Shown here in pieces: positions 1 to 64,000 of a stretch of 64,000 nt of DNA; position 1 is the stretch's first letter; each line of letters opens with the position of its first letter. The notes under the pieces are model-generated. The model was not told the DNA's origin, did no database searches, and saw only the letters and a program-made list of their open reading frames with translations. A program made the translations under genes and the position numbers. The stretch lies in NCBI RefSeq assembly GCF_002761295.1, contig NZ_CP017881.1:1-64000 (forward strand). Direction: 5' to 3'. This DNA comes from Methanohalophilus portucalensis. GTDB lineage: Archaea; Halobacteriota; Methanosarcinia; Methanosarcinales; Methanosarcinaceae.

Positions 1-3
1 TAT

Positions 4-138
4 AAGTTGAGGACAGCGGCCATAGCGGCAGGGTAACTCCTGTACCCATCCCGAACACAGAAGATAAGCCTGCCAGCGTTGTATACTGTACTAAAGTGCG
101 AGAGCCTTTGGGAAATATGCATCGCTGCTGACTCAACT
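4..138 (+). rRNA. rrf: 5S ribosomal RNA
   Basis: The sequence carries the conserved archaeal 5S core: CCCATCCCGAACACAG in loop C, GATAAGCCTGCCAGCG after it, and GTGCGAGAGCC in the D/E region. The termini pair: AAGTTGAG at 4-11 is complementary to CTCAACTT at 132-139, and the pairing extends outward to about 2-141, so the mature ends are uncertain by a few bases. The gene is probably the distal end of an rRNA operon whose 16S and 23S genes lie outside the window. No tRNA follows it. Confidence 0.95.
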
Positions 139-141
139 TAT

Positions 142-728
142 TAATTCTTACTTATTCTCAATAATGTAATCTAAAATTAATTTCCTGCAAGTATTTACAT
201 GGTAGAGGAATCAATACCAGATCAAATCTATTATGATAGCCTGATGTTGAGTGAATACTAGGTAGACAGTAAAGATATATTCTACACAGACCTATCTTTC
301 TACTAAAGGGAAGTTTAGTGACAATATCATCAATTATTTTTGTTTATAATGCAGATAGTGGCATGTTGAATGAGATGAAAGATTAAACTCAAGACACTTG
401 TCAGAACAAAAATAAACGGCATTTTGGACTGATAATATGTCATTTAACGTTGAAACCATACAAAATTATATGGTTTTGACAAGGATTGGTAACTCGGTGT
501 TTGCAACATTTTCTGTCTTTTTATCGCTAATTATATCGTTGATATACATCTTCGTATCCAGATCGTTTCTCAAACATCCTTCAAGGGAAAATGCATCGGG
601 TCTCAGGCCAGGATTCTTGAAGTAATGCAGGTTTGGGATCTGTTGCTTATCTAGTAGGTTTTATTGTGTAACTTTCACCATTATCTATAATTGTGATAGG
701 ATATAATGTCTGGATGGGGTATAATAAT
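142..728. other. intergenic region after 5S rRNA, no confident gene
   Basis: This AT-rich stretch lies between the 5S gene and the flavoprotein gene. I see no tRNA, no clear hairpin terminator and no repeat. It contains one weak reading frame at 437-625, listed separately. T-rich sequence just after the 5S gene could serve as an archaeal terminator, but it is not distinctive. Confidence 0.5.
437..625 (+). CDS. possible small membrane protein, unrecognised
   Basis: A 62-codon frame starts with ATG and encodes one strongly hydrophobic segment at about residues 20-42, followed by a basic tail. No Shine-Dalgarno site is obvious just upstream, and I recognise no family. It stands alone between the 5S rRNA gene and a flavoprotein gene. 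It may be a genuine single-helix protein or a chance frame in AT-rich DNA. Confidence 0.25.
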   Translation: MSFNVETIQNYMVLTRIGNSVFATFSVFLSLIISLIYIFVSRSFLKHPSRENASGLRPGFLK

Positions 729-2156
729 ATGAAAGAATATGACTTGATTATCATAGGTACTGGCTCGGGTATGAATTATGTGGGGTCCATCCTCCAGCAA
801 AACCCGGAAATGAATATTGCTGTTGTGGATAAGGATGAACCAGGTGGCATATGTTTAACACGGGGATGCATTCCTTCAAAGATGCTTTTGTATCCGGCTG
901 AAATTGTACGTGAAATAAATTCAGCACAGAAATTTGGTATTTCTGCAAAAATTAATAAGATTGATTTCAAATTTATAATGGACCGAATGAGAAATGCCAT
1001 TCACTCCGACATTGCCCTGATACGTGAAGGGCTGGAATCTGATGATGTACTGGATTATTATCATGGTATTGCACGGTTTATTGCACCGTATACCCTGGAG
1101 GTGGGGGATGAAACTCTCAAAGCTCCAATGATTTTTCTCTGCACAGGCTCAAAGCCCTTCGTACCGCCAATTGAAGGTCTGGATAGCATTGCATATCTAA
1201 CAAGTGATGAAGTGCTGAATATGGAATCTCTCCCTGAAAGTCTTATAATTGTGGGAGCAGGTTATATAGCAGCTGAATACGGACACTTTTTTTCTGCCAT
1301 GGGTTGCAAAGTCACTGTTATTGGCAACGGCCCGAGGGTTCTGCAACAGGAAGAGCCCGAAATATCCATTCTTGCAAAAAGGAAGATGGAGCAATATTTA
1401 GACATCCATACTGGCTACAGGGTTGTAAGGGTAGGCGAGAATAATGGAATGAAAAAGGTTACTGCGATAAATAGTGAAGGCGATGAGATCATCATTGAAG
1501 CTGAACAAATCCTGTTGGCTGCAGGCAGAACCTCCAATTCCGACATTCTGCATCCTGATAAAGGGGATATTGGTACCGATGAAAAAAGCTGGATAAAGGT
1601 TAATGAAAATCTTGAAACAACCTGCAAGAATGTCTGGGCTTTCGGTGATTGTAATGGACAGCAGCTTTTCAAACATGTCGGTAACTATGAATCAACTGTT
1701 GTATTCCAGAATGCCATTCTCAGACAGGACATAATGGTGAATTATCATGCAGTTCCCCATGCTGTATTTTCCTGGCCCGAGATAGCAGGTGCGGGATTAA
1801 GTGAAACAGAAGCAATCGAATCTTTCGGTAAAGAAAGTATTTCGATTGGTTTTGAAGAATTCGAAAATACAGGCAAAGGCCTTGCAATGGATTTGCATGA
1901 TTATTTTGTGAAAGTAATTATTGAGGACAATTCTCAACAAATCCTTGGAATTCACATTATAGGGCCTCAGGCATCGGTACTTATACATCAGGTAATTCCC
2001 TTGATGTATGTCGATGGTCCCCAGACTCATCCGCTTGTACATTCAATGGATATACATCCTTCCCTGAGTGAAGTTGTAAAAAGAGCTTTTTATTCTCAAT
2101 ACTCCATAGGGGAGTATCATATGGTCCTTAAAGAAAAAGAGCTTGAAAAATCTTAA
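729..2156 (+). CDS. dihydrolipoamide dehydrogenase-like FAD disulfide reductase
   Basis: This is a class I pyridine nucleotide-disulfide oxidoreductase of about 475 residues, the usual family length. The N-terminal FAD-binding motif GTGSG is at residues 10-14. The redox-active pair is in GGICLTRGCIPSK (Cys42 and Cys47). A second Rossmann motif, GAGYIAAEYG, lies near residue 175 and binds NAD(P)H. The C-terminal dimerisation domain has the HPSLSE motif with the catalytic His. A GTG 36 bases upstream is in frame, but the ATG at 729 follows GGGGT at good spacing and begins right at the FAD fold. Methanogens lack a classical pyruvate dehydrogenase complex, so the physiological substrate is unknown; a mycothione- or thiol-reductase-like role is equally possible. 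The gene stands alone and ends in a shared hairpin with the convergent NAC gene. Confidence 0.85.
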   Translation: MKEYDLIIIGTGSGMNYVGSILQQNPEMNIAVVDKDEPGGICLTRGCIPSKMLLYPAEIVREINSAQKFGISAKINKIDFKFIMDRMRNAIHSDIALIREGLESDDVLDYYHGIARFIAPYTLEVGDETLKAPMIFLCTGSKPFVPPIEGLDSIAYLTSDEVLNMESLPESLIIVGAGYIAAEYGHFFSAMGCKVTVIGNGPRVLQQEEPEISILAKRKMEQYLDIHTGYRVVRVGENNGMKKVTAINSEGDEIIIEAEQILLAAGRTSNSDILHPDKGDIGTDEKSWIKVNENLETTCKNVWAFGDCNGQQLFKHVGNYESTVVFQNAILRQDIMVNYHAVPHAVFSWPEIAGAGLSETEAIESFGKESISIGFEEFENTGKGLAMDLHDYFVKVIIEDNSQQILGIHIIGPQASVLIHQVIPLMYVDGPQTHPLVHSMDIHPSLSEVVKRAFYSQYSIGEYHMVLKEKELEKS

Positions 2157-2165
2157 AATCGGAAG

Positions 2166-2192
2166 ACTGCCCTCCTTTTTCAGGAGGACAGT
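2166..2192. terminator. bidirectional hairpin between convergent genes
   Basis: An inverted repeat of ACTG-c-CCTCCT and AGGAGG-a-CAGT with a TTTTC loop sits between the flavoprotein gene and the NAC gene and overlaps the last NAC codons. The stem has 6 bp, one mismatch, then 4 bp. Its place between two converging stops suggests a transcription end or mRNA 3' stabiliser for both. Confidence 0.5.
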
Positions 2193-2530
2193 TGCATAAT
2201 CGCTTCGGCCAAGTCGCCGTTGGCATTTTTGAGGGCTTCTTTTGCTTTATCTTCAGACACACCTGTCTGTTCGGTGACAAGCCTGACATCATCCTCGGGG
2301 ATTTCAACTTCCCTTGCTACTTCCTCAGGAGTGCCAACGATCTGGTATGTGTCGACCCCCTGTGCATTCATTATGCTTACGTTTGCATCATTGAATACAA
2401 TATCTTTGTCAGGGGTACGGATGATTACTTGCTCCACATCGGAAATTTCATCTACACTAATTCCCATCTGTTTCATCATCTGTTTCATCTTTTTTGGGTT
2501 CATACCCTTGCCGCCCATTCCTGGAATCAT
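2180..2530 (-). CDS. nac: nascent polypeptide-associated complex protein (archaeal NAC)
   Basis: This 116-residue protein has the archaeal NAC layout: a Met/Gly/Lys-rich start (GMGGKGMNPKKMKQMMKQMG), a NAC beta-barrel domain at about residues 20-75, and a C-terminal UBA domain at about 78-116. Archaeal NAC is a homodimer that binds ribosomes and emerging chains. The ATG is preceded by AAGGAGA, a strong ribosome-binding site. The next gene upstream on the same strand encodes an A-type Fe-S carrier 53 bases away, so the two may be co-transcribed. The 3' end runs into the shared hairpin. Confidence 0.95.
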   Translation of the reverse strand: MIPGMGGKGMNPKKMKQMMKQMGISVDEISDVEQVIIRTPDKDIVFNDANVSIMNAQGVDTYQIVGTPEEVAREVEIPEDDVRLVTEQTGVSEDKAKEALKNANGDLAEAIMQLSS

Positions 2531-2583
2531 ATATCATGTCTCCTTTTAAGGATGATGTCATATTACTTGCAGTTATATATAAT

Positions 2584-2907
2584 TTAGTGGCAACTGCCGC
2601 CGCATGAACCGCATCCACTCATTTCACTTGGATTGTCGATGACAAATCCATTGCCTTGAGGGGTTTCTATGAAGTCTACTGTGGCTTCGGAAAGTTCTTC
2701 ATTGATGTCATTTGCCATCACGATCTTGATTTCCTTGTCGGTGACAGTAACATCATCTTCTTTGGTTTCATTGTCAAGTGCCATACCGTACTGTACACCA
2801 CTGCAACCCATCCCTGCGACAAAAATTCTCAATGCGTGGTCTGTTTTGTCTTCTGATTCCATAAGGGATCTAAGTTCTGTTGCTGCCTTTTCTGTTATTT
2901 CTACCAT
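2584..2907 (-). CDS. A-type iron-sulfur cluster carrier (HesB/IscA family)
   Basis: The 107-residue product has the HesB/IscA fold with Cys35 in GMGCSG and a C-terminal cysteine group at residues 99, 102 and 106 (CGSCGGSCH). Family members coordinate an Fe-S cluster with one Cys near position 35 and two near the end, normally CGC; here the spacing is expanded to CxxCxxxC. It likely receives or delivers Fe-S clusters in the cytosol, important for the many Fe-S enzymes of a methanogen. An AT-rich TATA-like block (AAATTTATATATATG on the minus strand, about 2950-2970) lies upstream, and the start follows AAGGAGAG. Confidence 0.9.
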   Translation of the reverse strand: MVEITEKAATELRSLMESEDKTDHALRIFVAGMGCSGVQYGMALDNETKEDDVTVTDKEIKIVMANDINEELSEATVDFIETPQGNGFVIDNPSEMSGCGSCGGSCH

Positions 2908-3002
2908 GTTTCTCTCCTTAAGGGTTCGCTATGGTTCCCTTTAGCAATGGATCATATATATAAATTTTTCCTATATATATTGTTCGCTCGGTTAGGAACT
3001 AT

Positions 3003-4064
3003 TCACATAATCTCCACATCATTATCGACCGGATTTAATAATACTTCCCCATTAGTAGCGTTTATTTCCACCGAATTTCTTTTACCCTTAGCTTCCCATA
3101 CGGGCAAATAAACCATCTCAATTTCCATTTCAATCTCCTTTTTGGAAGGGGAAATCCGTTTGTGTTCGGAAATTATAGCTTCGCCTATAGTGTTATCGAA
3201 TTTGACATCTCTGGTGTATTGGTCAATTATTCTTTCATAGATAGCTTTGGTGGCCTCTTCTTTTGTTACGATTGGGGCCTTGACTTCATAGTCACTGACT
3301 TCTACCTCTATCTGATTACTTATTCCAGGCAGATCTAATTCCTCAAAAATTTCATTCATTGAGTTAAAGTATCCCTCCCCATCACCTTCTATGTCTATTA
3401 TCTTGGATCGGAATTGCCTCTGTGCCTGAATCTCATAAGTATATTTCCACAAAGGTACAAACTTTAGTGCCGCATTCGTGACATCCCTTTGATGTGGTTT
3501 TGCAATTGATATCGCACGCTCACCGGTAATATTTACAGGGGCACTGTGCAGGTCGATAACCTTGTTTTCAACTGAAGGTATTGTCTCAACATCAGATTTC
3601 ACCTCAGGTTTGCTTTCAATTGCTCTATTTTCCACTTCCCTTTTGGTGCCAGCAAACACATTTGGTTTCTTTTTCTTGTCATCAGCGATGATATATTCTT
3701 CTGTGGCTTTTTCTACAGGGGCACTTTGTTCTCCCAGTTCAATACTTTCCCCCTCGATGTCTGCCAGCACAGCGTTGCCGATCTGGTATGCAAGCTCTTC
3801 CCTGTCCCACACAATAACCCCTTTTTTCTTTGCAAATTCAATTTGTTCCTCAGAGGCATTTCCTGTTGCTACTATAAGGCCGGCCCCATCGCGGATGTTG
3901 TATGCAAAATCTTCAATATATGATGTATTCAGGAGATTGCTGAATTTTATGTACATTTTTTTTTCATCTTTTTCTGCGATTAAGTCAGCGATACTGGAGT
4001 CCACTATCCTGTATCCAGATGATGTGAAAATGTCCTTCAATATTTGTGTAACGTTTTGTTTCAT
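3003..4064 (-). CDS. Mrr-like endonuclease-fold protein, probably catalytically degenerate
   Basis: The 353-residue protein begins with a domain that resembles the Mrr/type IV restriction endonuclease fold: residues 26-43 match the D...[E/Q]xK core (Asp27, Lys40), and residues 75-105 match the following helix-strand (EEQIEFAKKKGVIVWDREEL). At the position normally Glu or Gln there is Tyr38, so cleavage activity is doubtful. Residues about 110-165 form a charged linker, and about 170-353 form an unrecognised alpha/beta region. There are no signal peptide or membrane helices. The gene lies 26 bases downstream of a KaiC-like gene whose Walker A is also degenerate, so the pair probably forms one operon and perhaps one complex. 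Confidence 0.55.
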   Translation of the reverse strand: MKQNVTQILKDIFTSSGYRIVDSSIADLIAEKDEKKMYIKFSNLLNTSYIEDFAYNIRDGAGLIVATGNASEEQIEFAKKKGVIVWDREELAYQIGNAVLADIEGESIELGEQSAPVEKATEEYIIADDKKKKPNVFAGTKREVENRAIESKPEVKSDVETIPSVENKVIDLHSAPVNITGERAISIAKPHQRDVTNAALKFVPLWKYTYEIQAQRQFRSKIIDIEGDGEGYFNSMNEIFEELDLPGISNQIEVEVSDYEVKAPIVTKEEATKAIYERIIDQYTRDVKFDNTIGEAIISEHKRISPSKKEIEMEIEMVYLPVWEAKGKRNSVEINATNGEVLLNPVDNDVEIM

Positions 4065-4090
4065 TTTTCCACCAATTTAAATTATCAATT

Positions 4091-4855
4091 TTAAAGTACC
4101 CTGGTAGTAGTTTCAAGTTCAATTCCCTTCTCGGTTACATTGTAGGGAATCGTCCGGTTTAAGGGGATCATACCTCTCATCTTGCGAATCAATATGGACC
4201 TTTCGATCTCGCTTCCCCTTTCCCGCATTCTGAATTCAATGACACCGTCACAGACATTTTTCAGATTATTTTCAACTATATTGTCATGCATGCCAGCGGT
4301 CATTGTTATTAGATGGACGGCACCTGTAGCTTTTCCTACAGATGATATAATCTCAATTGTATCTACTACATTATTAAGCTCATAAGCTCGCAGGAAATAA
4401 GATATGGAATCTATAATTCCCCTGTATTTTTCTTTTCTCTCTTGTGTAGCAGTTGCTTTGAGAAGATTCATAGGATCGGTATTTTGTTTTATGAAATCTT
4501 TCGCAGAAAGGGATTCTGAATATGATTTTGGGAGAACATTATAAAAGCGAAGGCTGTAGGCGTCTACGAAATTCATAGTTCCGCTTTCAATGTAATTTTC
4601 TATGTTCCATCCAAAATTTTTCATTTCAGAGGTTATTTCGGAGACCGGTTGTTCTGATGTCAGGTAATAAACGTTTTCCTCATCAGTTAGCCCCCCATAA
4701 GCAAACTGCTGGGCAAATATTTCAGAGCTGGCTCCGGGTTCTGCAAGTAAAAGAATCGTACTTCCCCGGGGCACTCCTCCCCCCAGTTGCACATCAAGTC
4801 CCAGTATTCCTGTGCGTACTTTTTGTGCCATGTTTTCATCGAAAGCGTAATCCAT
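4091..4855 (-). CDS. KaiC/RecA-like protein with degenerate Walker A (HTR-like)
   Basis: The 254-residue protein has the KaiC-type start [18 protein letters not shown] and then a P-loop position reading AEPGASSE (residues 38-45). The invariant Gly-Lys-Thr/Ser is missing, so ATP binding by the usual mode is unlikely. A Walker B-like strand (YRGIIDSIS) and the KaiC-family C-terminal beta region with KMRG are kept. Proteins of this kind are called HTR-like or KaiC-domain signal proteins in archaea. It is the first gene of a two-gene unit with the Mrr-like protein and is divergent from hisI, sharing a 99-base promoter region. Confidence 0.7.
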
Positions 4856-4954
4856 GTAATCACCGCAATATCAATTATAGATTTAAATATCCAATCTTTT
4901 TATATATTCATTCCTCTTAGTTTTTATAGTTATAGTTTTATTTACGGTGATTCG

Positions 4955-5317
4955 ATGATAGCTATAGATGACCTGAAATTCAAAGATAACCTTATTCCGG
5001 CAATTGTGCAGGACCATCAGACCGGGGAGGTATTGATGTTTGCATACATGAATCGTGAATCTCTCGAAAAAACCCTTGATAGCGACATTGCACACTACTG
5101 GAGCCGCAGTCGTGGGAAGTTGTGGAAAAAAGGGGAGAGTTCGGGCCACATTCAACATGTAAGGGACATCCTCGTGGATTGTGATATGGATACCTTGCTC
5201 CTTAAAGTAAGACAGGACGGGGCTGCATGCCATGTGGGTTATAGGTCTTGTTTTTACAGGAATATTAAGGGAGATATAGTTGGTAAAAAGGTCTTTGATC
5301 CCGAAGATATTTACTAA
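4955..5317 (+). CDS. hisI: phosphoribosyl-AMP cyclohydrolase
   Basis: This enzyme opens the adenine ring of PRAMP in the third step of histidine synthesis. The 120-residue product matches the stand-alone archaeal form. Signature elements are FAYMNRES near residue 27, [15 protein letters not shown] at about 48-62, DCDMDTLL for the metal site, and the zinc-binding Cys/His set ending in [11 protein letters not shown]. The frame is open upstream, but the ATG at 4955 has GGTGA 4 bases before it and aligns with family starts. Other his genes in the window are far away (hisH at 8.7 kb, hisF at 45.1 kb). The divergent neighbour is the KaiC-like gene. Confidence 0.95.
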
Positions 5318-5334
5318 TCCTTACACCTGATGCA

Positions 5335-5350
5335 ATTAAATTAAATATCT
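5335..5350 (+). promoter_or_regulatory. TATA-like box, probable leaderless start
   Basis: AAATTAAATATCTT lies centred about 28 bases before the ATG at 5370, the distance expected from an archaeal TATA box to its transcription start. The 20 bases before that ATG contain no purine-rich ribosome site, which fits a leaderless mRNA. Confidence 0.35.
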
Positions 5351-5369
5351 TCGTATCATAGCAATAATT

Positions 5370-7196
5370 ATGGATAATCCTAAAGCTCTGAAGATCGTAC
5401 CCGATACAAGCGTAGTTATAGATGGCCGCATTTCCCAAAAGGTGAAGGAGGGAGAGTACAGGGGATCAAAGATCCTGATTCCCGAAGCTGTAGTTGCCGA
5501 ACTGGAAGCCCAGGCAAACAGGGGGCTTGAAATCGGGCAAAAGGGGTTGGAAGAGCTTAATCAGCTTAATCAGTTTGAACAGGAAGGTCTTATAGAGCTT
5601 GATTTTGTGGGGGAGCGCCCCAACCTTGAGCAGGTGCAACTTGCAAAAGGAGGGGAAATAGATGCCCTTATACGATCAACTGCAGAGGATTTTGATGCGC
5701 TTTTTGTTACGGGGGACAGGCTCCAGGCGGATTTTGGTCGTGCTAGGGGGCTGGAGGTGGAATATATTCATCCACCATCGGCTGAGTTTATTCCTCTGCA
5801 CATAGAGAATTTCTTCACTGATGACACGATGTCGGTACACCTGAAAAACAAAGTATCCCCGATGGCCAAAAGAGGCAGTATTGGGGACGTGAGATTTGAA
5901 AAAATCCGTGATGAACCCTGCAGTTATGGTGAACTGCATCAAATGTCCAGAGAACTTCTGGAGAGGGCCCGGGCTGACAATGAATCTTTCACTGAAATGT
6001 CTACTGGAGGAGCTTCCGTTCTGCAGATCCGTAATATGAGGATTGCTATTTCCCAGACACCTTTCTCGGATGATATTGAAATTACAGCTGTGCGTCCGGT
6101 AGCCTCTGTGAAATTCGATGAATACAGGCTCAGTGAGCAGCTTAAGGAACGTGTGGATATGCAGAGAGGCGTTCTGATCTCAGGACCTCCGGGTGCGGGG
6201 AAATCAACTTTTGCAGCCGGGCTTGCTATATATTTGCATGAAAGTGGTTATGTTGTAAAGACTATGGAATCCCCGCGGGATCTTCAGGTTCCCCGTGAGA
6301 TCACCCAGTATGCTCCTCTGGATGATGATATGGCCAATACGGCAGATGTACTCTTGCTTGTGAGGCCAGATTATACGATTTATGATGAGGTAAGAAAAAG
6401 TAGGGATTTCGGTATTTTTGCTGACATGAGGCTTGCGGGGGTTGGCATGGTCGGTGTAGTACATGCCAACAGGGCAGTAGATGCCGTGCAGCGTCTGATA
6501 GGAAGGGTTGAGCTGGGCGTGATTCCGCAGGTAGTGGATACAGTTGTATTTATCGAAAAAGGAGAAGTTGCAAAGGTCCAGATACTGGATTTCACTGTAA
6601 AGGTTCCTTCTGGTATGACCGAAGCTGATCTTGCAAGACCGGTAATCACAGTGTCGGATTTTGAAACAGGCAAAGTCGAGTATGAGATTTACACCTATGG
6701 TGAGCAGGTAGTTGTGATGCCTGTTGCCCTGGAATTCAAGAAACCTGCCTGGAACCTGGCTGAAGGTGAAATACGTGAGGTTGTGGAAAATTATGCCAGT
6801 GGTCCGGTAGAAGTGGAAATGGTAAATGATAGTAAGGCTGTTGTAAAGGTCTTTGAACATGATGTCCCAAAGGTAATAGGAAAGGGAGGTTCTGTGATTG
6901 ACCGCATTGAAAAAATGCTGGGGGTACATATCGATGTACGCCAGTTTGATGGTCAGTCCAAAAAAGAATCCCCTATGGAAGTCAGGCCGGTAATCGAGCA
7001 TACGAAGAAACACGTTGTCCTTTCAGCACCGGAACTGGCTAAGACCGATGTGGAGGTTTTTGTAGGTGAGCAATATCTTTTCACTGCAACTGTAAGCAGA
7101 CATGGAGATATCAAGGTACGTAAAGGTTCTCCAATTGCCGATGAGATTGTTGATGGAATCGATGAGGGTTACCCTGTATTAATAAAAATACTGTAA
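5370..7196 (+). CDS. PIN domain-ATPase-KH domain protein
   Basis: This 608-residue protein is an archaeal fusion of three parts. A PIN nuclease-like domain occupies residues 1-150, with acidic residues at Asp12 ([10 protein letters not shown]), Glu44 region, and DALFVTGD. A PilT/VirB11-type ATPase spans about 200-460, with Walker [10 protein letters not shown] near residue 272 and a Walker B/His-box region reading [24 protein letters not shown]-binding motif, [20 protein letters not shown], lies near residue 500. The architecture is widespread in Euryarchaeota; an RNA- or DNA-remodelling role is likely but unproven. The gene stands alone, ends before a strong hairpin, and probably has a leaderless start. 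Confidence 0.85.
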
Positions 7197-7229
7197 ATTC
7201 AATTGTTATATTTCTGAATATACGGTGTT

Positions 7230-7258
7230 TAACCCTTCGGGGTTACATGTCCCTTTTT
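7230..7258 (+). terminator. UUCG-capped hairpin with T-run
   Basis: TAACCC and GGGTTA form a 6-bp stem around a TTCG tetraloop at 7230-7245, and five T residues follow at about 7253. It lies 34 bases after the PIN-ATPase stop and before the UDP-sugar dehydrogenase promoter. Confidence 0.5.
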
Positions 7259-7367
7259 GATATGACAAATCCTTTTATTCTGATGTTTCCTTCGTGTCTT
7301 TTTAACCCGGCAAACCATCATCCTAATATATAATTATCAACAATTTACACAGCCGGGAGTTATTGTT

Positions 7368-8660
7368 ATGAAAGTTTCTATTATAGGTTCAGGTTATGTG
7401 GGTTCGGTTACAGCAGCCTGTTTTGCCGAACTGGGTCACGAAGTCATCTGTATAGACATTGATGAAGAAAGGGTAAGGCAACTCAATGATGGTTATCCCC
7501 CTGTCTGGGAAGAGGGTCTGGAAGACCTTATGAACAAACATGTGGGCAAACGCCTGATCGCCACTTCTGATTATGATTATGCTGTACAGAACTCGGATAT
7601 ATCTTTTATTTGTGTGGGCACACCTTCCTCAGAGAACGGTGAGATTGACCTTTCGATAGTCGCCGCTGCAAGTAAGAGTCTTGGGGAATCAATTGCTTCC
7701 AAAAATGCTTATCATACCGTAGTGGTGAAAAGTACGGTTGTACCCGGTACAACAGAAGGGGTAGTTCGTTCCATTCTGGAGGACTATTCCGGACATAAGG
7801 CTGGAGATACTCTCGGGCTTGCCATGAATCCCGAATTCCTGCGTGAAGGCCGTGCTGTTCATGATTTCCTGAATCCCGATAAAATAGTGGTAGGCTCCCT
7901 TGACAGACGTTCCGATTCCCTGGTATCCGGTCTTTACAGGGATATTGATTGTGAGGTTACCAGCGTAAATATACGTACAGCAGAAATGATCAAGTATGTG
8001 AATAATGCTTTTCTGGCCACAAAGATATCTTTTGCCAATGAGGTGGGCAACATCTGCAAACGCCTGGGTATTGACACCTATCAGGTAATGGATGCTGTAG
8101 GCAGGGATTTCCGTATAAATCCGGCTTTCCTGAACAGTGGGGCGGGTTTTGGTGGCTCATGTTTCCCCAAGGATGTCCGTGCCCTGATTGGAAGTGCGAA
8201 AGATCTGGATTATTATCCTTCCCTGCTGGAATCAGTAATCGAAGTAAATGAACTCCAACCTCTCCAGATGGTTGAGATTCTCGAGGATAAACTACCGGAG
8301 ATCAAAAATAAAAGGATTGCAGTGCTGGGTCTGGCTTTCAAGAATGACACCGATGATATACGTGAGTCCCGCTCGATTCCCGTTATCAGGAAATTGCTGG
8401 AAAAAGGAGCGGATATCCATGCCTATGATCCCCTTGCCTCTGATAATATGAACAAGATCTTCCCCGAAATCACCTATGCATCCAGTGCACAGGAAGCTCT
8501 TGAGGGGGCACAGGCCTGCCTGCTGATGACTGAATGGGATGAGTTCAGAAAACTTAACACTGAATTTGATTCGATGGATAGGAAACTCCTGATCGATGGG
8601 CGCTATCTTCTCAATCCTGAAGAACTGGACGATGTGGAGTATGAGGGGTTATGCTGGTGA
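7368..8660 (+). CDS. UDP-glucose/GDP-mannose 6-dehydrogenase family
   Basis: This NAD-dependent enzyme oxidises a nucleotide sugar twice to a uronic acid used for glycans or surface polymers. The 430-residue product has the N-terminal Rossmann motif GSGYVGSV at 7-14, a central dimerisation domain, the catalytic Cys in GFGGSCFPKD near residue 264, and a C-terminal UDP-binding domain containing GLAFKNDTDDIRESRS. Spacing and length match UDP-glucose 6-dehydrogenase; UDP-GlcNAc or UDP-ManNAc specificity cannot be excluded. A TATA-like CCTAATATATAAT lies at 7322-7334, 34-46 bases before the ATG, and CGGGAG supplies the ribosome site. No other sugar genes adjoin it. Confidence 0.9.
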   Translation: MKVSIIGSGYVGSVTAACFAELGHEVICIDIDEERVRQLNDGYPPVWEEGLEDLMNKHVGKRLIATSDYDYAVQNSDISFICVGTPSSENGEIDLSIVAAASKSLGESIASKNAYHTVVVKSTVVPGTTEGVVRSILEDYSGHKAGDTLGLAMNPEFLREGRAVHDFLNPDKIVVGSLDRRSDSLVSGLYRDIDCEVTSVNIRTAEMIKYVNNAFLATKISFANEVGNICKRLGIDTYQVMDAVGRDFRINPAFLNSGAGFGGSCFPKDVRALIGSAKDLDYYPSLLESVIEVNELQPLQMVEILEDKLPEIKNKRIAVLGLAFKNDTDDIRESRSIPVIRKLLEKGADIHAYDPLASDNMNKIFPEITYASSAQEALEGAQACLLMTEWDEFRKLNTEFDSMDRKLLIDGRYLLNPEELDDVEYEGLCW

Positions 8661-8669
8661 GCATTGTTC

Positions 8670-8697
8670 GATACATTGATGTATCAAAACCCTTTTT
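8670..8697 (+). terminator. inverted repeat plus T-run after the dehydrogenase gene
   Basis: GATACAT-TG-ATGTATC is a perfect 7-bp inverted repeat at 8670-8685, followed by AAAACCC and six T residues. It lies between the sugar dehydrogenase stop and the hisH start at 8707. It may terminate the upstream message, or, being a compact palindrome just before hisH, act as an operator. Confidence 0.4.
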
Positions 8698-8706
8698 TAA
8701 TCTGAC

Positions 8707-9315
8707 ATGAAACAAATAACCATCATTGATTATGGCCTTGGCAATCTCAGGAGTGTCCAGAAAGGGCTGGAACATGCCAAAGCTTCTGTAAATATCTCTA
8801 TGGACCCGGAAGACATCGAGAACAGTGATGGGGTAGTGCTGCCCGGTGTAGGGGCGTTTAGTGATGCCATGCGCAACATCGAGCCTTTCCTGGATATACT
8901 GTATGATTATGTCGAATCAGGCAAACCCCTGCTTGGCATTTGTCTGGGTCACCAGATGCTTATGACAAATTCCGAAGAAGGAGGCATGCGTGATGGGCTG
9001 GGGTTCATTCCCGGTAACGTTGTTCGTTTTCCTCATAGTAAACTTAAAGTTCCACATATGGGGTGGAACTCTCTTCATATAACACAGCAACATCCTATCT
9101 ATGAGGGCATCGAGAATGATTCCTATGTCTATTTTGTGCATTCCTATTATGTGAGTACTGATGATGATCATACTCTTGCCTCATGTGAATATGGTGTGGA
9201 ATTTGCGGCATCTGTTATTAACGAGAGGGGTAATGTAATAGGAACCCAGTTCCATCCGGAGAAAAGCGGTGAAGTTGGGTTGAGGATGTTAAGTAATTTT
9301 GTTAAAATGTGCTGA
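8707..9315 (+). CDS. hisH: imidazole glycerol phosphate synthase, glutaminase subunit
   Basis: HisH hydrolyses glutamine and passes ammonia to HisF in the fifth step of histidine synthesis. The 202-residue protein is a class I glutamine amidotransferase: nucleophile Cys80 in GICLGHQML, an oxyanion-strand region LPGVGAF, and the His-Glu pair in TQFHPEKSG. Its partner HisF is encoded about 36 kb away at 45119. Only 9 bases separate it from the following AIR-synthase-like gene, so the two are probably co-transcribed. Confidence 0.95.
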   Translation: MKQITIIDYGLGNLRSVQKGLEHAKASVNISMDPEDIENSDGVVLPGVGAFSDAMRNIEPFLDILYDYVESGKPLLGICLGHQMLMTNSEEGGMRDGLGFIPGNVVRFPHSKLKVPHMGWNSLHITQQHPIYEGIENDSYVYFVHSYYVSTDDDHTLASCEYGVEFAASVINERGNVIGTQFHPEKSGEVGLRMLSNFVKMC

Positions 9316-9324
9316 GGATTAATC

Positions 9325-10644
9325 ATGGATATTGAAGGCTATGCCAGGCATGCCCTGCTTCGTGGAGAAGAGGGAATTGCCGATAAACTTGCAGATCGTA
9401 TCATGGAAATAAAGGACACCGACAGACAACATGCTATTGCGCTGGCAAAAGCAGCAGTTGAAGAAGCCAGGGCAACTATAGATGTAAAAGGGGACGTGCT
9501 ATCTCCTATCACTTCAGGCGTAACAATGGGCCAATTCGGAGTGGGTTCCAGAGGCACCGGTGATTTCTATGCCCATGAAAAAATTGCCGAGGTAATAGGC
9601 AGCACCAAAGCTGCAGTAGACAGCACCCATCTGGATGATTCCGGAGCTGTGCAGATGGAAGGAGGGGATTTCCTCATAGTTACAATCGATGGCATCCACT
9701 CCAGATTAAGTGATTTCCCTTTCCTTGCAGGTTTCCATGTGGCCAGGGCCTCTTTAAGGGATGTTTATGTAATGGGTTCCAGGCCCCTTGCCCTGCTTTC
9801 GGATATCCATGTGGCCGATGATGGGGATGTGGCAAAGATCTTCGACCATGTCGCAGGTATCACCGCGGTATCAGAACTTACAGACATCCCTCTCGTGACC
9901 GGAAGTACCCTGCGTATTGGAGGGGATATGGTAATCGGAGATCGAATGACCGGTGGTGTCGGTGCTGTGGGAGTTGCTTCCGCGATGACTGCAAGGGAGA
10001 GGGCCGAAATAGGGGATGTGATTCTCATGACAGAAGGTGCAGGTGGCGGAACTATTTCCACAACAGCTCTTTATTACGGGATGCATGATGTGGTGGATGA
10101 GACCATCAATATCAAATTCCTCCAGGCATGCGAGGCACTCCTTGAAAAAGACCTGGATAAAAAGGTACATGCGATGACCGATGTTACCAACGGAGGGGTA
10201 CGCGGTGATGCCAAGGAAATTTCAAGGACTGCAGGAGTCAAGCTTGTCTTTGAAGAGGAAAATATGCGTGGGCTCGTAAACCCCCGGGTCTTAGATATGC
10301 TTGAAAGTCTCAATATAGATTATCTGGGTGTATCCCTGGACTCCCTACTTTTAATAGTCCCTCCTGAACATGAGCAGGAAATTCTTGAAACCGTTCAGAA
10401 TGCCGGTGTCGACATTGCAACAGTTGGTTATGTTGAAAAAGGGCAAGGTGCCGAGCTTGTGATTGACGGGCAGCGCCGGGACTTCACGCCACGTTTCCGT
10501 GAATCTGCCTACACACCAATTAAGAAAATGGTCGGAGATACAACTCCCGATGATTTCGAGGCAATGAGCAAAGCGGTTGACAGGGCGGCTGAAGAAGCGA
10601 TATCCAAAAAGAGACGTATAGTGGAGATGTTGGGGGAGCAGTAA
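9325..10644 (+). CDS. AIR synthase-related protein (PurM/HypE/SelD superfamily)
   Basis: The 439-residue protein belongs to the PurM-like ATP-binding superfamily. It has an N-terminal helical extension of about 70 residues, the ATPase-N half with DGIHSR and the glycine/aspartate strand, and the C-terminal half with MTDVTNGGVRGDAKEISR, a typical PurM-C motif. Related methanogen proteins are annotated as HypE-like or AIR-synthase-related, but HypE's C-terminal cysteine is absent here, so hydrogenase maturation is not supported. Substrate unknown. It follows hisH by 9 bases and abuts the stop of the convergent NfeD gene with no spacer. Confidence 0.75.
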   Translation: MDIEGYARHALLRGEEGIADKLADRIMEIKDTDRQHAIALAKAAVEEARATIDVKGDVLSPITSGVTMGQFGVGSRGTGDFYAHEKIAEVIGSTKAAVDSTHLDDSGAVQMEGGDFLIVTIDGIHSRLSDFPFLAGFHVARASLRDVYVMGSRPLALLSDIHVADDGDVAKIFDHVAGITAVSELTDIPLVTGSTLRIGGDMVIGDRMTGGVGAVGVASAMTARERAEIGDVILMTEGAGGGTISTTALYYGMHDVVDETINIKFLQACEALLEKDLDKKVHAMTDVTNGGVRGDAKEISRTAGVKLVFEEENMRGLVNPRVLDMLESLNIDYLGVSLDSLLLIVPPEHEQEILETVQNAGVDIATVGYVEKGQGAELVIDGQRRDFTPRFRESAYTPIKKMVGDTTPDDFEAMSKAVDRAAEEAISKKRRIVEMLGEQ

Positions 10645-11946
10645 TTACTTCCCCTTAAACTTACGGACAATGAGCACGGGTCCATCCTTTTCCAGTATCT
10701 CCACTTTTTCTTCCGGGCTGATGGTGTCTTCGGAGCGTGCTTTCCAGTATTCTCCGCTGTATCGCACATAACCCGGGTTCCCTTCGGATATAGGATCTAT
10801 CGCTTCGGCAATTTCACCGCTCATTTCTTCGCCTATAATCGGCTTGCGTCCCTTAGCCTGTACTACTTTGTATATTGCAAAGGCAAAGAATAGTCCGATT
10901 ATTATTGTGGGTATAACAATATAGAACATCATACTCCTCTGTACGTCTGCTGGCGTATACCAGCGTGGGAAATCCATAGGCACCAGGAATATACTGCCTG
11001 CTATCAGGCACACTATTCCTGCAATACCGAATATGCCAAATCCCGGCGCCTGCAATTCGAGAATCAGCAGGACCACCCCCACACCAATCAAAAACAGTGC
11101 TGCTACATTGACATCAAAACCCATGCCAATCAGACCCAGGGCTATAAGAATAGCACCGAAAATTTCCGCACCTGCTCCCGGGCTGGAAATTCCCAGAACA
11201 ATGGCATAAATGCCTATCATTAGCAGCAGGGAAGAAATAATGGGATTGGAAATTATATTCATAAGGTACAGGTTCAGGCCTGGCTCATAATTGACAATGT
11301 CCGCGCCCGAGGTGTTGAGTTGCCTGTTCTTGATAGTTTCTCCGTCCACCTGTTCAAGCAGATCGGGGATATCTTCTGCTATATACTCGACAACATTGCT
11401 GTTTTTTGCTTCCTCAGCGTTTAGATTGAGATTTTCAGTGATGAATAACTCTGCAGCGGTCACATTCCTGTCATGCTTGCTTGCTTTTTCCTTAGAAAGG
11501 GCTACGATGGCATTTATTATCTTAGAATCGTTGATGGGCTCTGATCCACCGGCAGGGGATGCCTGTACAGGCTGGGCCGAACCAATCACAGTGAATGGTG
11601 CCATGGCCGCCATGTCGGTGCTGATAAGGATCAGTGTTCCGGCAGACCATGCTTTTGTCCCTTCGGGATATACGTAGCCAATTACAGGCACAGGTGAGGC
11701 ATCAATGCTCTCTATTATGTTGAGGGTTTCCTGCAGACCTCCTCCCGGGGTATTCAGGGTAATTATCAGTGCTTCATAATCTTCGGTTTCAGCAATTGCA
11801 AGTGCATTGTTTACCATATCATCGGATACCGGTGTGATGGAATCTGACATCTCCAGTACCAGTACTTTTTCACAGCTTGCATTTGATGCTGCAGATGTCA
11901 ATAGTAAAAATGCAAAAAGAAATAGGAAAAGGGCCTTTACCCTCAT
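10645..11946 (-). CDS. nfeD: NfeD-family membrane-bound serine protease (full length)
   Basis: The 433-residue protein has a signal peptide (residues 1-24, ending SNASC), a ClpP/SppA-like protease domain at about 27-215, four or five membrane helices at about 225-345, and a C-terminal OB-fold NfeD domain. The predicted Ser-Lys dyad is Ser101 (AWSAGT) and Lys142, spaced as in the characterised Pyrococcus enzyme (Ser97/Lys138). Pyrococcus NfeD cleaves the hydrophobic C-terminus of its partner stomatin. Here the stomatin gene is directly upstream with 9 bases between them, so the same pairing is expected at the membrane. Confidence 0.9.
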   Translation of the reverse strand: MRVKALFLFLFAFLLLTSAASNASCEKVLVLEMSDSITPVSDDMVNNALAIAETEDYEALIITLNTPGGGLQETLNIIESIDASPVPVIGYVYPEGTKAWSAGTLILISTDMAAMAPFTVIGSAQPVQASPAGGSEPINDSKIINAIVALSKEKASKHDRNVTAAELFITENLNLNAEEAKNSNVVEYIAEDIPDLLEQVDGETIKNRQLNTSGADIVNYEPGLNLYLMNIISNPIISSLLLMIGIYAIVLGISSPGAGAEIFGAILIALGLIGMGFDVNVAALFLIGVGVVLLILELQAPGFGIFGIAGIVCLIAGSIFLVPMDFPRWYTPADVQRSMMFYIVIPTIIIGLFFAFAIYKVVQAKGRKPIIGEEMSGEIAEAIDPISEGNPGYVRYSGEYWKARSEDTISPEEKVEILEKDGPVLIVRKFKGK

Positions 11947-11955
11947 GGCTCCTCC

Positions 11956-12720
11956 TTATTTGTTCTTTGAAGTGAATGCTTCGGTCAGGGCCGCTATATC
12001 TCCACTGTCAGAGGTGTTGGTTACTACAATCGTGTTGCCTTCCCTGGCAACCTCGGCTATTGTCTGCAACTCCCTCAGTTTTATTGTGGTGGGGACTTCC
12101 TGATAGAGCCTGGCGGCGTCAAGTAATTTCTGGGCAGCCTTGTACTCTCCATCTGAAAGGATAATACGGGACCGTTTCTCACGTTCGGCCTCAGCCTGCT
12201 GGGCAATGGCCCTGAGCATCTTTTCATCAACACTCACATCCCTCAGGGTGACCGAGGTGACCTTAATTCCCCATGGATCGGTGGACGCATCCAGTATCTC
12301 CTGTATGTCCTTGTTGACCTCCTCTCTTCCAGAAAGAACTTCATCAAGTTCTATTCGGCCAACTACATCACGCAGGGTTGTTTGTGCCAGCATTGAGGTT
12401 GCATACTTGTAATCCTCAACTTCTGTAACTGCTGATTCGGGTTTGAGGACTTTGTAATAGATGACTGCATCCACTGCCACTGTAACGTTATCATAGGTGA
12501 TAACTGCCTGTTTCGGGACATCTATTGTTACGATACGCAAATCTACCTTGACTGCAGTATCGATAATAGGAATTATGAAAAATACACCCGGACCCTTCAC
12601 TCCGCTAAATCTGCCCAGCCTGAAGATGACCACTCGCTCATACTCCTTTACCACTTTGATGGATTGGGACAGGATTATTACTAATACGATTAATGCAGGA
12701 ATTATATATTGTTCTACCAT
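11956..12720 (-). CDS. stomatin/SPFH (Band 7) membrane protein
   Basis: The 254-residue protein has one N-terminal membrane helix (IIPALIVLVIILSQ), an SPFH/PHB domain beginning VVKEYERVVIFRLGRFSG, and a coiled-coil region rich in QAEAEREKRSR. It ends in a hydrophobic/serine tail like the NfeD-cleaved tail of archaeal stomatins. A start 30 bases upstream is possible, but the ATG at 12720 has GGGAGAG at the right distance. It is the first gene of the stomatin-nfeD pair. The family forms oligomers in membrane microdomains. Confidence 0.9.
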   Translation of the reverse strand: MVEQYIIPALIVLVIILSQSIKVVKEYERVVIFRLGRFSGVKGPGVFFIIPIIDTAVKVDLRIVTIDVPKQAVITYDNVTVAVDAVIYYKVLKPESAVTEVEDYKYATSMLAQTTLRDVVGRIELDEVLSGREEVNKDIQEILDASTDPWGIKVTSVTLRDVSVDEKMLRAIAQQAEAEREKRSRIILSDGEYKAAQKLLDAARLYQEVPTTIKLRELQTIAEVAREGNTIVVTNTSDSGDIAALTEAFTSKNK

Positions 12721-12905
12721 GCTAAACTCTCCCTTTATGATACTTTGCAAACAATACTTCTAAAAGTTATTGGTGGGATGGATGGAACAGGTGGATATTT
12801 TACGATTGTAATTCTCTGTAAGTAGATAAATTTAAAATGCCAAATAAAATTCTCTCTTTGCAGCAACCTACATAAACAAGCAGGTCAATCAGCAACACAG
12901 ATACA

Positions 12906-15038
12906 ATGAAAGAAAAATGCAGTGAATGTGGCGGAACTGGTGTCCGTGAATCCTCTATACAGAAATGTCCTGAATGTAAGGGCTCCGGGAAACCAAAATC
13001 AATGAATCTTATGGAACTTTCAGAAAAAGATGTAAACAGCTTCCTCAAAGGAAGTTCCGTATGTGAAAAATGCGGTGGTAGCGGGGAAGTTGAAATAAAG
13101 GACCCATGTCCTTCCTGCGGAGGGGAAGGATTTCTTTATAGCTGTGACCTATGCGGCAAATCCATCGACCACCTGATAGACGGACGCGAGATATGCAAAT
13201 CATGCAATGAGGTAAAGGTTGTCCATATGCTGGACGACTCCTGTGACATGAACGAGCTTTCCGTAGGTAAATATTACCACGCAGAGGTAAACAACTTAGC
13301 GTCATTTGGGGCCTTTGTGAACCTGAATTCTAATCTGCGCGGGTTGATCCATTCAAGCAACATAAAGGCCAAACTTGAACCCGGGGAAAGGCTGATCGTA
13401 GAGATAAATGAGATCCGTTCCGATGGGAAAATGGACCTGCTACCACGAAGTGTTGGAGAGCACAAGGTCGTAGAAGTTGAAAAGGAAATGCAGGTGCGTA
13501 TTTCGTCTGAATTGAAGGATTATGTGGGTAAGCTTGTGCGTATTGAAGGAGAGGTGCTCCAGGTCAAACAAACAGGTGGTCCCACCATTTTTGTAATTTC
13601 CGATGAAGGCGGGGTAATTCCCTGTGCAGCCTTTGAAAGTGCAGGGGAGCGGGCATATCCGGACATTGATTCGGATATGGTCGTATCTCTTACAGGGGAG
13701 GTCAACCTCAGGGGTGAGGATCTGCAGCTTGAAGTCAAGAGCATGAAGCAGCTCAAAGATGAAAGAGAGCAGATCGTCAGGGAACGTATAGATCGTATAC
13801 TTGACCAGAGGGCGGAACCTTCTGATATAGAATTCCTTGTCAAAAGCAAGTTTCTGGAAGACCTGCGCCCTGCAATGAAAGATGTTGCCCGAATTATCAA
13901 AAAAGCCATTCTAAGGTCACGTCCGATCTTGTTGCGCCATCATGCTGATGCTGATGGCATGACTGCAGGAGTGGCCATTGAAAAGGCAATCCTGCCTCTT
14001 ATTCGTGAAGTCAACGGCCAGGATGGAGAATACTATTTCTACAAACGTGCTCCTTCAAAGGCTCCATTCTACGAGATTATGGATGTGACAAAGGATATTT
14101 CCTTTGCTCTTGAAGATGCGGAAAGGCATGACCAGAAACTGCCGCTTGTTGTGATGGTGGATAACGGTTCCACGGAGGAAGACGTACCCGCCATGAGACA
14201 GGCATTGATATATGGTATTGATATGGTGGTTGTGGACCATCATCATCCAGATAAGCTCGTTGATGATTACCTGCTGGCTCATGTAAACCCTGCACATGTG
14301 GGTGGGGACTTTGGACAGACCGCTGGTATGCTTTCCACAGAAGTTGCTCGTATGATCAACCCTGAAGTCACTGAACAGATAAAACATCTCCCTGCAATCG
14401 CTGCTGTGGGGGATCGTTCAGAGGCCGATGAGGCCTATCAGTATATTGATCTCGTATCTTCCAGGTATTCCCTGGAAAATTTGCAGGATATTGCCCTGGC
14501 CCTTGATTTTGAAGCCTACTGGTTGAAATTCAACAGTGGAAGGGGAATTGTAAACGATCTTCTCAATTTTGGTGACTCCACCAGGCATAAACAACTTGTA
14601 GATCTGCTGTGTGAGCAGGCAAGAGCTATGATGGATGAGCAACTTGAGGCATGTATGCCCAATGTCAAATCACAACAACTGCCCAATGGTGCTATAATGA
14701 ATGTGCTTGATGTGGAGAACTATGCTCACAAATTCACATTCCCGGCTCCTGGCAAGACCTCCGGGGAAGTTCATGACAGGATTTGCAGGAAAAATGAAGG
14801 CAAACCCATTGTCACGATTGGATATGGGCCGGATTTTGCAGTCATACGGTCCCGCGGGGTTAAGATGAATATCCCTGAAATTGTCAGAAACCTCCATGAG
14901 GAAATTGTCGGTGGAGGGGTGAATGGCGGTGGACACCTTGTTGTAGGAAGTATCAAATTTGTGGAAGGAATGCGTAAAACAGTCCTATCCAAACTCGTGG
15001 AAAAAATAGGTCAGTATGAAGTGGATACGGAGATCTAA
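12906..15038 (+). CDS. RecJ-like DHH phosphoesterase with DnaJ zinc finger and S1/OB domains
   Basis: The 710-residue protein is modular. Residues 5-95 hold repeated CxxCxGxG-type zinc motifs (CSECGGTG, CPECKGSG, CEKCGGSG, CPSCGGEG) plus another CxxC pair. Residues about 118-185 form an S1 RNA-binding domain, and about 198-285 an OB fold. From about 335 comes the DHH phosphoesterase core with HHADADGMTAG, VDNGSTEED and VVVDHHHPD, followed by a DHHA1-like domain ending VGGGVNGGGH. This layout is typical of a euryarchaeal RecJ-related family. Single-strand nuclease activity on RNA or DNA is plausible but untested here. It is monocistronic and converges on the gfcR-like gene with 8 bases between stops. 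Confidence 0.85.
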   Translation: MKEKCSECGGTGVRESSIQKCPECKGSGKPKSMNLMELSEKDVNSFLKGSSVCEKCGGSGEVEIKDPCPSCGGEGFLYSCDLCGKSIDHLIDGREICKSCNEVKVVHMLDDSCDMNELSVGKYYHAEVNNLASFGAFVNLNSNLRGLIHSSNIKAKLEPGERLIVEINEIRSDGKMDLLPRSVGEHKVVEVEKEMQVRISSELKDYVGKLVRIEGEVLQVKQTGGPTIFVISDEGGVIPCAAFESAGERAYPDIDSDMVVSLTGEVNLRGEDLQLEVKSMKQLKDEREQIVRERIDRILDQRAEPSDIEFLVKSKFLEDLRPAMKDVARIIKKAILRSRPILLRHHADADGMTAGVAIEKAILPLIREVNGQDGEYYFYKRAPSKAPFYEIMDVTKDISFALEDAERHDQKLPLVVMVDNGSTEEDVPAMRQALIYGIDMVVVDHHHPDKLVDDYLLAHVNPAHVGGDFGQTAGMLSTEVARMINPEVTEQIKHLPAIAAVGDRSEADEAYQYIDLVSSRYSLENLQDIALALDFEAYWLKFNSGRGIVNDLLNFGDSTRHKQLVDLLCEQARAMMDEQLEACMPNVKSQQLPNGAIMNVLDVENYAHKFTFPAPGKTSGEVHDRICRKNEGKPIVTIGYGPDFAVIRSRGVKMNIPEIVRNLHEEIVGGGVNGGGHLVVGSIKFVEGMRKTVLSKLVEKIGQYEVDTEI

Positions 15039-15046
15039 TATCTCCT

Positions 15047-15658
15047 TTAATCCACTCTTGCCAGTTTGATAAGTGAGTTCACAGGAACTCCGCTGATTGT
15101 TTCCGAATTTTTCTTGTCAATAATGACCGCAATAGCCACTGGGTTGGATCCACCTTTTTTTATTTGTTCAATTACATCGGTAATCGTTGAGCCAGATGAG
15201 ACCACATCATCTACAATAATGCAGTTTTTTCCTTCGACATGCCCGAAATTTCTGCTAAAAATTCCTGTGTTTTGATCCCTCTCTTTCTGGCTGTCATAAC
15301 CGTGGAATATAGAAAATTCGACACCCAATTCCTCGGCAATCATGGTGGCCATGGGTACACCGCTTAATCCGATTCCCACTACCATGTCTACCATCTGGTC
15401 ACTCTTATCAAGGGATTCGAGCACCATGTCACACAGGGCCTGTGAAATATAACGCAGGCGGAAAGAGCTTTTTCCTATGGCACTCCAGTTGACAGAGATG
15501 TCCTTTGGCGCAGGGGCTTCAGCACCTCTTTTACCCCGCATGAGAAGCCATGTGACAGTATCCCTGGAAACATTAAGTTCATTTGCGATCTGGCCGGTAA
15601 CAAGACCATTGGACTGCAGTTCGACTGCTTTTTGTATAAGTTCTTCTATATTTTTCAT
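15047..15658 (-). CDS. HTH-PRTase transcriptional regulator (GfcR/PyrE-like)
   Basis: The 203-residue protein joins an N-terminal helix-turn-helix (residues 1-40, with [19 protein letters not shown]) to a phosphoribosyltransferase domain with the PRPP loop [13 protein letters not shown]. It resembles orotate phosphoribosyltransferase but belongs to the archaeal PyrE-like regulator group; the haloarchaeal member GfcR controls sugar metabolism genes. Its likely role is metabolite-sensing transcription control, with PRPP or a nucleotide as ligand by inference. It is transcribed away from nob1, which lies upstream on the same strand 55 bases away. Confidence 0.8.
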
Positions 15659-15713
15659 TTTATCCCCACGTGCTGTTTTATGCTATTTGTTTTCCTATAC
15701 ATCCTTTATAATA

Positions 15714-16190
15714 TTATATCTTTCTTTTACGTATTTTCTTGAGGGGGGATCCACAGATAGGGCATTCTTCACCATTGTCAAATCTTTTCATGCAGCCGGT
15801 GCATTTTTTCCCCCAGATTATTTTGTCCTTTATTCTGGATTGGGATATGGATTCTACCTTTATACCAATCATGCTTGCTACATTCTGCACAGCATAATCA
15901 TCTGTCATCAGGACAGCATTTTTCCCATATTCCAGAGATTTTGCCAGCACATCGATATCGGTCCCGGAAAGTTCTTCGATATCGCCTGTCCTTTCTGCCC
16001 TGTCCACGATTTTTTTCCTAAACATAGGATCTGGTTGCTCAACCTTTGCCCCGGTTTCAAGGGCGATCAACATTTCCATACTTGTGTATTTTGCCTTCGT
16101 TTCATCTACTACTGCAGGTACTGTAACGAGCTGGCGGTCCCTACCTTTTCGATTGATGAAAACGCCGGTGTCTGCTATATAAATTTTCAT
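15714..16190 (-). CDS. nob1: rRNA maturation endonuclease Nob1
   Basis: The 158-residue protein has a PIN nuclease domain (residues 1-115; acidic residues in YIADTGVF, ETKAKY, SGTDIDVLA and LMTDDYAVQN) followed by a zinc ribbon with CTGCMKRF and CPICGSPL. This matches archaeal Nob1, which cuts the 3' end of 16S rRNA precursor. A lysine/arginine-rich C-terminal tail (KKIRKRKI) probably contacts rRNA. It lies between the PRTase regulator and a KaiC-like ATPase on the same strand. Confidence 0.9.
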   Translation of the reverse strand: MKIYIADTGVFINRKGRDRQLVTVPAVVDETKAKYTSMEMLIALETGAKVEQPDPMFRKKIVDRAERTGDIEELSGTDIDVLAKSLEYGKNAVLMTDDYAVQNVASMIGIKVESISQSRIKDKIIWGKKCTGCMKRFDNGEECPICGSPLKKIRKRKI

Positions 16191-16234
16191 GAGGCTAGAT
16201 ATGTTAAAGGAATATTAAAATTAAGCCCGCCTCT

Positions 16235-17602
16235 TCATGATATTATATCGGTAAGGGGTAAGATTCCTTTAATTTCCAGCCCATCTTCGCCAATATTAAT
16301 CTCATGGATTTCTTTCTTATGCTTTGAATTGAAGTTCTTGAGGACTATGAGGCCCTTTTTCAAATGTAATTTATCCGCTACATAACAGGTTGCTATGGTG
16401 CTGTCAGCATGCAAATTTTTGCCGGCTTCACCTATTGTCGGGAGTCCGGATGATATGGTTCCTGTCATCAAGAGTGTGATATTTGCATTTTTGTATTTTG
16501 CCACAAGATGCTGGATAAAGTTGGCTCCTTCCATAGTTTTCATATGTTTTTCCACATCATCAACAAAAATCCTTTTCGCATTGACCTTTTCTACTGTCTG
16601 CTGAATTTCGTGGAAATGCCTCGCAAAATCATTTGTGGAGAGTTGTAATATTTCGATATTTCCTGTATGAATATGTTTTTCAAGTTCCATCCCTGCGGAC
16701 TCAGCACGATTCAGGATATCATTTTTTGTTTCATCAAATGAAACAATGATGCCCTTTTCATCCTGTTCAGCTCCTTTATTTACGTATCGGATACCCATAA
16801 GGGTTTTGCCAGTGCCTGTGGGCCCCCCGATATAATTTGACGAACCTCCTCTAAGGCCTCCACAAAGCATATAGTCCAGCCCGCACAGGCCGGTTTCAAC
16901 TAGTTTGTTTTCCTCACGTTTGGATATCCTGTCCTGCCAGGGAAGTACTGTTATTCCCTCACTGGTTATGGAAAAACTGTGTTTGCCCGGGATGTATTCC
17001 TGTCCCCGTAATTTTAGTACTTCAAGGTAGCGATTTCTCTGCTGTCTTTCTTCTTTATTTGTAAGATGTATTATCCCATCTGTTACATATCCCAGTGTAC
17101 TTTCTTCTATTTCCTTTTCTGACATCTCTCCGGTAACAAGTACCAGTGAATTCCATTTTTTCATCCTTTTGAAAAATTCATAATAGAATCTTCTTCTGGT
17201 ATTCTTGTCGAAACTACATCCTATTATTGTAATGGGATCAATAACGATGATCTCTGGTTTGATTTTTTCAATGGAATCCTCAAGGTTCCACATGAAAGAA
17301 TATATCCCTCTATCGAGGGTTTTTATATCGATGGATATCTGGTGTATGTTTCCTCTGGATATCCGGGATACATCATAATGGCTCAGTCTTGACACAAAGT
17401 TATTCACGATTGTGGCGGGTTCATTGACCGAAGTAACATACAGGCAAACTTTCCCTTCTCTTGCACTTTCACATAATGCCTGTAATGCAAATGTGGTCTT
17501 CCCGCTGCCTGCAACACCGGCTACAAGGGTTGCAGAAGGACAATTCCAACCTCCCTTGAGTATACTGTCGAGGCCCTGGATGTGGGTGGTGATTTGTTGC
17601 AT
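16235..17602 (-). CDS. KaiC-like double RecA-domain ATPase
   Basis: The 455-residue protein has two RecA/KaiC domains in tandem. The first has Walker A GVAGSGKTT at residues 29-37 and Walker B IIVIDPITIIG. The second begins TGLCGLDYMLCGGLRGGS and has GPTGTGKT near residue 258 and Walker B RIFVDDVE. Unlike the KaiC-like gene at 4091, both P-loops are intact. KaiC-related ATPases are common in methanogens, with signalling roles inferred, not shown. It is shorter than cyanobacterial KaiC, and I see no autophosphorylation-site equivalent. It diverges from nadE across 119 bases. Confidence 0.8.
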   Translation of the reverse strand: MQQITTHIQGLDSILKGGWNCPSATLVAGVAGSGKTTFALQALCESAREGKVCLYVTSVNEPATIVNNFVSRLSHYDVSRISRGNIHQISIDIKTLDRGIYSFMWNLEDSIEKIKPEIIVIDPITIIGCSFDKNTRRRFYYEFFKRMKKWNSLVLVTGEMSEKEIEESTLGYVTDGIIHLTNKEERQQRNRYLEVLKLRGQEYIPGKHSFSITSEGITVLPWQDRISKREENKLVETGLCGLDYMLCGGLRGGSSNYIGGPTGTGKTLMGIRYVNKGAEQDEKGIIVSFDETKNDILNRAESAGMELEKHIHTGNIEILQLSTNDFARHFHEIQQTVEKVNAKRIFVDDVEKHMKTMEGANFIQHLVAKYKNANITLLMTGTISSGLPTIGEAGKNLHADSTIATCYVADKLHLKKGLIVLKNFNSKHKKEIHEINIGEDGLEIKGILPLTDIIS

Positions 17603-17721
17603 TAAATGCTCCTTTATATATTCATCTAAAATATATCTTTTATTTTATTTAAACCTCATTCCTTCCGGTGTAAATGTATTAATACAATCCGTCCAAATAA
17701 TCCCATCTCAGGTGAATATAA

Positions 17722-18504
17722 ATGGACATTCTGCAAGCAAAGGAAAAAATAGTGGATTTCATTCGCAAGAAATGTGAGGATGCCGGTGTAACCGGTTGTG
17801 TTGTAGGTATCAGCGGTGGAGTGGATTCTGCGCTTGTGGCACATCTGGCAGTGGAAGCACTTGGTTCTGAGAATGTACTGGGGCTGCATCTTCCTGAACT
17901 GAATGTCACACCGCCGGAAGATGTACTGGATGCAACCGCGGTGGCCAATGGGCTCGGGATTGAATTCAGGACCATTGACATAGGGGGAATCGTTCAAACG
18001 TATCTGGTAAATATGCCAGGGTCTGATCCCGCTAATAAATATGTCAACGGCAATCTGAAAGCTAGGATAAGGATGTCCGTTCTTTACTATTATGCCAATC
18101 TTGGCAGCAGACTTGTGGCAGGTACCGGAAACAAGACCGAAATCTTGTTAGGTTATTATACCAAGTATGGCGATGGCGGGGTGGACCTCGAACCAATCGG
18201 GGACCTCTACAAAACTGAAGTTTTCCAAATGGCGGAAGTGACAGGTGTTCCCGGCGGAATCATTGACAAATCCCCATCCGCCGCTCTCTGGGAAGGCCAG
18301 ACAGATGAAAATGAATTGGGGCATTCCTATGCTACAATCGACAACATCCTGATAAAAATGCTTGCAGGAGAGGAGGCCGGAGAAGTGGCTTTAGAATGTG
18401 GTGTCTCAGAGGCCGAGCTGGACAAACTTCTCCAGCGTGTCGATTCCAATATGCACAAACGAATGATGCCTCCCGTAGGTGACCTTGCAGATATAAGGAT
18501 CTGA
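17722..18504 (+). CDS. nadE: NH3-dependent NAD+ synthetase
   Basis: NadE amidates nicotinic acid adenine dinucleotide to NAD+ using ATP. The 260-residue protein is the short ammonia-dependent form without a glutaminase domain. The PP-loop SGGVDS is at residues 31-36, and GTGNKTEILLGYYTKYGDGG and KSPSAALWEGQTDE are family signatures. The ATG follows CAGGTGA. Its stop is 2 bases from the stop of the convergent tiaS gene. Confidence 0.95.
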   Translation: MDILQAKEKIVDFIRKKCEDAGVTGCVVGISGGVDSALVAHLAVEALGSENVLGLHLPELNVTPPEDVLDATAVANGLGIEFRTIDIGGIVQTYLVNMPGSDPANKYVNGNLKARIRMSVLYYYANLGSRLVAGTGNKTEILLGYYTKYGDGGVDLEPIGDLYKTEVFQMAEVTGVPGGIIDKSPSAALWEGQTDENELGHSYATIDNILIKMLAGEEAGEVALECGVSEAELDKLLQRVDSNMHKRMMPPVGDLADIRI

Positions 18505-18506
18505 AA

Positions 18507-19793
18507 TTACCTTGAAGGGTGAATATTCTTTCCTTCTTTCCGGATAAGAGGCATTGAAAGATGCCTGCGGGCACAGGGTGGGACCTCATATATTCCGGTT
18601 TTTATTTCCCTTTCAACTTTAGATTTTGTGGCTATATCTGCCCGTGTTTTGCAACGCCTGCATCTATATCCCTGTCCTTTCCCGGCAGATTTCATACTCT
18701 TTTCACACTTGGGACACAGGGGGTTAACACTCTTGTATTTTTCCGCAAGTTCCATCACATCAATTTTTTCAATATTCAGTGTTTTATTCTTGACACTTCC
18801 ATGTAATGTAATATAATCTCCCGGGGTAAGTTTACGAATTAGTTCTCGAAAGTTTTTTGTGGGCTCAAAAGCTGCACATTCCATTTCCTCTCCCTCTTTG
18901 TCCCTGATAAGGAATAGGGTATGCCCTCCTTCAATTGTACGGGGAGTTGAAGCCACAAATCCCTGGATTATGTATGATTCCATGTCCTGCAGGTTGCTGA
19001 TACTTTCTGCTGGAATCAGATGCATATCGGTTCCCTGATTTGTCTTATAAATTGCATCTCTTTCGGTAACTTCTCCCTCTATAATGGAGGCAGCATGGGA
19101 GACGTATTCGGGCGTTTTTCCCCGAATACCATAAAGGACAGGGTCTGGCGAATGAGGTATGCATACCACCATATTGTTTGCAATATCACGGTTGTCCCAT
19201 GTATGAGGATAGGTGGCATCATCTGCCCGGATAACACTATTATCATTTACAAATCGCTGTGTACCCCATGCTTCTCTCTGCCTGTAGGAGAGGTATTCAT
19301 AAGTGTGGTCCCATTCCTCTTCCAGCATGGCACCACAGGCGGCCAGTGCTCCTATCAGACCACGGCTGTTTTTGTATCCTCTGGCATCAAGTTCGTATTT
19401 TTCAATGAGGGCTTTTGCTTCCTGGATGGTAATTACGTGTTGCACAGCCCGTTTAAAAAAGGCGGCCAGGGCATTTTTAACTTCATCATTGTTATTTTCT
19501 AGAAAGACCACACCTGGATTTGTATTTTCATCCTCCATCTGTGCCAGTTCTTCTATTCTCTGTATTACATGTTTTTTGACTTTTTCAGGTTCAGATGTTT
19601 CTATTTTGATCGCAACTGCAGCATTTCCCCTTGTTTTGAAGGGTATGGTAGGATTCAACCTTATAAGTAGAGGCAGACCGGCGGGCTTGCCATACGCTTT
19701 AAGTTCATCCATTAATAGGGCACCAAGGTATGTGGTGCACATCCCAAGACTGCGGGAATCTGTATCATCAAAGCTTATGATCATGTTTTTCAA
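18507..19793 (-). CDS. tiaS: tRNA(Ile2) 2-agmatinylcytidine synthetase
   Basis: TiaS attaches agmatine to C34 of tRNA-Ile(CAU) so that it reads AUA. The 428-residue protein opens with the conserved kinase-like motif ISFDDTDSRSLGMCTTYLG, has the central catalytic domain, an OB-fold near residues 270-345, and a C-terminal zinc ribbon (CPKCEKSMKSAG...YRCRRCKT). The length agrees with archaeal TiaS. Its co-substrate agmatine would come from PdaD, encoded at 56026. It is divergent from an HTH regulator across 57 bases. Confidence 0.93.
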   Translation of the reverse strand: MKNMIISFDDTDSRSLGMCTTYLGALLMDELKAYGKPAGLPLLIRLNPTIPFKTRGNAAVAIKIETSEPEKVKKHVIQRIEELAQMEDENTNPGVVFLENNNDEVKNALAAFFKRAVQHVITIQEAKALIEKYELDARGYKNSRGLIGALAACGAMLEEEWDHTYEYLSYRQREAWGTQRFVNDNSVIRADDATYPHTWDNRDIANNMVVCIPHSPDPVLYGIRGKTPEYVSHAASIIEGEVTERDAIYKTNQGTDMHLIPAESISNLQDMESYIIQGFVASTPRTIEGGHTLFLIRDKEGEEMECAAFEPTKNFRELIRKLTPGDYITLHGSVKNKTLNIEKIDVMELAEKYKSVNPLCPKCEKSMKSAGKGQGYRCRRCKTRADIATKSKVEREIKTGIYEVPPCARRHLSMPLIRKEGKNIHPSR

Positions 19794-19850
19794 TCATGCA
19801 TTTGTGGGTAGATATATTTATATAGATGTGCAAGGACATTATAGTTTGTC

Positions 19851-20810
19851 ATGACAAAAGACATTCTAATACATCAAATCATTGATGTACTGGAAAAGAG
19901 TAATTTTACTGTATCTAGCCGCTGTAACATTAGACCTCGTAGTTTTGATCTGGCAGCAAGGCAGGATGGTGTACTTCTTTTCTGTAAGGCATTATATAAT
20001 ATTGATAGCCTGAATGAAGAAACAGCATCTGAAATGAAAGCATTGGCAGGATATCTCGGTGGTACTCCGATGCTGATTGGGGCAAAAACGCGTGATCAGA
20101 TGCTTGAAGATAGCGTAGTCTATGTCCGGTATGAGATTCCTGCTCTTAATGTCCAGACCCTTTATGATTATTTTGTAGAAGGTATACCTCCTCTGATTTC
20201 AGCGGCTCCTGGAGGTCTCTATGTTTCCATTGATGGCGATGTGCTGCGGGATGCCAGAAGTCAACTTTCGATGTCCATTGGTTCCCTTGCGTCACATCTG
20301 GGAGTATCCCGGCGTACCATCAGTAAATATGAGGAAGGCTGCATGGATGCTTCCATTGATGTTGTACTCGAACTGGAAGAGTTGCTTGATGTGGCGCTTG
20401 CAAAATCCATTGATATTTTGGGTCCGTTTCACCGTTCCCGTCAGGAACCTGATGAAAATGACACTTTAAAGCCTCCTACAGATGGTATCCTGAGTTTCAT
20501 TTACGGGCTAGGCTATGATGTACTTTCAATATCTCAGGCACCCTTTAATGCAGTTTCCAGGGACTGTTCCACTACTTTCCTTACCGGGGTAAGTAAATAC
20601 AGCAATGCGATGATAAAGCGAGCCCATTTGATGAGCAATATATCTACTATCACGCGTACAAGATCGGTTTATATCATTGAAGGAGAAAGTAAAATTACAT
20701 CGGTAGAACACACAGTTCTGATCGAAAGAAAGGAATTGGATTCCCTTTCGGATTCAGAAGAATTGGATGACCTTATAAGTGAAAGGGCCAGTGCGACTGT
20801 TGATTATTGA
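19851..20810 (+). CDS. archaeal HTH (Cro/CI-type) transcriptional regulator
   Basis: The 319-residue protein belongs to a conserved archaeal family (COG1395-like) with a nuclease-fold-like N-terminal domain (residues 1-115, a strand-rich region beginning SSRCNIRPRSFDLAARQDG), a helix-turn-helix at about 135-165 (MSIGSLASHLGVSRRTISKYEEG), and a C-terminal effector-like domain. Regulatory target unknown. It starts 57 bases from the divergent tiaS and precedes purN by 55 bases, so it could control either. Confidence 0.8.
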   Translation: MTKDILIHQIIDVLEKSNFTVSSRCNIRPRSFDLAARQDGVLLFCKALYNIDSLNEETASEMKALAGYLGGTPMLIGAKTRDQMLEDSVVYVRYEIPALNVQTLYDYFVEGIPPLISAAPGGLYVSIDGDVLRDARSQLSMSIGSLASHLGVSRRTISKYEEGCMDASIDVVLELEELLDVALAKSIDILGPFHRSRQEPDENDTLKPPTDGILSFIYGLGYDVLSISQAPFNAVSRDCSTTFLTGVSKYSNAMIKRAHLMSNISTITRTRSVYIIEGESKITSVEHTVLIERKELDSLSDSEELDDLISERASATVDY

Positions 20811-20830
20811 TTTTTGGATTGTTTTTCCAA

Positions 20831-20843
20831 AACTATAATATAT
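20831..20843 (+). promoter_or_regulatory. TATA-like box before purN
   Basis: AACTATAATATAT is centred about 29 bases before the ATG at 20866. This fits transcription starting at or close to that codon and favours it over the ATG at 20842, which lies inside the box. Confidence 0.4.
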
Positions 20844-20865
20844 GGCAATTCCCTTAGGATGGGCA

Positions 20866-21474
20866 ATGACTCTCAACATTGCAGTCCTGATATCCGGCAG
20901 GGGCTCTAATCTACAGTCTATTATTGATAATGTGGAAAATGGTTATATCCCAAATGCCTGTGTCAGTGTGGTTATAAGTGATAAAAAGGACGCTTATGGC
21001 CTTGAAAGGGCTATGGATCATGGCATAAATGCTGTTTTTATCGACCCGGCTGCTTATCAATCCAAAGAAAAATTTGAGACTGCACTTCTGGACGTTCTTG
21101 CAAGATTCAGTACAGATGTGCTCTTACTTGCCGGTTTCATGCGAATCCTGGGTTCCAATGTGATAAAGGCCTACAGTAACAGGATAATGAATATCCATCC
21201 TGCACTCTTGCCTTCTTTTAAAGGTCTGCATGCCCAGAAACAGGCGCTGGACTATGGTGTAAAAATCGCAGGTTGCACTGTACATTTTGTTGACGAAGGG
21301 ATGGATTCCGGCCCGATTATTCTACAAAAAAGCGTACCTGTACTTGATTCAGATACTGAAGAATCCCTTTCTGAAAGAATACTTGCACAGGAACATATTA
21401 TTTTCCCCGAAGCAGTTAAGTTGTTTGCCGAAGGAAGACTGGACATAAAAGGAAGACGCGTACATATCTCATAA
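20866..21474 (+). CDS. purN: phosphoribosylglycinamide formyltransferase (10-formyl-H4F dependent)
   Basis: PurN transfers a formyl group from 10-formyl-tetrahydrofolate to GAR in purine synthesis. The roughly 202-residue product has SGRGSNLQSI at 10-19, the catalytic Asn/His region in MNIHPALLPSF near residue 108, and the Asp in HFVDEGMDSGPII. The ATG at 20866 starts at the first beta strand and has AGGATG upstream; an in-frame ATG 24 bases earlier overlaps the likely TATA box. Many methanogens use formate-dependent PurT or PurP enzymes instead; this one points to a true folate pool. glyA follows after 36 bases. Confidence 0.93.
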   Translation: MTLNIAVLISGRGSNLQSIIDNVENGYIPNACVSVVISDKKDAYGLERAMDHGINAVFIDPAAYQSKEKFETALLDVLARFSTDVLLLAGFMRILGSNVIKAYSNRIMNIHPALLPSFKGLHAQKQALDYGVKIAGCTVHFVDEGMDSGPIILQKSVPVLDSDTEESLSERILAQEHIIFPEAVKLFAEGRLDIKGRRVHIS

Positions 21475-21510
21475 TCATCTCATAAATTCAAAGATACAAG
21501 GAGGAACAAT

Positions 21511-22752
21511 ATGTCTTATATTTCAGAAACAGATCCCGATATTGCCAGAGCACTTGAGCTCGAGGCCGAAAGACAGGACTATAAACTCAACCTTATAGCA
21601 TCAGAGAATTACACAAGCAGGGCGGTAATGGAAGCTCAGGGTTCCATTATGACCAACAAGTATGCAGAAGGCTACTCCGGGAAGAGGTACTACGGAGGCT
21701 GTGAATTTGTTGATATTGCAGAGGATTTGGCGATTGAAAGGGCCAAGGAAATTTTTGGTGCCGAGCATGTGAATGTCCAGCCGCATTCAGGTTCAGGTGC
21801 CAATATGGCTGTTTATTTCTCCGTCCTCAATCCTGGTGACAAGATAATGGCAATGGACCTCTCCCACGGAGGGCACCTTTCCCATGGAAGTCCTGTAAGT
21901 TTTTCAGGTAAACTTTATGATATTGTACCTTATGGAGTAGCAGAGGAAACTGAAGAGCTGGATTATGATGCCCTCGAGGAAATGGCAAAAAAGGAAAAAC
22001 CCCGCATGATAGTGACCGGTGCTTCTGCATATTCCCGCACGATCGATTTCAAGCGCTTCAGGGAAATCGCTGATTCAGTGGATGCATACCTGCTTGCGGA
22101 CGTTGCTCATATCGCAGGCCTAATTGCAGCCGGTGAACATCCAAGCCCTGTGCCATATGCTGATTTTGTAACAACAACCACACACAAAACATTGAGGGGT
22201 CCCCGTGGAGGGATGGTCATGTGCAGTGAAGAATATGCAAAAGGTGTGGATAAAACAGTCTTCCCGGGTCTTCAGGGTGGCCCTCTTATGCATATTATTG
22301 CTGCCAAGGCAGTTGCGTTTAAGGAAGCTCTTTCTGATAAGTTCAAGCAGGACCAGAAACAGACCGTGAAAAATGCAAAAGCTCTCTGTTCAAATCTGAT
22401 AGACCGTGATTTTGATATTGTGGCCGGTGGCACGGATAACCATCTTATGCTTATCAATCTCAACAAATATGATCTGACTGGTAAGGAGACTGAGACCTAT
22501 ATGAGTAATGGTGGGATTGTTATCAACAAGAACACTATACCTTTCGAAACCCGGGGCCCCTTTATCACAAGCGGTCTGCGTGCAGGTACTCCTGCGGTCA
22601 CCACTCGTGGTATGAAGGAAGCCCAGATGGAAGATGTTGCTAACTTTATAGAAACAGTAATTCAGAATCCAAAAGATCAGGCTGTACTGGATCAGGTTAA
22701 TGCTGATGTACAACAGCTGTGTAGCGACTTCCCGATATACAAGCATCTCTAA
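21511..22752 (+). CDS. glyA: serine hydroxymethyltransferase
   Basis: GlyA converts serine to glycine and loads the one-carbon unit onto tetrahydropterin as a methylene group. The 413-residue PLP enzyme has [14 protein letters not shown] near residue 27, [18 protein letters not shown], and the PLP lysine in [13 protein letters not shown] (about residue 228). A strong AAGGAGGAACAAT ribosome site precedes the ATG. Methanosarcina GlyA is known to prefer H4F over H4MPT; the surrounding purN and folD suggest the same here. folD starts 9 bases after its stop. Confidence 0.96.
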
Positions 22753-22761
22753 GGTGATTTA

Positions 22762-23622
22762 ATGGCGGGTGAAGCTAAACAGGGAATCATAGACGGCAGA
22801 GCGATTTCAAAGCAGATTGAGGCAGAATTAAAAGAAGAAATAGCTTCTATGAAGGCTGATGCCGGTATGGTCCCGGGCCTTGCAACTATCCTTGTGGGGC
22901 AGGACCCCGCCTCACAATTGTATGTGCGACTGAAGCATAAAGCATGTGACAGGGTAGGCATCTATGCGGAGGATCAGAAACTCGACGCTTCTATTACCCA
23001 GGAAGAACTGCTGGATGTGATCGAGGATCTGAACACACGTGCAGATATCCATGGTATTCTCCTTCAGTTGCCCCTGCCTCAACATCTGGATGCAAAAGAA
23101 GCCATGCAGGCTATTGATCCGGCAAAAGATGTGGATGGTTTTCATCCCTATAACATGGGCAACCTGATGATCGGTGACGAAGGTTTTGTTCCCTGCACGC
23201 CTGCGGGGATAATCCTGGCTCTTGAGTATTATGATGTAGATATTGAAGGAAAGGATGCTGTGATAGTCGGCCACAGTAATGTAGTTGGTAAACCCATGGC
23301 AGCAATGCTCTTAAACCGTAATGCTACAGTTTCGGTATGCCATGTTTATACCAGAGATCTCAAAAGTTACACCACAGGTGCCGATATACTTGTAGTTGCA
23401 GCCGGTGTCAAGCATCTCATCAAAGAAGATATGGTCAAAAAAGGAGCTGTTATTTTTGATGTGGGAATCACCGAAGAAGAAGGCAAGATATATGGTGATG
23501 TGGACTTTGAGAATGTTGTGAATAAAGCCTCACTTGTTACACCGGTGCCAGGAGGTGTGGGACCTATGACTATAGCCACGCTTCTGACCCATGTGACCTT
23601 TGCTGCAAAGGAAATTGAATAA
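22762..23622 (+). CDS. folD: methylene-H4F dehydrogenase/methenyl-H4F cyclohydrolase
   Basis: FolD interconverts methylene-, methenyl- and 10-formyl-H4F. The 286-residue bifunctional enzyme has the substrate motif [12 protein letters not shown] (catalytic Lys), [13 protein letters not shown], and the NAD(P) site with [10 protein letters not shown], ending with [17 protein letters not shown]. It starts 9 bases after glyA, with AAGGTGAT as ribosome site, so it is certainly in the glyA transcript. It supplies 10-formyl-H4F to PurN. Confidence 0.96.
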
Positions 23623-23658
23623 TTATCCTGTTAAATATAAAAACATCTGGTAATTTCA

Positions 23659-24891
23659 ATGGTCGTCGATGTTGACATATGCGGACTAAATGTAGGAGAC
23701 AACCAACCTGTAAGATTGATGGGTGTATTGAACCTCAGCCATGAATCCTTTTACAAGGGGTCTGTTGTCAGGGAAGATTCCCTGATTGATGCTGCTTCTG
23801 CAATGGTGGAGGAAGGTGCGACCGTGCTTGACATAGGCGGCCGCTCCACCTGGCCCCTTGCCGAACCTATAAGCAAGGAAATAGAGCGGGATCGATTACT
23901 TCCTGCAATAGAGGCTCTTTCAGGGAATGTGGATGCTGTTCTTTCAGTGGATACTGTATTTGCGGATATTGCCGACCAGTGTCTTGACAGGGGCGCTGAC
24001 CTTGTAAATGATGTTTCCGGTTTCATGGCAGATGAAAACATGGTGGATGTGGTGGCAGACCATGCATGTCCTGCTGTTGTAATGGCCTCCCGGAAAGTAC
24101 CGGGTGACGTGCTTGGGATGGATGCAGTTATGGATTCCCTGGAATCAATCATTGAGGTGTGTGAAGGGAAGGGTATTGATACGGATCGATTAATTCTGGA
24201 TCCCGCTATTGGAAAATGGGTCCCTGAAAAAGATCCGATATACGATCTTGAGACCTTTGACCGTTTTGAACGTCTGCAGACCTTTGGTAAACCGCTTCTT
24301 GCAGCCCTTTCCCGTAAATCCTTCATAGGCGAGGTCCTGAACAAGCCCGCTGCTGAAAGATTATATGGAAGTCTGGCAGCAACTGCGATTGCTGTACACA
24401 AAGGGGCGCACATTATACGCACCCACGATGTGGCTGCGACAACTGATGCTGTGCGAATAGCTGAGGCGATAAGGGGCAGACAGCCGGTCGTGGAGGAAAA
24501 GGGTTTTGAGGTCAGTGTGCTTGACATCACAAACCCCAATGATGCAGCTCATATGATGAAAAATATCGGTGTTACCGGAACGGGTTCCACAATTATGAAG
24601 AATAAGGCCGTGAATCGTGTGCTGCGTATCAGTAACATTACCACTACCGAGGCCCTGATCATCAAGCAGGAGACCCTGTCACGCGGCGGGGATGCAGCGC
24701 TTGAACGTGATGCTGTTTCCCACGAGATCGAGAGGACCGATGTAATTGTAATGGGCACATTGCTTCAGGTCACAAGACTTGCCGATAAGCTGGAATGCCA
24801 GGCACGAAACCTTCCGTTGATATCAAAACTCATCAAAGATGCACTGAAACAGGAATCTGATGTTGAATACCGTTATATGAAAAAAATCTGA
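23659..24891 (+). CDS. folP: dihydropteroate synthase-like protein with C-terminal extra domain
   Basis: Residues 1-275 form a TIM-barrel pterin-binding domain: LMGVLNLSHESFYKGS, the DIGGRSTWP phosphate loop, SVDTVF, LVNDVSGF, and a late LAALSRKSFIGEV with the expected Lys. DHPS joins a pterin to p-aminobenzoate in folate synthesis; some methanogen relatives may serve methanopterin synthesis. Residues about 283-410 form a separate domain (NIGVTGTGSTIMKNKAVNRV, IIKQETLSRGGDAALERD, DVIVMGTLLQ) that I recognise as the part found N-terminal to DHPS in several clostridia and Thermus-group bacteria; here it is at the other end. It ends the purN-glyA-folD-folP run, 36 bases after folD. Confidence 0.85.
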   Translation: MVVDVDICGLNVGDNQPVRLMGVLNLSHESFYKGSVVREDSLIDAASAMVEEGATVLDIGGRSTWPLAEPISKEIERDRLLPAIEALSGNVDAVLSVDTVFADIADQCLDRGADLVNDVSGFMADENMVDVVADHACPAVVMASRKVPGDVLGMDAVMDSLESIIEVCEGKGIDTDRLILDPAIGKWVPEKDPIYDLETFDRFERLQTFGKPLLAALSRKSFIGEVLNKPAAERLYGSLAATAIAVHKGAHIIRTHDVAATTDAVRIAEAIRGRQPVVEEKGFEVSVLDITNPNDAAHMMKNIGVTGTGSTIMKNKAVNRVLRISNITTTEALIIKQETLSRGGDAALERDAVSHEIERTDVIVMGTLLQVTRLADKLECQARNLPLISKLIKDALKQESDVEYRYMKKI

Positions 24892-25294
24892 AGGTATCAA
24901 AATGATCCTATCATCTAAACCCTTTAATGAGATTCTTTGTCATGCTGGCGGAGTGAGTTTTGCCGGTTTTTTATTGAAGATACTTTCTTGGTAATCGGCT
25001 TCTAAGCCGGATGTCTGGCAAGCCTGTTGATTTCTGTCATATCCTTCCTGTAAGAAATCGTTCTATCCTATGTATTCAACTGTTCACTTTCAGTTCGATG
25101 ATATGGTCAGAAATTATTTATTATGTGGCATAGTTAGAACATAATGCAACATCATAAAAAGATGTTAGTGGGGTTCAGCCAGTCTTGACGGAATAACTGA
25201 AACCCCGTGCCCGGAGGCAGGTTATACTTTGCTGTTTGTATTATATAAGCGTAGCTTTGCCTCTGTGATTTAATAAATTTAAGAGGTAAAATAA
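24892..25294. other. 403-base intergenic region at the edge of an AT-rich island
   Basis: No intact gene is seen. A short hairpin (CGGC/GCCG around TTCTAA) lies near 24999-25012. A hairpin-rich 3' relic resembling the end of an IS200/IS605-type tnpB lies at 25169-25258 and is listed separately. The last 30 bases hold AAGAGGTAAAATAA, the ribosome site of the secreted-protein gene at 25295. Confidence 0.5.
25169..25258 (+). pseudogene. possible relic of the 3' end of a TnpB-type element
   Basis: A frame read directly after a stop gives WGSASLDGITETPCPEAGYT, a pattern I associate from memory with the disordered C-terminus of archaeal IS1341-type TnpB proteins. The same bases form two hairpins: GGGGTT-CAG paired with CTG-a-AACCCC (25170-25206) and TGCC-CGGA-GGCA (25208-25219). 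Such hairpins mark the right end of IS200/IS605 elements. No TnpB body with its RuvC motifs remains upstream, so at most a scar is left. Confidence 0.3.
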
Positions 25295-26047
25295 ATGAAA
25301 ATGAATGTCAAATTTGGAATAGGTGCAATGCTAACAGCAATGTTGTTGGTTAGCATGGTCTTTTCACCAGATGTGAGTGCACAGCCGATGCAAGATTCAA
25401 AACAAGAAACAAAGATAATAATTGAACCGAATTTTGAATTGGAACAAGGTTTAGTAGATGCATTAAATTCTAATTTATATAATGCATCCAAAGACGACAT
25501 AATTTCTAACTATATTAATAACAATAAAGAAAAAATTAAGGCACAAAAAGATGTCAATATAGCAACATTAAAAGGTGATGAATTAAGGAGTTATACCTTA
25601 AAAGATGGTTCAGATATAATTTTTTCAGGCGATTGGACATTTTACGTGAGTGAGATAAAAGAAGAACAAATAAATCCATTGACTAGAGCTGGTATATCTT
25701 ATACCCCTATTATTACACATTCTTATTCCGCGTATAGTTGGGTAGGACCAAGATTATTCTCTATATATACAAAAGGATATTTTGAATATGACGGAACCAC
25801 TGTCGAGGCCCATCATATGGACTCTTGGTATACAAGAGGTACACTCAGTGTATGGCAAGTCTCTAATTGGGAAGAGGGTAAATATGATCACAGTTCTGGA
25901 ACCTATTCTGAATTTTATGGTAGAGGAAATTTCTATTTTGGCTTTGAAATTGATGGTGGTAATTTAATACTGCAAGATGAATATATTAATCTCTACGTAA
26001 AATGTGATGAAGGTGGGGATTATGAAAAAGAAATGACTAAATACTAA
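25295..26047 (+). CDS. secreted protein of unknown function
   Basis: The 250-residue product has a clear signal peptide (residues 1-30: basic start, hydrophobic core, cleavage around SAQ). A lysine/asparagine-rich propeptide-like region follows (about 31-125). The C-terminal half (about 130-250) is rich in Tyr, Ser, Trp and Gly with alternating strands, suggesting a small beta domain; one Cys is near the end. I recognise no family. The ATG follows AAGAGGTAAAATAA. A tiny two-helix membrane protein gene lies 154 bases downstream, and the same arrangement recurs twice more in the window. Composition is AT-rich compared with the housekeeping genes. Confidence 0.7.
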   Translation: MKMNVKFGIGAMLTAMLLVSMVFSPDVSAQPMQDSKQETKIIIEPNFELEQGLVDALNSNLYNASKDDIISNYINNNKEKIKAQKDVNIATLKGDELRSYTLKDGSDIIFSGDWTFYVSEIKEEQINPLTRAGISYTPIITHSYSAYSWVGPRLFSIYTKGYFEYDGTTVEAHHMDSWYTRGTLSVWQVSNWEEGKYDHSSGTYSEFYGRGNFYFGFEIDGGNLILQDEYINLYVKCDEGGDYEKEMTKY

Positions 26048-26201
26048 TCTAAAAAAGTTCCTTGTTTTAGTCATTTGTATACAATCATTGAATATTTGCT
26101 TGTATGGTTTTGTAGAGGACAAGTAACATATATCAAATACAAATTTCTAGTAGAAATTGATCTTCTTCAAAACCGTATCTTGTTTATAGGAGGCTTATGC
26201 A

Positions 26202-26387
26202 ATGAATTCAGAATTTAAATTAATATTTAGTTTAACTTTCATTGCTTTTTTCATATTAAATATTATCAATTTGTTTGAACTTACAGTTGTGGTGGTTATA
26301 GGTTCTATTTTTATATCATTGATAGAATCAGTTATCCTGTCAGTTATTTTGTTTTTAATTTATCGCTTAATTATTAAAACAGCTTAA
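26202..26387 (+). CDS. small two-helix membrane protein
   Basis: The 61-residue product is almost entirely hydrophobic, with two predicted membrane helices (about residues 6-27 and 29-56) and a basic C-terminus (YRLIIKTA). The ribosome site AGGAGG sits 8 bases before the ATG, which argues for a real gene despite its size. No family recognised. It follows the secreted protein gene at 25295 on the same strand, like the small membrane genes at 27623 and 47726 that follow other secreted-protein genes. Confidence 0.6.
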   Translation: MNSEFKLIFSLTFIAFFILNIINLFELTVVVVIGSIFISLIESVILSVILFLIYRLIIKTA

Positions 26388-26772
26388 TTCAAAAAGGACA
26401 ATTGGATGGTATGGTCTTAATGTATTTGAATTGTAGTTCACTTCGGATAAAAAAATTACAAGTATACAAATTGCATGATGGTCTGTATCGATTAAATAAT
26501 GGAAGGAGAATTGTTGAGATCAATAGCAATACTTCCTTTTCTTTTTGAGAATTTGTGTACCCGATGAAGCCGGACTTATTTTCAGTAAGCACTTTATTAA
26601 TTTCATCTGGTTTTCTTCGTTACGTTTGCCAACATTTCATTTATGGTCCGATGCAGAAAAAGGAAAGGCTGGTGCCACCTTTCATTTCTTTGATACCGGT
26701 CCATATGTTGAGATCAAGATCAAATGATTTACTTGCTGAAATACCAGGTTCTGACTTAGATATAACCCTACT
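26388..26772. other. AT-rich region with a possible gene fragment
   Basis: No intact gene is convincing. A frame at 26545-26727 ends with DAEKGKAGATFHFFDTGP and a few more residues, which looks like the end of a secreted domain, but its first part is low-complexity and lacks a ribosome site. It may be a decayed gene next to the broken one that follows. Confidence 0.35.
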
Positions 26773-27551
26773 TTGACTGTCAAACTTGGGTTGTTAGTTT
26801 AGCATTTGTTCCTGCAGCAACTGCAAAAGCTGAACTTACTTGGCAAGAACAAATGCTGGAATCTAATGGAATTTATGTTAATGATTTTGATGCCGAAACG
26901 ACCAGTTATGAAAAAGTTGGAGATGAAATTCACTATGAAGGTGATTTCAAGATTGATGTTGAGAAAAAAGTGGATGACAAATTCAAAATGTTAAAAACAA
27001 AAGGAACATTTGAAGGTACAATAAAACCAGATGGTTCGATGCAGGTTGAATATATTGGTAACAATTTTAATTTACACATGATTTTGTCAAATATTGGAAA
27101 AAATCAAGAAACCATTTTGTACCAATTTGATCAGGTAATGACAGTTGATGGTAAAACAAAAAAGACAAATAAAATAGTGCAGGTTCCTAATGAACAAATT
27201 GCTGATGTGGATGGAGGAATGGGAACAGATATAAGTGAAAATGAGGAATTTGTTAGCCCGTTTAGTTCAAAAACCAAAGTTGATCTTCCAAGTACGGCAC
27301 CGTGGAGCTCCACTTTAATTTATGATGATATTCAGTATGCAGATATTCTAGCAACAGGTGCTATTCTTACTGGAATATTGTCATATTTTGGTCTAGCTCA
27401 GGCAGCTGCATTGTCTGCCATCGCTGTTGCAGTTGGTTATGCAATAGCTGAGTATGGTGATGTTGACACACGTGACATATATCTCGGTTTTTTCTTGTGT
27501 CTAAGCCCATCGAGTCCGATGCATGTTGAAGTCGATTATTTTTACGTTTGA
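26773..27551 (+). pseudogene. secreted protein gene with frameshift in its signal peptide
   Basis: From 26853 (ATG) the frame runs 232 codons; it is open back to 26766 without a standard start and reads SLAFVPAATAKAELTW, the end of a signal peptide. In the frame one base over, TTG at 26773 begins MTVKLGLLV and then hits TAG. One extra T in the run at 26798-26800 would join them into an intact signal peptide, so either a one-base deletion or a sequencing error is present. The mature part has a charged region (30-165), then a hydrophobic Ala/Gly-rich stretch (ATGAILTGILSYFGLAQAAA and beyond) near the end, as in some membrane-active secreted peptides. Function unknown. Two small paralogous membrane proteins follow. 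Confidence 0.6.
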
Positions 27552-27622
27552 AGGGGAAGTTGTCTTCTCCTTTCATATAATTTAAATTTATTATTAATTA
27601 ATGAATTAATATGGGAATTTGA

Positions 27623-27808
27623 ATGGATAGGATATTAGGTAATGTGATCTTTTATTTTTTTATAAGTGTAGCTCTTGTAACCGCATTTTATAATGCTTAT
27701 ATGGAATGGTTCAAGGATGAATTGAATCCGTTTATTTTATTTCTTACATTGATCTTTTCATTAATTGCAGCTTTCTTTAGAAAATATATTATTAGACAAG
27801 AAAAGTAA
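27623..27808 (+). CDS. small two-helix membrane protein, copy 1 of a tandem pair
   Basis: The 61-residue product has two hydrophobic helices (about 7-27 and 36-53) separated by a short polar loop with WFKDE, and a basic tail. It shares the pattern FYNAY...WFKDE and overall length with the next gene, so the two are paralogs from a local duplication. It starts 71 bases after the frameshifted secreted-protein gene. No known family recognised; a role in protection from or export of the neighbouring secreted product is only a guess. Confidence 0.6.
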   Translation: MDRILGNVIFYFFISVALVTAFYNAYMEWFKDELNPFILFLTLIFSLIAAFFRKYIIRQEK

Positions 27809-27895
27809 ACAATCATATTTTTTATCATGACTATGTTTGAAATAAATAGTCATCTTTACATATTTAATTAAAATGCACTAACAGGAAGAAATTTA

Positions 27896-28087
27896 ATGAA
27901 AATAAAATTAGTTGATCTACTATTTTACCTTTTTGTGATTTTTACATTTGTATCAGCATTTTATAACGCTTATTTGGGATGGTTCAAAGATGAATTCAGC
28001 CAAAAGATTATGTATTTAACCTTTTTATCTATGTTATTTATGGCTGGTTTAATAACTAAATTTTCTAAAATGAAATCTGATAACTAA
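27896..28087 (+). CDS. small two-helix membrane protein, copy 2 of a tandem pair
   Basis: The 63-residue product parallels the preceding gene: helix 1 with LLFYLFVIFTFVSAFYNAY, loop with WFKDEF, helix 2 with LTFLSMLFMAGLI, then a Lys-rich tail. AGGAAG lies 8 bases before the ATG. Preservation of the loop motif in two diverged copies suggests that both are expressed and under selection. It is followed after 126 bases by a membrane-anchored protein gene. Confidence 0.6.
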   Translation: MKIKLVDLLFYLFVIFTFVSAFYNAYLGWFKDEFSQKIMYLTFLSMLFMAGLITKFSKMKSDN

Positions 28088-28213
28088 AGGAATTGTTTCA
28101 CATTCAAAATCCTTTGCATCGCAACAGTTAGATGGAATTTTCATTATATATTTGTAATGTAGGGAGTGTATGGTAGATGATTCAACATTATATGATACAT
28201 TGGGGAGATAGAA

Positions 28214-28636
28214 TTGGTCAAAATAATACACGTGGTAATGCTATTTATTGTCATAATCGGTTTAGTGGGTTTCACTGAATTTACCACAGATGAACCTGAA
28301 AAAGACATACGATCTGAAATACTGAACGTTAGTTATGCAGATGTAACTAAAATATCGATCATAAACGGATTAAGCGGGGATTCGATTGATATTAAAAATG
28401 GAAATAAGATAACTACTCTGGTAAATTGTATTTCCGGTTTCCCATTCACAGAAACGGAGGGGCAAAAAGATGTTAATGGATATTTGTATGCCCTCAATTT
28501 TTATGAAGGGGGACAACGAATATCAACAGTTACTATTGTAGGTGACGATATTGTTCAAATTAACGGAGTGTACTACAAATCCAATACTACACAAATTGAG
28601 AAATGCGTGACGGATGTATTTGAAAGTGGAAAATGA
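28214..28636 (+). CDS. membrane-anchored extracytoplasmic protein, unknown
   Basis: The 140-residue product begins with one hydrophobic segment (residues 3-20, VKIIHVVMLFIVIIGLVGF) and has a soluble domain of about 110 residues with two Cys (in VNCISG and IEKCVT), perhaps a disulfide outside the membrane. The start is TTG, supported by GGGGAGA 7 bases upstream. No family recognised. It closes the AT-rich island. Confidence 0.55.
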   Translation: MVKIIHVVMLFIVIIGLVGFTEFTTDEPEKDIRSEILNVSYADVTKISIINGLSGDSIDIKNGNKITTLVNCISGFPFTETEGQKDVNGYLYALNFYEGGQRISTVTIVGDDIVQINGVYYKSNTTQIEKCVTDVFESGK

Positions 28637-29193
28637 AGAACTCATTAGTATGCTTAGTTTAAGAAACAAAGTTAATGTTTTTTGCATATCACATTGAAAT
28701 AGCAACTGTTGGTATAAGTTTGTCATAAAATGGCAAATTTGATTTGAAAGACATTTTCTATTGCCATTTCGGCTCTGCAAAATAACCATTCACCAAATAA
28801 ATTAAATAGGGACATGGAGAAGAAATTTATAAAATTTAGAATAATCCAAGAGTGTTGCCGGCTATAGATAATATGCTAAGACTGCCTTGCAAGATTACTA
28901 TGGTCTTGAATGTTGTTATTCATGATACATCTACCTTGAAAACTTCTCGATTTTTAGTATCATTACATAACGCTCCTTTTTATACCTTCATGTTCCAAAT
29001 ATTATATATACCATAATATCATGATTTTGTATGGTTGATGCAATACCGTGCGATATGTACTAGGAACTTGTTGAATGCTTGTACATAAAAACTGAAATTT
29101 TTATTGCAGGAGTTATTTTGTCCTGTGGGTTAAACTAATTATATCTATGGATGATATCTTATTAATGAACTGATTAATTGGAGGCAACTTATT
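28637..29193. other. 557-base intergenic region upstream of the hydantoinase-like gene
   Basis: No gene is seen on either strand. The region contains one copy of a 31-base repeat at 29021-29051 (listed separately) and a ribosome site, TTGGAGG, just before 29194. T-rich and TATA-like stretches occur (for example ATTATATATACC near 29003), consistent with a promoter for the downstream operon. Confidence 0.45.
29021..29051 (+). repeat. 31-bp dispersed repeat, copy 1
   Basis: ATGATTTTGTATGGTTGATG followed by CAATACCGTGC occurs here and again, with one difference, at 34877. GTATGG and CCGTGC can pair (with G-U pairs) around an 11-base loop. This copy ends 142 bases upstream of the ATG at 29194. 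Confidence 0.8.
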
Positions 29194-31119
29194 ATGCAAT
29201 ACAGTATGGGAATTGATGCAGGTGGCACATATACGGATTCGGTTATAATCAGGGATTCGGACGGAGCCGTTATCGACTCGAATAAAGCTCTTACTACTTA
29301 TCCGGATCTTCTTGAAGGAATAAAAAATTCGCTTGACGGGCTGGATCAGGAGTACCTTAAAAATGTAAAATTAGTATCTGTCTCCACAACCCTGTCCACG
29401 AACACTATTCTGGAAAAAACCGGTTATTCTGTGGCATTGTTGATGATAGGGGATTATTCGATTCCTGAAGGGCATTCTATTGACAATTCCGTTGTAATTA
29501 AAGGGGGACATGGTTCTTATGGTGAGGAAATAGCCCCTCTGGACGAGCAGGCCATCAGGGATTATGTAACAAAAATGAAGGAGAAAGTGTCGGCTTTTGC
29601 CATTTCGTCCTATTTTAGTGTACGTAATCCAAACCATGAATTGCGTGCAAAAGAGATCGTAAAAGAACTTACAGGAATGCCGGTGGTCTGTGGCCATGAG
29701 CTATCCCAGGCACTGGGGGCTTATGAAAGAGGAGTTACTGCTTATCTCAATGCCCAGTTGATACCTATAACAAGTCAGTTCATAGAAACGGTTATTGGTG
29801 AAATGGAAAGACGTAATATTAATGCTCGTCTTCTGATGCTCAAATGCGATGGTTCAGTTGTGGGTATCGAGGAAGCCAAAGAAAAACCCATTGAATCCAT
29901 ATTCTCCGGCCCGGCCGCAAGTCTTGTAGGTGCTTCCTATCTCTCGGATTCTCCTACATGTCTTGCTATCGATGTTGGTGGTACCAGTACCGATGTAGCC
30001 ATGGTAAATGATGGATTGCCCGAGATTACCGACAGGGGCGCAGTAGTGGGAGGCTGGCAGACCAAAGTACAGGCCATACGCATGGAAACTTCTGCTATGG
30101 GCGGAGATAGCCATGTTTGGATCAAAGCCCAGAAGATAAACATTGGTCCCCGCAGGGTCATGCCTCTATGTGTAGCAGCTTCTAAATGGCCATCTATTAT
30201 TGACAAGCTCAAACTTTCACGTACTCCTTCCAAAATGCAGATGTGTGAGAATATCCAGCCCACCAAATTCTTTGTTAAAACGGGTAAAGAGATTCCAAAC
30301 ATCAGTAAGCTTGAGCAGGAGATTCTGGATAATATAGGTGAGGAACCTGTCTCTGTAACTGAAATCTTCATCGACAAATTGCCCTCTCCTCTGCTTTTGG
30401 ACAGGCTGATCCAGAAAAGACTGGTGCAGGCTATCGGCTTTACTCCTACGGATGCATTACATGTACTCGGTGAATATGATGCCTGGAATGCAGAAGCATC
30501 TCGAATAGGTGCAAACACACTGGGAAGGTTGACTTTTCTGGAAAAAAGTAAGTTCTCGAAAGCTGTAAAGTCCAAATTTGCTCATAATATGGCATTATAC
30601 ATAATGGCCTATCTTCTCCGGAAGGTGGATAAAGAGGAAATTGAGACAATCATTGCAAACCAGAAGGAGTTTTTCAGTCATTTCAAAGTAGATGTTCCGG
30701 TCATACTTCTGGGTGGGCCTGTAAGTGCCTATGTGAATGAAGTGAATGAATTGCTGGATGCCGACATAATCCTCCCTGAACATGCAGAAGTTGGTAATGC
30801 TGTGGGGGCACTTGTGGGTAAAGGTATCAAACGTGTGGAGATTCTGATTCGTACGGTATCCAAGGGTAACAAAACAGGTATAATGATGTTCTCCCCGCAT
30901 GGCAGGCAAAAATTCCCGGGTTATCCGGATGCACTCGAAGCAGCTGAAAAACTCGGCAGGGAAATGGTGCTTGAATACATGAAAGAAGCCGGTCTGGATC
31001 GCGGAGATGTTAAAGTGGAAGTCAGCAAGCAGGAAATCAAACTCCACGAAGGCAGTGGTTTGCCGATTGAGACCAAGCTGACCTTTGTGGGTATAGGAAT
31101 GCCTGAGATTGAAAAATAA
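29194..31119 (+). CDS. hydantoinase/oxoprolinase-family protein (HyuA-like)
   Basis: The 641-residue protein has the ASKHA ATPase layout of HyuA: an N-terminal phosphate motif GIDAGGTYTDSV at residues 5-16, a second ATP motif AIDVGGTSTDVAMV near residue 265, and the family's long C-terminal part. The family hydrolyses cyclic amides with ATP, or acts as ATPase subunit for acetone/acetophenone carboxylases; I see no partner HyuB, so the substrate is open. GGAGG precedes the ATG. It lies upstream of metV-metF-thiC-cofE but is separated from them by a hairpin, so it may be its own transcript. Confidence 0.75.
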   Translation: MQYSMGIDAGGTYTDSVIIRDSDGAVIDSNKALTTYPDLLEGIKNSLDGLDQEYLKNVKLVSVSTTLSTNTILEKTGYSVALLMIGDYSIPEGHSIDNSVVIKGGHGSYGEEIAPLDEQAIRDYVTKMKEKVSAFAISSYFSVRNPNHELRAKEIVKELTGMPVVCGHELSQALGAYERGVTAYLNAQLIPITSQFIETVIGEMERRNINARLLMLKCDGSVVGIEEAKEKPIESIFSGPAASLVGASYLSDSPTCLAIDVGGTSTDVAMVNDGLPEITDRGAVVGGWQTKVQAIRMETSAMGGDSHVWIKAQKINIGPRRVMPLCVAASKWPSIIDKLKLSRTPSKMQMCENIQPTKFFVKTGKEIPNISKLEQEILDNIGEEPVSVTEIFIDKLPSPLLLDRLIQKRLVQAIGFTPTDALHVLGEYDAWNAEASRIGANTLGRLTFLEKSKFSKAVKSKFAHNMALYIMAYLLRKVDKEEIETIIANQKEFFSHFKVDVPVILLGGPVSAYVNEVNELLDADIILPEHAEVGNAVGALVGKGIKRVEILIRTVSKGNKTGIMMFSPHGRQKFPGYPDALEAAEKLGREMVLEYMKEAGLDRGDVKVEVSKQEIKLHEGSGLPIETKLTFVGIGMPEIEK

Positions 31120-31153
31120 GGAGGTTTGTATTCAATTATTTTCCCTCCTTTTT
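31118..31153 (+). terminator. hairpin terminator after the hydantoinase-like gene
   Basis: AAGGAGG at 31118-31124 pairs with CCTCCTT at 31144-31150, followed by T residues; the first arm includes the end of the stop codon. It lies between the HyuA-like gene and metV. Confidence 0.5.
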
Positions 31154-31237
31154 CATCCTTCATGAATAGAACCGGGCTAATTTTCTATACAATGGTAAAC
31201 TTTAATACCATCTTTTCCTTTTGCAGGATGAATACCT

Positions 31238-31849
31238 ATGATAATCTCCTCTTCCAAACCCTTTGAAGAAATCCTGGATAACCTCGATGATTCCGGCAAG
31301 ATATTTGTGCTGGGCTGCGGGGTCTGCGCCACCAAGTTACAGGTTGGTGGGGAACCCGAAGTGGAGGCTATGTGCCGCAGACTACGGAATGCAGGAAAGG
31401 AAGTTATCGGAGGAGGAGTTGCAAAGGCTGCCTGCAGCATCAAATCAAAGGAGAGTTTGCTGGAGAATGATCCTGCAATTGAGAAGGCCGACACCATTAT
31501 AGTAATGTCCTGTGGCAGTGGTCTTTCAGTGGTTTCCTCTCTTGTGGATGTTCCGGTGCATCCTGCAACAAACACTGATTCACTGGGCGGATATTCAGAA
31601 GGCCATGTCAGAAAAGACCTCTGTGCTATGTGTGGCAGCTGCATTGCAGATTTTTTTGGTGGTGTCTGTCCGACGGCCCGCTGTCCCAAGGGCCTTATGA
31701 ATGGTCCCTGCGGTGGTGCGATGGAAGGTAAATGTGAAGTTGACCCGGACAGGGATTGTGCCTGGGAACTCATCTATTTAAGGCTTAAGGAGATCGGCCG
31801 GCTGGACCTGCTGGAGAATATTTTCGAGCCCAAGGAATATGACGGTTGA
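31238..31849 (+). CDS. metV: methylene-H4F reductase accessory subunit (MetV-like, Cys-rich)
   Basis: The 203-residue protein belongs to the family labelled methylene-tetrahydrofolate reductase C-terminal domain, MetV in acetogens. It is cysteine-rich: FVLGCGVCATK near residue 25, SCGSG, then CAMCGSCIADFFGGVCPTAR and CPKGLMNGPCGG, consistent with zinc or Fe-S binding. In acetogens MetV pairs with MetF as electron-input subunit. Here metF starts 28 bases after its stop, so a MetFV complex is likely. Confidence 0.85.
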   Translation: MIISSSKPFEEILDNLDDSGKIFVLGCGVCATKLQVGGEPEVEAMCRRLRNAGKEVIGGGVAKAACSIKSKESLLENDPAIEKADTIIVMSCGSGLSVVSSLVDVPVHPATNTDSLGGYSEGHVRKDLCAMCGSCIADFFGGVCPTARCPKGLMNGPCGGAMEGKCEVDPDRDCAWELIYLRLKEIGRLDLLENIFEPKEYDG

Positions 31850-31877
31850 GTATTAACTATTTCCTTTTCCTGCTTCG

Positions 31878-32795
31878 ATGAGTTTAAAAACCAATGCTAC
31901 ATATTATCCTGCCATGCCCTCTGCCTTCAAGGAAAAACTGCTGTCCGATGAATTTATAGTAACTTCAGAGATATCGCCTCCCAAGGGCGTGGATGCTTCT
32001 TCTGCCTTTGAGGAAGCAGGATTGGTACGGGATTATGTGGATGCATTCAACGTTACCGACAACCAGCGTGCTGTTATGCGCATGTCTCCCCTGGCAATGG
32101 GTCACCTGTTAAAGGAGCAGGGATTGGACATTATTATGCAGTTTACATGCAGGGATCGTAATCGTCTGGCTCTCCAGTCCGACCTGCTCGGCGCTTATGC
32201 AATGGGTATGGAAAATGTCTGTATAATGTCCGGGGACTATCCGACAAAAGGGGATAATCCCGGTGCAAAACCGGTGTATGACCTTGATTCAGTACAACTG
32301 CTCGGGGCAATGAATCGGCTGGAGGAAGGATTCGATATTGCAGGTAATCCGCTGGAATCAGTTCCCTCCTTTACAAAAGGGGCGGTATGCAATACCGAAC
32401 CTGATCAGCCGCTACAGCTAATGAAACTTGAAAAAAAAGCACGTATGGGAATTGATTTTTTCCAGACACAGGCTGTCTATGACATCGGCCATTTTGAAAC
32501 ATTCATGGAAAGTATTTCCCATATTGAGGTGCCGGTGCTTGCGGGGCTCATTCCTCTCAAATCCGCTCATATGGCCCGTTTCATGAATGAGAAGATTCCG
32601 GGTATCCGGGTTGATGATGAACTGATAGCACGCATGGAATCCTCAACTGACCCTGCAGAAGAAGGCCTTCTAATATGTGCCGAACAAATTCGTGAATTAA
32701 AAAAGGTGTGCAGAGGCATACATCTCATGCCAATTGGCCATTACAGGCACATAACGGACCTCTTTGAAATGGCCGGTTTACATGAAAAGAACTGA
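31878..32795 (+). CDS. metF: 5,10-methylene-tetrahydrofolate reductase
   Basis: MetF reduces methylene-H4F to methyl-H4F. The 305-residue protein is a FAD TIM barrel with the catalytic Glu in TSEISPPKG near residue 33, the conserved NVTDNQRAVMRMS, HYRHITDLFE at the end, and FFQTQAVYD. It lacks the bacterial N-terminal charge cluster, as in MetV-dependent forms. With GlyA, FolD and PurN elsewhere in the window it completes a folate one-carbon route. thiC follows after 21 bases. Confidence 0.9.
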   Translation: MSLKTNATYYPAMPSAFKEKLLSDEFIVTSEISPPKGVDASSAFEEAGLVRDYVDAFNVTDNQRAVMRMSPLAMGHLLKEQGLDIIMQFTCRDRNRLALQSDLLGAYAMGMENVCIMSGDYPTKGDNPGAKPVYDLDSVQLLGAMNRLEEGFDIAGNPLESVPSFTKGAVCNTEPDQPLQLMKLEKKARMGIDFFQTQAVYDIGHFETFMESISHIEVPVLAGLIPLKSAHMARFMNEKIPGIRVDDELIARMESSTDPAEEGLLICAEQIRELKKVCRGIHLMPIGHYRHITDLFEMAGLHEKN

Positions 32796-32816
32796 CTACC
32801 CCTCTAAGGGATAATT

Positions 32817-34061
32817 ATGCTTACACAGATTGATCATGCCAAAAACGGTGAATTGACCGCTGAGATGCAGCAGGTCGCAGTACAGGAAAATATGGACCCT
32901 GACACGGTACTATCCCACATCGCAAGGGGCAGCCTTGTAATCATGACAAGACAGGACAACCCTCCGGTTGCCATCGGGGAAGGGGCTACCACCAAGATCA
33001 ATGTAAATCTCGGCAGTTCTGCTGCGAGTATTGACACCTCCTCAGAGATTGAAAAGGCCCGGATTGCAGAAAAATACGGTGCCGATACCATAACCGATCT
33101 TTCAATGGGAGGAGACATCCAGCAGATTCGCAAAGCAATTATTGAAAATACCACCCTGCCCCTTACCACGGTTCCTGTCTATCAGGCAGTTGTGGAATGC
33201 GGACTGAAAAAAGTCACTTCATCTGACATACTTTCTTATCTAAGGTCCCAGATAGCTGAGGGTATCAGCTCCGTTGTATTGCACTGTGTTGAAAAACAAA
33301 TGCTTGAAGAAGTGAAAGGTTCAGGCAGGCTGATGGGTATGGTTTCCAAAGGTGGCTCATTTACCAGTGTCTTCATGCTTGGCAGTGACTGTGAAAATCC
33401 ATTCCTTGAAAACTTCGATGAGGTCATGGAAATTCTCCGGGATAAGGATGTGGTGCTGTCTTTGGGTAACACTATGAGAAGTGGCTGTATCCATGACAGG
33501 CCGGATAAGGCCCAGCTTATGGAGATGGAAAACAATGCAGCCCTTGCAAAACGTGCCAATGAGCAAGGCATACAGGTAATCATAGAAGGAATGGGTGGGC
33601 ATGTGGCGGCAGCCTCCATTCCTGAATATGTTGGGACCTATCGTTCCAAGTCCTGCCATCCCCTTTTTGTGGCAGGTCCTTTGCCTACGGATATTGCCTT
33701 GGGCTATGATCATGTCGCAGGTGCTATAGGGGCAAGTATGGCAAGCGGTGCAGGTGCTGACTACCTCTGTTACATAACTCCATCCGAGCACCTTTCCCTG
33801 CCAACTCCGGACCAGGTAAGGGAAGGCCTGGTTGCTTTCAAGATCGCGGCCCATGTAGGTGACTCGATAAAATACGGTATGGCAGAAAAAGATCGTCTGC
33901 TTGCAAAAAGACGTGCTAGTTTTGATTGGGAAGGGCAGATGGAACTTGCTTTTGATCAGGACCGTCCAAGGGATTTTTGTCCGATGGAGGGGCCATGTTC
34001 CATGTGCGGGGAATACTGTGCCATACAGATAATGGGGGAATATCTTGCAGAAGGTGAATAA
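32817..34061 (+). CDS. thiC: phosphomethylpyrimidine synthase
   Basis: ThiC is a radical SAM enzyme that turns AIR into the thiamine pyrimidine (HMP-P). The 414-residue protein is the short archaeal/anaerobe form. The C-terminal cluster motif CSMCGEYC (CxxCxxxxC with the preceding MEGP) is at about residues 397-404, and AIGEGATTKINVNLG and DLSMGGD are family signatures. No TPP riboswitch is visible upstream; only 21 bases separate it from metF. AGGGAT precedes the ATG. cofE follows directly. Confidence 0.93.
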   Translation: MLTQIDHAKNGELTAEMQQVAVQENMDPDTVLSHIARGSLVIMTRQDNPPVAIGEGATTKINVNLGSSAASIDTSSEIEKARIAEKYGADTITDLSMGGDIQQIRKAIIENTTLPLTTVPVYQAVVECGLKKVTSSDILSYLRSQIAEGISSVVLHCVEKQMLEEVKGSGRLMGMVSKGGSFTSVFMLGSDCENPFLENFDEVMEILRDKDVVLSLGNTMRSGCIHDRPDKAQLMEMENNAALAKRANEQGIQVIIEGMGGHVAAASIPEYVGTYRSKSCHPLFVAGPLPTDIALGYDHVAGAIGASMASGAGADYLCYITPSEHLSLPTPDQVREGLVAFKIAAHVGDSIKYGMAEKDRLLAKRRASFDWEGQMELAFDQDRPRDFCPMEGPCSMCGEYCAIQIMGEYLAEGE

Positions 34062-34071
34062 ACCTCCTTCA

Positions 34072-34842
34072 ATGCAGCTTATAGGTATAAAAACCCCTAT
34101 TATAAATTCCGGGGACAATGTTGTAGAGGTACTTTCAAAAGCATTTGCAGAACAATCCATCACTCTGGAAAATGGTGACGTAGTAGTGCTGGCCGAATCT
34201 GCAGTAGCTACAGCTGAAGGAAGGATTGTGAATCTTTCAGACATAAGTCCCACACAAAAGGCACTGAAATTGGCCCACCGCTATAGTCTTGATCCGCGGG
34301 AAATGGAATTGGTGTTGCAGGAATGTGATGAAGTATTCGGAGGGGTGCCAGGTGCAGCATTGACCATAACTAAAGGAAACCTTTCTCCCAATGCAGGAAT
34401 TGATGGTTCCAATGCCCCCGCTGGCCATGTTGTCCTGCTTCCTGAAGATGCTGATAAAAGTGCTTCAGTCATCAGGAAAGGACTTCGGGAATTATTTGGA
34501 TGCGATATAGGTGTAATTGTGGGTGACAGTCGAACCCAGCCCCTGCGATTGGGGTGTGTGGGTGTGGCGCTTGGTACCTCCGGTATTATTCCGGTCGAGG
34601 ATGCCAGGGGAGAGAGTGACCTGTTTGGAAATATCCTCCATATCACTCATAAGGCTGTGGCGGATAATATTATGTCTGCCTGCCAGCTTGTAATGGGTGA
34701 GGGTGGAGAAAGTGTTCCCTGTGTAATTGTGAGGAATGCACCTGTAATGTTGGTGGATGAAGATGTGCCTATGCCTCTCTTTTCCAGGGAAGAATGTATG
34801 TATTATAGCAATATTCGTAGGAACGGTACATCGAAATCCTGA
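34072..34842 (+). CDS. cofE: coenzyme F420-0:L-glutamate ligase
   Basis: CofE adds gamma-linked glutamates to F420-0 with GTP, maturing the deazaflavin coenzyme of methanogenesis. The 256-residue protein has IGIKTPII at the start, VVLAESAVATAEGR, DPREMELVLQE, NAGIDGSNAP and DSRTQPLRLGCVGVA, all family signatures. A TTG 27 bases upstream would overlap thiC, but the ATG at 34072 aligns with family starts at the first strand. It ends the metV-metF-thiC-cofE operon. Confidence 0.92.
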   Translation: MQLIGIKTPIINSGDNVVEVLSKAFAEQSITLENGDVVVLAESAVATAEGRIVNLSDISPTQKALKLAHRYSLDPREMELVLQECDEVFGGVPGAALTITKGNLSPNAGIDGSNAPAGHVVLLPEDADKSASVIRKGLRELFGCDIGVIVGDSRTQPLRLGCVGVALGTSGIIPVEDARGESDLFGNILHITHKAVADNIMSACQLVMGEGGESVPCVIVRNAPVMLVDEDVPMPLFSREECMYYSNIRRNGTSKS

Positions 34843-34876
34843 TTCTAACACCAGTAAATTTATATAGGATAAAACC

Positions 34877-34907
34877 ATGATTTTGTATGGTTGGTGCAAT
34901 ACCGTGC
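34877..34907 (+). repeat. 31-bp dispersed repeat, copy 2
   Basis: This copy differs from the one at 29021 by a single A-to-G change. Directly after, ACCGTG-CAACC-CACGGT (34902-34918) makes a perfect 6-bp hairpin overlapping its end; copy 1 lacks this second hairpin. It lies 67 bases upstream of the thioredoxin ATG. Confidence 0.8.
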
Positions 34908-34974
34908 AACCCACGGTAAAGCATTTCAAAGATACTGTTGTAGATATATTTGATAATATTCAAGGTGATATCAG

Positions 34975-35244
34975 ATGAGTAATGTTATATTATATGATTT
35001 CAGCGCCACCTGGTGTGGCCCATGCAAGATGCAGAAACCAATTCTTGAGAACCTGGAGAAGGAACTCGGCGACAAGGTCGATATTAAGGAAGTTGATGTG
35101 GACCAGAGTCCCGACCTTGCCGGAAAATATGGTATTCATGCGGTACCTACCCTGATCATCGAAAAAGATGGTTCGGAAATTAAAAGATATACCGGTGTAA
35201 CCAGTGCCGATATACTGAGTGCTGAACTCAAGAAATTATTCTGA
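34975..35244 (+). CDS. thioredoxin
   Basis: This is an 89-residue thioredoxin-fold protein with the active-site motif WCGPC at residues 13-17 and the cis-proline motif AVPTL near 59. It is about 15 residues shorter than E. coli thioredoxin, as is common in methanogens. It reduces disulfides in cytosolic proteins. AAGGTGATATCAG supplies the ribosome site, and a pyrimidine-rich tract with two T6 runs at about 35255-35275 probably ends the transcript. Confidence 0.92.
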   Translation: MSNVILYDFSATWCGPCKMQKPILENLEKELGDKVDIKEVDVDQSPDLAGKYGIHAVPTLIIEKDGSEIKRYTGVTSADILSAELKKLF

Positions 35245-35254
35245 TACACCCATC

Positions 35255-35275
35255 TTTCTTTTTTCTTCTTTTTTC
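35255..35275 (+). terminator. T-rich terminator after thioredoxin
   Basis: CTTTCTTTTTTCTTCTTTTTT is the kind of intrinsic poly-T signal used by archaeal RNA polymerase. It starts 11 bases after the thioredoxin stop. Confidence 0.45.
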
Positions 35276-35323
35276 GGAAAGGGTATATAACTTGTAATCC
35301 TCTTTTCACCTGAGGTATAACAA

Positions 35324-36331
35324 GTGCAGCGTTTGGTCAGGATGGGTATGATGCCGTATAGGCAAAAAAACGCCCGCGGAGGTTTTAAGCCCCACCTGGC
35401 TGTAAAGTTCAGAAGTGAAGAAGGAAGTTTGCGGTCTTTTTTTATTGATTCTACAAGGGTTGCGGCAAAATATCCGCAGCCAGACGCTTATTTGATAACC
35501 CATGCCCATTCTGACCATCATGGCAGTTCAGCAATGCTTTCTGAGTGCTCAATATGCACGGAAAAGACAATGAATGCCCTGGAGGTACGGCATGGTCGTG
35601 ATTTTAAAGGCAACTTGGCAGGGGAAAATGGGCTTATTGACTATAGGGGCGTAAAAATACGAACCTATCCAACCCACCACACAGATGGTTCTGTGGCTTT
35701 TGGGTGGGAGAATGAAAATGGGATGCGTATTCTTGCAACAGGTGATGTGAAAGATGCCTCAAATCTTCCCTCTTGTGATGTACTCATAACCGAGGCAAAT
35801 TATGGAGACCCTGCTGACCTTTCCTGTTATTTTGAGGATGATCTGGAAGGATTTTATGCGGCTCTTGAATCCTCTCAGGATGTAGCATTTGGCGCGTATC
35901 CCTTCGGGAAGGCGCAAAGGGTTGTAAGACTTATCAGGCAATCGGGTTACCAGGGGCCAATAGGGATGGATGACAGGTCGCAGGAACTTACACAAAACCT
36001 GCTTGAGAATGCAGGTGAACTTGTTTCGATGGATGAAAGAGCCAAAGTCAATGTTGTTTCTCCGGGCAAACTCGAAGACCTCCCTCTTTATATGTCCAAA
36101 TACATGATTACAGGACGCAGGGATCACCGGTTTCCTTCCATTAATATCAGTGACCACCTGGATGCTTCAGGCCTGGAAAAAATGGTTCTGGATATCGATC
36201 CTGAGTTTGTGGTTGTCTATCATCCGGGGGGACATCGTCCCTCTAGATTTGCTTGTCATCTGAATTCATTGGGTTATGATGCTGTTTGCCTTGCGGATAT
36301 CAATAATGTTGTCAGCAATGAATTTATGTAA
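35324..36331 (+). CDS. metallo-beta-lactamase-fold exonuclease-like protein
   Basis: The 335-residue protein has the MBL zinc motif HAHSDHHG (residues 60-67), later ligands in THHTDG and ATGDVKDA, and a beta-CASP-like C-terminal section ending VVYHPGGHRPSRF. It resembles the archaeal exonuclease/mRNA 3'-end processing group. The start is GTG with GAGGT 8 bases upstream; in-frame ATG codons follow closely. Nuclease activity is inferred from family. It ends at a perfect 16-bp palindrome. Confidence 0.75.
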   Translation: MQRLVRMGMMPYRQKNARGGFKPHLAVKFRSEEGSLRSFFIDSTRVAAKYPQPDAYLITHAHSDHHGSSAMLSECSICTEKTMNALEVRHGRDFKGNLAGENGLIDYRGVKIRTYPTHHTDGSVAFGWENENGMRILATGDVKDASNLPSCDVLITEANYGDPADLSCYFEDDLEGFYAALESSQDVAFGAYPFGKAQRVVRLIRQSGYQGPIGMDDRSQELTQNLLENAGELVSMDERAKVNVVSPGKLEDLPLYMSKYMITGRRDHRFPSINISDHLDASGLEKMVLDIDPEFVVVYHPGGHRPSRFACHLNSLGYDAVCLADINNVVSNEFM

Positions 36332-36366
36332 TAGGTGATCACCTATGAATAAACGTTTATATAGGT
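36331..36366 (+). promoter_or_regulatory. 16-bp palindrome followed by TATA box
   Basis: ATAGGTGATCACCTAT is a perfect palindrome at 36331-36346, starting on the last base of the upstream stop codon. Ten bases on, TTTATATAGG matches an archaeal TATA box at about 36357-36366, 50 bases before the EMC6-like start. A palindrome next to the TATA/BRE site suggests an operator. Confidence 0.45.
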
Positions 36367-36415
36367 TATTGTGTTGTATGTTCATTTATAATATTCATTC
36401 AGGAGAAGATGCCCC

Positions 36416-36802
36416 TTGAAAAATAAAGCGAATAAATCAAAAAAGGAAAATAAGCCTGCTGAAGGGGAAAAGGCTTCTGCTGCAGAAGTGGCCACAGCTA
36501 CGAAGGTCATGACCCCCGAGGAGAAGAGAGCAGCTCATGTTGAGGGTATCGTGAAGACTGCAGTTGCTGCTTTTATAGGAATTTTCGCAGGTATCATAGC
36601 ATTCAATGTACTGGGAATAGGAGCGGAAACAAAATGGTATGCTATCCTTGTGATTGTTGCAATACTTGCCTATTATGCCCAGCGTTTGATTTTCCCAAAG
36701 ATCAATATCGATACCAAGGAATTTGGTATGAAAGATTGGTTTTATGTAGAGTTCATAGTTATTGATTTTTGCCTTGTCACCTGGACATTACTTTTGAACT
36801 GA
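36416..36802 (+). CDS. EMC6-like membrane protein
   Basis: The 128-residue product has a hydrophilic Lys/Glu/Ala-rich N-terminal tail (1-45), then three predicted membrane helices at about 48-68, 73-91 and 105-127. This size and topology match archaeal proteins annotated as EMC6-like, relatives of a subunit of the eukaryotic ER membrane protein complex that inserts helices. The start is TTG with AGGAG 11 bases upstream. It lies 30 bases before the ABCE1 gene, so it probably shares a transcript with this ribosome-recycling factor. Confidence 0.6.
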   Translation: MKNKANKSKKENKPAEGEKASAAEVATATKVMTPEEKRAAHVEGIVKTAVAAFIGIFAGIIAFNVLGIGAETKWYAILVIVAILAYYAQRLIFPKINIDTKEFGMKDWFYVEFIVIDFCLVTWTLLLN

Positions 36803-36832
36803 TATCCACCCTTATCTGGCAGGTATTTTGAT

Positions 36833-38599
36833 ATGCGAATTGCAGTACTGAATAAAGATAGATGTCAGCCCAGAAGATGCAGCCACGAATGTGAGAAATA
36901 TTGTCCCCGCGTCAGGACAGGCGACGAAACAATCATTTTTGGAGAAGACGGTAAACCCATAATTTCTGAAGAGATGTGTGTGGGTTGTGGTATATGCATC
37001 AATAAATGCCCCTTTGATGCCATTATGATTATTGGCCTGCCCGAGGAACTGGATAAACCAATCCATCGCTATGGTACCAATGGTTTTGCGCTCTATGGCC
37101 TGCCTTCAGTTGAAACCGGCAGGGTAACCGGTATTCTGGGGCCCAATGGTATCGGTAAAAGTACCTGTGTGCAGATTCTTTCAGGAAACATGATTCCCAA
37201 TTTTGGTGGTGAGGAAGGAAGCTGGGATGAGGTGCTTGAATATTATTCAGGAACCTCTATGTATGAATATTTCAGCAAGGTTGCAGCAGGCACTATAAAA
37301 GTTTCTCAGAAACCCCAGTATGTGGATATGATCCCCAAAGCTTTCAAGGGCAAAACCCGTGAATTGCTTGAAAATACAGATGAATCTGGCAGATTGGATG
37401 ATCTTGTGAATAAACTCGGTTTATCTAATATAATGGATCGCAATATCGGGGACTTGAGTGGAGGGGAACTCCAGAGGGTAGCTATTGCTGCCTGTGCTGC
37501 CAAAGACGCCGATTTCTATTTTTTTGATGAGATAAGCCCCTATCTTGACATTTACCAGCGTATAAAAGTGTCCCAGTTAATTCAGGAAATTTCACAGGAC
37601 AAGGCCGTACTTGTTGTAGAACACGATCTGGCAATTCTGGACATGCTCTCTGATGTGGTACATGTTGCTTATGGTATGCCTTCGGGCTATGGTGTGATTA
37701 CTCATCCCAAGGGAGTGCGTATTGCCATCAATCAGTATCTCAAAGGTTATCTTCCCGAGGAGAATGTGCGTGTCAGGCCGGACAGTATTAATTTTGAGGT
37801 ACATCCCCCAAGAGCTGAAAAAGAAGTTGGCACACTTGTGGAATATGAGGGCTTTTCCAAGAACTATGATAAGTTCAGCCTCAAAGCAGCTGAAGGTTCT
37901 CTTAGAAACGGTGAAGTGCTCGGTGTTGTGGGTCCCAATGGAATTGGTAAGTCCACTTTCGTAAAGGTCCTTGCGGGCGAGGAAGAACCGGATGAAAAAG
38001 AGATGGACTTTGACATATCCATTTCCTATAAGCCCCAGTATGTCGTTGTTGACCATAATCTACCGGTTAAGTATTTCCTCAGGGGAATCTCCTCAAAGGT
38101 CGACACCAGTTACTATGAGGCTGAGATTGCCAAACCTCTTCAGCTTGAAAGGCTCTATGACCGCTCCCTGGCCGATCTCAGTGGTGGTGAATTACAGAGG
38201 GTTGCAATAGCAGCCTGTTTGACCAGGGATGCAGATATGTATATTCTTGATGAACCAAGTGCTCATCTTGATGTCGAACAGCGCTCCCAGGCCACCAAGA
38301 CCATCAAGCGTTTTGCTGAGAACAATAAGAAAACCGCCATGGTTGTAGATCATGATATTTACATGATCGATATGCTCAGTGAAAGGTTAATCGTATTTGA
38401 AGGTGAACCGGCTGTATATGGTGAAGCCCATTCCCCGACCGGTATGCAGAAAGGAATGAATAAGTTCCTCTCCAATCTGGACATAACTTTCCGCCGTGAT
38501 GAAGATACGTCCCGGCCCAGAGTCAATAAAAAGGATTCACATCTGGACAGGTTGCAAAAATCCAAGGGTGAATACTATTATTACAATCTGGATGAATAA
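36833..38599 (+). CDS. ribosome recycling ATPase ABCE1 (Rli1)
   Basis: ABCE1 splits ribosomes after termination. The 588-residue protein has the N-terminal ferredoxin-like domain with two 4Fe-4S sets (CQPRRCSHECEKYC and CVGCGICINKCP), then two ABC ATPase domains. Walker A GPNGIGKST occurs near residues 104 and 367; the signature LSGGELQRVAIAA occurs in both; Walker B FFDEIS and ILDEPSAHLD. A hinge with basic residues lies between. The length is typical. The ATG follows GGCAGGTATTTTGAT. Confidence 0.97.
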   Translation: MRIAVLNKDRCQPRRCSHECEKYCPRVRTGDETIIFGEDGKPIISEEMCVGCGICINKCPFDAIMIIGLPEELDKPIHRYGTNGFALYGLPSVETGRVTGILGPNGIGKSTCVQILSGNMIPNFGGEEGSWDEVLEYYSGTSMYEYFSKVAAGTIKVSQKPQYVDMIPKAFKGKTRELLENTDESGRLDDLVNKLGLSNIMDRNIGDLSGGELQRVAIAACAAKDADFYFFDEISPYLDIYQRIKVSQLIQEISQDKAVLVVEHDLAILDMLSDVVHVAYGMPSGYGVITHPKGVRIAINQYLKGYLPEENVRVRPDSINFEVHPPRAEKEVGTLVEYEGFSKNYDKFSLKAAEGSLRNGEVLGVVGPNGIGKSTFVKVLAGEEEPDEKEMDFDISISYKPQYVVVDHNLPVKYFLRGISSKVDTSYYEAEIAKPLQLERLYDRSLADLSGGELQRVAIAACLTRDADMYILDEPSAHLDVEQRSQATKTIKRFAENNKKTAMVVDHDIYMIDMLSERLIVFEGEPAVYGEAHSPTGMQKGMNKFLSNLDITFRRDEDTSRPRVNKKDSHLDRLQKSKGEYYYYNLDE

Positions 38600-38601
38600 T
38601 T

Positions 38602-38904
38602 TCATCCTCTTTTTGCAAGGTACCAGGTGAGAAACTCACTGTAGATAATTATTCCTGTCAGTGTAGTCCATACTATGAACAGGATGTGGTAGTTGTTTAT
38701 AGGGACATTTCCACCATCAAGCATGAAATGCTGTATTGACAGGAAGGTCCCGGTGGGTTCAGGTACAATAATTGTTGCAAGCATAATGGGTATTGTGAGC
38801 AGCAGTATTGCAAAAAAGGATGAGAACCTGAAAAATATGAACAATACAGCAACGGATAATATCAGAAAGAAGGCAATTGATATGGAGAAATCTATTATGT
38901 CCAT
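38602..38904 (-). CDS. small membrane protein, unknown
   Basis: The 100-residue product has three likely membrane helices (about 5-25, 29-48 and 73-95) and a short polar loop with PEPTGTF. A ribosome site, GAGGATT, precedes the ATG. No family recognised. It converges on ABCE1 with 2 bases between stops and lies 21 bases downstream of the large surface protein gene on the same strand, so it may belong to that operon. Confidence 0.6.
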   Translation of the reverse strand: MDIIDFSISIAFFLILSVAVLFIFFRFSSFFAILLLTIPIMLATIIVPEPTGTFLSIQHFMLDGGNVPINNYHILFIVWTTLTGIIIYSEFLTWYLAKRG

Positions 38905-38925
38905 TTAAATCCTCTTTAATTTCAA

Positions 38926-40644
38926 TCAACGTTTTTTATTTATATATAAGTATGCGATCAGTGGCCCGGTTACAATTACCATGAGCAGTACAGCATAGAT
39001 GCCAATGAGCATTTTTGCTCCCATAGGTTCTCCGGCTGGCTGGTTTGAATCTTTTGTATGACTGTCTGCATTGCCATCATGTATATTTATTGTATAAGTA
39101 TCTGTTTTTATCTGATCGGCAGTCCCTTCCTCATTTTCATATTCAAGCACAGTCGGAGACAAATGAACTGCAGGGGCATCAGGTATCTTGATTGTATATT
39201 CAATGGTTTTTTCTTCAAGGGGCTTCAGTTTGCCAGCCCAGGACAATTCCCCTCCAATAACATCCACCTCATCAGGAACATTTTCTTCCACCTCCACATT
39301 CGAGGTTATGGTTCCTGTGTTGGATGCTGTCAGGGATATTCTGACATGTTCCCCTATTATGGGAGTAGTCTTGTTTAGTTTCCTGTCTATTTCCAGTTTG
39401 GTACCTTCAACTACTACCGGAAAGTTTCCATCAGAGGTCACTTCATATGAATTACCCTTATATTCAAAACTGGCAGTTGCGGGTTTGATTTCATATCTTC
39501 CTGGCTCCGTGGGCATAGCTGTATAATTGACTGTGTCACTGCTGTTTGAAGGGATTACCAGATCCCATTTTGGATAAGGATTGTCCATCAACAAGAAGGA
39601 TGAAGGAAGATTGTCCTGGAGATGGATTATCTTTTTAGAAGAAGCATAATTATGGATTGAAAGGTTTACTGATAAGTTGGAAGTAGCGTCTAGGTTTTTT
39701 TCCACAATTTCCTTGTTGATGGATATGAAGGGAAGGATTGTGGTTGTGGTTTTTACGGAATCATCATACTCGTTGCCCTGGTAATCAAAACCTTTTAGGT
39801 AAAGTGCAATTTCGGAATTGATCTTGCGTGGTTGTTCGGGTATTCGGATAATCAGGTCAGTGGTGAAGTTTTTCCCGGGTTTAAGGACCTGGGACACATT
39901 TTTCTGGATTATATCTCCAACAGAAGTTTCTGTTTCAAGGGAAATTCCCCTAAGGGTCAACTCTCCTGTGTTTTGAATGGATGCTGTTGCATGAATCTGA
40001 TTATTGCATCGGTATGTATCCCTGATACCTGTGAGGCTTAGTTGAACAGAGGCTTCTCCAGGTGTGTAGACCTCAACCACTACTGATGTACTATCGACAT
40101 AGGAGACCCTGAACATAATTTCCCTGTTGTATTTCAGGACGTCCCCGCGTTTGAATTCCTGCTCTTGATTTTCGTTATTATGCTTTATGTCAAGATATGC
40201 AGTTTTTGTGGCTTCATCGATTGCTTGAAGTTTTACATCTGTATTTTCATAGGATACATTGTTTCCTGCATCAAGCCTGTAACTTTCTCTCAGTATCCAT
40301 ACTTTCTCAAACTCGTGGAATGCAGCATCAAAAGTAACTTGCCCCTTGTTTATTTCTGTGACATTAACCCTTAGTGTGTTTTCGTGGACATATTCATTGT
40401 TGGCGCTGTCATCAAGGCGGAAATGTTCAATATAGTTATCATTGAGATAGAGAATTAATTCTGCGTTTCCATTCCCAATATTATAGGGTTTTAGGGTATA
40501 ACTATCAATGAATGCCCTTTCCCCTTCTCCCAGGGAATAGGAACCCTGATTGACCCAGATATCCTCATGCTGGTGGTCATAGGCGTAAGCAGGATTGCAT
40601 AGTATTAAAAGGATTAATATGGCGGGAATATACCTTGAAGGCAT
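38926..40644 (-). CDS. secreted, membrane-anchored repeat protein (CARDB/DUF11-like)
   Basis: The roughly 572-residue product has a signal peptide (MPSRYIPAILILLILCNPAYA), an N-terminal domain resembling S-layer-type strands, then two or three Ig-like modules with the wording of CARDB/DUF11 repeats (KPGKNFTTDLIIRIPEQPR, NTGTITSNVEVEENVPDEV, LEEKTIEYTIKIP). One membrane helix near the end (MLIGIYAVLLMVIVTGPLIA) and KKR anchor it. An ATG 57 bases upstream is in frame but overlaps the ABC ATPase gene; the chosen start begins the signal peptide. It probably acts at the cell surface; no enzymatic motif is seen. Confidence 0.7.
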   Translation of the reverse strand: MPSRYIPAILILLILCNPAYAYDHQHEDIWVNQGSYSLGEGERAFIDSYTLKPYNIGNGNAELILYLNDNYIEHFRLDDSANNEYVHENTLRVNVTEINKGQVTFDAAFHEFEKVWILRESYRLDAGNNVSYENTDVKLQAIDEATKTAYLDIKHNNENQEQEFKRGDVLKYNREIMFRVSYVDSTSVVVEVYTPGEASVQLSLTGIRDTYRCNNQIHATASIQNTGELTLRGISLETETSVGDIIQKNVSQVLKPGKNFTTDLIIRIPEQPRKINSEIALYLKGFDYQGNEYDDSVKTTTTILPFISINKEIVEKNLDATSNLSVNLSIHNYASSKKIIHLQDNLPSSFLLMDNPYPKWDLVIPSNSSDTVNYTAMPTEPGRYEIKPATASFEYKGNSYEVTSDGNFPVVVEGTKLEIDRKLNKTTPIIGEHVRISLTASNTGTITSNVEVEENVPDEVDVIGGELSWAGKLKPLEEKTIEYTIKIPDAPAVHLSPTVLEYENEEGTADQIKTDTYTINIHDGNADSHTKDSNQPAGEPMGAKMLIGIYAVLLMVIVTGPLIAYLYINKKR

Positions 40645-40681
40645 CTTCTTCACATATATGTTGCATTGTCTATAAAAGTTG

Positions 40682-41605
40682 TTATATCCCACGGTCTTCA
40701 TGGTGGTTGTAATTGTTGAGACATTCGTTTACATTCCTGTGGGTATGTTCATGAATGTGCAGGTGGACATGTCCTTTGCCACCTTCTATAGTTTTTGTTA
40801 ATTCATCAACTGCTTCATTGATGCTTAAGGGCAATTTCTCACAGTCATATCCAAAACATGTGAGAACCTGGAAGAGCTTGAATACATCGGGTGCCTCCAG
40901 GTTGTTATCCCTGAGTAATTGCCAGTCTGAAAATATTTCGCGAGGCGTACCTTCGGCAATAATTTCCTGATTTATAATATATATCCGGTCAACAAGTTCC
41001 GGAAGGGTATTCACTTCATGGCTTGCAATTATGGTTGTAATCCCTTCACTGTTGAGGCGGTTTACGAGTTTGATCAGTTCCGCTTTGCTTCTGGGATCAA
41101 GATTTGCAGTGGGCTCGTCAAGGATCAGTATTTCCGGTCCCATTGAAAGCACAGCAGCAATTGCAGCCCTCTTTTTCTGGCCATAACTGAGGTTATGGGG
41201 TACCCTTTCTTCAAATCCAGAAAGTCCCACTGTCTTCAGTGCAGAAGATACTCTCTCCTCTACCTCTTCTTTATTGAGTCCCATGTTGATGGGCCCGAAT
41301 GCCACATCATCAAAGATTGTTGGCATGAAAAGCTGGTCATCCGGATCCTGGAATACGACCCCTACCCTGTGTATCCTTTCCTCGGTTTTGAGGCTGGAAA
41401 TATCCTGGTTGAATATGCTGACTTCACCATCGGGATTTTTGATAACCCCGTTTAAATGCATGAAAAGGGTGGTCTTACCCGCACCGTTGGGGCCCAATAT
41501 ACCTATTTTTTCTCCCTTTTTGACATGTAGTTCTATATCCTTTAATGCGAGTGTACCGTCGGGATATGCATAATTTAAATTACGGACACTTATTGCTTCA
41601 TTCAT
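40682..41605 (-). CDS. cbiO: cobalt/nickel ECF transporter ATPase
   Basis: The 307-residue ABC ATPase has Walker A GPNGAGKTT near residue 38, Q-loop VFQDPDDQLF, signature LSYGQKKRAAIA and Walker B ILILDEPTANLDP, all typical of CbiO/NikO. Its C-terminus is unusual: after the ATPase domain come GHVHLHIHEHTHR and NHHEDRG, a histidine-rich tail that could bind nickel or cobalt. It starts immediately before the cbiQ stop (no gap) and forms the energising part of the transporter at the membrane. Confidence 0.92.
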   Translation of the reverse strand: MNEAISVRNLNYAYPDGTLALKDIELHVKKGEKIGILGPNGAGKTTLFMHLNGVIKNPDGEVSIFNQDISSLKTEERIHRVGVVFQDPDDQLFMPTIFDDVAFGPINMGLNKEEVEERVSSALKTVGLSGFEERVPHNLSYGQKKRAAIAAVLSMGPEILILDEPTANLDPRSKAELIKLVNRLNSEGITTIIASHEVNTLPELVDRIYIINQEIIAEGTPREIFSDWQLLRDNNLEAPDVFKLFQVLTCFGYDCEKLPLSINEAVDELTKTIEGGKGHVHLHIHEHTHRNVNECLNNYNHHEDRGI

Positions 41606-42367
41606 TTAGAACACCAGATGATAGGTATGTAACAGGATCGCAACCGATATAATAATTATACCTGCCAGATAATCTTTTGATTTCATATGAAATTCCACGA
41701 TAGTGCATGGTTTGCCAGTGTATCCTTTTGCAATCATTGCCTGATATACCCTTTCAGCCCGGTCATAACTTTTTACAAGGAGCATTCCGATAAGGTTTCC
41801 TGTTATAGAAAGGGCATATTTGCCTGTTGTTGGGCGAAAACCTTTTGATCTTATGGCCTTCCACATCCGCTGGAACTCATCAGTTATCACAAAAATATAG
41901 CGGTATGTGAACATAAGCATCTGTACTATAGTGGAAGGTAATTTCAGGGAATAAAGGGCCTTGATGGTTGTGTCAAAACTTGCGGTCGCAAGCATAATGA
42001 CCACCAGTGTAACCGCTGCAATTGCCCGCAGCATTATGAGGCTTGCAAGATAGACTCCTTCATATGAAACAGTGAAATAGCCGCCTCCAAACATTCCTCT
42101 GCCTTCCACTGTAAATGGCAATATGAAAAAAAGGGGTAAAAGAATAAGTACTGCCCATTTGACCCTGTGCAAAACAAACTTTTTAGGTAACCCGGAGATG
42201 ACCAATATCATCAGGCTGGCCAAGAGGGCGATTAGGGCAAGGTTTACGCTGGGAAGGAAGACAAATGAAAATATGAGGATTAAAAAGGCTACCAGTTTCA
42301 TCCTGTGGTCCAGGGAATGGATGGGTGAATCCATCTCTGCATAACGGTCAATATGGGGATATTCCAT
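41606..42367 (-). CDS. cbiQ: cobalt/nickel ECF transporter transmembrane protein
   Basis: CbiQ is the T component linking the ATPase to the metal-binding M component. The roughly 253-residue protein has about five or six membrane helices and the coupling motifs ALYSLKLPS...RYIFVITDEFQRMWKAIRSKG, typical of the family. An ATG 18 bases upstream is in frame, but the ATG at 42367 has AAGGTG at good spacing. The stop abuts the cbiO start. Confidence 0.92.
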   Translation of the reverse strand: MEYPHIDRYAEMDSPIHSLDHRMKLVAFLILIFSFVFLPSVNLALIALLASLMILVISGLPKKFVLHRVKWAVLILLPLFFILPFTVEGRGMFGGGYFTVSYEGVYLASLIMLRAIAAVTLVVIMLATASFDTTIKALYSLKLPSTIVQMLMFTYRYIFVITDEFQRMWKAIRSKGFRPTTGKYALSITGNLIGMLLVKSYDRAERVYQAMIAKGYTGKPCTIVEFHMKSKDYLAGIIIISVAILLHTYHLVF

Positions 42368-42381
42368 TAAAGTTGCACCTT

Positions 42382-42849
42382 TCATTCTTTCTGCATTTTA
42401 CGGGCACGTGCGTACAATCCAATCCCGGCAAATCCCAGAATGTACCCGATTCCTGCTACAATGTTGGCTGTGAGGGGTAGTTCCGTGTCATCTGTGGAAT
42501 TGTTTTCTACCGTAGATTCTCCCTCACCCTTGAGATCTATCTCAATTTCGTCCTGATGTCCCATCTGGGAGACAATTATGCGATATTCATCCACTCCGAG
42601 TTTCGGGGAGAAATAGTACATACCATCTTCATCGGTTACATCTTCAATATAAATCTCCTCTTCACCGTCTTTTATGGCATATATCGTAATTTCGGCGTTG
42701 GCTATGGGGTCTCCGCCACCATACCAAGCCTTCACCTCTACTTCGTTTACCTGGTGCATGAGATAAACACGATGGGCAGAAACTGCGGGAGTTGCAAGCA
42801 TTGCAAGAATCAGGGCCAACATCAGCATATTGATTATCCGTTTATTCAT
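42382..42849 (-). CDS. small accessory component of cobalt/nickel transporter (NikL/NikN-like)
   Basis: The 155-residue product has a signal peptide (residues 1-25, ending AVSAH), a carboxypeptidase-regulatory-like beta domain (about 26-105; DEDGMYYFSPKLGVDEYRI), a Ser/Glu linker and one C-terminal helix followed by RARKMQKE. A similar extracytoplasmic protein occurs in predicted archaeal nickel ECF systems, where it replaces CbiN; the His immediately after the cleavage site may bind metal. It overlaps cbiM by 8 bases, with AGGAGG before the ATG. Confidence 0.7.
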   Translation of the reverse strand: MNKRIINMLMLALILAMLATPAVSAHRVYLMHQVNEVEVKAWYGGGDPIANAEITIYAIKDGEEEIYIEDVTDEDGMYYFSPKLGVDEYRIIVSQMGHQDEIEIDLKGEGESTVENNSTDDTELPLTANIVAGIGYILGFAGIGLYARARKMQKE

Positions 42850-43471
42850 TTTTTGACCTCCTTTCAGGTAACATTTCAGGTTTAACCTTCAGCAGAAATC
42901 CGACTACAGAACCTGTCACAAGGGCTTCAACTATCATTATTGGTGCGTGGGCTGCAATAGCCGCATAGGCTACTTCGGTGAATTCCTCGCCTGTAGTGAC
43001 AAGAACCAGGGCCATCAGGAGGGCTGTTATCAAAGTCGCAAGTCCGCCGCAGATAATTCCCAGGACGGATGGATTGACACCTGCCGAATATCCCTTCTTG
43101 AATATGAATGCTATGATTAAGGCAGGTATGCCCACATTCAATGTGTTCACCCCGATCACCGTAATTCCTCCATGCTGGAACAGGAATGCCTGTAATATAA
43201 GGCCCACAAAAATTGCGGGGTAGGCAAGAGTACCCAACAGGACACCGAGTAAACCGTTGAGTATCAGGTGTACGGATGTGGGTCCCAGGGATATGTGTAT
43301 CAGGGAAGCAACAAAAAAAGCAGCTGTCAATATGGATATTTTCGGGATCTGTTCCAGTGGCTCTTCCTTCCTGTTACTTCGCCAGAGTGTCAGGGCAAGC
43401 AATATTGCAGTAGCTGCCCAGCCTGCTGCAATTACTATCGGGGAAAGCACACCATCTGTAATGTGTACCAT
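42842..43471 (-). CDS. cbiM: cobalt/nickel ECF transporter substrate-binding component
   Basis: CbiM/NikM binds the metal with its N-terminal His. The 209-residue protein starts MVHITDGVLSP, the conserved N-terminus with the metal-binding His3, and has about six or seven membrane helices, including HISLGPTSVHLILNGLLGVL. It is the first gene of the cbiM-accessory-cbiQ-cbiO run. Whether it carries nickel (for F430, hydrogenase, CODH) or cobalt (for corrinoids) cannot be read directly; the neighbouring DUF4198 protein favours nickel. Confidence 0.92.
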   Translation of the reverse strand: MVHITDGVLSPIVIAAGWAATAILLALTLWRSNRKEEPLEQIPKISILTAAFFVASLIHISLGPTSVHLILNGLLGVLLGTLAYPAIFVGLILQAFLFQHGGITVIGVNTLNVGIPALIIAFIFKKGYSAGVNPSVLGIICGGLATLITALLMALVLVTTGEEFTEVAYAAIAAHAPIMIVEALVTGSVVGFLLKVKPEMLPERRSKNE

Positions 43472-43574
43472 TGTAGTCCTCTTATGAAATAAATGAATGT
43501 AAACATTTAGTGTTATGGTAGCCTTATGAAGTATGATTTAATATAAAAAAAGATTGGGGATTTATTTCCCCTGA

Positions 43575-44567
43575 TTATTTTCTTCTGCTGAGGAAGACTG
43601 CTCCAAGGATAGCGGCAATAGCAAATATCCCTTCAAAGCCGGGAGCACTTTCAGTGGTGGATTCCGCGGATTCCTTTGCTTCTTGTGCAAGTTGTTTTGC
43701 TTCATCCACTTCCTGCTGGAGTTCTGCATAGTCACCGCTTGAACCTTCTGCAGGGAACTCTTCGATCACCGGTATGATGAACACTCCTCGTGTTGCTTTT
43801 CCGGATTCTGGTTCCATGGTAGCACCCACAAACCAGATGCCTGGTTCGTCAAGGGTATAGGAGAACTCTCCCTGTGAATTGGATTTTGTAAGCCTTGTAA
43901 AGACCATGGGAGCGTCATAGGGATACATTTCCTCTGCTTCTTCCACAACTTCTTTACCTTCCTCAAGGTCGTGATAGATCTCAATTTCCACATCTGCATC
44001 TGCCAGCGGTTTATCGTTGTGGAGGGCCTGGCCTGCAAAAACAAATCCTTCTTCCATGCCATAGGGTCTCATGTAGGGCATGATTTCCGTTTCCTGTCCT
44101 ACTTTACGATCCCAGCCCACCCACATCTCTTCTCCGCAGTGGATCACGGCTTTGGTGTAATCAATGAGTTCTTCCTCACCGTCTTCATATTTAACTGCGA
44201 GTACAGTGTCGCCCATCTGATCCACGGTAAATGATGTCTTGTAGGCGACAAAAGTGCCATCATTGCCGTCTTCATCCATTCCTTCTACGGTAGTTTCCTC
44301 CACAGTGAGGGTTTCTGTTGTCCCGTCAGGTTTTGTGATGGTCACTTCGGGTATCGAGCTTACATCAAAAGAGATGTGTTCATAGGGATGTCCCCACATG
44401 ATATAGATGGTTTTTTCCTCTCCGAGTTCTGCAATATAATCTTCAGGCGCAACGTCCCACATATTTTCATCATCTGATGGGAAGACCATGGTGAAATGGG
44501 CACTGGCCGTTCCAATAGTGACGACCAGCATAATAGCCAGTAATAGTGTTGTGATTATTTTTCTCAT
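43575..44567 (-). CDS. DUF4198 metal-transport-linked surface protein with PGF-CTERM tail
   Basis: The 330-residue protein has a signal peptide (1-23, ending ASAHF), a DUF4198 domain rich in acidic residues and His (VFPSDDENMWDVAPEDY, MWGHPYEHISFDV), a coiled-coil stretch (about 280-300) and a C-terminal PGF-CTERM-like anchor: PGFEGIFAIAAILGAVF then SRRK. DUF4198 proteins accompany nickel ECF transporters (called NikK) and probably capture the metal outside the cell. The anchor predicts processing by an archaeosortase. AAGGAG precedes the ATG. Confidence 0.75.
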   Translation of the reverse strand: MRKIITTLLLAIMLVVTIGTASAHFTMVFPSDDENMWDVAPEDYIAELGEEKTIYIMWGHPYEHISFDVSSIPEVTITKPDGTTETLTVEETTVEGMDEDGNDGTFVAYKTSFTVDQMGDTVLAVKYEDGEEELIDYTKAVIHCGEEMWVGWDRKVGQETEIMPYMRPYGMEEGFVFAGQALHNDKPLADADVEIEIYHDLEEGKEVVEEAEEMYPYDAPMVFTRLTKSNSQGEFSYTLDEPGIWFVGATMEPESGKATRGVFIIPVIEEFPAEGSSGDYAELQQEVDEAKQLAQEAKESAESTTESAPGFEGIFAIAAILGAVFLSRRK

Positions 44568-44608
44568 TTTTCTACTCCTTATGTGTGATTATTATCTACA
44601 GAAAAAGC

Positions 44609-44631
44609 AATAAGTGTTACTAATACTTATT
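44609..44631 (-). promoter_or_regulatory. inverted repeat upstream of the DUF4198/Ni transporter operon
   Basis: AATAAGT and ACTTATT form a perfect 7-bp inverted repeat separated by 9 bases, 42 to 64 bases before the DUF4198 start. A-rich, TATA-like DNA overlaps it. A metal-responsive repressor such as NikR could bind here; no NikR gene lies in the window. Confidence 0.4.
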
Positions 44632-44718
44632 ATTTTGTGATTATTTTGCATATGGGATGCGCTACTAAGATTTAATTAATGGCTACAAAATACCTTTTTC
44701 ATATGTTGAATAAAAAAA

Positions 44719-44997
44719 TTAAGCACATGCCCCAGCAGCATGCGGGGTATGCACGTAGAAAACATAGAAACTTTGCACATCCCTTCTCTTAAGGAATGTC
44801 GCCTTTTCCCGGTCTTCGATATGCTGGGCAAACACAATCCATTTACCGTCGGAAGTTTCCCTGCAATCGGTGATCTGGGGTATGTCCCATTCTCTTTTAT
44901 CCTTCAGCACTACGTGTGCATTGACAAAGGAATCATGCGGCATGTCATGTAGCATATGTCTCACGGGCGAGGCATATGCACGCCTGCTATACATCAT
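44719..44997 (-). CDS. conserved-looking small protein, unknown
   Basis: The 92-residue product is soluble, with alternating strand-like segments (FVNAHVVLKDKREWDI, GKWIVFAQHIEDREKA) and a C-terminus HTPHAAGACA. The ATG at 44997 has GGGAGTGG just upstream, whereas an earlier in-frame start at 45045 lacks a ribosome site. No family recognised. It lies alone between the transporter operon and hisF. Confidence 0.5.
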   Translation of the reverse strand: MMYSRRAYASPVRHMLHDMPHDSFVNAHVVLKDKREWDIPQITDCRETSDGKWIVFAQHIEDREKATFLKRRDVQSFYVFYVHTPHAAGACA

Positions 44998-45118
44998 ACA
45001 ACCACTCCCGTTTTCAGTCAACAATAGAATGTATTTATTGAACATATATGTAATTTACGAAGTAGGTTCTGCATCTCTACAACAATATTTAATACAATAA
45101 TACTTCATTGTCATTTAC

Positions 45119-45940
45119 ATGCTCACAAAAAGAATCATCCCCTGTCTTGACGTAACCCTGGACGAAGCAGGCGGGACCGTAGTTAAGGGTGTGGAATTCC
45201 TTGACCTCAGGAAAGCCGGTGATCCGGTGGAACTGGCAAAACGCTATAATGAACAGGGCGCTGACGAACTGGTTTTCCTGGATATCACGGCATCCCATGA
45301 AGGCAGGGATACCATGATCGATGTGATCCAGCGCACGGCGAATGAGGTTTTCATTCCCCTGACCGTGGGAGGAGGTATCGGTTCGGTTCAACGTATAAGG
45401 GAGATTCTGCGTGCGGGTGCGGATAAAGTATCTATCAACACCGCCGCTGTCAAAAACCCGGAACTTGTGCGGGAAGGTGCGGATATATTCGGCTCCCAGT
45501 GTATTGTTGTTGCTATTGATTGTAAGCGCAATAGCGATATTGAGAACAATCCGGACAAGACCATTATAGAACTTGAGGATGGAAGCCGTGTATGGTATGA
45601 AGTCGTCATCTATGGCGGACGCAAACGTACCGGTATCGATACTGTACAGTGGGCCAAACAGGTGGAAGAACTGGGTGCAGGCGAGATCCTGCTAACCAGC
45701 ATGGATCGTGATGGTACCTATGACGGTTTTGACCTGCCGATAACCCGTAAATTGTCCGAGGAACTGGAAATCCCAATTATTGCTTCCGGCGGTGTGGGTG
45801 GCCCTGAACACATGCAGGAAGGGTTTGTAAAAGGCAAAGCCGATGCAGGACTGGCTGCCAGTATTTTCCACTTCGGGGAATATACGGTTGATGATGTGAA
45901 AAAACACCTGCGTAAGAACAACGTGCCTGTACGACCCTGA
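45119..45940 (+). CDS. hisF: imidazole glycerol phosphate synthase, cyclase subunit
   Basis: HisF condenses ammonia from HisH with PRFAR to give IGP and AICAR. The 273-residue TIM barrel has RIIPCLDV with catalytic Asp11, the second catalytic Asp in [15 protein letters not shown] and VGGGI, and [11 protein letters not shown] at the end. The start is close to a TATA-like TATTTAATAC (about 34 bases upstream) with no ribosome site, suggesting a leaderless mRNA. The MazG-like gene follows after 10 bases. Confidence 0.95.
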
Positions 45941-45950
45941 GGTGGCAGTA

Positions 45951-46238
45951 ATGGAAATAGCAGCCTTCCAGCAACTGATGCGTGATCTCTATCTGGAAAA
46001 CGACAAAAGGCGGGGTAAAACAGCGACTACCCTCTGGTTGGTGGAAGAAGTGGGTGAGCTGGCTGAGGCTATCCGGCGGGATGATCACGATAATATCCGG
46101 GAAGAACTGGCTGACTGTTTTGCCTGGATAGGGGCCTTGGCAAATCTCTACGGGATAGACCTGGAGGAGGTATTCAGCGAGAAATATCCGCAGAGTTGTC
46201 CCACCTGTGGAAAGAATCCGTGCATCTGCACGGATTAA
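45951..46238 (+). CDS. MazG-like nucleotide pyrophosphohydrolase with zinc-type tail
   Basis: The 95-residue protein carries the MazG motif EEVGELAEAI...REELADCFAW with the EExxE and ExxD metal ligands, so it should hydrolyse an NTP or PRPP-type pyrophosphate bond. The C-terminus CPTCGKNPCIC is a short cysteine knuckle not found in the basic fold. GAGGTG precedes the ATG; a GTG 9 bases upstream is less likely. It lies 10 bases after hisF. HisE belongs to the same superfamily, so a histidine-pathway role deserves thought but is not shown. Confidence 0.8.
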   Translation: MEIAAFQQLMRDLYLENDKRRGKTATTLWLVEEVGELAEAIRRDDHDNIREELADCFAWIGALANLYGIDLEEVFSEKYPQSCPTCGKNPCICTD

Positions 46239-46425
46239 AGTTATTCTTTAATTACAAAAATATATTTATTTATTTAATTACTGTATTCAATGTATTTATA
46301 GATTGGTAATTGTCATTCCCTGTCCAGTTCTATGTATGTGTCGCTGGAACTTTGTGGATGTCCATGTATATCAATGCGAGAGAAGGAACAATTCGCTTGT
46401 TATGTATCCATTCCGGGTATTTAAT

Positions 46426-46842
46426 TCACTCAATGGCATGATGGAGTTCTAATGGTTCTTTAGGATTTTTATTTACTTCAATAATCAATAACTCTAAGTC
46501 CAGGTCTTCTGGATACTCTCCTGTAATTTGTCTCTTTGTTATGCTGTTGTCCAAAGTAATTTTATATAAATAAGTGTCTTTTTTCAGACTAATGGGAGTA
46601 GGTTTCAATGTTTCATTTGGAGCTATATTGTATGTTTTATTAAATCTGGAAATATTTTGTGAGTCGAGTATTTCTACTGTTACTGAATGAGCTGTATTAT
46701 CTGAGTTGCGTATGAAATATCTCAGGGTACCATTTTCATTTTTTGTAGTATCTGTTTGATCTGATAATGAAAATACAATGAAGAAAGCTATCGATGCTAG
46801 TACACAGATGGCTATAAATGTATAAGCGAATTTTTTATTCAT
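46426..46842 (-). CDS. membrane-anchored extracytoplasmic protein, unknown
   Basis: The roughly 138-residue product starts MNKKFAYTFIAICVLASIAF, one N-terminal membrane anchor or signal, and continues with a beta-rich domain resembling Ig-like folds (SVTVEILDSQNISRFNKTYN, LYKITLDNSITKRQITGEYP). No Cys. The ATG at 46842 has GAGGAAG upstream; a start 33 bases earlier is possible. It lies in the second AT-rich island, 68 bases downstream of another small membrane gene. Confidence 0.55.
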   Translation of the reverse strand: MNKKFAYTFIAICVLASIAFFIVFSLSDQTDTTKNENGTLRYFIRNSDNTAHSVTVEILDSQNISRFNKTYNIAPNETLKPTPISLKKDTYLYKITLDNSITKRQITGEYPEDLDLELLIIEVNKNPKEPLELHHAIE

Positions 46843-46910
46843 ATGTTCTTCCTCGTAAACTTTGAAATATACCACTCAAGACAAGGTCTTCAGCTTAATT
46901 TGGAATTGGT

Positions 46911-47141
46911 TCAGTGATTTCCGTTCCTGTTCCATAATTCACTTTCAGAACGATTTTTTCTGGAAGAAGTAGGATTTCTTTTCCAATCTCCTGCATATTT
47001 AAATAAAATTCCGCATAGAAATGAAGTTGTTAAGGCTACTCCAGCAGATCTTGGGTTCCCTGATACGAAATCAATAAGTTCGAATAATATGATTATTAGG
47101 GATATTTGGAATGCTATTCCTATAACTTTGTTTCTTTCCAT
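46911..47141 (-). CDS. small two-helix membrane protein, unknown
   Basis: The 76-residue product has two hydrophobic segments (about 6-26 and 34-50) and a polar, Arg/Ser/Asn-rich tail. TGTGATGG precedes the ATG, a weak ribosome site. No family recognised. It belongs with the small membrane proteins of the AT-rich islands. Confidence 0.45.
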   Translation of the reverse strand: MERNKVIGIAFQISLIIILFELIDFVSGNPRSAGVALTTSFLCGILFKYAGDWKRNPTSSRKNRSESELWNRNGNH

Positions 47142-47725
47142 GCCATCACATTTTATTAGTAGGCTAAGTAAAAAGATGTTAAAGAGCAGTAAGAAATTTA
47201 AGTATTATTATACAGGTTATACCAATGTGAACCACTTTTTACTCTTATGTACACTAGTGCTGGATATGAAAGAATATTGGAGTATGGGATTCATACATCG
47301 AGACTTACATCAGAGTTTTGTTCATACCAGTACCAATTTTCTATTCCAAGGCCTATAATTATGCCCAAAGCTTCTGTAATTGTCACCGGTCCATCCGCAA
47401 GAATGCCTGTTAGATTATACAGTGTCAAAACCAACAACAATCTTGCTTTAGGGCGTTTTGGGGTCCAAGCCGACTCTGCAAATTCAGTTTGGATCCCTTT
47501 TCACATTATGGCAATGCGACATTGCAAAAATGTTTCTTAATCTATATAACTATTGTGGCCATATCCTCCAACTGTATGATCTGCAATAATAAAAAATGAC
47601 TTTGTAGAATATATCCTTTGTATATCATAGAGTGTTTGACATACTTGGCAAGTGTCCACATATTTAAAAAAGGATTTCTACAGAACCGTTTTGTTTTTAT
47701 TTATATTGTTATTAATTATGCATTT
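47142..47725. other. 584-base region with repeat copy and a weak minus-strand frame
   Basis: Between two minus-strand small membrane genes lies repeat copy A (47415-47665). On the minus strand a frame open from 47500 to 47291 lacks ATG and GTG; from a TTG at 47440 it encodes about 49 residues with a hydrophobic stretch (RLLLVLTLYNLTGILADGP) and ITEALGIIIGLGIENWYWY. There is no ribosome site. It could be the remains of another small membrane gene whose start region is inside the repeat. Confidence 0.4.
47415..47665 (-). repeat. 251-bp direct repeat, copy A
   Basis: It aligns without gaps to 48706-48956 (offset 1291 bases), about 90 percent identical by hand count, with a 50-base perfect block near 47462-47511. 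Differences are mostly transitions. The two copies lie in the same orientation on either side of a secreted-protein/small-membrane-protein gene pair. Confidence 0.9.
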
Positions 47726-47914
47726 TTACTTGAATATTGATGACACTATACCTGTTATAGCCAAATATATCACTACCACCATTAACCAATTAAGCAAAGA
47801 TAAATTTATTTCTTTAGTACGCTCATATTTTTTGATCATGTATACCAACAATACAAATAAAAAAATCTCGATAACTAATAGAGTTATATCAAGTCCAATT
47901 ATAAATGAAACCAT
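47726..47914 (-). CDS. small two-helix membrane protein
   Basis: The 62-residue product has two membrane helices (about 4-28 and 40-60) around a charged loop (KKYERTKEINLS). GGAGGG lies 3 to 4 bases before the ATG, a strong ribosome site that supports a real gene. It follows the secreted-protein gene at 48655-48002 on the same strand after 87 bases, the same arrangement as at 25.3-26.4 kb and 26.8-28.1 kb. No family recognised. Confidence 0.6.
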   Translation of the reverse strand: MVSFIIGLDITLLVIEIFLFVLLVYMIKKYERTKEINLSLLNWLMVVVIYLAITGIVSSIFK

Positions 47915-48001
47915 ATTCCCTCCAATATGACATTATATGCATTTCATAGTGAGTCATATAAAAAATTAAAAAGAAGGAGTCGTCTACCTCAGAAATTATT
48001 T

Positions 48002-48655
48002 TCAACTTACGTGTTCCCAGTCAGTGGAACTTATTCCATTGAAACTTGGTGGTGTAACACCTGATGGATAAACTCCAGAATACTGACCAATTACACGATA
48101 ATATGCTGAAGATGAATAATCATAAGTATCCTCGGCTTCAAGTTCGTAAACATTGTTTTCGGACTCAAGTTCAATACCAACGATCTCTTCATCCCCATCA
48201 TCACGCCATAAATGTGTGAGAACAGACATACTTGGTATCTTTGTATATGGGGTAGGTAACACCATTCTCTGCCAGGTTTTGTACGTAATTTCTGAACCAT
48301 CATAGTCCAACTCAGAATTCGCGACCCCGAAATAAACACTTCGTGTTAGTCCAGTGGTAGCTGTGAATGTTTGTTTAGAATCAGGCCCTTCTGCAGCAGG
48401 ATTTGTCCAGGATACTTCCATGTCATAATATGACTTTGTTGTTGCATCTGGAGATTTATCATAAGCTTCAGGGAACAACTGTTCAATATACTCTCCATAT
48501 GTAATATCTGTACCCCACAATTTATTTGCAAGTTCAAGTCTTTCTTTCTCTGTTATAGAGGCAGAATCTGAGTTTGCACTTCCCACCCCTACAAATAGTA
48601 TCATCAGCATGATAACCAGTGATACTACCATTGTTCGATTTATTGTTTTGTTCAT
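48002..48655 (-). CDS. secreted protein of unknown function
   Basis: The 217-residue product has a signal peptide (1-27, cleavage near SANS), then a mainly polar, Tyr/Thr/Ser-rich region, with an LWGTDITYGEYIEQLFPEAY helix near residue 55 and a strand-rich C-terminal half (about 85-217). No Cys in the mature part. GAGGTAA precedes the ATG. No family recognised. It starts 50 bases after repeat copy B (reading on its own strand) and is followed by a small membrane protein gene. Confidence 0.7.
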   Translation of the reverse strand: MNKTINRTMVVSLVIMLMILFVGVGSANSDSASITEKERLELANKLWGTDITYGEYIEQLFPEAYDKSPDATTKSYYDMEVSWTNPAAEGPDSKQTFTATTGLTRSVYFGVANSELDYDGSEITYKTWQRMVLPTPYTKIPSMSVLTHLWRDDGDEEIVGIELESENNVYELEAEDTYDYSSSAYYRVIGQYSGVYPSGVTPPSFNGISSTDWEHVS

Positions 48656-49259
48656 TTCTTTCTTTACCTCATTTCAATTTACTCCTGAGGCAAGACCCGC
48701 AAACCTTAAACTGTATCAAAGCCAACAATAATCTTGCTTCAGGGCGTTTTGAGGTCCAAGCCGACTCTGCAAATTCAGTTTGGATCCCTTTTCACATTAT
48801 GGCACTGTGACATTGCAAAAATGTTTCTCAATCTATATCACTATTGTGACCATATCATCCAACTGTATGATCCACAATAATAAAAAATGACTTTGTAGAA
48901 TATATCCTTTGTATATCATAGAGTGTTTGATATACCTGGCAAGTGTTTATATGTTTAATATGATTCCTTTTTATTGATTCCAATATCCTCCTTTGACCTT
49001 ATTTTCTTCTTACTGGAACGATGTTGGAAATTTGTTGTACATCTCGATACATTCTGATTTTAAAACATAATTAAGGTATTTCTGGTAAAACTTCTCAACA
49101 ACGAAGTGACTATATATTATACAAAACATTCTTCTCAAGATACTATTTTATATGGTTTCGACAACTTTTGTATATTATAATTTGAACATACTTTTTGTGG
49201 AAACAACCTCTAATAAATATTATATAGTCGCGTAGCTAATTACATTTGGGTGTATCATT
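48656..49259. other. 604-base intergenic region with repeat copy B
   Basis: The region separates the divergent secreted-protein gene and the PGF-CTERM protein gene. It holds repeat copy B at 48706-48956. Near 49217-49228 AATATTATATAG is a good TATA candidate for the gene at 49260, and GGGTG lies just before its GTG start. The rest is AT-rich and featureless. Confidence 0.5.
48706..48956 (-). repeat. 251-bp direct repeat, copy B
   Basis: This copy, read on the minus strand, ends 50 bases upstream of the secreted-protein ATG at 48655 and therefore probably contains its promoter or leader. It aligns without gaps to copy A at 47415-47665. Reading frames across the two copies differ at several amino acids and contain stops, so the repeat is probably not coding. 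Confidence 0.9.
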
Positions 49260-50246
49260 GTGAAAAATATAAAAGGTTCATTGAAGTTGTTATGCTTGTT
49301 GCTGGTGATGATATCCCTTGTATCAACAAGTGGCTGTCTTCGCTCTTTTGAAGAGGATAGCCAGTTACAAATAATCAATATTGACGTCATGGCAAAGGAT
49401 GTCAGGAGTGCTTTTGTCGATCTCAATGTCACGATGTATGTTGAAAATTATGGGGAGACTGCCAGCAATAATAATACGACCATGATCCTGAAGGCTTATA
49501 ATACCCGTACCGGGCTGCTTGAAATAGAAAAAGAAAGTTCCATTGGCAATATTCCTGCTGAATCCACACGGGAGGTCACTATACCCGTAAACCTGCCTAA
49601 AAAGGACGGTTATCGTGTGGTCGCACTGGTTTTTGAGGATGGCTCCCGGAAAACTGGCAGACAGATCACTCTGAATAATATTGAGGATTTGCAGGGGGGT
49701 CTGGAAACTCCGGGTGTTGAAATCAGTGGAATGGATTTCATGGTAAGGGAAGTTGCTGAGAATAAAGTGCTGATCCAGAATGATATCTATCTCACAAATG
49801 AGGGGGTTGGTGAAAACAAAAATTACCGGATGCTGGTCAAAGCCAGGGAAATGGATGCCCGCCTGATTGCTGATAAGGCGTGGACTGATACTGGCATTTT
49901 TGCACCGGATGAAACTGTGATCAGATCGGTCAATCTTAGCGTCCCTGACAATTACAACTATGCAGTTGAGGTAATTCTCTGGGAAGACAACACGATCGTC
50001 AGGCAGGGGGTGGATTATGTCCAGCTGAATCCTGAGAAGGAGATCGATAAGGACAAGTGGTTGCAGACAAAGGATATCGATTCCGGGGATTTTGTTGTTG
50101 AGGGATTCGGTGAGGCTCCCGCGGAAGAAGAATCAGCATCAGAATATCCGACTGAGGAGCCAGGTACACCTGGTTTTGAAATATTTGGTGCTTTGGTGAT
50201 GCTTTGTATGGTGTATTTCGTGGCAAGGAGGAATAAGGATGAGTGA
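49260..50246 (+). CDS. PGF-CTERM surface protein (DUF7490-like)
   Basis: The 328-residue product has a signal peptide with a lipobox-like STSGC near residue 25, two beta-sandwich modules of about 110 residues (DVMAKDVRSAFVDLNVTMYV; MDFMVREVAENKVLIQNDIY), an acidic linker and a C-terminal PGF-CTERM anchor (TPGFEIFGALVMLCMVYF then ARRN). The anchor marks it for archaeosortase processing and attachment outside the cell. The start is GTG with TTGGGTG upstream. It overlaps the next small membrane gene by 8 bases. Confidence 0.75.
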   Translation: MKNIKGSLKLLCLLLVMISLVSTSGCLRSFEEDSQLQIINIDVMAKDVRSAFVDLNVTMYVENYGETASNNNTTMILKAYNTRTGLLEIEKESSIGNIPAESTREVTIPVNLPKKDGYRVVALVFEDGSRKTGRQITLNNIEDLQGGLETPGVEISGMDFMVREVAENKVLIQNDIYLTNEGVGENKNYRMLVKAREMDARLIADKAWTDTGIFAPDETVIRSVNLSVPDNYNYAVEVILWEDNTIVRQGVDYVQLNPEKEIDKDKWLQTKDIDSGDFVVEGFGEAPAEEESASEYPTEEPGTPGFEIFGALVMLCMVYFVARRNKDE

Positions 50247-50481
50247 GGAAATTACTGATAACAGGAAAGACCTGGTGTACTATTTCAGGCAGGCGAGTTT
50301 TGCAATACTGATGCTTTTGATTCTGATATCGGTATTCAGGCTATATTTTGCCCTGGAAAATATTATCAGTACGTGGTTTGAGTACCAGTATGTGCCGATA
50401 TTCAGGGCCGTTTATAATCTGGTTGTGCTTATAGTAGCCCTGTACATTGTGATACACTATTTTGTCAGGAAGCAGGATTGA
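50239..50481 (+). CDS. small membrane protein, unknown
   Basis: The 80-residue product has two hydrophobic helices (about 16-36 and 54-74), with an amphipathic segment between and a basic C-terminus. AAGGATGAG before the ATG and the 8-base overlap with the surface protein gene show translational coupling. Function unknown; a partner of the surface protein is likely from context. Confidence 0.65.
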   Translation: MSEEITDNRKDLVYYFRQASFAILMLLILISVFRLYFALENIISTWFEYQYVPIFRAVYNLVVLIVALYIVIHYFVRKQD

Positions 50482-50548
50482 ACTGCTTTCCTTCTTCTTT
50501 TTTAGCAGGCAGCTTTTATATAACGCCCGTCCATATGCACACCAGACA

Positions 50549-52945
50549 ATGAACAAAAAACCTGAACTTCTTGCTCCTGCAGGCGACTACAATTCCCTGG
50601 TGGCTGCGGTCCAGAACGGGGCTGATGCGGTCTATCTCGGCGGTTCAGCCTTTAGTGCACGGGGCTATGCAGACAATTTCCCGGCTGACAATCTCGGGGA
50701 AGCGATTGATTATGCCCATCTTTACGGGGTCCGGGTCTATGTGACCGTAAATACCCTCATAAAGGACAGTGAGTTTTCGCAGGCAATTGATTTTTTGACT
50801 GAATTATGCAATATGGGAGTGGATGCGGTCATTGTACAGGATATCGGCCTGCTTGCCGCCTGCCGTAGCCACCTCCCGCATTTGCCCGTTCATGCCAGTA
50901 CCCAGATGACAGTACACAATACTGAGTCAGTGAAATTGCTGGAACAATACGGGGTAAAACGTGTGGTCCTCTCCCGCGAGATGAGCCTGGAAGAGATTGC
51001 TGCCCTGAATGATAACACGGATATGGAACTCGAGGTCTTCGTTCACGGGGCCCTCTGTATCTCGTATTCCGGGCAGTGTCTTATGAGTAGTATTATTGGG
51101 GGAAGGAGTGGCAATAGAGGCTACTGCGCCCAGCCCTGTCGCAGGCAGTATTCGCTTAGTTGTGACGGCGAAATTGTTGCAGCAGGCTACCTCTTAAGTC
51201 CCAAAGACCTGTGTGCAGCCCGTCTGATTCCGGAGCTGGTAGCAGCGGGTGTGGATTCTTTCAAGATAGAGGGCAGGATGAAAAGACCCGAATATGTGGG
51301 GGGTGTGGTCTCCATCTATCGCAAGCTTATCGATCGTTATTTTGCAAACCCCACAAAGTTCCATGTGGCCGAATCAGAGATACGTTATCTTGAACAACTT
51401 TTCAATCGGGGGTTCACTTCAGCCTACCTTGAAGGAGGTACCCGGGACATGATGGGTACCGTCTCACCGGGTAATCAGGGCATTCCCATTGGGAAAGTTG
51501 TGGGAATTGGCAGGTATATGGATCGTGCTGTAGTTTTCCTTGAGGAAGACCTGGCCGTAGGCGACGGGATTGTTTCGGGAGCAGGTGACGGTGAGAAGAT
51601 AGGTGTGATCTATCGGGAAGGCAGGCAGGAAAAGAGTGCCTCGGCCGGGGATACGATAGAGATCCCTTTCTCCGGAAGCCTGGAGGAAGGGGATATCCTT
51701 TACCGTACTCTGGACAGCCGCCAGATAAAACAGTTGCAACAGACATATACCTCTCCTGCACCACAACGTAAAATTCCGGTCATTATGCAGCTGGAGGCAC
51801 GGTTGGGTCATCCTCTAAGTCTTTCAGTGAAGGATAGGGATTGCAGTACCGTATCCCTGCATTCTGACTATGTGGTCGAGGCGGCCAAAGGAAAAGCAGC
51901 CTCTGAAAAACAGTTGCGCAAACAGCTGGCAAAACTGGGAAATACGGCTTTTGTTCCCTCCTCTATATCTATAGAAATGGATGAAGGTATTTTCGTTCCC
52001 GTTGGGGTACTGAATGATCTGCGCAATGATGCTGTGGACCTTCTGCAAAAAAAACGAACCGAACAATATCATCGGGAATGCAGCAAACCTTCCTTTGAGC
52101 CGGTGGATAGTAGTGCTGTATCCAATACAAACCCGTTGCTCTGTGTGGCTGTATCTTCGGTTGAAGATGCACAGGCTGCTGTGGCTGCAGGTGCAGATGT
52201 GATATATTTCGCAGGATTGCACATGCCTTCGGTTGATGAAATTGCTATAGTTAAGGAACAATGCCAGAGTTACGGAACATCTCTTTATCTTTCCACCCCT
52301 CGAATCATTAAAAACGGGGAAATGAAAGATCTTTTCTGGCTGCTGGAAGAAGCACGTGAATGCAGTGGGCTGCTTGTGGCCAACATGGGAATGATCGGGA
52401 TGGCATCGGAAAAGCAAATTCCTTTTGTTATAGACACCCAGCTTAATGTTTTCAACCATCATTCCTGCAGTTTCCTGAAAAACCTCGGGGCCCGAAGGGT
52501 CACGGCATCTGTGGAACTGACACTGGATGAACTCGGTCAGGTCGCTGACGGCTGCAGCGGTCTGGAATGCATCGTGGAAGGCAACTTCGAGGTAATGGTC
52601 TCAGAATATTGCCCTCTTTCGCACACTTCAGGGTGTTCGGATTCCTGTGGGGTGATGGAAAGTGTCCTGGTCGACAGGAAAGGTTATTCCTTCCCCCTGA
52701 AAACGGATGAATACTGCCGTATGCACCTGCTTAACTCCCGGGGATTGAGCATGCTTGATTACCTGGAGGACGTGATTGCCACAGGAGTTTCTGCTATACG
52801 TATTGAAGCCCGCTGGGAATCACCGGGTGATATCGGCAGTCTGGTTGGCCTGTACAGGCAGGTTCTGGACGGCAGGGCGGGTACAAAGAAAATGCGTGCA
52901 GGCAAAAAATATACCACTGGTCACTTCTATCGGGGTGTACTATGA
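50549..52945 (+). CDS. U32 family peptidase/RlhA-like protein
   Basis: The 798-residue protein begins KKPELLAPAGDYNSLVAAVQ, the U32 signature, with the TIM-barrel core and Cys-rich motif FVHGALCISYSGQC...GNRGYCAQPCRRQYS that binds an Fe-S cluster. A second U32-like half starts near residue 530 (VSSVEDAQAAVAAGADVIYF), ending with CPLSHTSGCSDSC and another TIM-type part. Related proteins hydroxylate rRNA or tRNA (RlhA, TrhP), although the name comes from a collagenase claim. An upstream extension of 29 codons lacks a ribosome site. It overlaps the next gene by 4 bases. Confidence 0.85.
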   Translation: MNKKPELLAPAGDYNSLVAAVQNGADAVYLGGSAFSARGYADNFPADNLGEAIDYAHLYGVRVYVTVNTLIKDSEFSQAIDFLTELCNMGVDAVIVQDIGLLAACRSHLPHLPVHASTQMTVHNTESVKLLEQYGVKRVVLSREMSLEEIAALNDNTDMELEVFVHGALCISYSGQCLMSSIIGGRSGNRGYCAQPCRRQYSLSCDGEIVAAGYLLSPKDLCAARLIPELVAAGVDSFKIEGRMKRPEYVGGVVSIYRKLIDRYFANPTKFHVAESEIRYLEQLFNRGFTSAYLEGGTRDMMGTVSPGNQGIPIGKVVGIGRYMDRAVVFLEEDLAVGDGIVSGAGDGEKIGVIYREGRQEKSASAGDTIEIPFSGSLEEGDILYRTLDSRQIKQLQQTYTSPAPQRKIPVIMQLEARLGHPLSLSVKDRDCSTVSLHSDYVVEAAKGKAASEKQLRKQLAKLGNTAFVPSSISIEMDEGIFVPVGVLNDLRNDAVDLLQKKRTEQYHRECSKPSFEPVDSSAVSNTNPLLCVAVSSVEDAQAAVAAGADVIYFAGLHMPSVDEIAIVKEQCQSYGTSLYLSTPRIIKNGEMKDLFWLLEEARECSGLLVANMGMIGMASEKQIPFVIDTQLNVFNHHSCSFLKNLGARRVTASVELTLDELGQVADGCSGLECIVEGNFEVMVSEYCPLSHTSGCSDSCGVMESVLVDRKGYSFPLKTDEYCRMHLLNSRGLSMLDYLEDVIATGVSAIRIEARWESPGDIGSLVGLYRQVLDGRAGTKKMRAGKKYTTGHFYRGVL

Positions 52946-53379
52946 AAGTATTCCTGTCAGGTTCTATCAGGGGAGGCAGGCAAAACCTCCCGGTTTATCA
53001 GCAAATGGTCCAGATTGTAGAAAGTCAAGGGCATGATGTGGCCAGCCTGCATGTGGCTGACCCACATGTTGAAGAAAACGAAGCAGGCATGTCCGAATCC
53101 GAAATTTTTGAAAGGGATATGCACCTGCTTGATGGCTGTGACTGCATGGTTGCGGAGGTTTCTCTTGCCTCCACAGGTGTTGGCTATGAGGTATGCTCTG
53201 CCCTGAACCTCGGTATTCCGGTACAATGTGTTTACCGCGAGGGTTCAACAGTTTCTGCAATGCTGCTGGGAAACACCAACCACCTGATCCTCCTGGATGC
53301 CTACCGTGAAGCAAAAGATCTTGAAGCCCTCATCCCGTCGTTTTTGGATTTTGTGAGCGGTGAAGATCAGGTGGAATGA
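52942..53379 (+). CDS. DNPH1/nucleoside 2-deoxyribosyltransferase-like N-glycosidase
   Basis: The 145-residue protein starts MKVFLSGSIRGGRQNLPVYQ, closely like the Rcl/DNPH1 family of 2'-deoxynucleoside 5'-phosphate N-hydrolases. MVAEVSLASTGVGYEVCSAL carries the catalytic Glu and its substrate loop. The enzyme would remove the base from modified deoxynucleotides, keeping the pool clean. Its ATGA overlap with the U32 gene implies co-translation. A strict choice between N-hydrolase and deoxyribosyltransferase is not possible by eye. Confidence 0.8.
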   Translation: MKVFLSGSIRGGRQNLPVYQQMVQIVESQGHDVASLHVADPHVEENEAGMSESEIFERDMHLLDGCDCMVAEVSLASTGVGYEVCSALNLGIPVQCVYREGSTVSAMLLGNTNHLILLDAYREAKDLEALIPSFLDFVSGEDQVE

Positions 53380-53456
53380 CTTTCCAGTCCAGCATGGATG
53401 AAAGACAAGCCCCTGCATTGGAAACAAATATATAATTATGCTGCATATTTTCGTGT

Positions 53457-53705
53457 ATGGTAGGATCAGAAATAATTCTCGTTCTTGTAGCTATTATTGT
53501 AGCTCTCATGATCTATAAGGTTCTCAAGACCGTAAAAGGGCTCATAGTTAACACCATTCTCGGCCTTGCCATAATCGTGGGAGCGAACATCGTTTTCGGA
53601 TTGGGTATAGCTTACTCGGCCGTGGTAATCCTGACATGTGCTATTGGAGGGCCCATCGGGGCCTTACTGGTTATCCTGCTCAACCATCTGGGAATTTTCT
53701 TCTGA
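53457..53705 (+). CDS. BofA-like small membrane protein
   Basis: The 82-residue product has three hydrophobic helices and the pattern GLIVNTILGLAIIVGANIVF...GGPIGALLVILLNHLG, which matches the pro-sigmaK processing inhibitor BofA family. Archaea have many members whose role is unknown, since the sigma-factor target is absent. Its last 42 bases overlap the 3' end of the convergent methyltransferase gene. Confidence 0.75.
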   Translation: MVGSEIILVLVAIIVALMIYKVLKTVKGLIVNTILGLAIIVGANIVFGLGIAYSAVVILTCAIGGPIGALLVILLNHLGIFF

Positions 53706-54314
53706 AGGTTTGCGGGCCACCAGGAAAATCGAATGGCGGGTATATTCCCTGCCTCTGAATATCTTTTTTTTCAGTCTGTTTTCTTTTTTACTGATATCCA
53801 GTTTATCAAAAAGACCCTCTAATTCTTCCATGATAAAATAGTGGTAGATAATTCCATTTTTGCGCCGGAATGTATGCTGCTCCACGGCATCCCCTCCATA
53901 GCGCATGTCCTCCCTGCCAAAAGCCTCGAAGATAAGTTTCCCACCCGGTTTCAGTACATTCGTCATCTGGTTTGCGGCCTGTTTTCTTTCCGCCTCAAAA
54001 AGGTGCTGGAGTACCCCCTGGCACAGTACCACATCAAAAGAGTTCTCAGGGAAAGGAAGTTCTGTAATGCTTGCCCTGCATAACGGCAATTCTGCCTTTT
54101 CCCGCAATCTCAAAAGGCCACGCTGGGAGACATCACAGCCCGCCATTATATATTCCTGAGAGAGGGGGATGGCATACCTGCCGTGGCCGCAGCCGGCATC
54201 CAGAATAAGTTCGTTTCCTTCAAGTTCCTCCTGCAGGGAGGATATATCCAGTGGTCCCGCCCACCGGACATGACGGTACTCCTCATCCCAGGCTCTGAAG
54301 TGTTCGTAGTTCAT
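53664..54314 (-). CDS. class I SAM-dependent methyltransferase
   Basis: The 216-residue protein has the SAM-binding motif LILDAGCGHGRYAIPL near residue 37, an acidic motif II, and FDVVLCQGVLQHLF (motif IV region), all of the Rossmann-like type. Substrate unknown. It starts 1 base after the lysS stop, so it is co-transcribed with lysyl-tRNA synthetase; a translation-related target is possible. Its C-terminal 14 codons overlap the convergent BofA-like gene. Confidence 0.8.
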   Translation of the reverse strand: MNYEHFRAWDEEYRHVRWAGPLDISSLQEELEGNELILDAGCGHGRYAIPLSQEYIMAGCDVSQRGLLRLREKAELPLCRASITELPFPENSFDVVLCQGVLQHLFEAERKQAANQMTNVLKPGGKLIFEAFGREDMRYGGDAVEQHTFRRKNGIIYHYFIMEELEGLFDKLDISKKENRLKKKIFRGREYTRHSIFLVARKPSEENSQMVEQDNQ

Positions 54315-54315
54315 A

Positions 54316-55899
54316 TCAGGGCCTGTACGCGGCGGCTTCCCTGAATCGCCTGATCAGGAATTCCTTTTCCAGTGAGGACAAAAACCACCCGGCTTTAGGA
54401 CCGGAAGCCTGGCCCAGCAGGGATATGTAGAGGGCTTTGAACAAATCCTTCGGGCCAATGGTAAATTCCTCCCCCAGTACTTTCTCCATATCCCTGTGCA
54501 GCCTGCCTTCTTCTTCCTTTGCGGAATAGACAAGATTGTGATAATCAGAACCATCAAGTTCTGCACTTTCTTCCAGGGCATCGGCAAGGGTTGTCAGGAA
54601 TGCTCGTTGTTTGTCGGAAAGGGTGGCTGCAAGTTCGGGCAGTTTTTCCTGAACACTGAATTTTGCGAAGGGAGGTGCATACATATCAAGCCAGTTGCCC
54701 ACATTATCGGCAAGCTGTTTTATACATTCCGTGTTTTTGGTATCGTAACCCGCTCGCTCTACGATTTTCAATATTCTGTCAAAATCCCCGTGAGCTACCT
54801 GATGGATGGTTGTCATGTGCTTGAATGGGATGTCCGTATGGCACAGGCCGCTTGCATGGGAAAGTTCCTTTACACGCCTGTCATATTCGGAGTTGCCTCC
54901 TGTATGATGGAGTTTCTCATACTGGTCCACAAGAGTAAGCAGCGGCTGTGCAGGGTCAAAACGGATGTGTTTTTCGGGCTTGGTTCGGATGATCAGATAT
55001 CTCAGGACCTCAGGAGGTACGACCTTGAGCATATCTGCAATGGATACGACCACGCCGGTGGATGAGGACATTGCTCCTTCCTTTCCCAGCATGATCCATT
55101 CATAGACTATGGGATGTGGGGGTTCGTAACCAAAGATTTCCCGGGCGATACGCTTTCCGGTGTCATAGGAGCCACCCCTTGAGGCGTGGTCCTTGCCGAA
55201 AGGTTCCACAGTCACGCCGAGGATCTGCCAGCGAGCAGGCCAGTCCACGCGCCAGGTAAGTTTCCCCCCGCCCTGCATGGGTACAGTGCCACTGTGACCG
55301 CAGGAACAGGTGTAATCCACTGTTTCTTCCATTTCATCGAAATCCGTAACCTTTGTGGTATTGATCTTTCCACACTTCATACAGATCGGGTTGAAAGGAT
55401 TCCAGTCATCAGTAGGTTCCTTTCCGGAAACCTCTTTCAGGATGGCTGCAATCTCATCTCTCTTTTTCAGGGCGGTTTTAATGGCCTCGTTATACCTGCC
55501 GGATTTGTACAGTTCATCTGCCAGGTATACTTCAGGCTTGATTCCCAGCCGGTGCAGGGAATCCAGGAAAGGCTGCAGGAAATGATCTGCATAATTCTTG
55601 CACTCTCCGCAGGGACATGGGATCTCGGAGAGAGGTTTGCCCACATGTTCCTCATAACTTTCATCCAAAAACGGATAGACCTTTCTCAGAGGATCGTAGG
55701 TGTCTGCAATGTAGATCAGTTCTGCTTTTGCATCCTTATCCAGTAATGCACGATATGCGGCATCGGCTGTCACAACCTCCCGCATGTTCCCGACATGGAT
55801 ATGGCCGGAGGGGGTGATACCGGTGGCAACGAGGTGTGTGTTTCCCCTTTCAAGGGTTTCTTCAGCAACAACATCTGCCCAGTGTGTAATTTCTGCCAT
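54316..55899 (-). CDS. lysS: lysyl-tRNA synthetase, class I
   Basis: This is the class I enzyme found in most Euryarchaeota, unrelated to the usual class II LysRS. The roughly 527-residue protein has the HIGH-like [16 protein letters not shown] near residue 30, the KMSKS-like [10 protein letters not shown] near 280, a zinc-type pair of CxxC motifs in the insertion (CPCGEC, CMKCG, CSCG), and the C-terminal helical anticodon-binding domain. A GTG 9 bases upstream is in frame, but the ATG at 55899 follows GGTGA. The methyltransferase gene follows at once. Confidence 0.94.
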
Positions 55900-56025
55900 T
55901 ATGTTCACCGATAATGATTTTATTTAAAATTTCTATGATTATGTGCCTTTCTAAAGGTGTCATGTTTTAAATGAATATCTGTAGGTATCGAAATTTATTT
56001 ATCAATAAGGCTCTATCGGACAACC

Positions 56026-56568
56026 ATGATTCCTTCCAGGGCGTTCCTCACAAAGGGAACAGGTGTCCATCGGGATAAACTGGCTTCCTTTGAACTTGCT
56101 TTAAGGGATGCGGGTATTGAAAAATATAATCTTGTGAGTGTTTCCAGTATTCTTCCACCGGGTTGCAGGATGATTCCAAAGGACGAGGGTCTTGAATATC
56201 TCAGTCCCGGAGAGATCGTCTATTCCGTACTTGCTCGCAACCAGACCAATGAAGCCCATCGTCTGATAGCTTCGGCAGTAGGAACGGCGGTACCTGTGAA
56301 TGAGGATAATTATGGATACATTTCAGAACATCATTCCTTCGGGGAAGATGAGGATACTGCAGGGATGTATGCAGAGGATATTGCTGCCACAATGCTCGCA
56401 ACCACCCTGGGTATTGAATTTGATGCCGATTCTGCCTGGCAGGAAAGGGAACAGCTCTACAGGGCCAGCGGTCATATTATTAATACTTCCCACTTCTGCC
56501 AGACCGCTAAAGGAGACAGGAGTGGCCTCTGGACAACCGTTGTGGCTGCTATGGTATTTGTGGAGTAA
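56026..56568 (+). CDS. pdaD: pyruvoyl-dependent arginine decarboxylase
   Basis: PdaD converts arginine to agmatine. The 180-residue proenzyme contains NLVSVSSILPPGCR; self-cleavage between Ser40 and Ser41 would make the pyruvoyl group. The fold-defining glycines and EDEDTAGMYAEDIAATML agree with the family. Agmatine serves the TiaS encoded at 18507 and polyamine synthesis. It is convergent with a PLP decarboxylase gene (1 base apart), next to deoxyhypusine synthase. Confidence 0.93.
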   Translation: MIPSRAFLTKGTGVHRDKLASFELALRDAGIEKYNLVSVSSILPPGCRMIPKDEGLEYLSPGEIVYSVLARNQTNEAHRLIASAVGTAVPVNEDNYGYISEHHSFGEDEDTAGMYAEDIAATMLATTLGIEFDADSAWQEREQLYRASGHIINTSHFCQTAKGDRSGLWTTVVAAMVFVE

Positions 56569-56569
56569 G

Positions 56570-57613
56570 TCAATCAGTAAGTTTTGTGGTGATTTCTTCC
56601 AGGTCGCAGAAATCAGACCTGAAATTATAGGCTCCGGCATTTATGAAAGTAATCGGATCGCCAATTTGCGGCCTCTTCTCTAGATATACACGGTACCTGA
56701 ACAGATCCATTGAGCAGGGTGTACAACCTTTGATCACATAGGCTTCTCCTTCATTACTGCTGACCTCATTCTCCACACGTAGTTTTACAGGTACCAGGAT
56801 TGCATCCATATCACTGTTGTATACGGAAGCATTCACGATGACATTTTCCTCATAAACCGCCATCACACGGGTTACCAGTTTGCCTGCAGGTGCGGCAATA
56901 TACCTGCCGGGTTCAATCATGAGGGATATGTCCCTGTCATGCAACCATTTCCTGAAATCTGTAATTCTTTTGAAAATACCTCCGATGACATCGGCATTAC
57001 TGTTGGCATAAACTGAAGGTAACCCTCCCCCGATATTGAGAATATCGATGGCATCCAGTGTTTCAGGACTGATTACATCTTCGATATCACGCTGCAGTTT
57101 CCATTCGCTCACGTTCTGGGTCTTCCTGTGGAAATGTATGCCAAGTTTACCGATATTAGGGCTGTCCACCAGTTCGCCAATACGCTGGTTTATGGTTGCA
57201 GAAGGCATACCAAAGACAAAATAGCGTTCGGTACGGATGGAATTTTCCCGCAGTTTGAGCCTGAGCATAAGGTTGACCTTGCGGTTGGTGTCCTTAAGGG
57301 TTGCAAGCAGGATGTCCAGATCATGCTCGTTGTCCAGAATGAAATTGCGAATGCCCCTGTCATAGAGCTCCTTTACCTGGTCACTGCTCCACCCCTGTGC
57401 CAGAAAGATCGCCCGGGAGAGATCACGTATATGTTTCAGTTCGTTCTCCATATGAACGCTGAAAAAACAATCTGTCATCTCTTCAAGTACGGAGGTGACT
57501 TTGGGGTTAGTCTTGGAACTGTATGAGACAATGTCAGCTATATCCTCCACCCGATTATACTGCTGCATAATCACATTTTTTGAAAGAATGAATTTGGGAT
57601 CAGGGACAGTCAT
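56570..57613 (-). CDS. PLP-dependent amino acid/polyamine decarboxylase (fold III)
   Basis: The 347-residue protein is an alanine-racemase-fold decarboxylase: the PLP lysine is Lys34 in YSSKTNPKV, the phosphate-binding glycines are in LNIGGGLPS, EPGRYIAAPAG follows, and KGCTPCSMD corresponds to the substrate-binding Cys-Asp region. NAGAYNFRSDF ends the domain. Ornithine, lysine or carboxynorspermidine could be substrate; length and context (dys directly upstream 12 bases away, pdaD convergent) favour a polyamine role. It likely feeds or modifies the polyamine used for hypusine. Confidence 0.75.
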   Translation of the reverse strand: MTVPDPKFILSKNVIMQQYNRVEDIADIVSYSSKTNPKVTSVLEEMTDCFFSVHMENELKHIRDLSRAIFLAQGWSSDQVKELYDRGIRNFILDNEHDLDILLATLKDTNRKVNLMLRLKLRENSIRTERYFVFGMPSATINQRIGELVDSPNIGKLGIHFHRKTQNVSEWKLQRDIEDVISPETLDAIDILNIGGGLPSVYANSNADVIGGIFKRITDFRKWLHDRDISLMIEPGRYIAAPAGKLVTRVMAVYEENVIVNASVYNSDMDAILVPVKLRVENEVSSNEGEAYVIKGCTPCSMDLFRYRVYLEKRPQIGDPITFINAGAYNFRSDFCDLEEITTKLTD

Positions 57614-57625
57614 TTTTAAATCTCT

Positions 57626-58576
57626 TTATTTATTTTCTATATTCAGTAATCCTTCTTCGTACAGTTCATCCAGTGCCCGTGTCATTGCCATTGGGAAAGT
57701 TATGCTGACATCACCGATAACCGTGGCAATATCACTTTCATCCTTTACCTTGCCCCAGGATTTTGCTTCACTTGTATTGGCACCGGACATGCTCCCTGAA
57801 GTGCGGTGGGCCGTGGTCATGTATACAGCGTATTCAGCTCCTCCGTTGAGCAATGTAGCCAGTATTGCATGGTGTTTGGATATTGAACCGCCTAAAGCGA
57901 TTACTCCTTTCCTGTCATCATAGCTGGTGGTAAGGAGAATGTTGCCGAAATCTTTCACGACGTCAACTATGAAATCCGGGTTTTCCTGCTGGAAAAGATA
58001 CAGGTGGAATCCGAAGGCACCATCAGTTATGGCGGGACAGAAAACAGGTACATCATTCTTTGCTGCCTGGTAGAGGATTGAGTTCTGGTCATCCAAAAGC
58101 AGGCCGATTTCCCGCAACATCTCTGATACAGACCATCTTTTTTGCTTTGCGTAGAGTTTACTGAGAATATCCGTGATCATATCCTCGAAATTCATGTAAC
58201 TTTGATTCCGGATCAGGAGATTCCCGATTCTGTTAATTCCTCTCTCATGGAGTTCCACATCGTCGGTATTGAAGTTGCCGATGGAGAAAACTTCCCCGGT
58301 AGCCTTCATTATATCTTCTTCAAGTCCCCCGACTGTTGTAACAAGTACATCTGCAATTCCCAATTCGATGAGCTGGGCAAAAAATCCTCTCAACCCGGAA
58401 GTAACCATGTTAGAGGTAAATGTAAGGAATACCTTTGCAGAATCCTTTTTCATCTTGACTATTACTTCGGATGCCCGATGCAGTTCTACACTCTGAAAAC
58501 CCACATTCTCATAGGAATTAACGAGTTCTGACACCCTCATGTCTTTTTTCCAGTGGAGATCCTTTACCTGAACCAT
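57626..58576 (-). CDS. dys: deoxyhypusine synthase
   Basis: Deoxyhypusine synthase transfers an aminobutyl group from spermidine to a lysine of aIF5A. The 316-residue protein has FTSNMVTSGLRGFFAQLI, DVLVTTVGGLEEDI, CPAITDGAFGFHL and the catalytic Lys276 in SGANTSEAKSWGKV. It is the first gene of a pair with the PLP decarboxylase. It diverges from the iron regulator gene with a 163-base spacer containing TAAATATATATTTATA, an AT-palindrome that could act as a TATA box both ways. Confidence 0.93.
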   Translation of the reverse strand: MVQVKDLHWKKDMRVSELVNSYENVGFQSVELHRASEVIVKMKKDSAKVFLTFTSNMVTSGLRGFFAQLIELGIADVLVTTVGGLEEDIMKATGEVFSIGNFNTDDVELHERGINRIGNLLIRNQSYMNFEDMITDILSKLYAKQKRWSVSEMLREIGLLLDDQNSILYQAAKNDVPVFCPAITDGAFGFHLYLFQQENPDFIVDVVKDFGNILLTTSYDDRKGVIALGGSISKHHAILATLLNGGAEYAVYMTTAHRTSGSMSGANTSEAKSWGKVKDESDIATVIGDVSITFPMAMTRALDELYEEGLLNIENK

Positions 58577-58652
58577 TGTATATCACGACTTTTAGGAAAC
58601 AATTCATGTTCTTATTCACTTAAAAAGTTGTTCGGCATTTGTGTACGGGCGA

Positions 58653-58706
58653 TAAATATATATTTATAGATTCTCTACTTAACTTTCGCATAACCTAATA
58701 TAATAT
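58653..58706. promoter_or_regulatory. divergent promoter region dys/dtxR
   Basis: TAAATATATATTTATA at 58653-58668 is nearly palindromic and could serve as a TATA box in both directions. CCTAATATAATATG at about 58693-58706 lies 34-47 bases before the regulator start. An iron-responsive operator probably overlaps here, but I cannot name a confident motif. Confidence 0.35.
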
Positions 58707-58739
58707 GTATTCTAATTTTCCTCTAGCAGTGGGTCATTT

Positions 58740-59429
58740 ATGTATACCGAGAGAACCGAAGAATATCTTGAAACCATACAGGGCTTGATCAATCGCACCA
58801 GTTCCCCGGCCAAGAACAAGGATATAGCAAAGGAACTTGAAATTTCTCCGGCAACAGTTACTGAAATGATACAGCGCCTCTCGGATGAAGGCCTTGTGAC
58901 TCATGCTCCTTATCGTGGGGTTGAATTGACCGAATCCGGAATAATGCAGGCCAACAATCTACAGCGAAAACATCTGGTTCTCAAGAACTTTTTCACCAGG
59001 GTACTTGATATAAATGAAGAAGTAGCGGACCAGGAAGCCTGTGCGCTCGAACATGTTATGTCAGATGTTGTACTTGAAAGAATGTGTTCTTATCTGGCAG
59101 AAAAAGGTCTTTGCAATATTTCTGAAACCACTCTGCCTTCTAAATGTAGTTTGAGCAGGGAACATTATATTTCTCTTGTAGAAATGAATGAAAAGACTAA
59201 AGGAAAAGTGGTGATGGTTGCCCTGCCAAAAGAGACCAAGGATAGGCTCACTTCGCTGGGGATGGTTGCAGGTGAGGATATTGAAATCAAAAGAAAACAA
59301 AAACAGGGTTGTATTTCTATAATTACCAAGGGGACTGAAATAGCTCTGGGAAATGAAGTGGCAGAGAAAATTTTTGTAAAACCTGCAGAAAATGACCACA
59401 TTCATCGGAGACGTGGTAAACATTCCTGA
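58740..59429 (+). CDS. DtxR/MntR-family metal-dependent regulator with FeoA domain
   Basis: The 229-residue protein has an N-terminal winged HTH (residues 1-70; NKDIAKELEISPATVTEMIQ), the dimerisation/metal domain (70-145; metal-ligand-type His and Glu in QRKHLVLKNFFTRV and CALEHVMS), and a C-terminal FeoA/SH3-like domain (about 148-222, TKDRLTSLGMVAGEDIEIKR). It is a likely Fe(II)- or Mn(II)-responsive repressor of the downstream feoB, with which it overlaps by 38 bases. Confidence 0.88.
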   Translation: MYTERTEEYLETIQGLINRTSSPAKNKDIAKELEISPATVTEMIQRLSDEGLVTHAPYRGVELTESGIMQANNLQRKHLVLKNFFTRVLDINEEVADQEACALEHVMSDVVLERMCSYLAEKGLCNISETTLPSKCSLSREHYISLVEMNEKTKGKVVMVALPKETKDRLTSLGMVAGEDIEIKRKQKQGCISIITKGTEIALGNEVAEKIFVKPAENDHIHRRRGKHS

Positions 59430-61386
59430 TTCTTGCTGCGGGGCAGCCGAAAAACGCATGCATGACGGCGATCATGACATGACAATAGCCTTTGTTGGCA
59501 ATCCCAGTGTAGGTAAAAGTGCTTTTTTTTCCAGGGTCACCGGTGTGGGTGTCATGGTTTCCAATTATCCGGGAACCACTGTGGAAATGACACGCGGGAC
59601 TGTAAAGGTTGGCCAGAAAAAAATAGATATCGTTGATTTGCCGGGTATTTATTCACTGGGTACTTCCACAGAGGATGAACGGGTCTCAAAGGAATACCTG
59701 CTGCGTGAATATCCCGATGTGATCGTAAATGTGGTGGATGCAACAAGACTGGAACGTAACCTGTATCTTACCCTCCAGATACTGGAACTCGGTGTACCCA
59801 TAGTAATTGCCCTAAATCAGCTGGATGCCGCCAGGGAAATGGGTATTGATATTGACGCCCCTAAATTATCCCAGATACTTGGTGTGCCGGTTGTACCTAC
59901 TGTTGCCACCAAGGGAATCGGACTTGATGAGGTCCTGAAAGAAGCAGTTGATCCATCCCTTTCACCAGCAGGGCGAATTCGTGTTCACTATGATAATCAT
60001 ATAACTAACGCTATCAATGATCTTGGTGCGGATTTTCCGGATACTGCCTCTGTAATAAAATTGCGTGCCCTTGAAAATGACACTGATTTTGTACGCATGT
60101 GCTGCAGACCCCACGAAGCAGACCTGCTTTTATCAAAAGCTTCAGAAATGGCTTCAGAGATCGAAGATGCCCACAATATGGCTATTTCAGATACAATGGC
60201 AAGAGACCTCTATGGGGAAGCCGGCCAGATTACAGACTCGGTCCAGTCAATTGTAGAAAAAGATACTTCTCTAAAGCATCGTATTGATGACATGCTCACA
60301 TCTGAATATGTGGGTGTTGTGGGTCTTGCAGCAGCCCTTTTACTTACTTTCCTTCTGGTTTTCAGGATTGGAGGATTCCTGGAAGAGGGAATCGTCCATC
60401 TTTTTGAAACCTACTTGATAGCTCCGGTTGATGCGGAGCTTGCAACAAGCAACCCCCTTGTGCGCAATGTGATCATCTATTCCCTGCTGGGCATAGAAGC
60501 TGGATTTGCCATTGCAATTCCCTACATAGGGATTTTTTATATTATTCTCTCCATTTTCGAGGATTCGGGATACCTGACCCGCGCAGCTTTCCTGCTGGAT
60601 AACCTGACTCACAGGATGGGATTGCATGGCAGGGCAGTGATTCCCCTGGTACTGGGATTGGGTTGTAATGTACCGGCAATCATGGCTACCCGTGCATTGA
60701 ATACTTTGAGAGAGAGGCGTATCGCTTCGGTTCTCATATCTCTTATCCCCTGCTCTGCAAGGACTGTTATTATTCTGGGACTTGTAGGCACTTTTGTAGG
60801 TTATTGGGCTGCAGTATCAATCTATGTGCTGGAAATCTTTATAATTTTCATTACCGGCTGGATACTTGGTAGGGGTCTTCCCGGGGAGCGGACCGGTTTT
60901 ATTATGGAAATGGGTCCTCTGAGGCATCCTGATGTTGTGTCCACTCTTAAAAAGACGTGGCTTAGGATACGTGAGTTCATCTACATCGCTTTCCCCCTTC
61001 TGATAGTGGGGAGTGCATTACTGGGTGGGCTGGATACTCTGGGTATTCTGGATATTTTTGAGAATGCCGTATCTCCTATATCTGTAGGGATTCTGGGCCT
61101 GCCTGCTTTTGCTGCCACAGCACTTGTATTCGGTATCCTGCGCAAAGAAATGGCGCTTGAGATTCTGGCGGTGCTTGCGGGTACTGCTAATTTTGCAATG
61201 GTATTGACGCCTCTGCAGATGTACGTGTTTGCTGTAATTACAACAATATATATTCCATGTGTTGCAACCATTGCAATACTTAAACATGAGCTGGGCACAA
61301 GGGATACTGTTATGATTTCCACATTTACGATACTCCTGGCATTCACAGTGGGTGCAGTAATCTACCAAATAGGAATGCTCTTGTAA
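59392..61386 (+). CDS. feoB: ferrous iron transport protein B
   Basis: FeoB imports Fe(II). The 664-residue protein has a cytosolic GTPase domain (G1 GNPSVGKSAFF near residues 36-46, G2 NYPGTT, G3 DLPGIYSL, G4 NQLD), a helical GDI region, and a membrane domain of about eight helices with GLGCNVPAIMATRAL and IPCSARTVII gates. The first ATG overlaps the regulator gene; later in-frame ATG codons at 59458 and 59476 lie nearer the GTPase fold, so the true start is uncertain. The N-terminal CCGAAEK contains a cysteine pair. Confidence 0.93.
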   Translation: MTTFIGDVVNIPDSCCGAAEKRMHDGDHDMTIAFVGNPSVGKSAFFSRVTGVGVMVSNYPGTTVEMTRGTVKVGQKKIDIVDLPGIYSLGTSTEDERVSKEYLLREYPDVIVNVVDATRLERNLYLTLQILELGVPIVIALNQLDAAREMGIDIDAPKLSQILGVPVVPTVATKGIGLDEVLKEAVDPSLSPAGRIRVHYDNHITNAINDLGADFPDTASVIKLRALENDTDFVRMCCRPHEADLLLSKASEMASEIEDAHNMAISDTMARDLYGEAGQITDSVQSIVEKDTSLKHRIDDMLTSEYVGVVGLAAALLLTFLLVFRIGGFLEEGIVHLFETYLIAPVDAELATSNPLVRNVIIYSLLGIEAGFAIAIPYIGIFYIILSIFEDSGYLTRAAFLLDNLTHRMGLHGRAVIPLVLGLGCNVPAIMATRALNTLRERRIASVLISLIPCSARTVIILGLVGTFVGYWAAVSIYVLEIFIIFITGWILGRGLPGERTGFIMEMGPLRHPDVVSTLKKTWLRIREFIYIAFPLLIVGSALLGGLDTLGILDIFENAVSPISVGILGLPAFAATALVFGILRKEMALEILAVLAGTANFAMVLTPLQMYVFAVITTIYIPCVATIAILKHELGTRDTVMISTFTILLAFTVGAVIYQIGMLL

Positions 61387-61437
61387 AATAGGTAAAAATC
61401 GACAGGTTTTTAAAAACAATCAACGGTGTTAACTTTA

Positions 61438-61656
61438 ATGACACGCATCACTGATTCCCGCAAAAGAAATGCAATATCTGTTTTACAAGATATTTTTGAA
61501 ATGAACAATATGAGAGAACCTGTGGGAGAAGAGGTAGATTCATTGCTCGAAACCATGGGCACACATGCCAGTCTCGTAGAGGGCGATGTTTTATTAAAGG
61601 AAGATTTTAGTGATACAGTCACCGATTTGCCACTGAGGGCCAATGAAGGAAGGTAA
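61438..61656 (+). CDS. small acidic protein, unknown
   Basis: The 72-residue product is soluble and predicted helical: SRKRNAISVLQDIFEMN, EEVDSLLETMGTHASLV. No Cys. The ATG at 61438 is preferred; a GTG 12 bases earlier is possible. It lies 51 bases after feoB and its stop is 2 bases from that of the convergent TPD gene. No family recognised; it may be co-transcribed with feoB. Confidence 0.45.
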   Translation: MTRITDSRKRNAISVLQDIFEMNNMREPVGEEVDSLLETMGTHASLVEGDVLLKEDFSDTVTDLPLRANEGR

Positions 61657-61658
61657 TT

Positions 61659-62450
61659 TTACCAGTCAGGTGCGAGATTGAGTAATTCTACTATATCCCG
61701 CAGGATGTCTGGATCAAACTCATCATCTATCCTGTAGTCACTTATTATATGGCCTTCCAGGCTGATTCCGTCCACGTAACCGTACCAGTAGATAACCATT
61801 CCACTGCCGTATAATTCTTCATAGCGGGAAAACTGCTTTTTGATATAGGTCTGATGATCGGTTTCGTTACCAAATACGGCTTTGCTTTCGATCCAGTTTA
61901 CCTGCTGTCCCTGGATCTTAACAGGATCAGGAAGGAAAAAATCAGGTGTCTTTTCTGCACTTTGCTTTCTCAATTCTTCTTCGGTTAGATATTCGATATT
62001 TCTGTATTCAAGCCACCTGGCTACAATCATTTCCCCTAATATTCCTTTCCTGGCCTGAAAAGAGTGGGCTTCAGGTGAAAAATAGAGATCTGTTTCAAGG
62101 GCTTCCTTTATTTCAGCTGCCAGCCGGTTGTCTTCTATCTCATCCAGATGGTTGAATACGTATTTTTTGGACATCCCCATCTCTTTTAGCAGTGTTGTGG
62201 CTATAAGTGTAGGGGGGAATTTGTATTCCTCTGAAAGTTGAATTATACTGCTTCCGCCTTTCCATTTTTTGAGCAGTAAAGCACTTTTATTCTGGATTAT
62301 ATAATGTTTTTTCTTGACGTGATCGATAATCTTCTGGTGCAGGATGGAAGCGACTACGCCTACGGGCTGGCAGTAATCCAGGGCCAGTTTTTCGAAATCT
62401 GAAGCATCCGTGACGCTTCGGTGTATCTCATTGTATTCAGTTTTGTCCAT
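61659..62450 (-). CDS. TPD-motif protein, CDIN1 (C15orf41)-like putative nuclease
   Basis: The 263-residue protein has an N-terminal helical region with two HTH-like parts (about 10-120) and a PD-(D/E)XK-type C-terminal domain: Glu140 in GILGEMIVARWLEYR, Asp170 in the eponymous TPDFFLPDP, and Glu188/Lys190 in NWIESKAVFG. These positions form a complete nuclease-type active site. Eukaryotic relatives include human CDIN1, mutated in congenital dyserythropoietic anaemia type I; its biochemical role is unsettled. The gene start overlaps the end of a MagIII-like glycosylase gene by 14 bases, which implies co-translation and a DNA repair link. Confidence 0.7.
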   Translation of the reverse strand: MDKTEYNEIHRSVTDASDFEKLALDYCQPVGVVASILHQKIIDHVKKKHYIIQNKSALLLKKWKGGSSIIQLSEEYKFPPTLIATTLLKEMGMSKKYVFNHLDEIEDNRLAAEIKEALETDLYFSPEAHSFQARKGILGEMIVARWLEYRNIEYLTEEELRKQSAEKTPDFFLPDPVKIQGQQVNWIESKAVFGNETDHQTYIKKQFSRYEELYGSGMVIYWYGYVDGISLEGHIISDYRIDDEFDPDILRDIVELLNLAPDW

Positions 62451-63069
62451 CCTTGTTCCCCTTCAGGAGACATTTGTCGCACTGCCTGGTCACACAGTAC
62501 CTTTTAGCATACTCTACTATCAGAGCGTGGTATTCCTTATATATTTCTACATCTTTTGAAATATTTTTTTCAAATATTTCCTGCAGCTGGTGATAATTGC
62601 CCTCAATTCCTATACACCGCATTATTCTGGTTGTATATGCATCAATTACAAAACAGGGTTTTCCGGCAGCATATAACAGGATGCTATCTGCGGTTTCAGG
62701 TCCGATACCCTTTAATTCAAGTAAACGCCTGCGTAGTTTTTCTGCTGGAAGTGAGAAAAGTACTTCTTCACCGTGATGATAAAAAAAGTTTGATATTCCT
62801 TTTAATCTGATGGCTTTTTGTCTGTAAAATCCGGTACATCTGACATCCTCTTCAAGTTCCTGCAGATCCATCTCTGCCAGTTTGCCGGCCTCAAGCATAT
62901 TTTTCTGTTTGAGGTTATCGATAGCTTTTTCCACATTAGTCCATTTTGTCTGCTGTGTAAGCATTGCTCCAACGATAACTTCAAAAGGGGTCTCAGCAGG
63001 CCACCACTGCTGTGAACCAAATTCCCTGATGAGTGTGTCATAGATAGATTGCAGCATCTCTGCGTGCAT
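62437..63069 (-). CDS. HhH-GPD DNA glycosylase (MagIII/endonuclease III-like)
   Basis: The roughly 210-residue protein has a helix-hairpin-helix with LKGIGPETADSIL and the catalytic Asp in CFVIDAYTT. Endonuclease III has Lys in the HhH (GRKTAN); here the position is Glu, suggesting a monofunctional glycosylase of the 3-methyladenine MagIII type. Only three cysteines (CVTRQCDKC) remain of the four-Cys cluster loop. Start choice: earlier ATG codons at 63126 and 63111 would overlap the upstream gene; 63069 begins 11 bases after its stop. It overlaps the TPD gene by 14 bases. Confidence 0.75.
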   Translation of the reverse strand: MHAEMLQSIYDTLIREFGSQQWWPAETPFEVIVGAMLTQQTKWTNVEKAIDNLKQKNMLEAGKLAEMDLQELEEDVRCTGFYRQKAIRLKGISNFFYHHGEEVLFSLPAEKLRRRLLELKGIGPETADSILLYAAGKPCFVIDAYTTRIMRCIGIEGNYHQLQEIFEKNISKDVEIYKEYHALIVEYAKRYCVTRQCDKCLLKGNKDGQN

Positions 63070-63079
63070 ATTATCTGCT

Positions 63080-63460
63080 TTATCTGTCGGACCAGAACTC
63101 TTCTTCATAATCATCTGGAAGGTCAAGTTCCATTGCTTTGTCTATACTTTTCCTCTTTCTTTCTGTGGATGTCTCTCTGGTTTTTTCTTTTGTGGGAGCC
63201 TTATTGCTCTCTGGTTGTGGGATTTCCTCAGTGGGTTCTCTGGAATCTACCGGTGGTTCTGTCCTGTCCCTGAGTTTTTCCTTCACACGTTGAGCATATT
63301 CATCCACTACAGATTCGGAACTCTTTCTCATTTTTGTGGTCTGATTATACCCAACGGAACAGTTTTCATCACCGGTGCGCCAATCCACATGGTAGAGGTG
63401 ACACTTTCTTTTCTTGCACACCTGTGTCCCATCAATGGGACAGATTTCCGGCAAAGACAT
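63080..63460 (-). CDS. small Cys-containing charged protein, unknown
   Basis: The 126-residue product has an N-terminal Cys-rich part (CPIDGTQVCKKRKCHLYHVDW, with another Cys near residue 34) that may bind zinc, then a long low-complexity Arg/Glu/Pro/Thr region and an acidic end (DLPDDYEEEF). I recognise no family. It lies directly upstream of the glycosylase gene in the same direction and may form an operon with it. Confidence 0.5.
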   Translation of the reverse strand: MSLPEICPIDGTQVCKKRKCHLYHVDWRTGDENCSVGYNQTTKMRKSSESVVDEYAQRVKEKLRDRTEPPVDSREPTEEIPQPESNKAPTKEKTRETSTERKRKSIDKAMELDLPDDYEEEFWSDR

Positions 63461-63487
63461 ACATTACACTCCTCATATAGGTGAATA

Positions 63488-64000
63488 TTAGAGGCTTTTA
63501 AGGGTATCGGCTATCAGGGGGGCTACCGATATAATGCTCTGTGGTTTTTCAAGGGTATCAGTGGATATTATCTCCTTGACGCCAGCATTGTAAAGACGCA
63601 CCACAGCATTGCGTGCAAGTACCGGGTGTATACAGGCAACATATATGTCTGCTGCACCCTGTTCTTTAAGCATAAGGATGGATTCTGCCATGGTACCACC
63701 GGTTGCGATCATGTCGTCCAGCAGTATCAGGTCCCTTCCGCTCACATCAATCTCTTTTTCAGCAATCGTTACACTTTCTCCGCTATGCCTTGTTTTTTCA
63801 AGTTGTTCGTAGGGAATGCCTATATCTGCAGATGCACTTTTTGCAAGTTCGAGGGCACCGGCATCCGGGGATATTATGAGTGGATCTGTCAGGTTCAGGG
63901 AACGTATATGATTCCCGATTAAGTGTGAAGCGTCAAGGTCAAAGGAATCGGCATTGAAATGCTCAAGTATGCTTCTCTCATGTATGTTTACCGTGAAAAC
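63488..64000 (-). CDS. prs: ribose-phosphate pyrophosphokinase, C-terminal part (gene runs off window)
   Basis: The 3' part of prs: 170 codons from the window end to the stop, beginning near VFTVNIHERSILEHFNADSF and containing the PRPP-binding loop DLILLDDMIATGGTMAES and a flexible-loop region. The enzyme makes PRPP from ribose-5-phosphate and ATP, feeding histidine and purine synthesis (hisI, hisH, hisF and purN lie in this window). The 5' end lies beyond 64000. Confidence 0.93.
   Translation of the reverse strand, partial: VFTVNIHERSILEHFNADSFDLDASHLIGNHIRSLNLTDPLIISPDAGALELAKSASADIGIPYEQLEKTRHSGESVTIAEKEIDVSGRDLILLDDMIATGGTMAESILMLKEQGAADIYVACIHPVLARNAVVRLYNAGVKEIISTDTLEKPQSIISVAPLIADTLKSL

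What the first reader, a model, noticed from the sequence alone, without database searches (positions are those of the whole stretch)
25295..28087. Repeated module: secreted protein followed by tiny two-helix membrane protein(s)
Seen: three times in the window a signal-peptide protein of about 217-250 residues is followed on the same strand by a 61-63 residue, two-helix membrane protein: 25295 with 26202; 26773/26853 with 27623 and 27896; and 48655-48002 with 47914-47726 (minus strand). The secreted proteins do not look alike by eye, but the second has an Ala/Gly-rich hydrophobic C-terminal stretch. Inference: this resembles a secreted bacteriocin-type precursor with a dedicated immunity protein, so these could be archaeocin-like loci. 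Alternatively they are surface proteins with small membrane partners.
Basis: partly seen in the sequence, partly recalled or inferred. Interest (0 to 1): 0.75.

Follow-up and report, generated by a model that had tools for sequence, protein, structure and literature searches.

The report
Methanogen secreted-effector and immunity cassettes
A salt-loving methanogen carries swappable gene cassettes, each coding for a secreted protein and, just behind it, a small membrane protein that is kept even when the secreted partner has decayed; this is the pattern expected of a toxin and its antidote, and suggests that methanogens fight their neighbours with an arsenal that has not been tested in the laboratory.

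Summary
The repeated module is real, with one correction: B (26853) has no intact signal peptide here and is a decayed gene, while both its small partners are intact. The three secreted families (A, B, C) are unrelated to each other; no Pfam-A, NCBIfam or PDB sequence model matches them. Across Methanosarcinaceae, B is followed by its 2-TM gene in 10 of 10 loci, a fourth family D (decayed in the window at 47213-47377, intact at 1.18 Mb) by a membrane gene in 19 of 19, C in 8 of 11, A in about 10 of 19. D has a conserved N-domain and a hypervariable hydrophobic hairpin; its 2-TM partner tracks the hairpin (partial r 0.73). Effectors decay while partners stay intact at least eight times. The window site is empty in three congeners and holds other effector cassettes in two; orphan partners of lost effectors remain in the window. 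Cassettes share a promoter-signal-peptide head that also drives proteases and Cys-rich precursors. Best explanation: interference-competition effectors with dedicated membrane immunity proteins, exchanged as cassettes. No activity has been shown.

The parts
25209..25294 (+). Shared promoter head of cassette A: GGAGGCA....TATATAAGCGTAGCTTTGCCTC....GAGGTAAA
   Evidence: Core at 25242-25263; 7 sites in this genome (0 control), all directly upstream of secreted-protein genes
25295..26047 (+). A: secreted effector candidate, 250 aa, signal peptide + helical linker + beta domain
   Evidence: ORF; homologues; AlphaFold2 pLDDT 75.9, beta domain 96-250 like lmo2686/Zea 4k15, VIA Z 8.8, 94 residues, 2.5 A
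26202..26387 (+). a: cognate 61 aa 2-TM protein of A (immunity candidate)
   Evidence: Homologues after A in 10 loci, conserved N20 and E42 inside helices
26790..27551 (+). psi-B: decayed hydrophobic-hairpin effector; beta N-domain, hairpin helices 162-178/182-201, short beta tail; signal peptide frameshifted
27623..27808 (+). b1: 61 aa 2-TM partner of B
   Evidence: Homologue directly after B in 10/10 loci
27896..28087 (+). b2: 63 aa 2-TM paralogue of b1
   Evidence: 36% identical to b1; 109-nt direct repeat 27615/27888 at 73%
28214..28636 (+). Orphan membrane-anchored partner (140 aa) of a C39-like peptidase that is absent here
   Evidence: Near-identical gene follows a C39_2 peptidase (332/333 aa) in G036 and G031 at the same site
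48706..48958 (-). Cassette head upstream of C (copy 1 of the 253-nt repeat)
   Evidence: 92% identical to 47415-47667; three copies upstream of three cassettes in G036
48002..48655 (-). C: secreted effector candidate, 217 aa
47726..47914 (-). c: 62 aa 2-TM partner of C
   Evidence: Membrane gene follows C in 8 of 11 loci
47415..47667 (-). Cassette head in front of psi-D (copy 2 of the repeat)
47213..47377 (-). psi-D: C-terminal remnant of hairpin effector D, one in-frame TGA
   Evidence: tblastn E 7e-8 and HMM E 4e-16 to D
46911..47141 (-). d: intact 2-TM partner of D (76 aa), retained after D decayed
   Evidence: tblastn E 1e-4 to d of G076; aligned with the type-2 d group
46426..46875 (-). 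Orphan membrane-anchored partner of an M12B metalloprotease absent here (start probably 46845)
   Evidence: 95% identical DNA to the gene following a 422 aa reprolysin-like protease at the syntenic site in G036

Best explanation
Each module is an interference-competition cassette: a promoter/signal-peptide head, a secreted antagonistic effector, and a dedicated small membrane protein that protects the producer. B and D probably act through their Ala/Gly-rich hydrophobic hairpin, inserted into the membrane of a competing archaeon or bacterium (pore or depolarisation); their 2-TM partners would bind the hairpin inside the producer's own membrane and block it. A would act as a secreted beta-rich, possibly ring-forming protein, and C by an unknown route. 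Shown: pairing, covariation of D hairpin and d, decay pattern, cassette hotspot, shared promoter. Inferred: secretion, toxicity, membrane insertion, immunity.
For: Pairing: B 10/10, D 19/19 (17 with 56-76 aa 2-TM, 2 with 3-TM), C 8/11, A 10/19. The a and b partner families are unrelated (hhalign probability 0.4%). In D the hairpin is the most variable region (35% mean identity versus 62% N-domain, 63% tail), and d distance follows the D C-terminal region (r 0.88; partial 0.73 given the N-domain, p 0.0002; N given C 0.13). Tandem D1d1/D2d2 in G081 are 95-100% identical at DNA level in the N-part but 55-80% in the hairpin and 52-83% in d, while D2d2 is 93-97% identical to the G083 module through hairpin and d. 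Between hairpin types d has dN/dS up to 2.4 and the hairpin about 1.7-2.5; within types mostly under 0.5. Effector decayed, partner intact: psi-B and psi-D in the window, B and D in G083, D in G031, A in SMBSF02, Cys-rich effector in G035, truncated C in G068. Site empty in G032, G034, G035 and differently filled in G036, G031.
Against: No activity, secretion or immunity data. About half of A homologues lack the 2-TM gene (the DIYGRG..EFYDNLYIKCDQ subtype in G082, G097, G035, G062, and others), so A is not lethal to its producer there or has another protector. The covariation of d with the hairpin could come partly from physical linkage: the hairpin lies nearer to d than the N-domain does. dN/dS above 1 rests on small counts (single-pair Fisher p 0.03-0.8). 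B and D hairpins are not detectably homologous. The promoter also drives ordinary-looking secreted proteases, so the regulon is not toxin-only.
Confidence: 0.68

Rival explanations
1. Secreted surface or matrix proteins with small membrane partners that anchor, export or assemble them (no toxicity).
For: A shared promoter and signal-peptide type with many other exported proteins; A resembles Zea, a secreted hexameric protein with no reported killing role (PMC6907008).
Against: An anchor or export partner should be lost when its client dies, but partners persist at least eight times; an anchor would not be expected to diversify together with a hydrophobic hairpin; patchy presence and an empty site in close relatives.
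Confidence: 0.15
2. Extracellular digestion/predation regulon: proteases, lipase-like enzymes and membrane-active proteins used to lyse other cells or scavenge, with partners as protease inhibitors or self-protection.
For: Same cassette head drives C39-like, M12B-like and weakly trypsin-like secreted proteins.
Against: Members of this genus grow on methylated C1 compounds (established knowledge), so scavenging protein is a weak benefit; does not explain allele-specific D/d diversification. It overlaps with the best explanation rather than excluding it.
Confidence: 0.12
3. Small genes are independent 2-TM proteins (for example phage-derived or stress proteins) whose position behind secreted genes is coincidental.
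For: Short hydrophobic ORFs are easily found by chance; A often lacks one.
Against: Background of 3/357 non-secreted and 0/45 other secreted genes; 10/10 and 19/19 conservation for B and D; family-specific homology; purifying selection on a and b.
Confidence: 0.03

Closest known systems
Archaeocins (halocins, halocin C8 family; sulfolobicins)
   Same: Archaeal secreted precursor with a hydrophobic C-terminal part and self-immunity; two promoter-mates in this genome (1.737 and 1.740 Mb) have Cys-rich hydrophobic C-termini of halocin-C8-like appearance.
   Different: A-D have no Cys-rich core; immunity candidate is a separate 2-TM gene, whereas halocin C8 immunity lies in the same precursor (own knowledge). 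No family model matched.
SdpC/SdpI cannibalism system of Bacillus subtilis
   Same: Secreted pre-pro-protein of about 200 aa with a hydrophobic helical hairpin near the C-terminus, paired with a membrane immunity protein (own knowledge).
   Different: No SdpC or SdpI model hit; partners have 2 TM helices and about 60 aa; D has a short beta tail after the hairpin.
Polymorphic toxin systems (PMC3482391)
   Same: Conserved N-part, variable C-terminal part, adjacent immunity gene, orphan immunity genes.
   Different: Small single secreted proteins, no trafficking or known toxin domain, membrane-type immunity.
VARTIG modules of Thermococcales (PMC8416519)
   Same: Hypervariable secreted protein followed by a matching small membrane protein; possible archaeal conflict system.
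   Different: No Ig-domain protein at the head; different lineage.
Zea/Lmo2686 (PDB 4k15, PMC6907008)
   Same: Beta domain of A superposes on it (Z 8.8, 94 residues, 2.5 A; next entry Z 4.9).
   Different: 6% identity; no hexamer or RNA-binding evidence for A; no 2-TM partner of Zea is mentioned in the passages read.

Membership tests
Bacteriocin/archaeocin with dedicated immunity (general kind) | Ribosomal precursor with export signal | tested here: met
   Signal-peptide-like N-termini in A, C, D and in B orthologues; psi-B lacks it. Hydropathy only, no SignalP run.
Bacteriocin/archaeocin with dedicated immunity (general kind) | Cognate immunity gene adjacent and conserved | tested here: met
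   B 10/10, D 19/19, C 8/11; A only 10/19. That the gene confers immunity is inferred.
Bacteriocin/archaeocin with dedicated immunity (general kind) | Antimicrobial activity and protection by the partner | not testable with these tools
   Needs cultures
Halocin C8 family | C-terminal Cys-rich peptide of about 76 aa | tested here: not met
   A-D C-termini have no Cys-rich core
Halocin C8 family | Match to a curated family model | tested here: inconclusive
   No halocin model reached threshold in Pfam-A or NCBIfam for A-D or for the Cys-rich promoter-mates; whether such a model is in these libraries was not checked
SdpC/SdpI | Secreted precursor with hydrophobic helical hairpin | tested here: met
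   B model helices 162-178 and 182-201 (pLDDT about 62, two-sequence alignment); D hydropathy
SdpC/SdpI | Sequence homology to SdpC or SdpI | tested here: not met
   No Pfam-A or NCBIfam match for secreted or small proteins
Polymorphic toxin systems | Constant N-part with variable C-terminal part and co-varying immunity | tested here: met
   D/d
Polymorphic toxin systems | Recognised trafficking or toxin domains | tested here: not met
   No Pfam-A domain in A-D; other cassettes carry peptidase domains
VARTIG | Ig-domain protein at the head of the locus | tested here: not met
   No Ig domain found in A-D
Zea-like proteins | Fold of the beta domain | tested here: met
   A versus 4k15: Foldseek probability 1.00, E 1.4e-3; VIA Z 8.8
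Zea-like proteins | Homohexameric ring and RNA binding | not tested
   No multimer prediction or binding data

The most novel reading that the evidence does not exclude
Methanosarcinaceae carry a promoter-linked, cassette-exchanging arsenal of secreted antagonistic effectors (hairpin pore formers, Zea-fold proteins, Cys-rich peptides, proteases, lipase-like proteins), each with its own membrane immunity protein. Short repeated promoter/signal-peptide heads let effector-immunity pairs be swapped by homologous recombination at fixed chromosomal sites. It would be the first such system known in methanogens.
Probability: 0.45. Interest if true: 0.85.

Novelty: new variant of a known kind. Interest (0 to 1): 0.68.

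Why it matters
Antagonism among methanogens is almost uncharacterised, and no methanogen archaeocin turned up in the literature library searched here. These loci give named gene pairs in culturable genera (Methanohalophilus, Methanosarcina, Methanococcoides), some with genetic tools, plus an internal control set of decayed effectors with surviving partners. That makes the question whether methanogens make bacteriocins directly testable. The D/d alleles offer an allele-specificity experiment like colicin-immunity swaps. The shared promoter gives a handle on when such weapons are deployed.

Tried and rejected
Pfam-A, NCBIfam and PDB profile searches for A-D and the small proteins gave only sub-threshold chance hits. 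B and D as one family: hhalign aligns only the shared signal peptide, so the resemblance of their C-termini is architectural at best. A shared signal peptide as proof of one toxin family: rejected, because the same type starts many other secreted proteins, including proteases. Viral origin: B and D profiles found no relative in IMG/VR; the C profile could not be scanned. PLSDB plasmids: no match for the Cys-rich protein. B fold: model too weak (pLDDT 55.9) and no convincing PDB match; an autotransporter barrel at Z 8.1 is close to the level at which common arrangements occur. Leukocidin-like hits for A (Z 4.4-4.9) are too weak to use. Structured RNA in the cassette head: one sub-threshold Rfam hit only. 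The paper most likely to hold prior predictions (Makarova et al. 2019, mBio 10:e00715-19) is not in the library; it is known here only from citations and memory, so some of these families may already be listed there as candidates.

Full report
SETTING. The window is the first 64 kb of a complete 2.08 Mb chromosome. Its genus is Methanohalophilus: congener G035 has a contig of exactly the length (1,823,601) of Methanohalophilus profundi NZ_QBKB01000002.1.

OBSERVATION. The ORFs exist as described. A (25295-26047) and a (26202-26387), and C (48655-48002) and c (47914-47726), are intact. B (26853-27551) is not: the signal peptide of its orthologues (for example L032, L034) survives only as fragments in two frames, with no start codon and no promoter. 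Its two partners b1 and b2 are open and are paralogues. In 464 kb of this genome 2 of 47 secreted-like genes are followed by a 50-80 aa 2-TM ORF, and these are A and C; 3 of 357 other genes are. Pairing with a 2-TM gene is therefore not a general property of secreted genes here. TM helices and signal peptides were called by hydropathy in a script, not by a trained predictor.

CONSERVATION OF THE PAIRS. In 112 Methanosarcinaceae genomes A is found in about 18 genomes, B in 10, C in 24. Signal-peptide-only hits to A were set aside. B is followed by a b-type gene in 10 of 10 loci, including a locus in another family of the phylum, G113. C is followed by a 59-71 aa 2-TM gene in 6 loci, by a 3-TM gene in 2, and by none in the rest. 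A is followed by an a-type gene in 10 of 19 loci; the subtype with 'DIYGRG..EFYDNLYIKCDQ' lacks it. The independent MAG G105 carries B-b-A-a in a row (the window has A-a-B-b-b). The a and b families are unrelated by profile comparison. Orphan b-like genes occur near other secreted genes in Methanococcoides.

A FOURTH FAMILY, D. Looking for B relatives led to D: 240-260 aa, signal peptide, N-domain, hydrophobic hairpin, tail 'YWxEQNSDGSLDVRIPYANI..KIGSHWY'. D is followed by a membrane gene in 19 of 19 loci, 17 of them 56-76 aa, and relatives in other families have 69-80 aa partners. The genome of the window has one intact D-d module at 1.179 Mb and a decayed one in the window: psi-D (47377-47213, one TGA, N-part missing) with intact d (47141-46911).

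DIVERSIFICATION. Among 14 D-d pairs the hairpin is the most variable region (mean identity 35%; N-domain 62%, tail 63%). Distances among d genes correlate with distances of the D C-terminal region (r 0.88), and still do after correction for the N-domain (partial r 0.73, permutation p 0.0002); the converse partial correlation is 0.13. Linkage contributes, because the hairpin is nearer to d. The tandem pair in G081 shows it directly: the N-part is 95-100% identical in DNA, the hairpin 55-80%, d 52-83%, while the second copy matches the G083 module at 93-97% across both hairpin and d. Between hairpin types d shows dN/dS up to 2.4 and the hairpin about 1.7-2.5, within types mostly below 0.5, on small counts. 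These are the marks expected of toxin-immunity alleles.

DECAY. Effectors are broken while partners stay open in the window (psi-B with b1/b2, psi-D with d), in G083 (B, and a second D), G031 (D, one-base deletion; d 63/64 identical to G036), SMBSF02 (A), G035 (Cys-rich protein, L227) and G068 (truncated C). No intact B or D without a partner was seen. Effector and partner gone or broken together: C in G031, A in G084 and G083.

CASSETTE EXCHANGE. The site of A-a-psiB-b-b lies between a dihydropteroate-synthase-like gene and a hydantoinase-like gene. It is empty (about 0.25 kb) in G032, G034 and G035, and filled with other cassettes in G036 (lipase-like 384 aa plus 6-TM; C39-like peptidase plus 140 aa partner) and G031 (the lipase-like label is from sequence appearance, no Pfam hit). 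The 140 aa partner of the C39 peptidase is present in the window as an orphan at 28214-28636. The C site behaves alike: G036 has a protease plus partner, C plus c, and an M12B protease plus partner; the window has C plus c, psi-D plus d, and the orphan partner of the M12B protease (46426-46875). Each cassette there is preceded by a copy of the same roughly 250-nt repeat. A regulator pair (secreted small protein and membrane winged-helix protein) stands divergently next to B in G109 and D in G076 and G000.

SHARED PROMOTER. Upstream of A lies GGAGGCA..TATATAAGCGTAGCTTTGCCTC. The core with up to 3 mismatches occurs 7 times in this genome and 18 times in four congeners, with almost no control hits; each site with a readable gene is about 50 nt upstream of a secreted-protein gene. 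Variants precede C, D and B orthologues. Promoter-mates include C39-like and weakly trypsin-like proteins and two precursors with Cys-rich hydrophobic C-termini, each followed by a 97-103 aa 3-TM gene.

STRUCTURE. A (11 sequences, pLDDT 75.9) has a beta domain at 96-250 whose best PDB match is Lmo2686/Zea 4k15 (Foldseek probability 1.00; VIA Z 8.8, 94 residues, 2.5 A; next entry Z 4.9). Zea is a secreted toroidal hexamer (PMC6907008). B (2 sequences, pLDDT 55.9) shows a beta N-domain, a flexible linker, two hairpin helices and two strands, with no reliable PDB match.

MECHANISM AND VERDICT. The most likely mechanism is secreted antagonistic effectors with dedicated membrane immunity; for B and D the hairpin is probably the membrane-active part and the 2-TM protein its in-membrane blocker. 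Pairing, covariation, decay asymmetry, cassette turnover and shared promoter are shown by sequence; secretion, killing and protection are inferred. By work-alike it resembles bacteriocin-immunity and small polymorphic toxin systems; membership in halocin C8, SdpC/SdpI or VARTIG is not supported. Families A-D are without a curated model in the libraries searched, so this is scored as a new variant of a known kind. Earlier candidate lists (Makarova et al. 2019) could not be read.

Noticed in passing
G000 1737.0 kb and 1740.4 kb (L199, L201): Two secreted precursors (206 and 213 aa) with Cys-rich hydrophobic C-termini, each followed by a 97-103 aa 3-TM gene and driven by the same promoter as A; halocin-C8-like in appearance. 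In G035 one is truncated while its 3-TM gene is intact (L227).
   Followed up: partly
L091 3319-4482; L099 9135-10346; L102 2033-3279; L177: Divergent regulator pair next to B or D modules: a small secreted protein ('DTITQGETNWHGK..EDYYI') and a membrane-anchored protein with two winged-helix domains; possible sensor and regulator of the cassettes.
   Followed up: partly
L053-L056 (Methanococcoides-like genomes G018-G025): Runs of b-like 60 aa 2-TM genes without an adjacent intact B, beside a larger membrane-anchored protein that contains the C-type 'KLYGTDITYGEYIKQVFPEAY' motif; looks like orphan immunity arrays.
   Followed up: no
window 47415-47667 and 48706-48958: 253-nt direct repeat (92%) upstream of two neighbouring cassettes; three copies in G036 and two in G031 at the syntenic locus.
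   Followed up: yes
L258 (G164) 1501-2244, minus-strand view: In a 1-Mb genome of another family of the phylum, a 247 aa protein with the same signal peptide type and a Cys-rich hydrophobic C-terminus followed by membrane genes.
   Followed up: no
L177 5486-6741, minus-strand view (G031): Remains of a D-like N-terminus and transposase-like fragments inside the hotspot, suggesting that mobile elements take part in cassette turnover.
   Followed up: no
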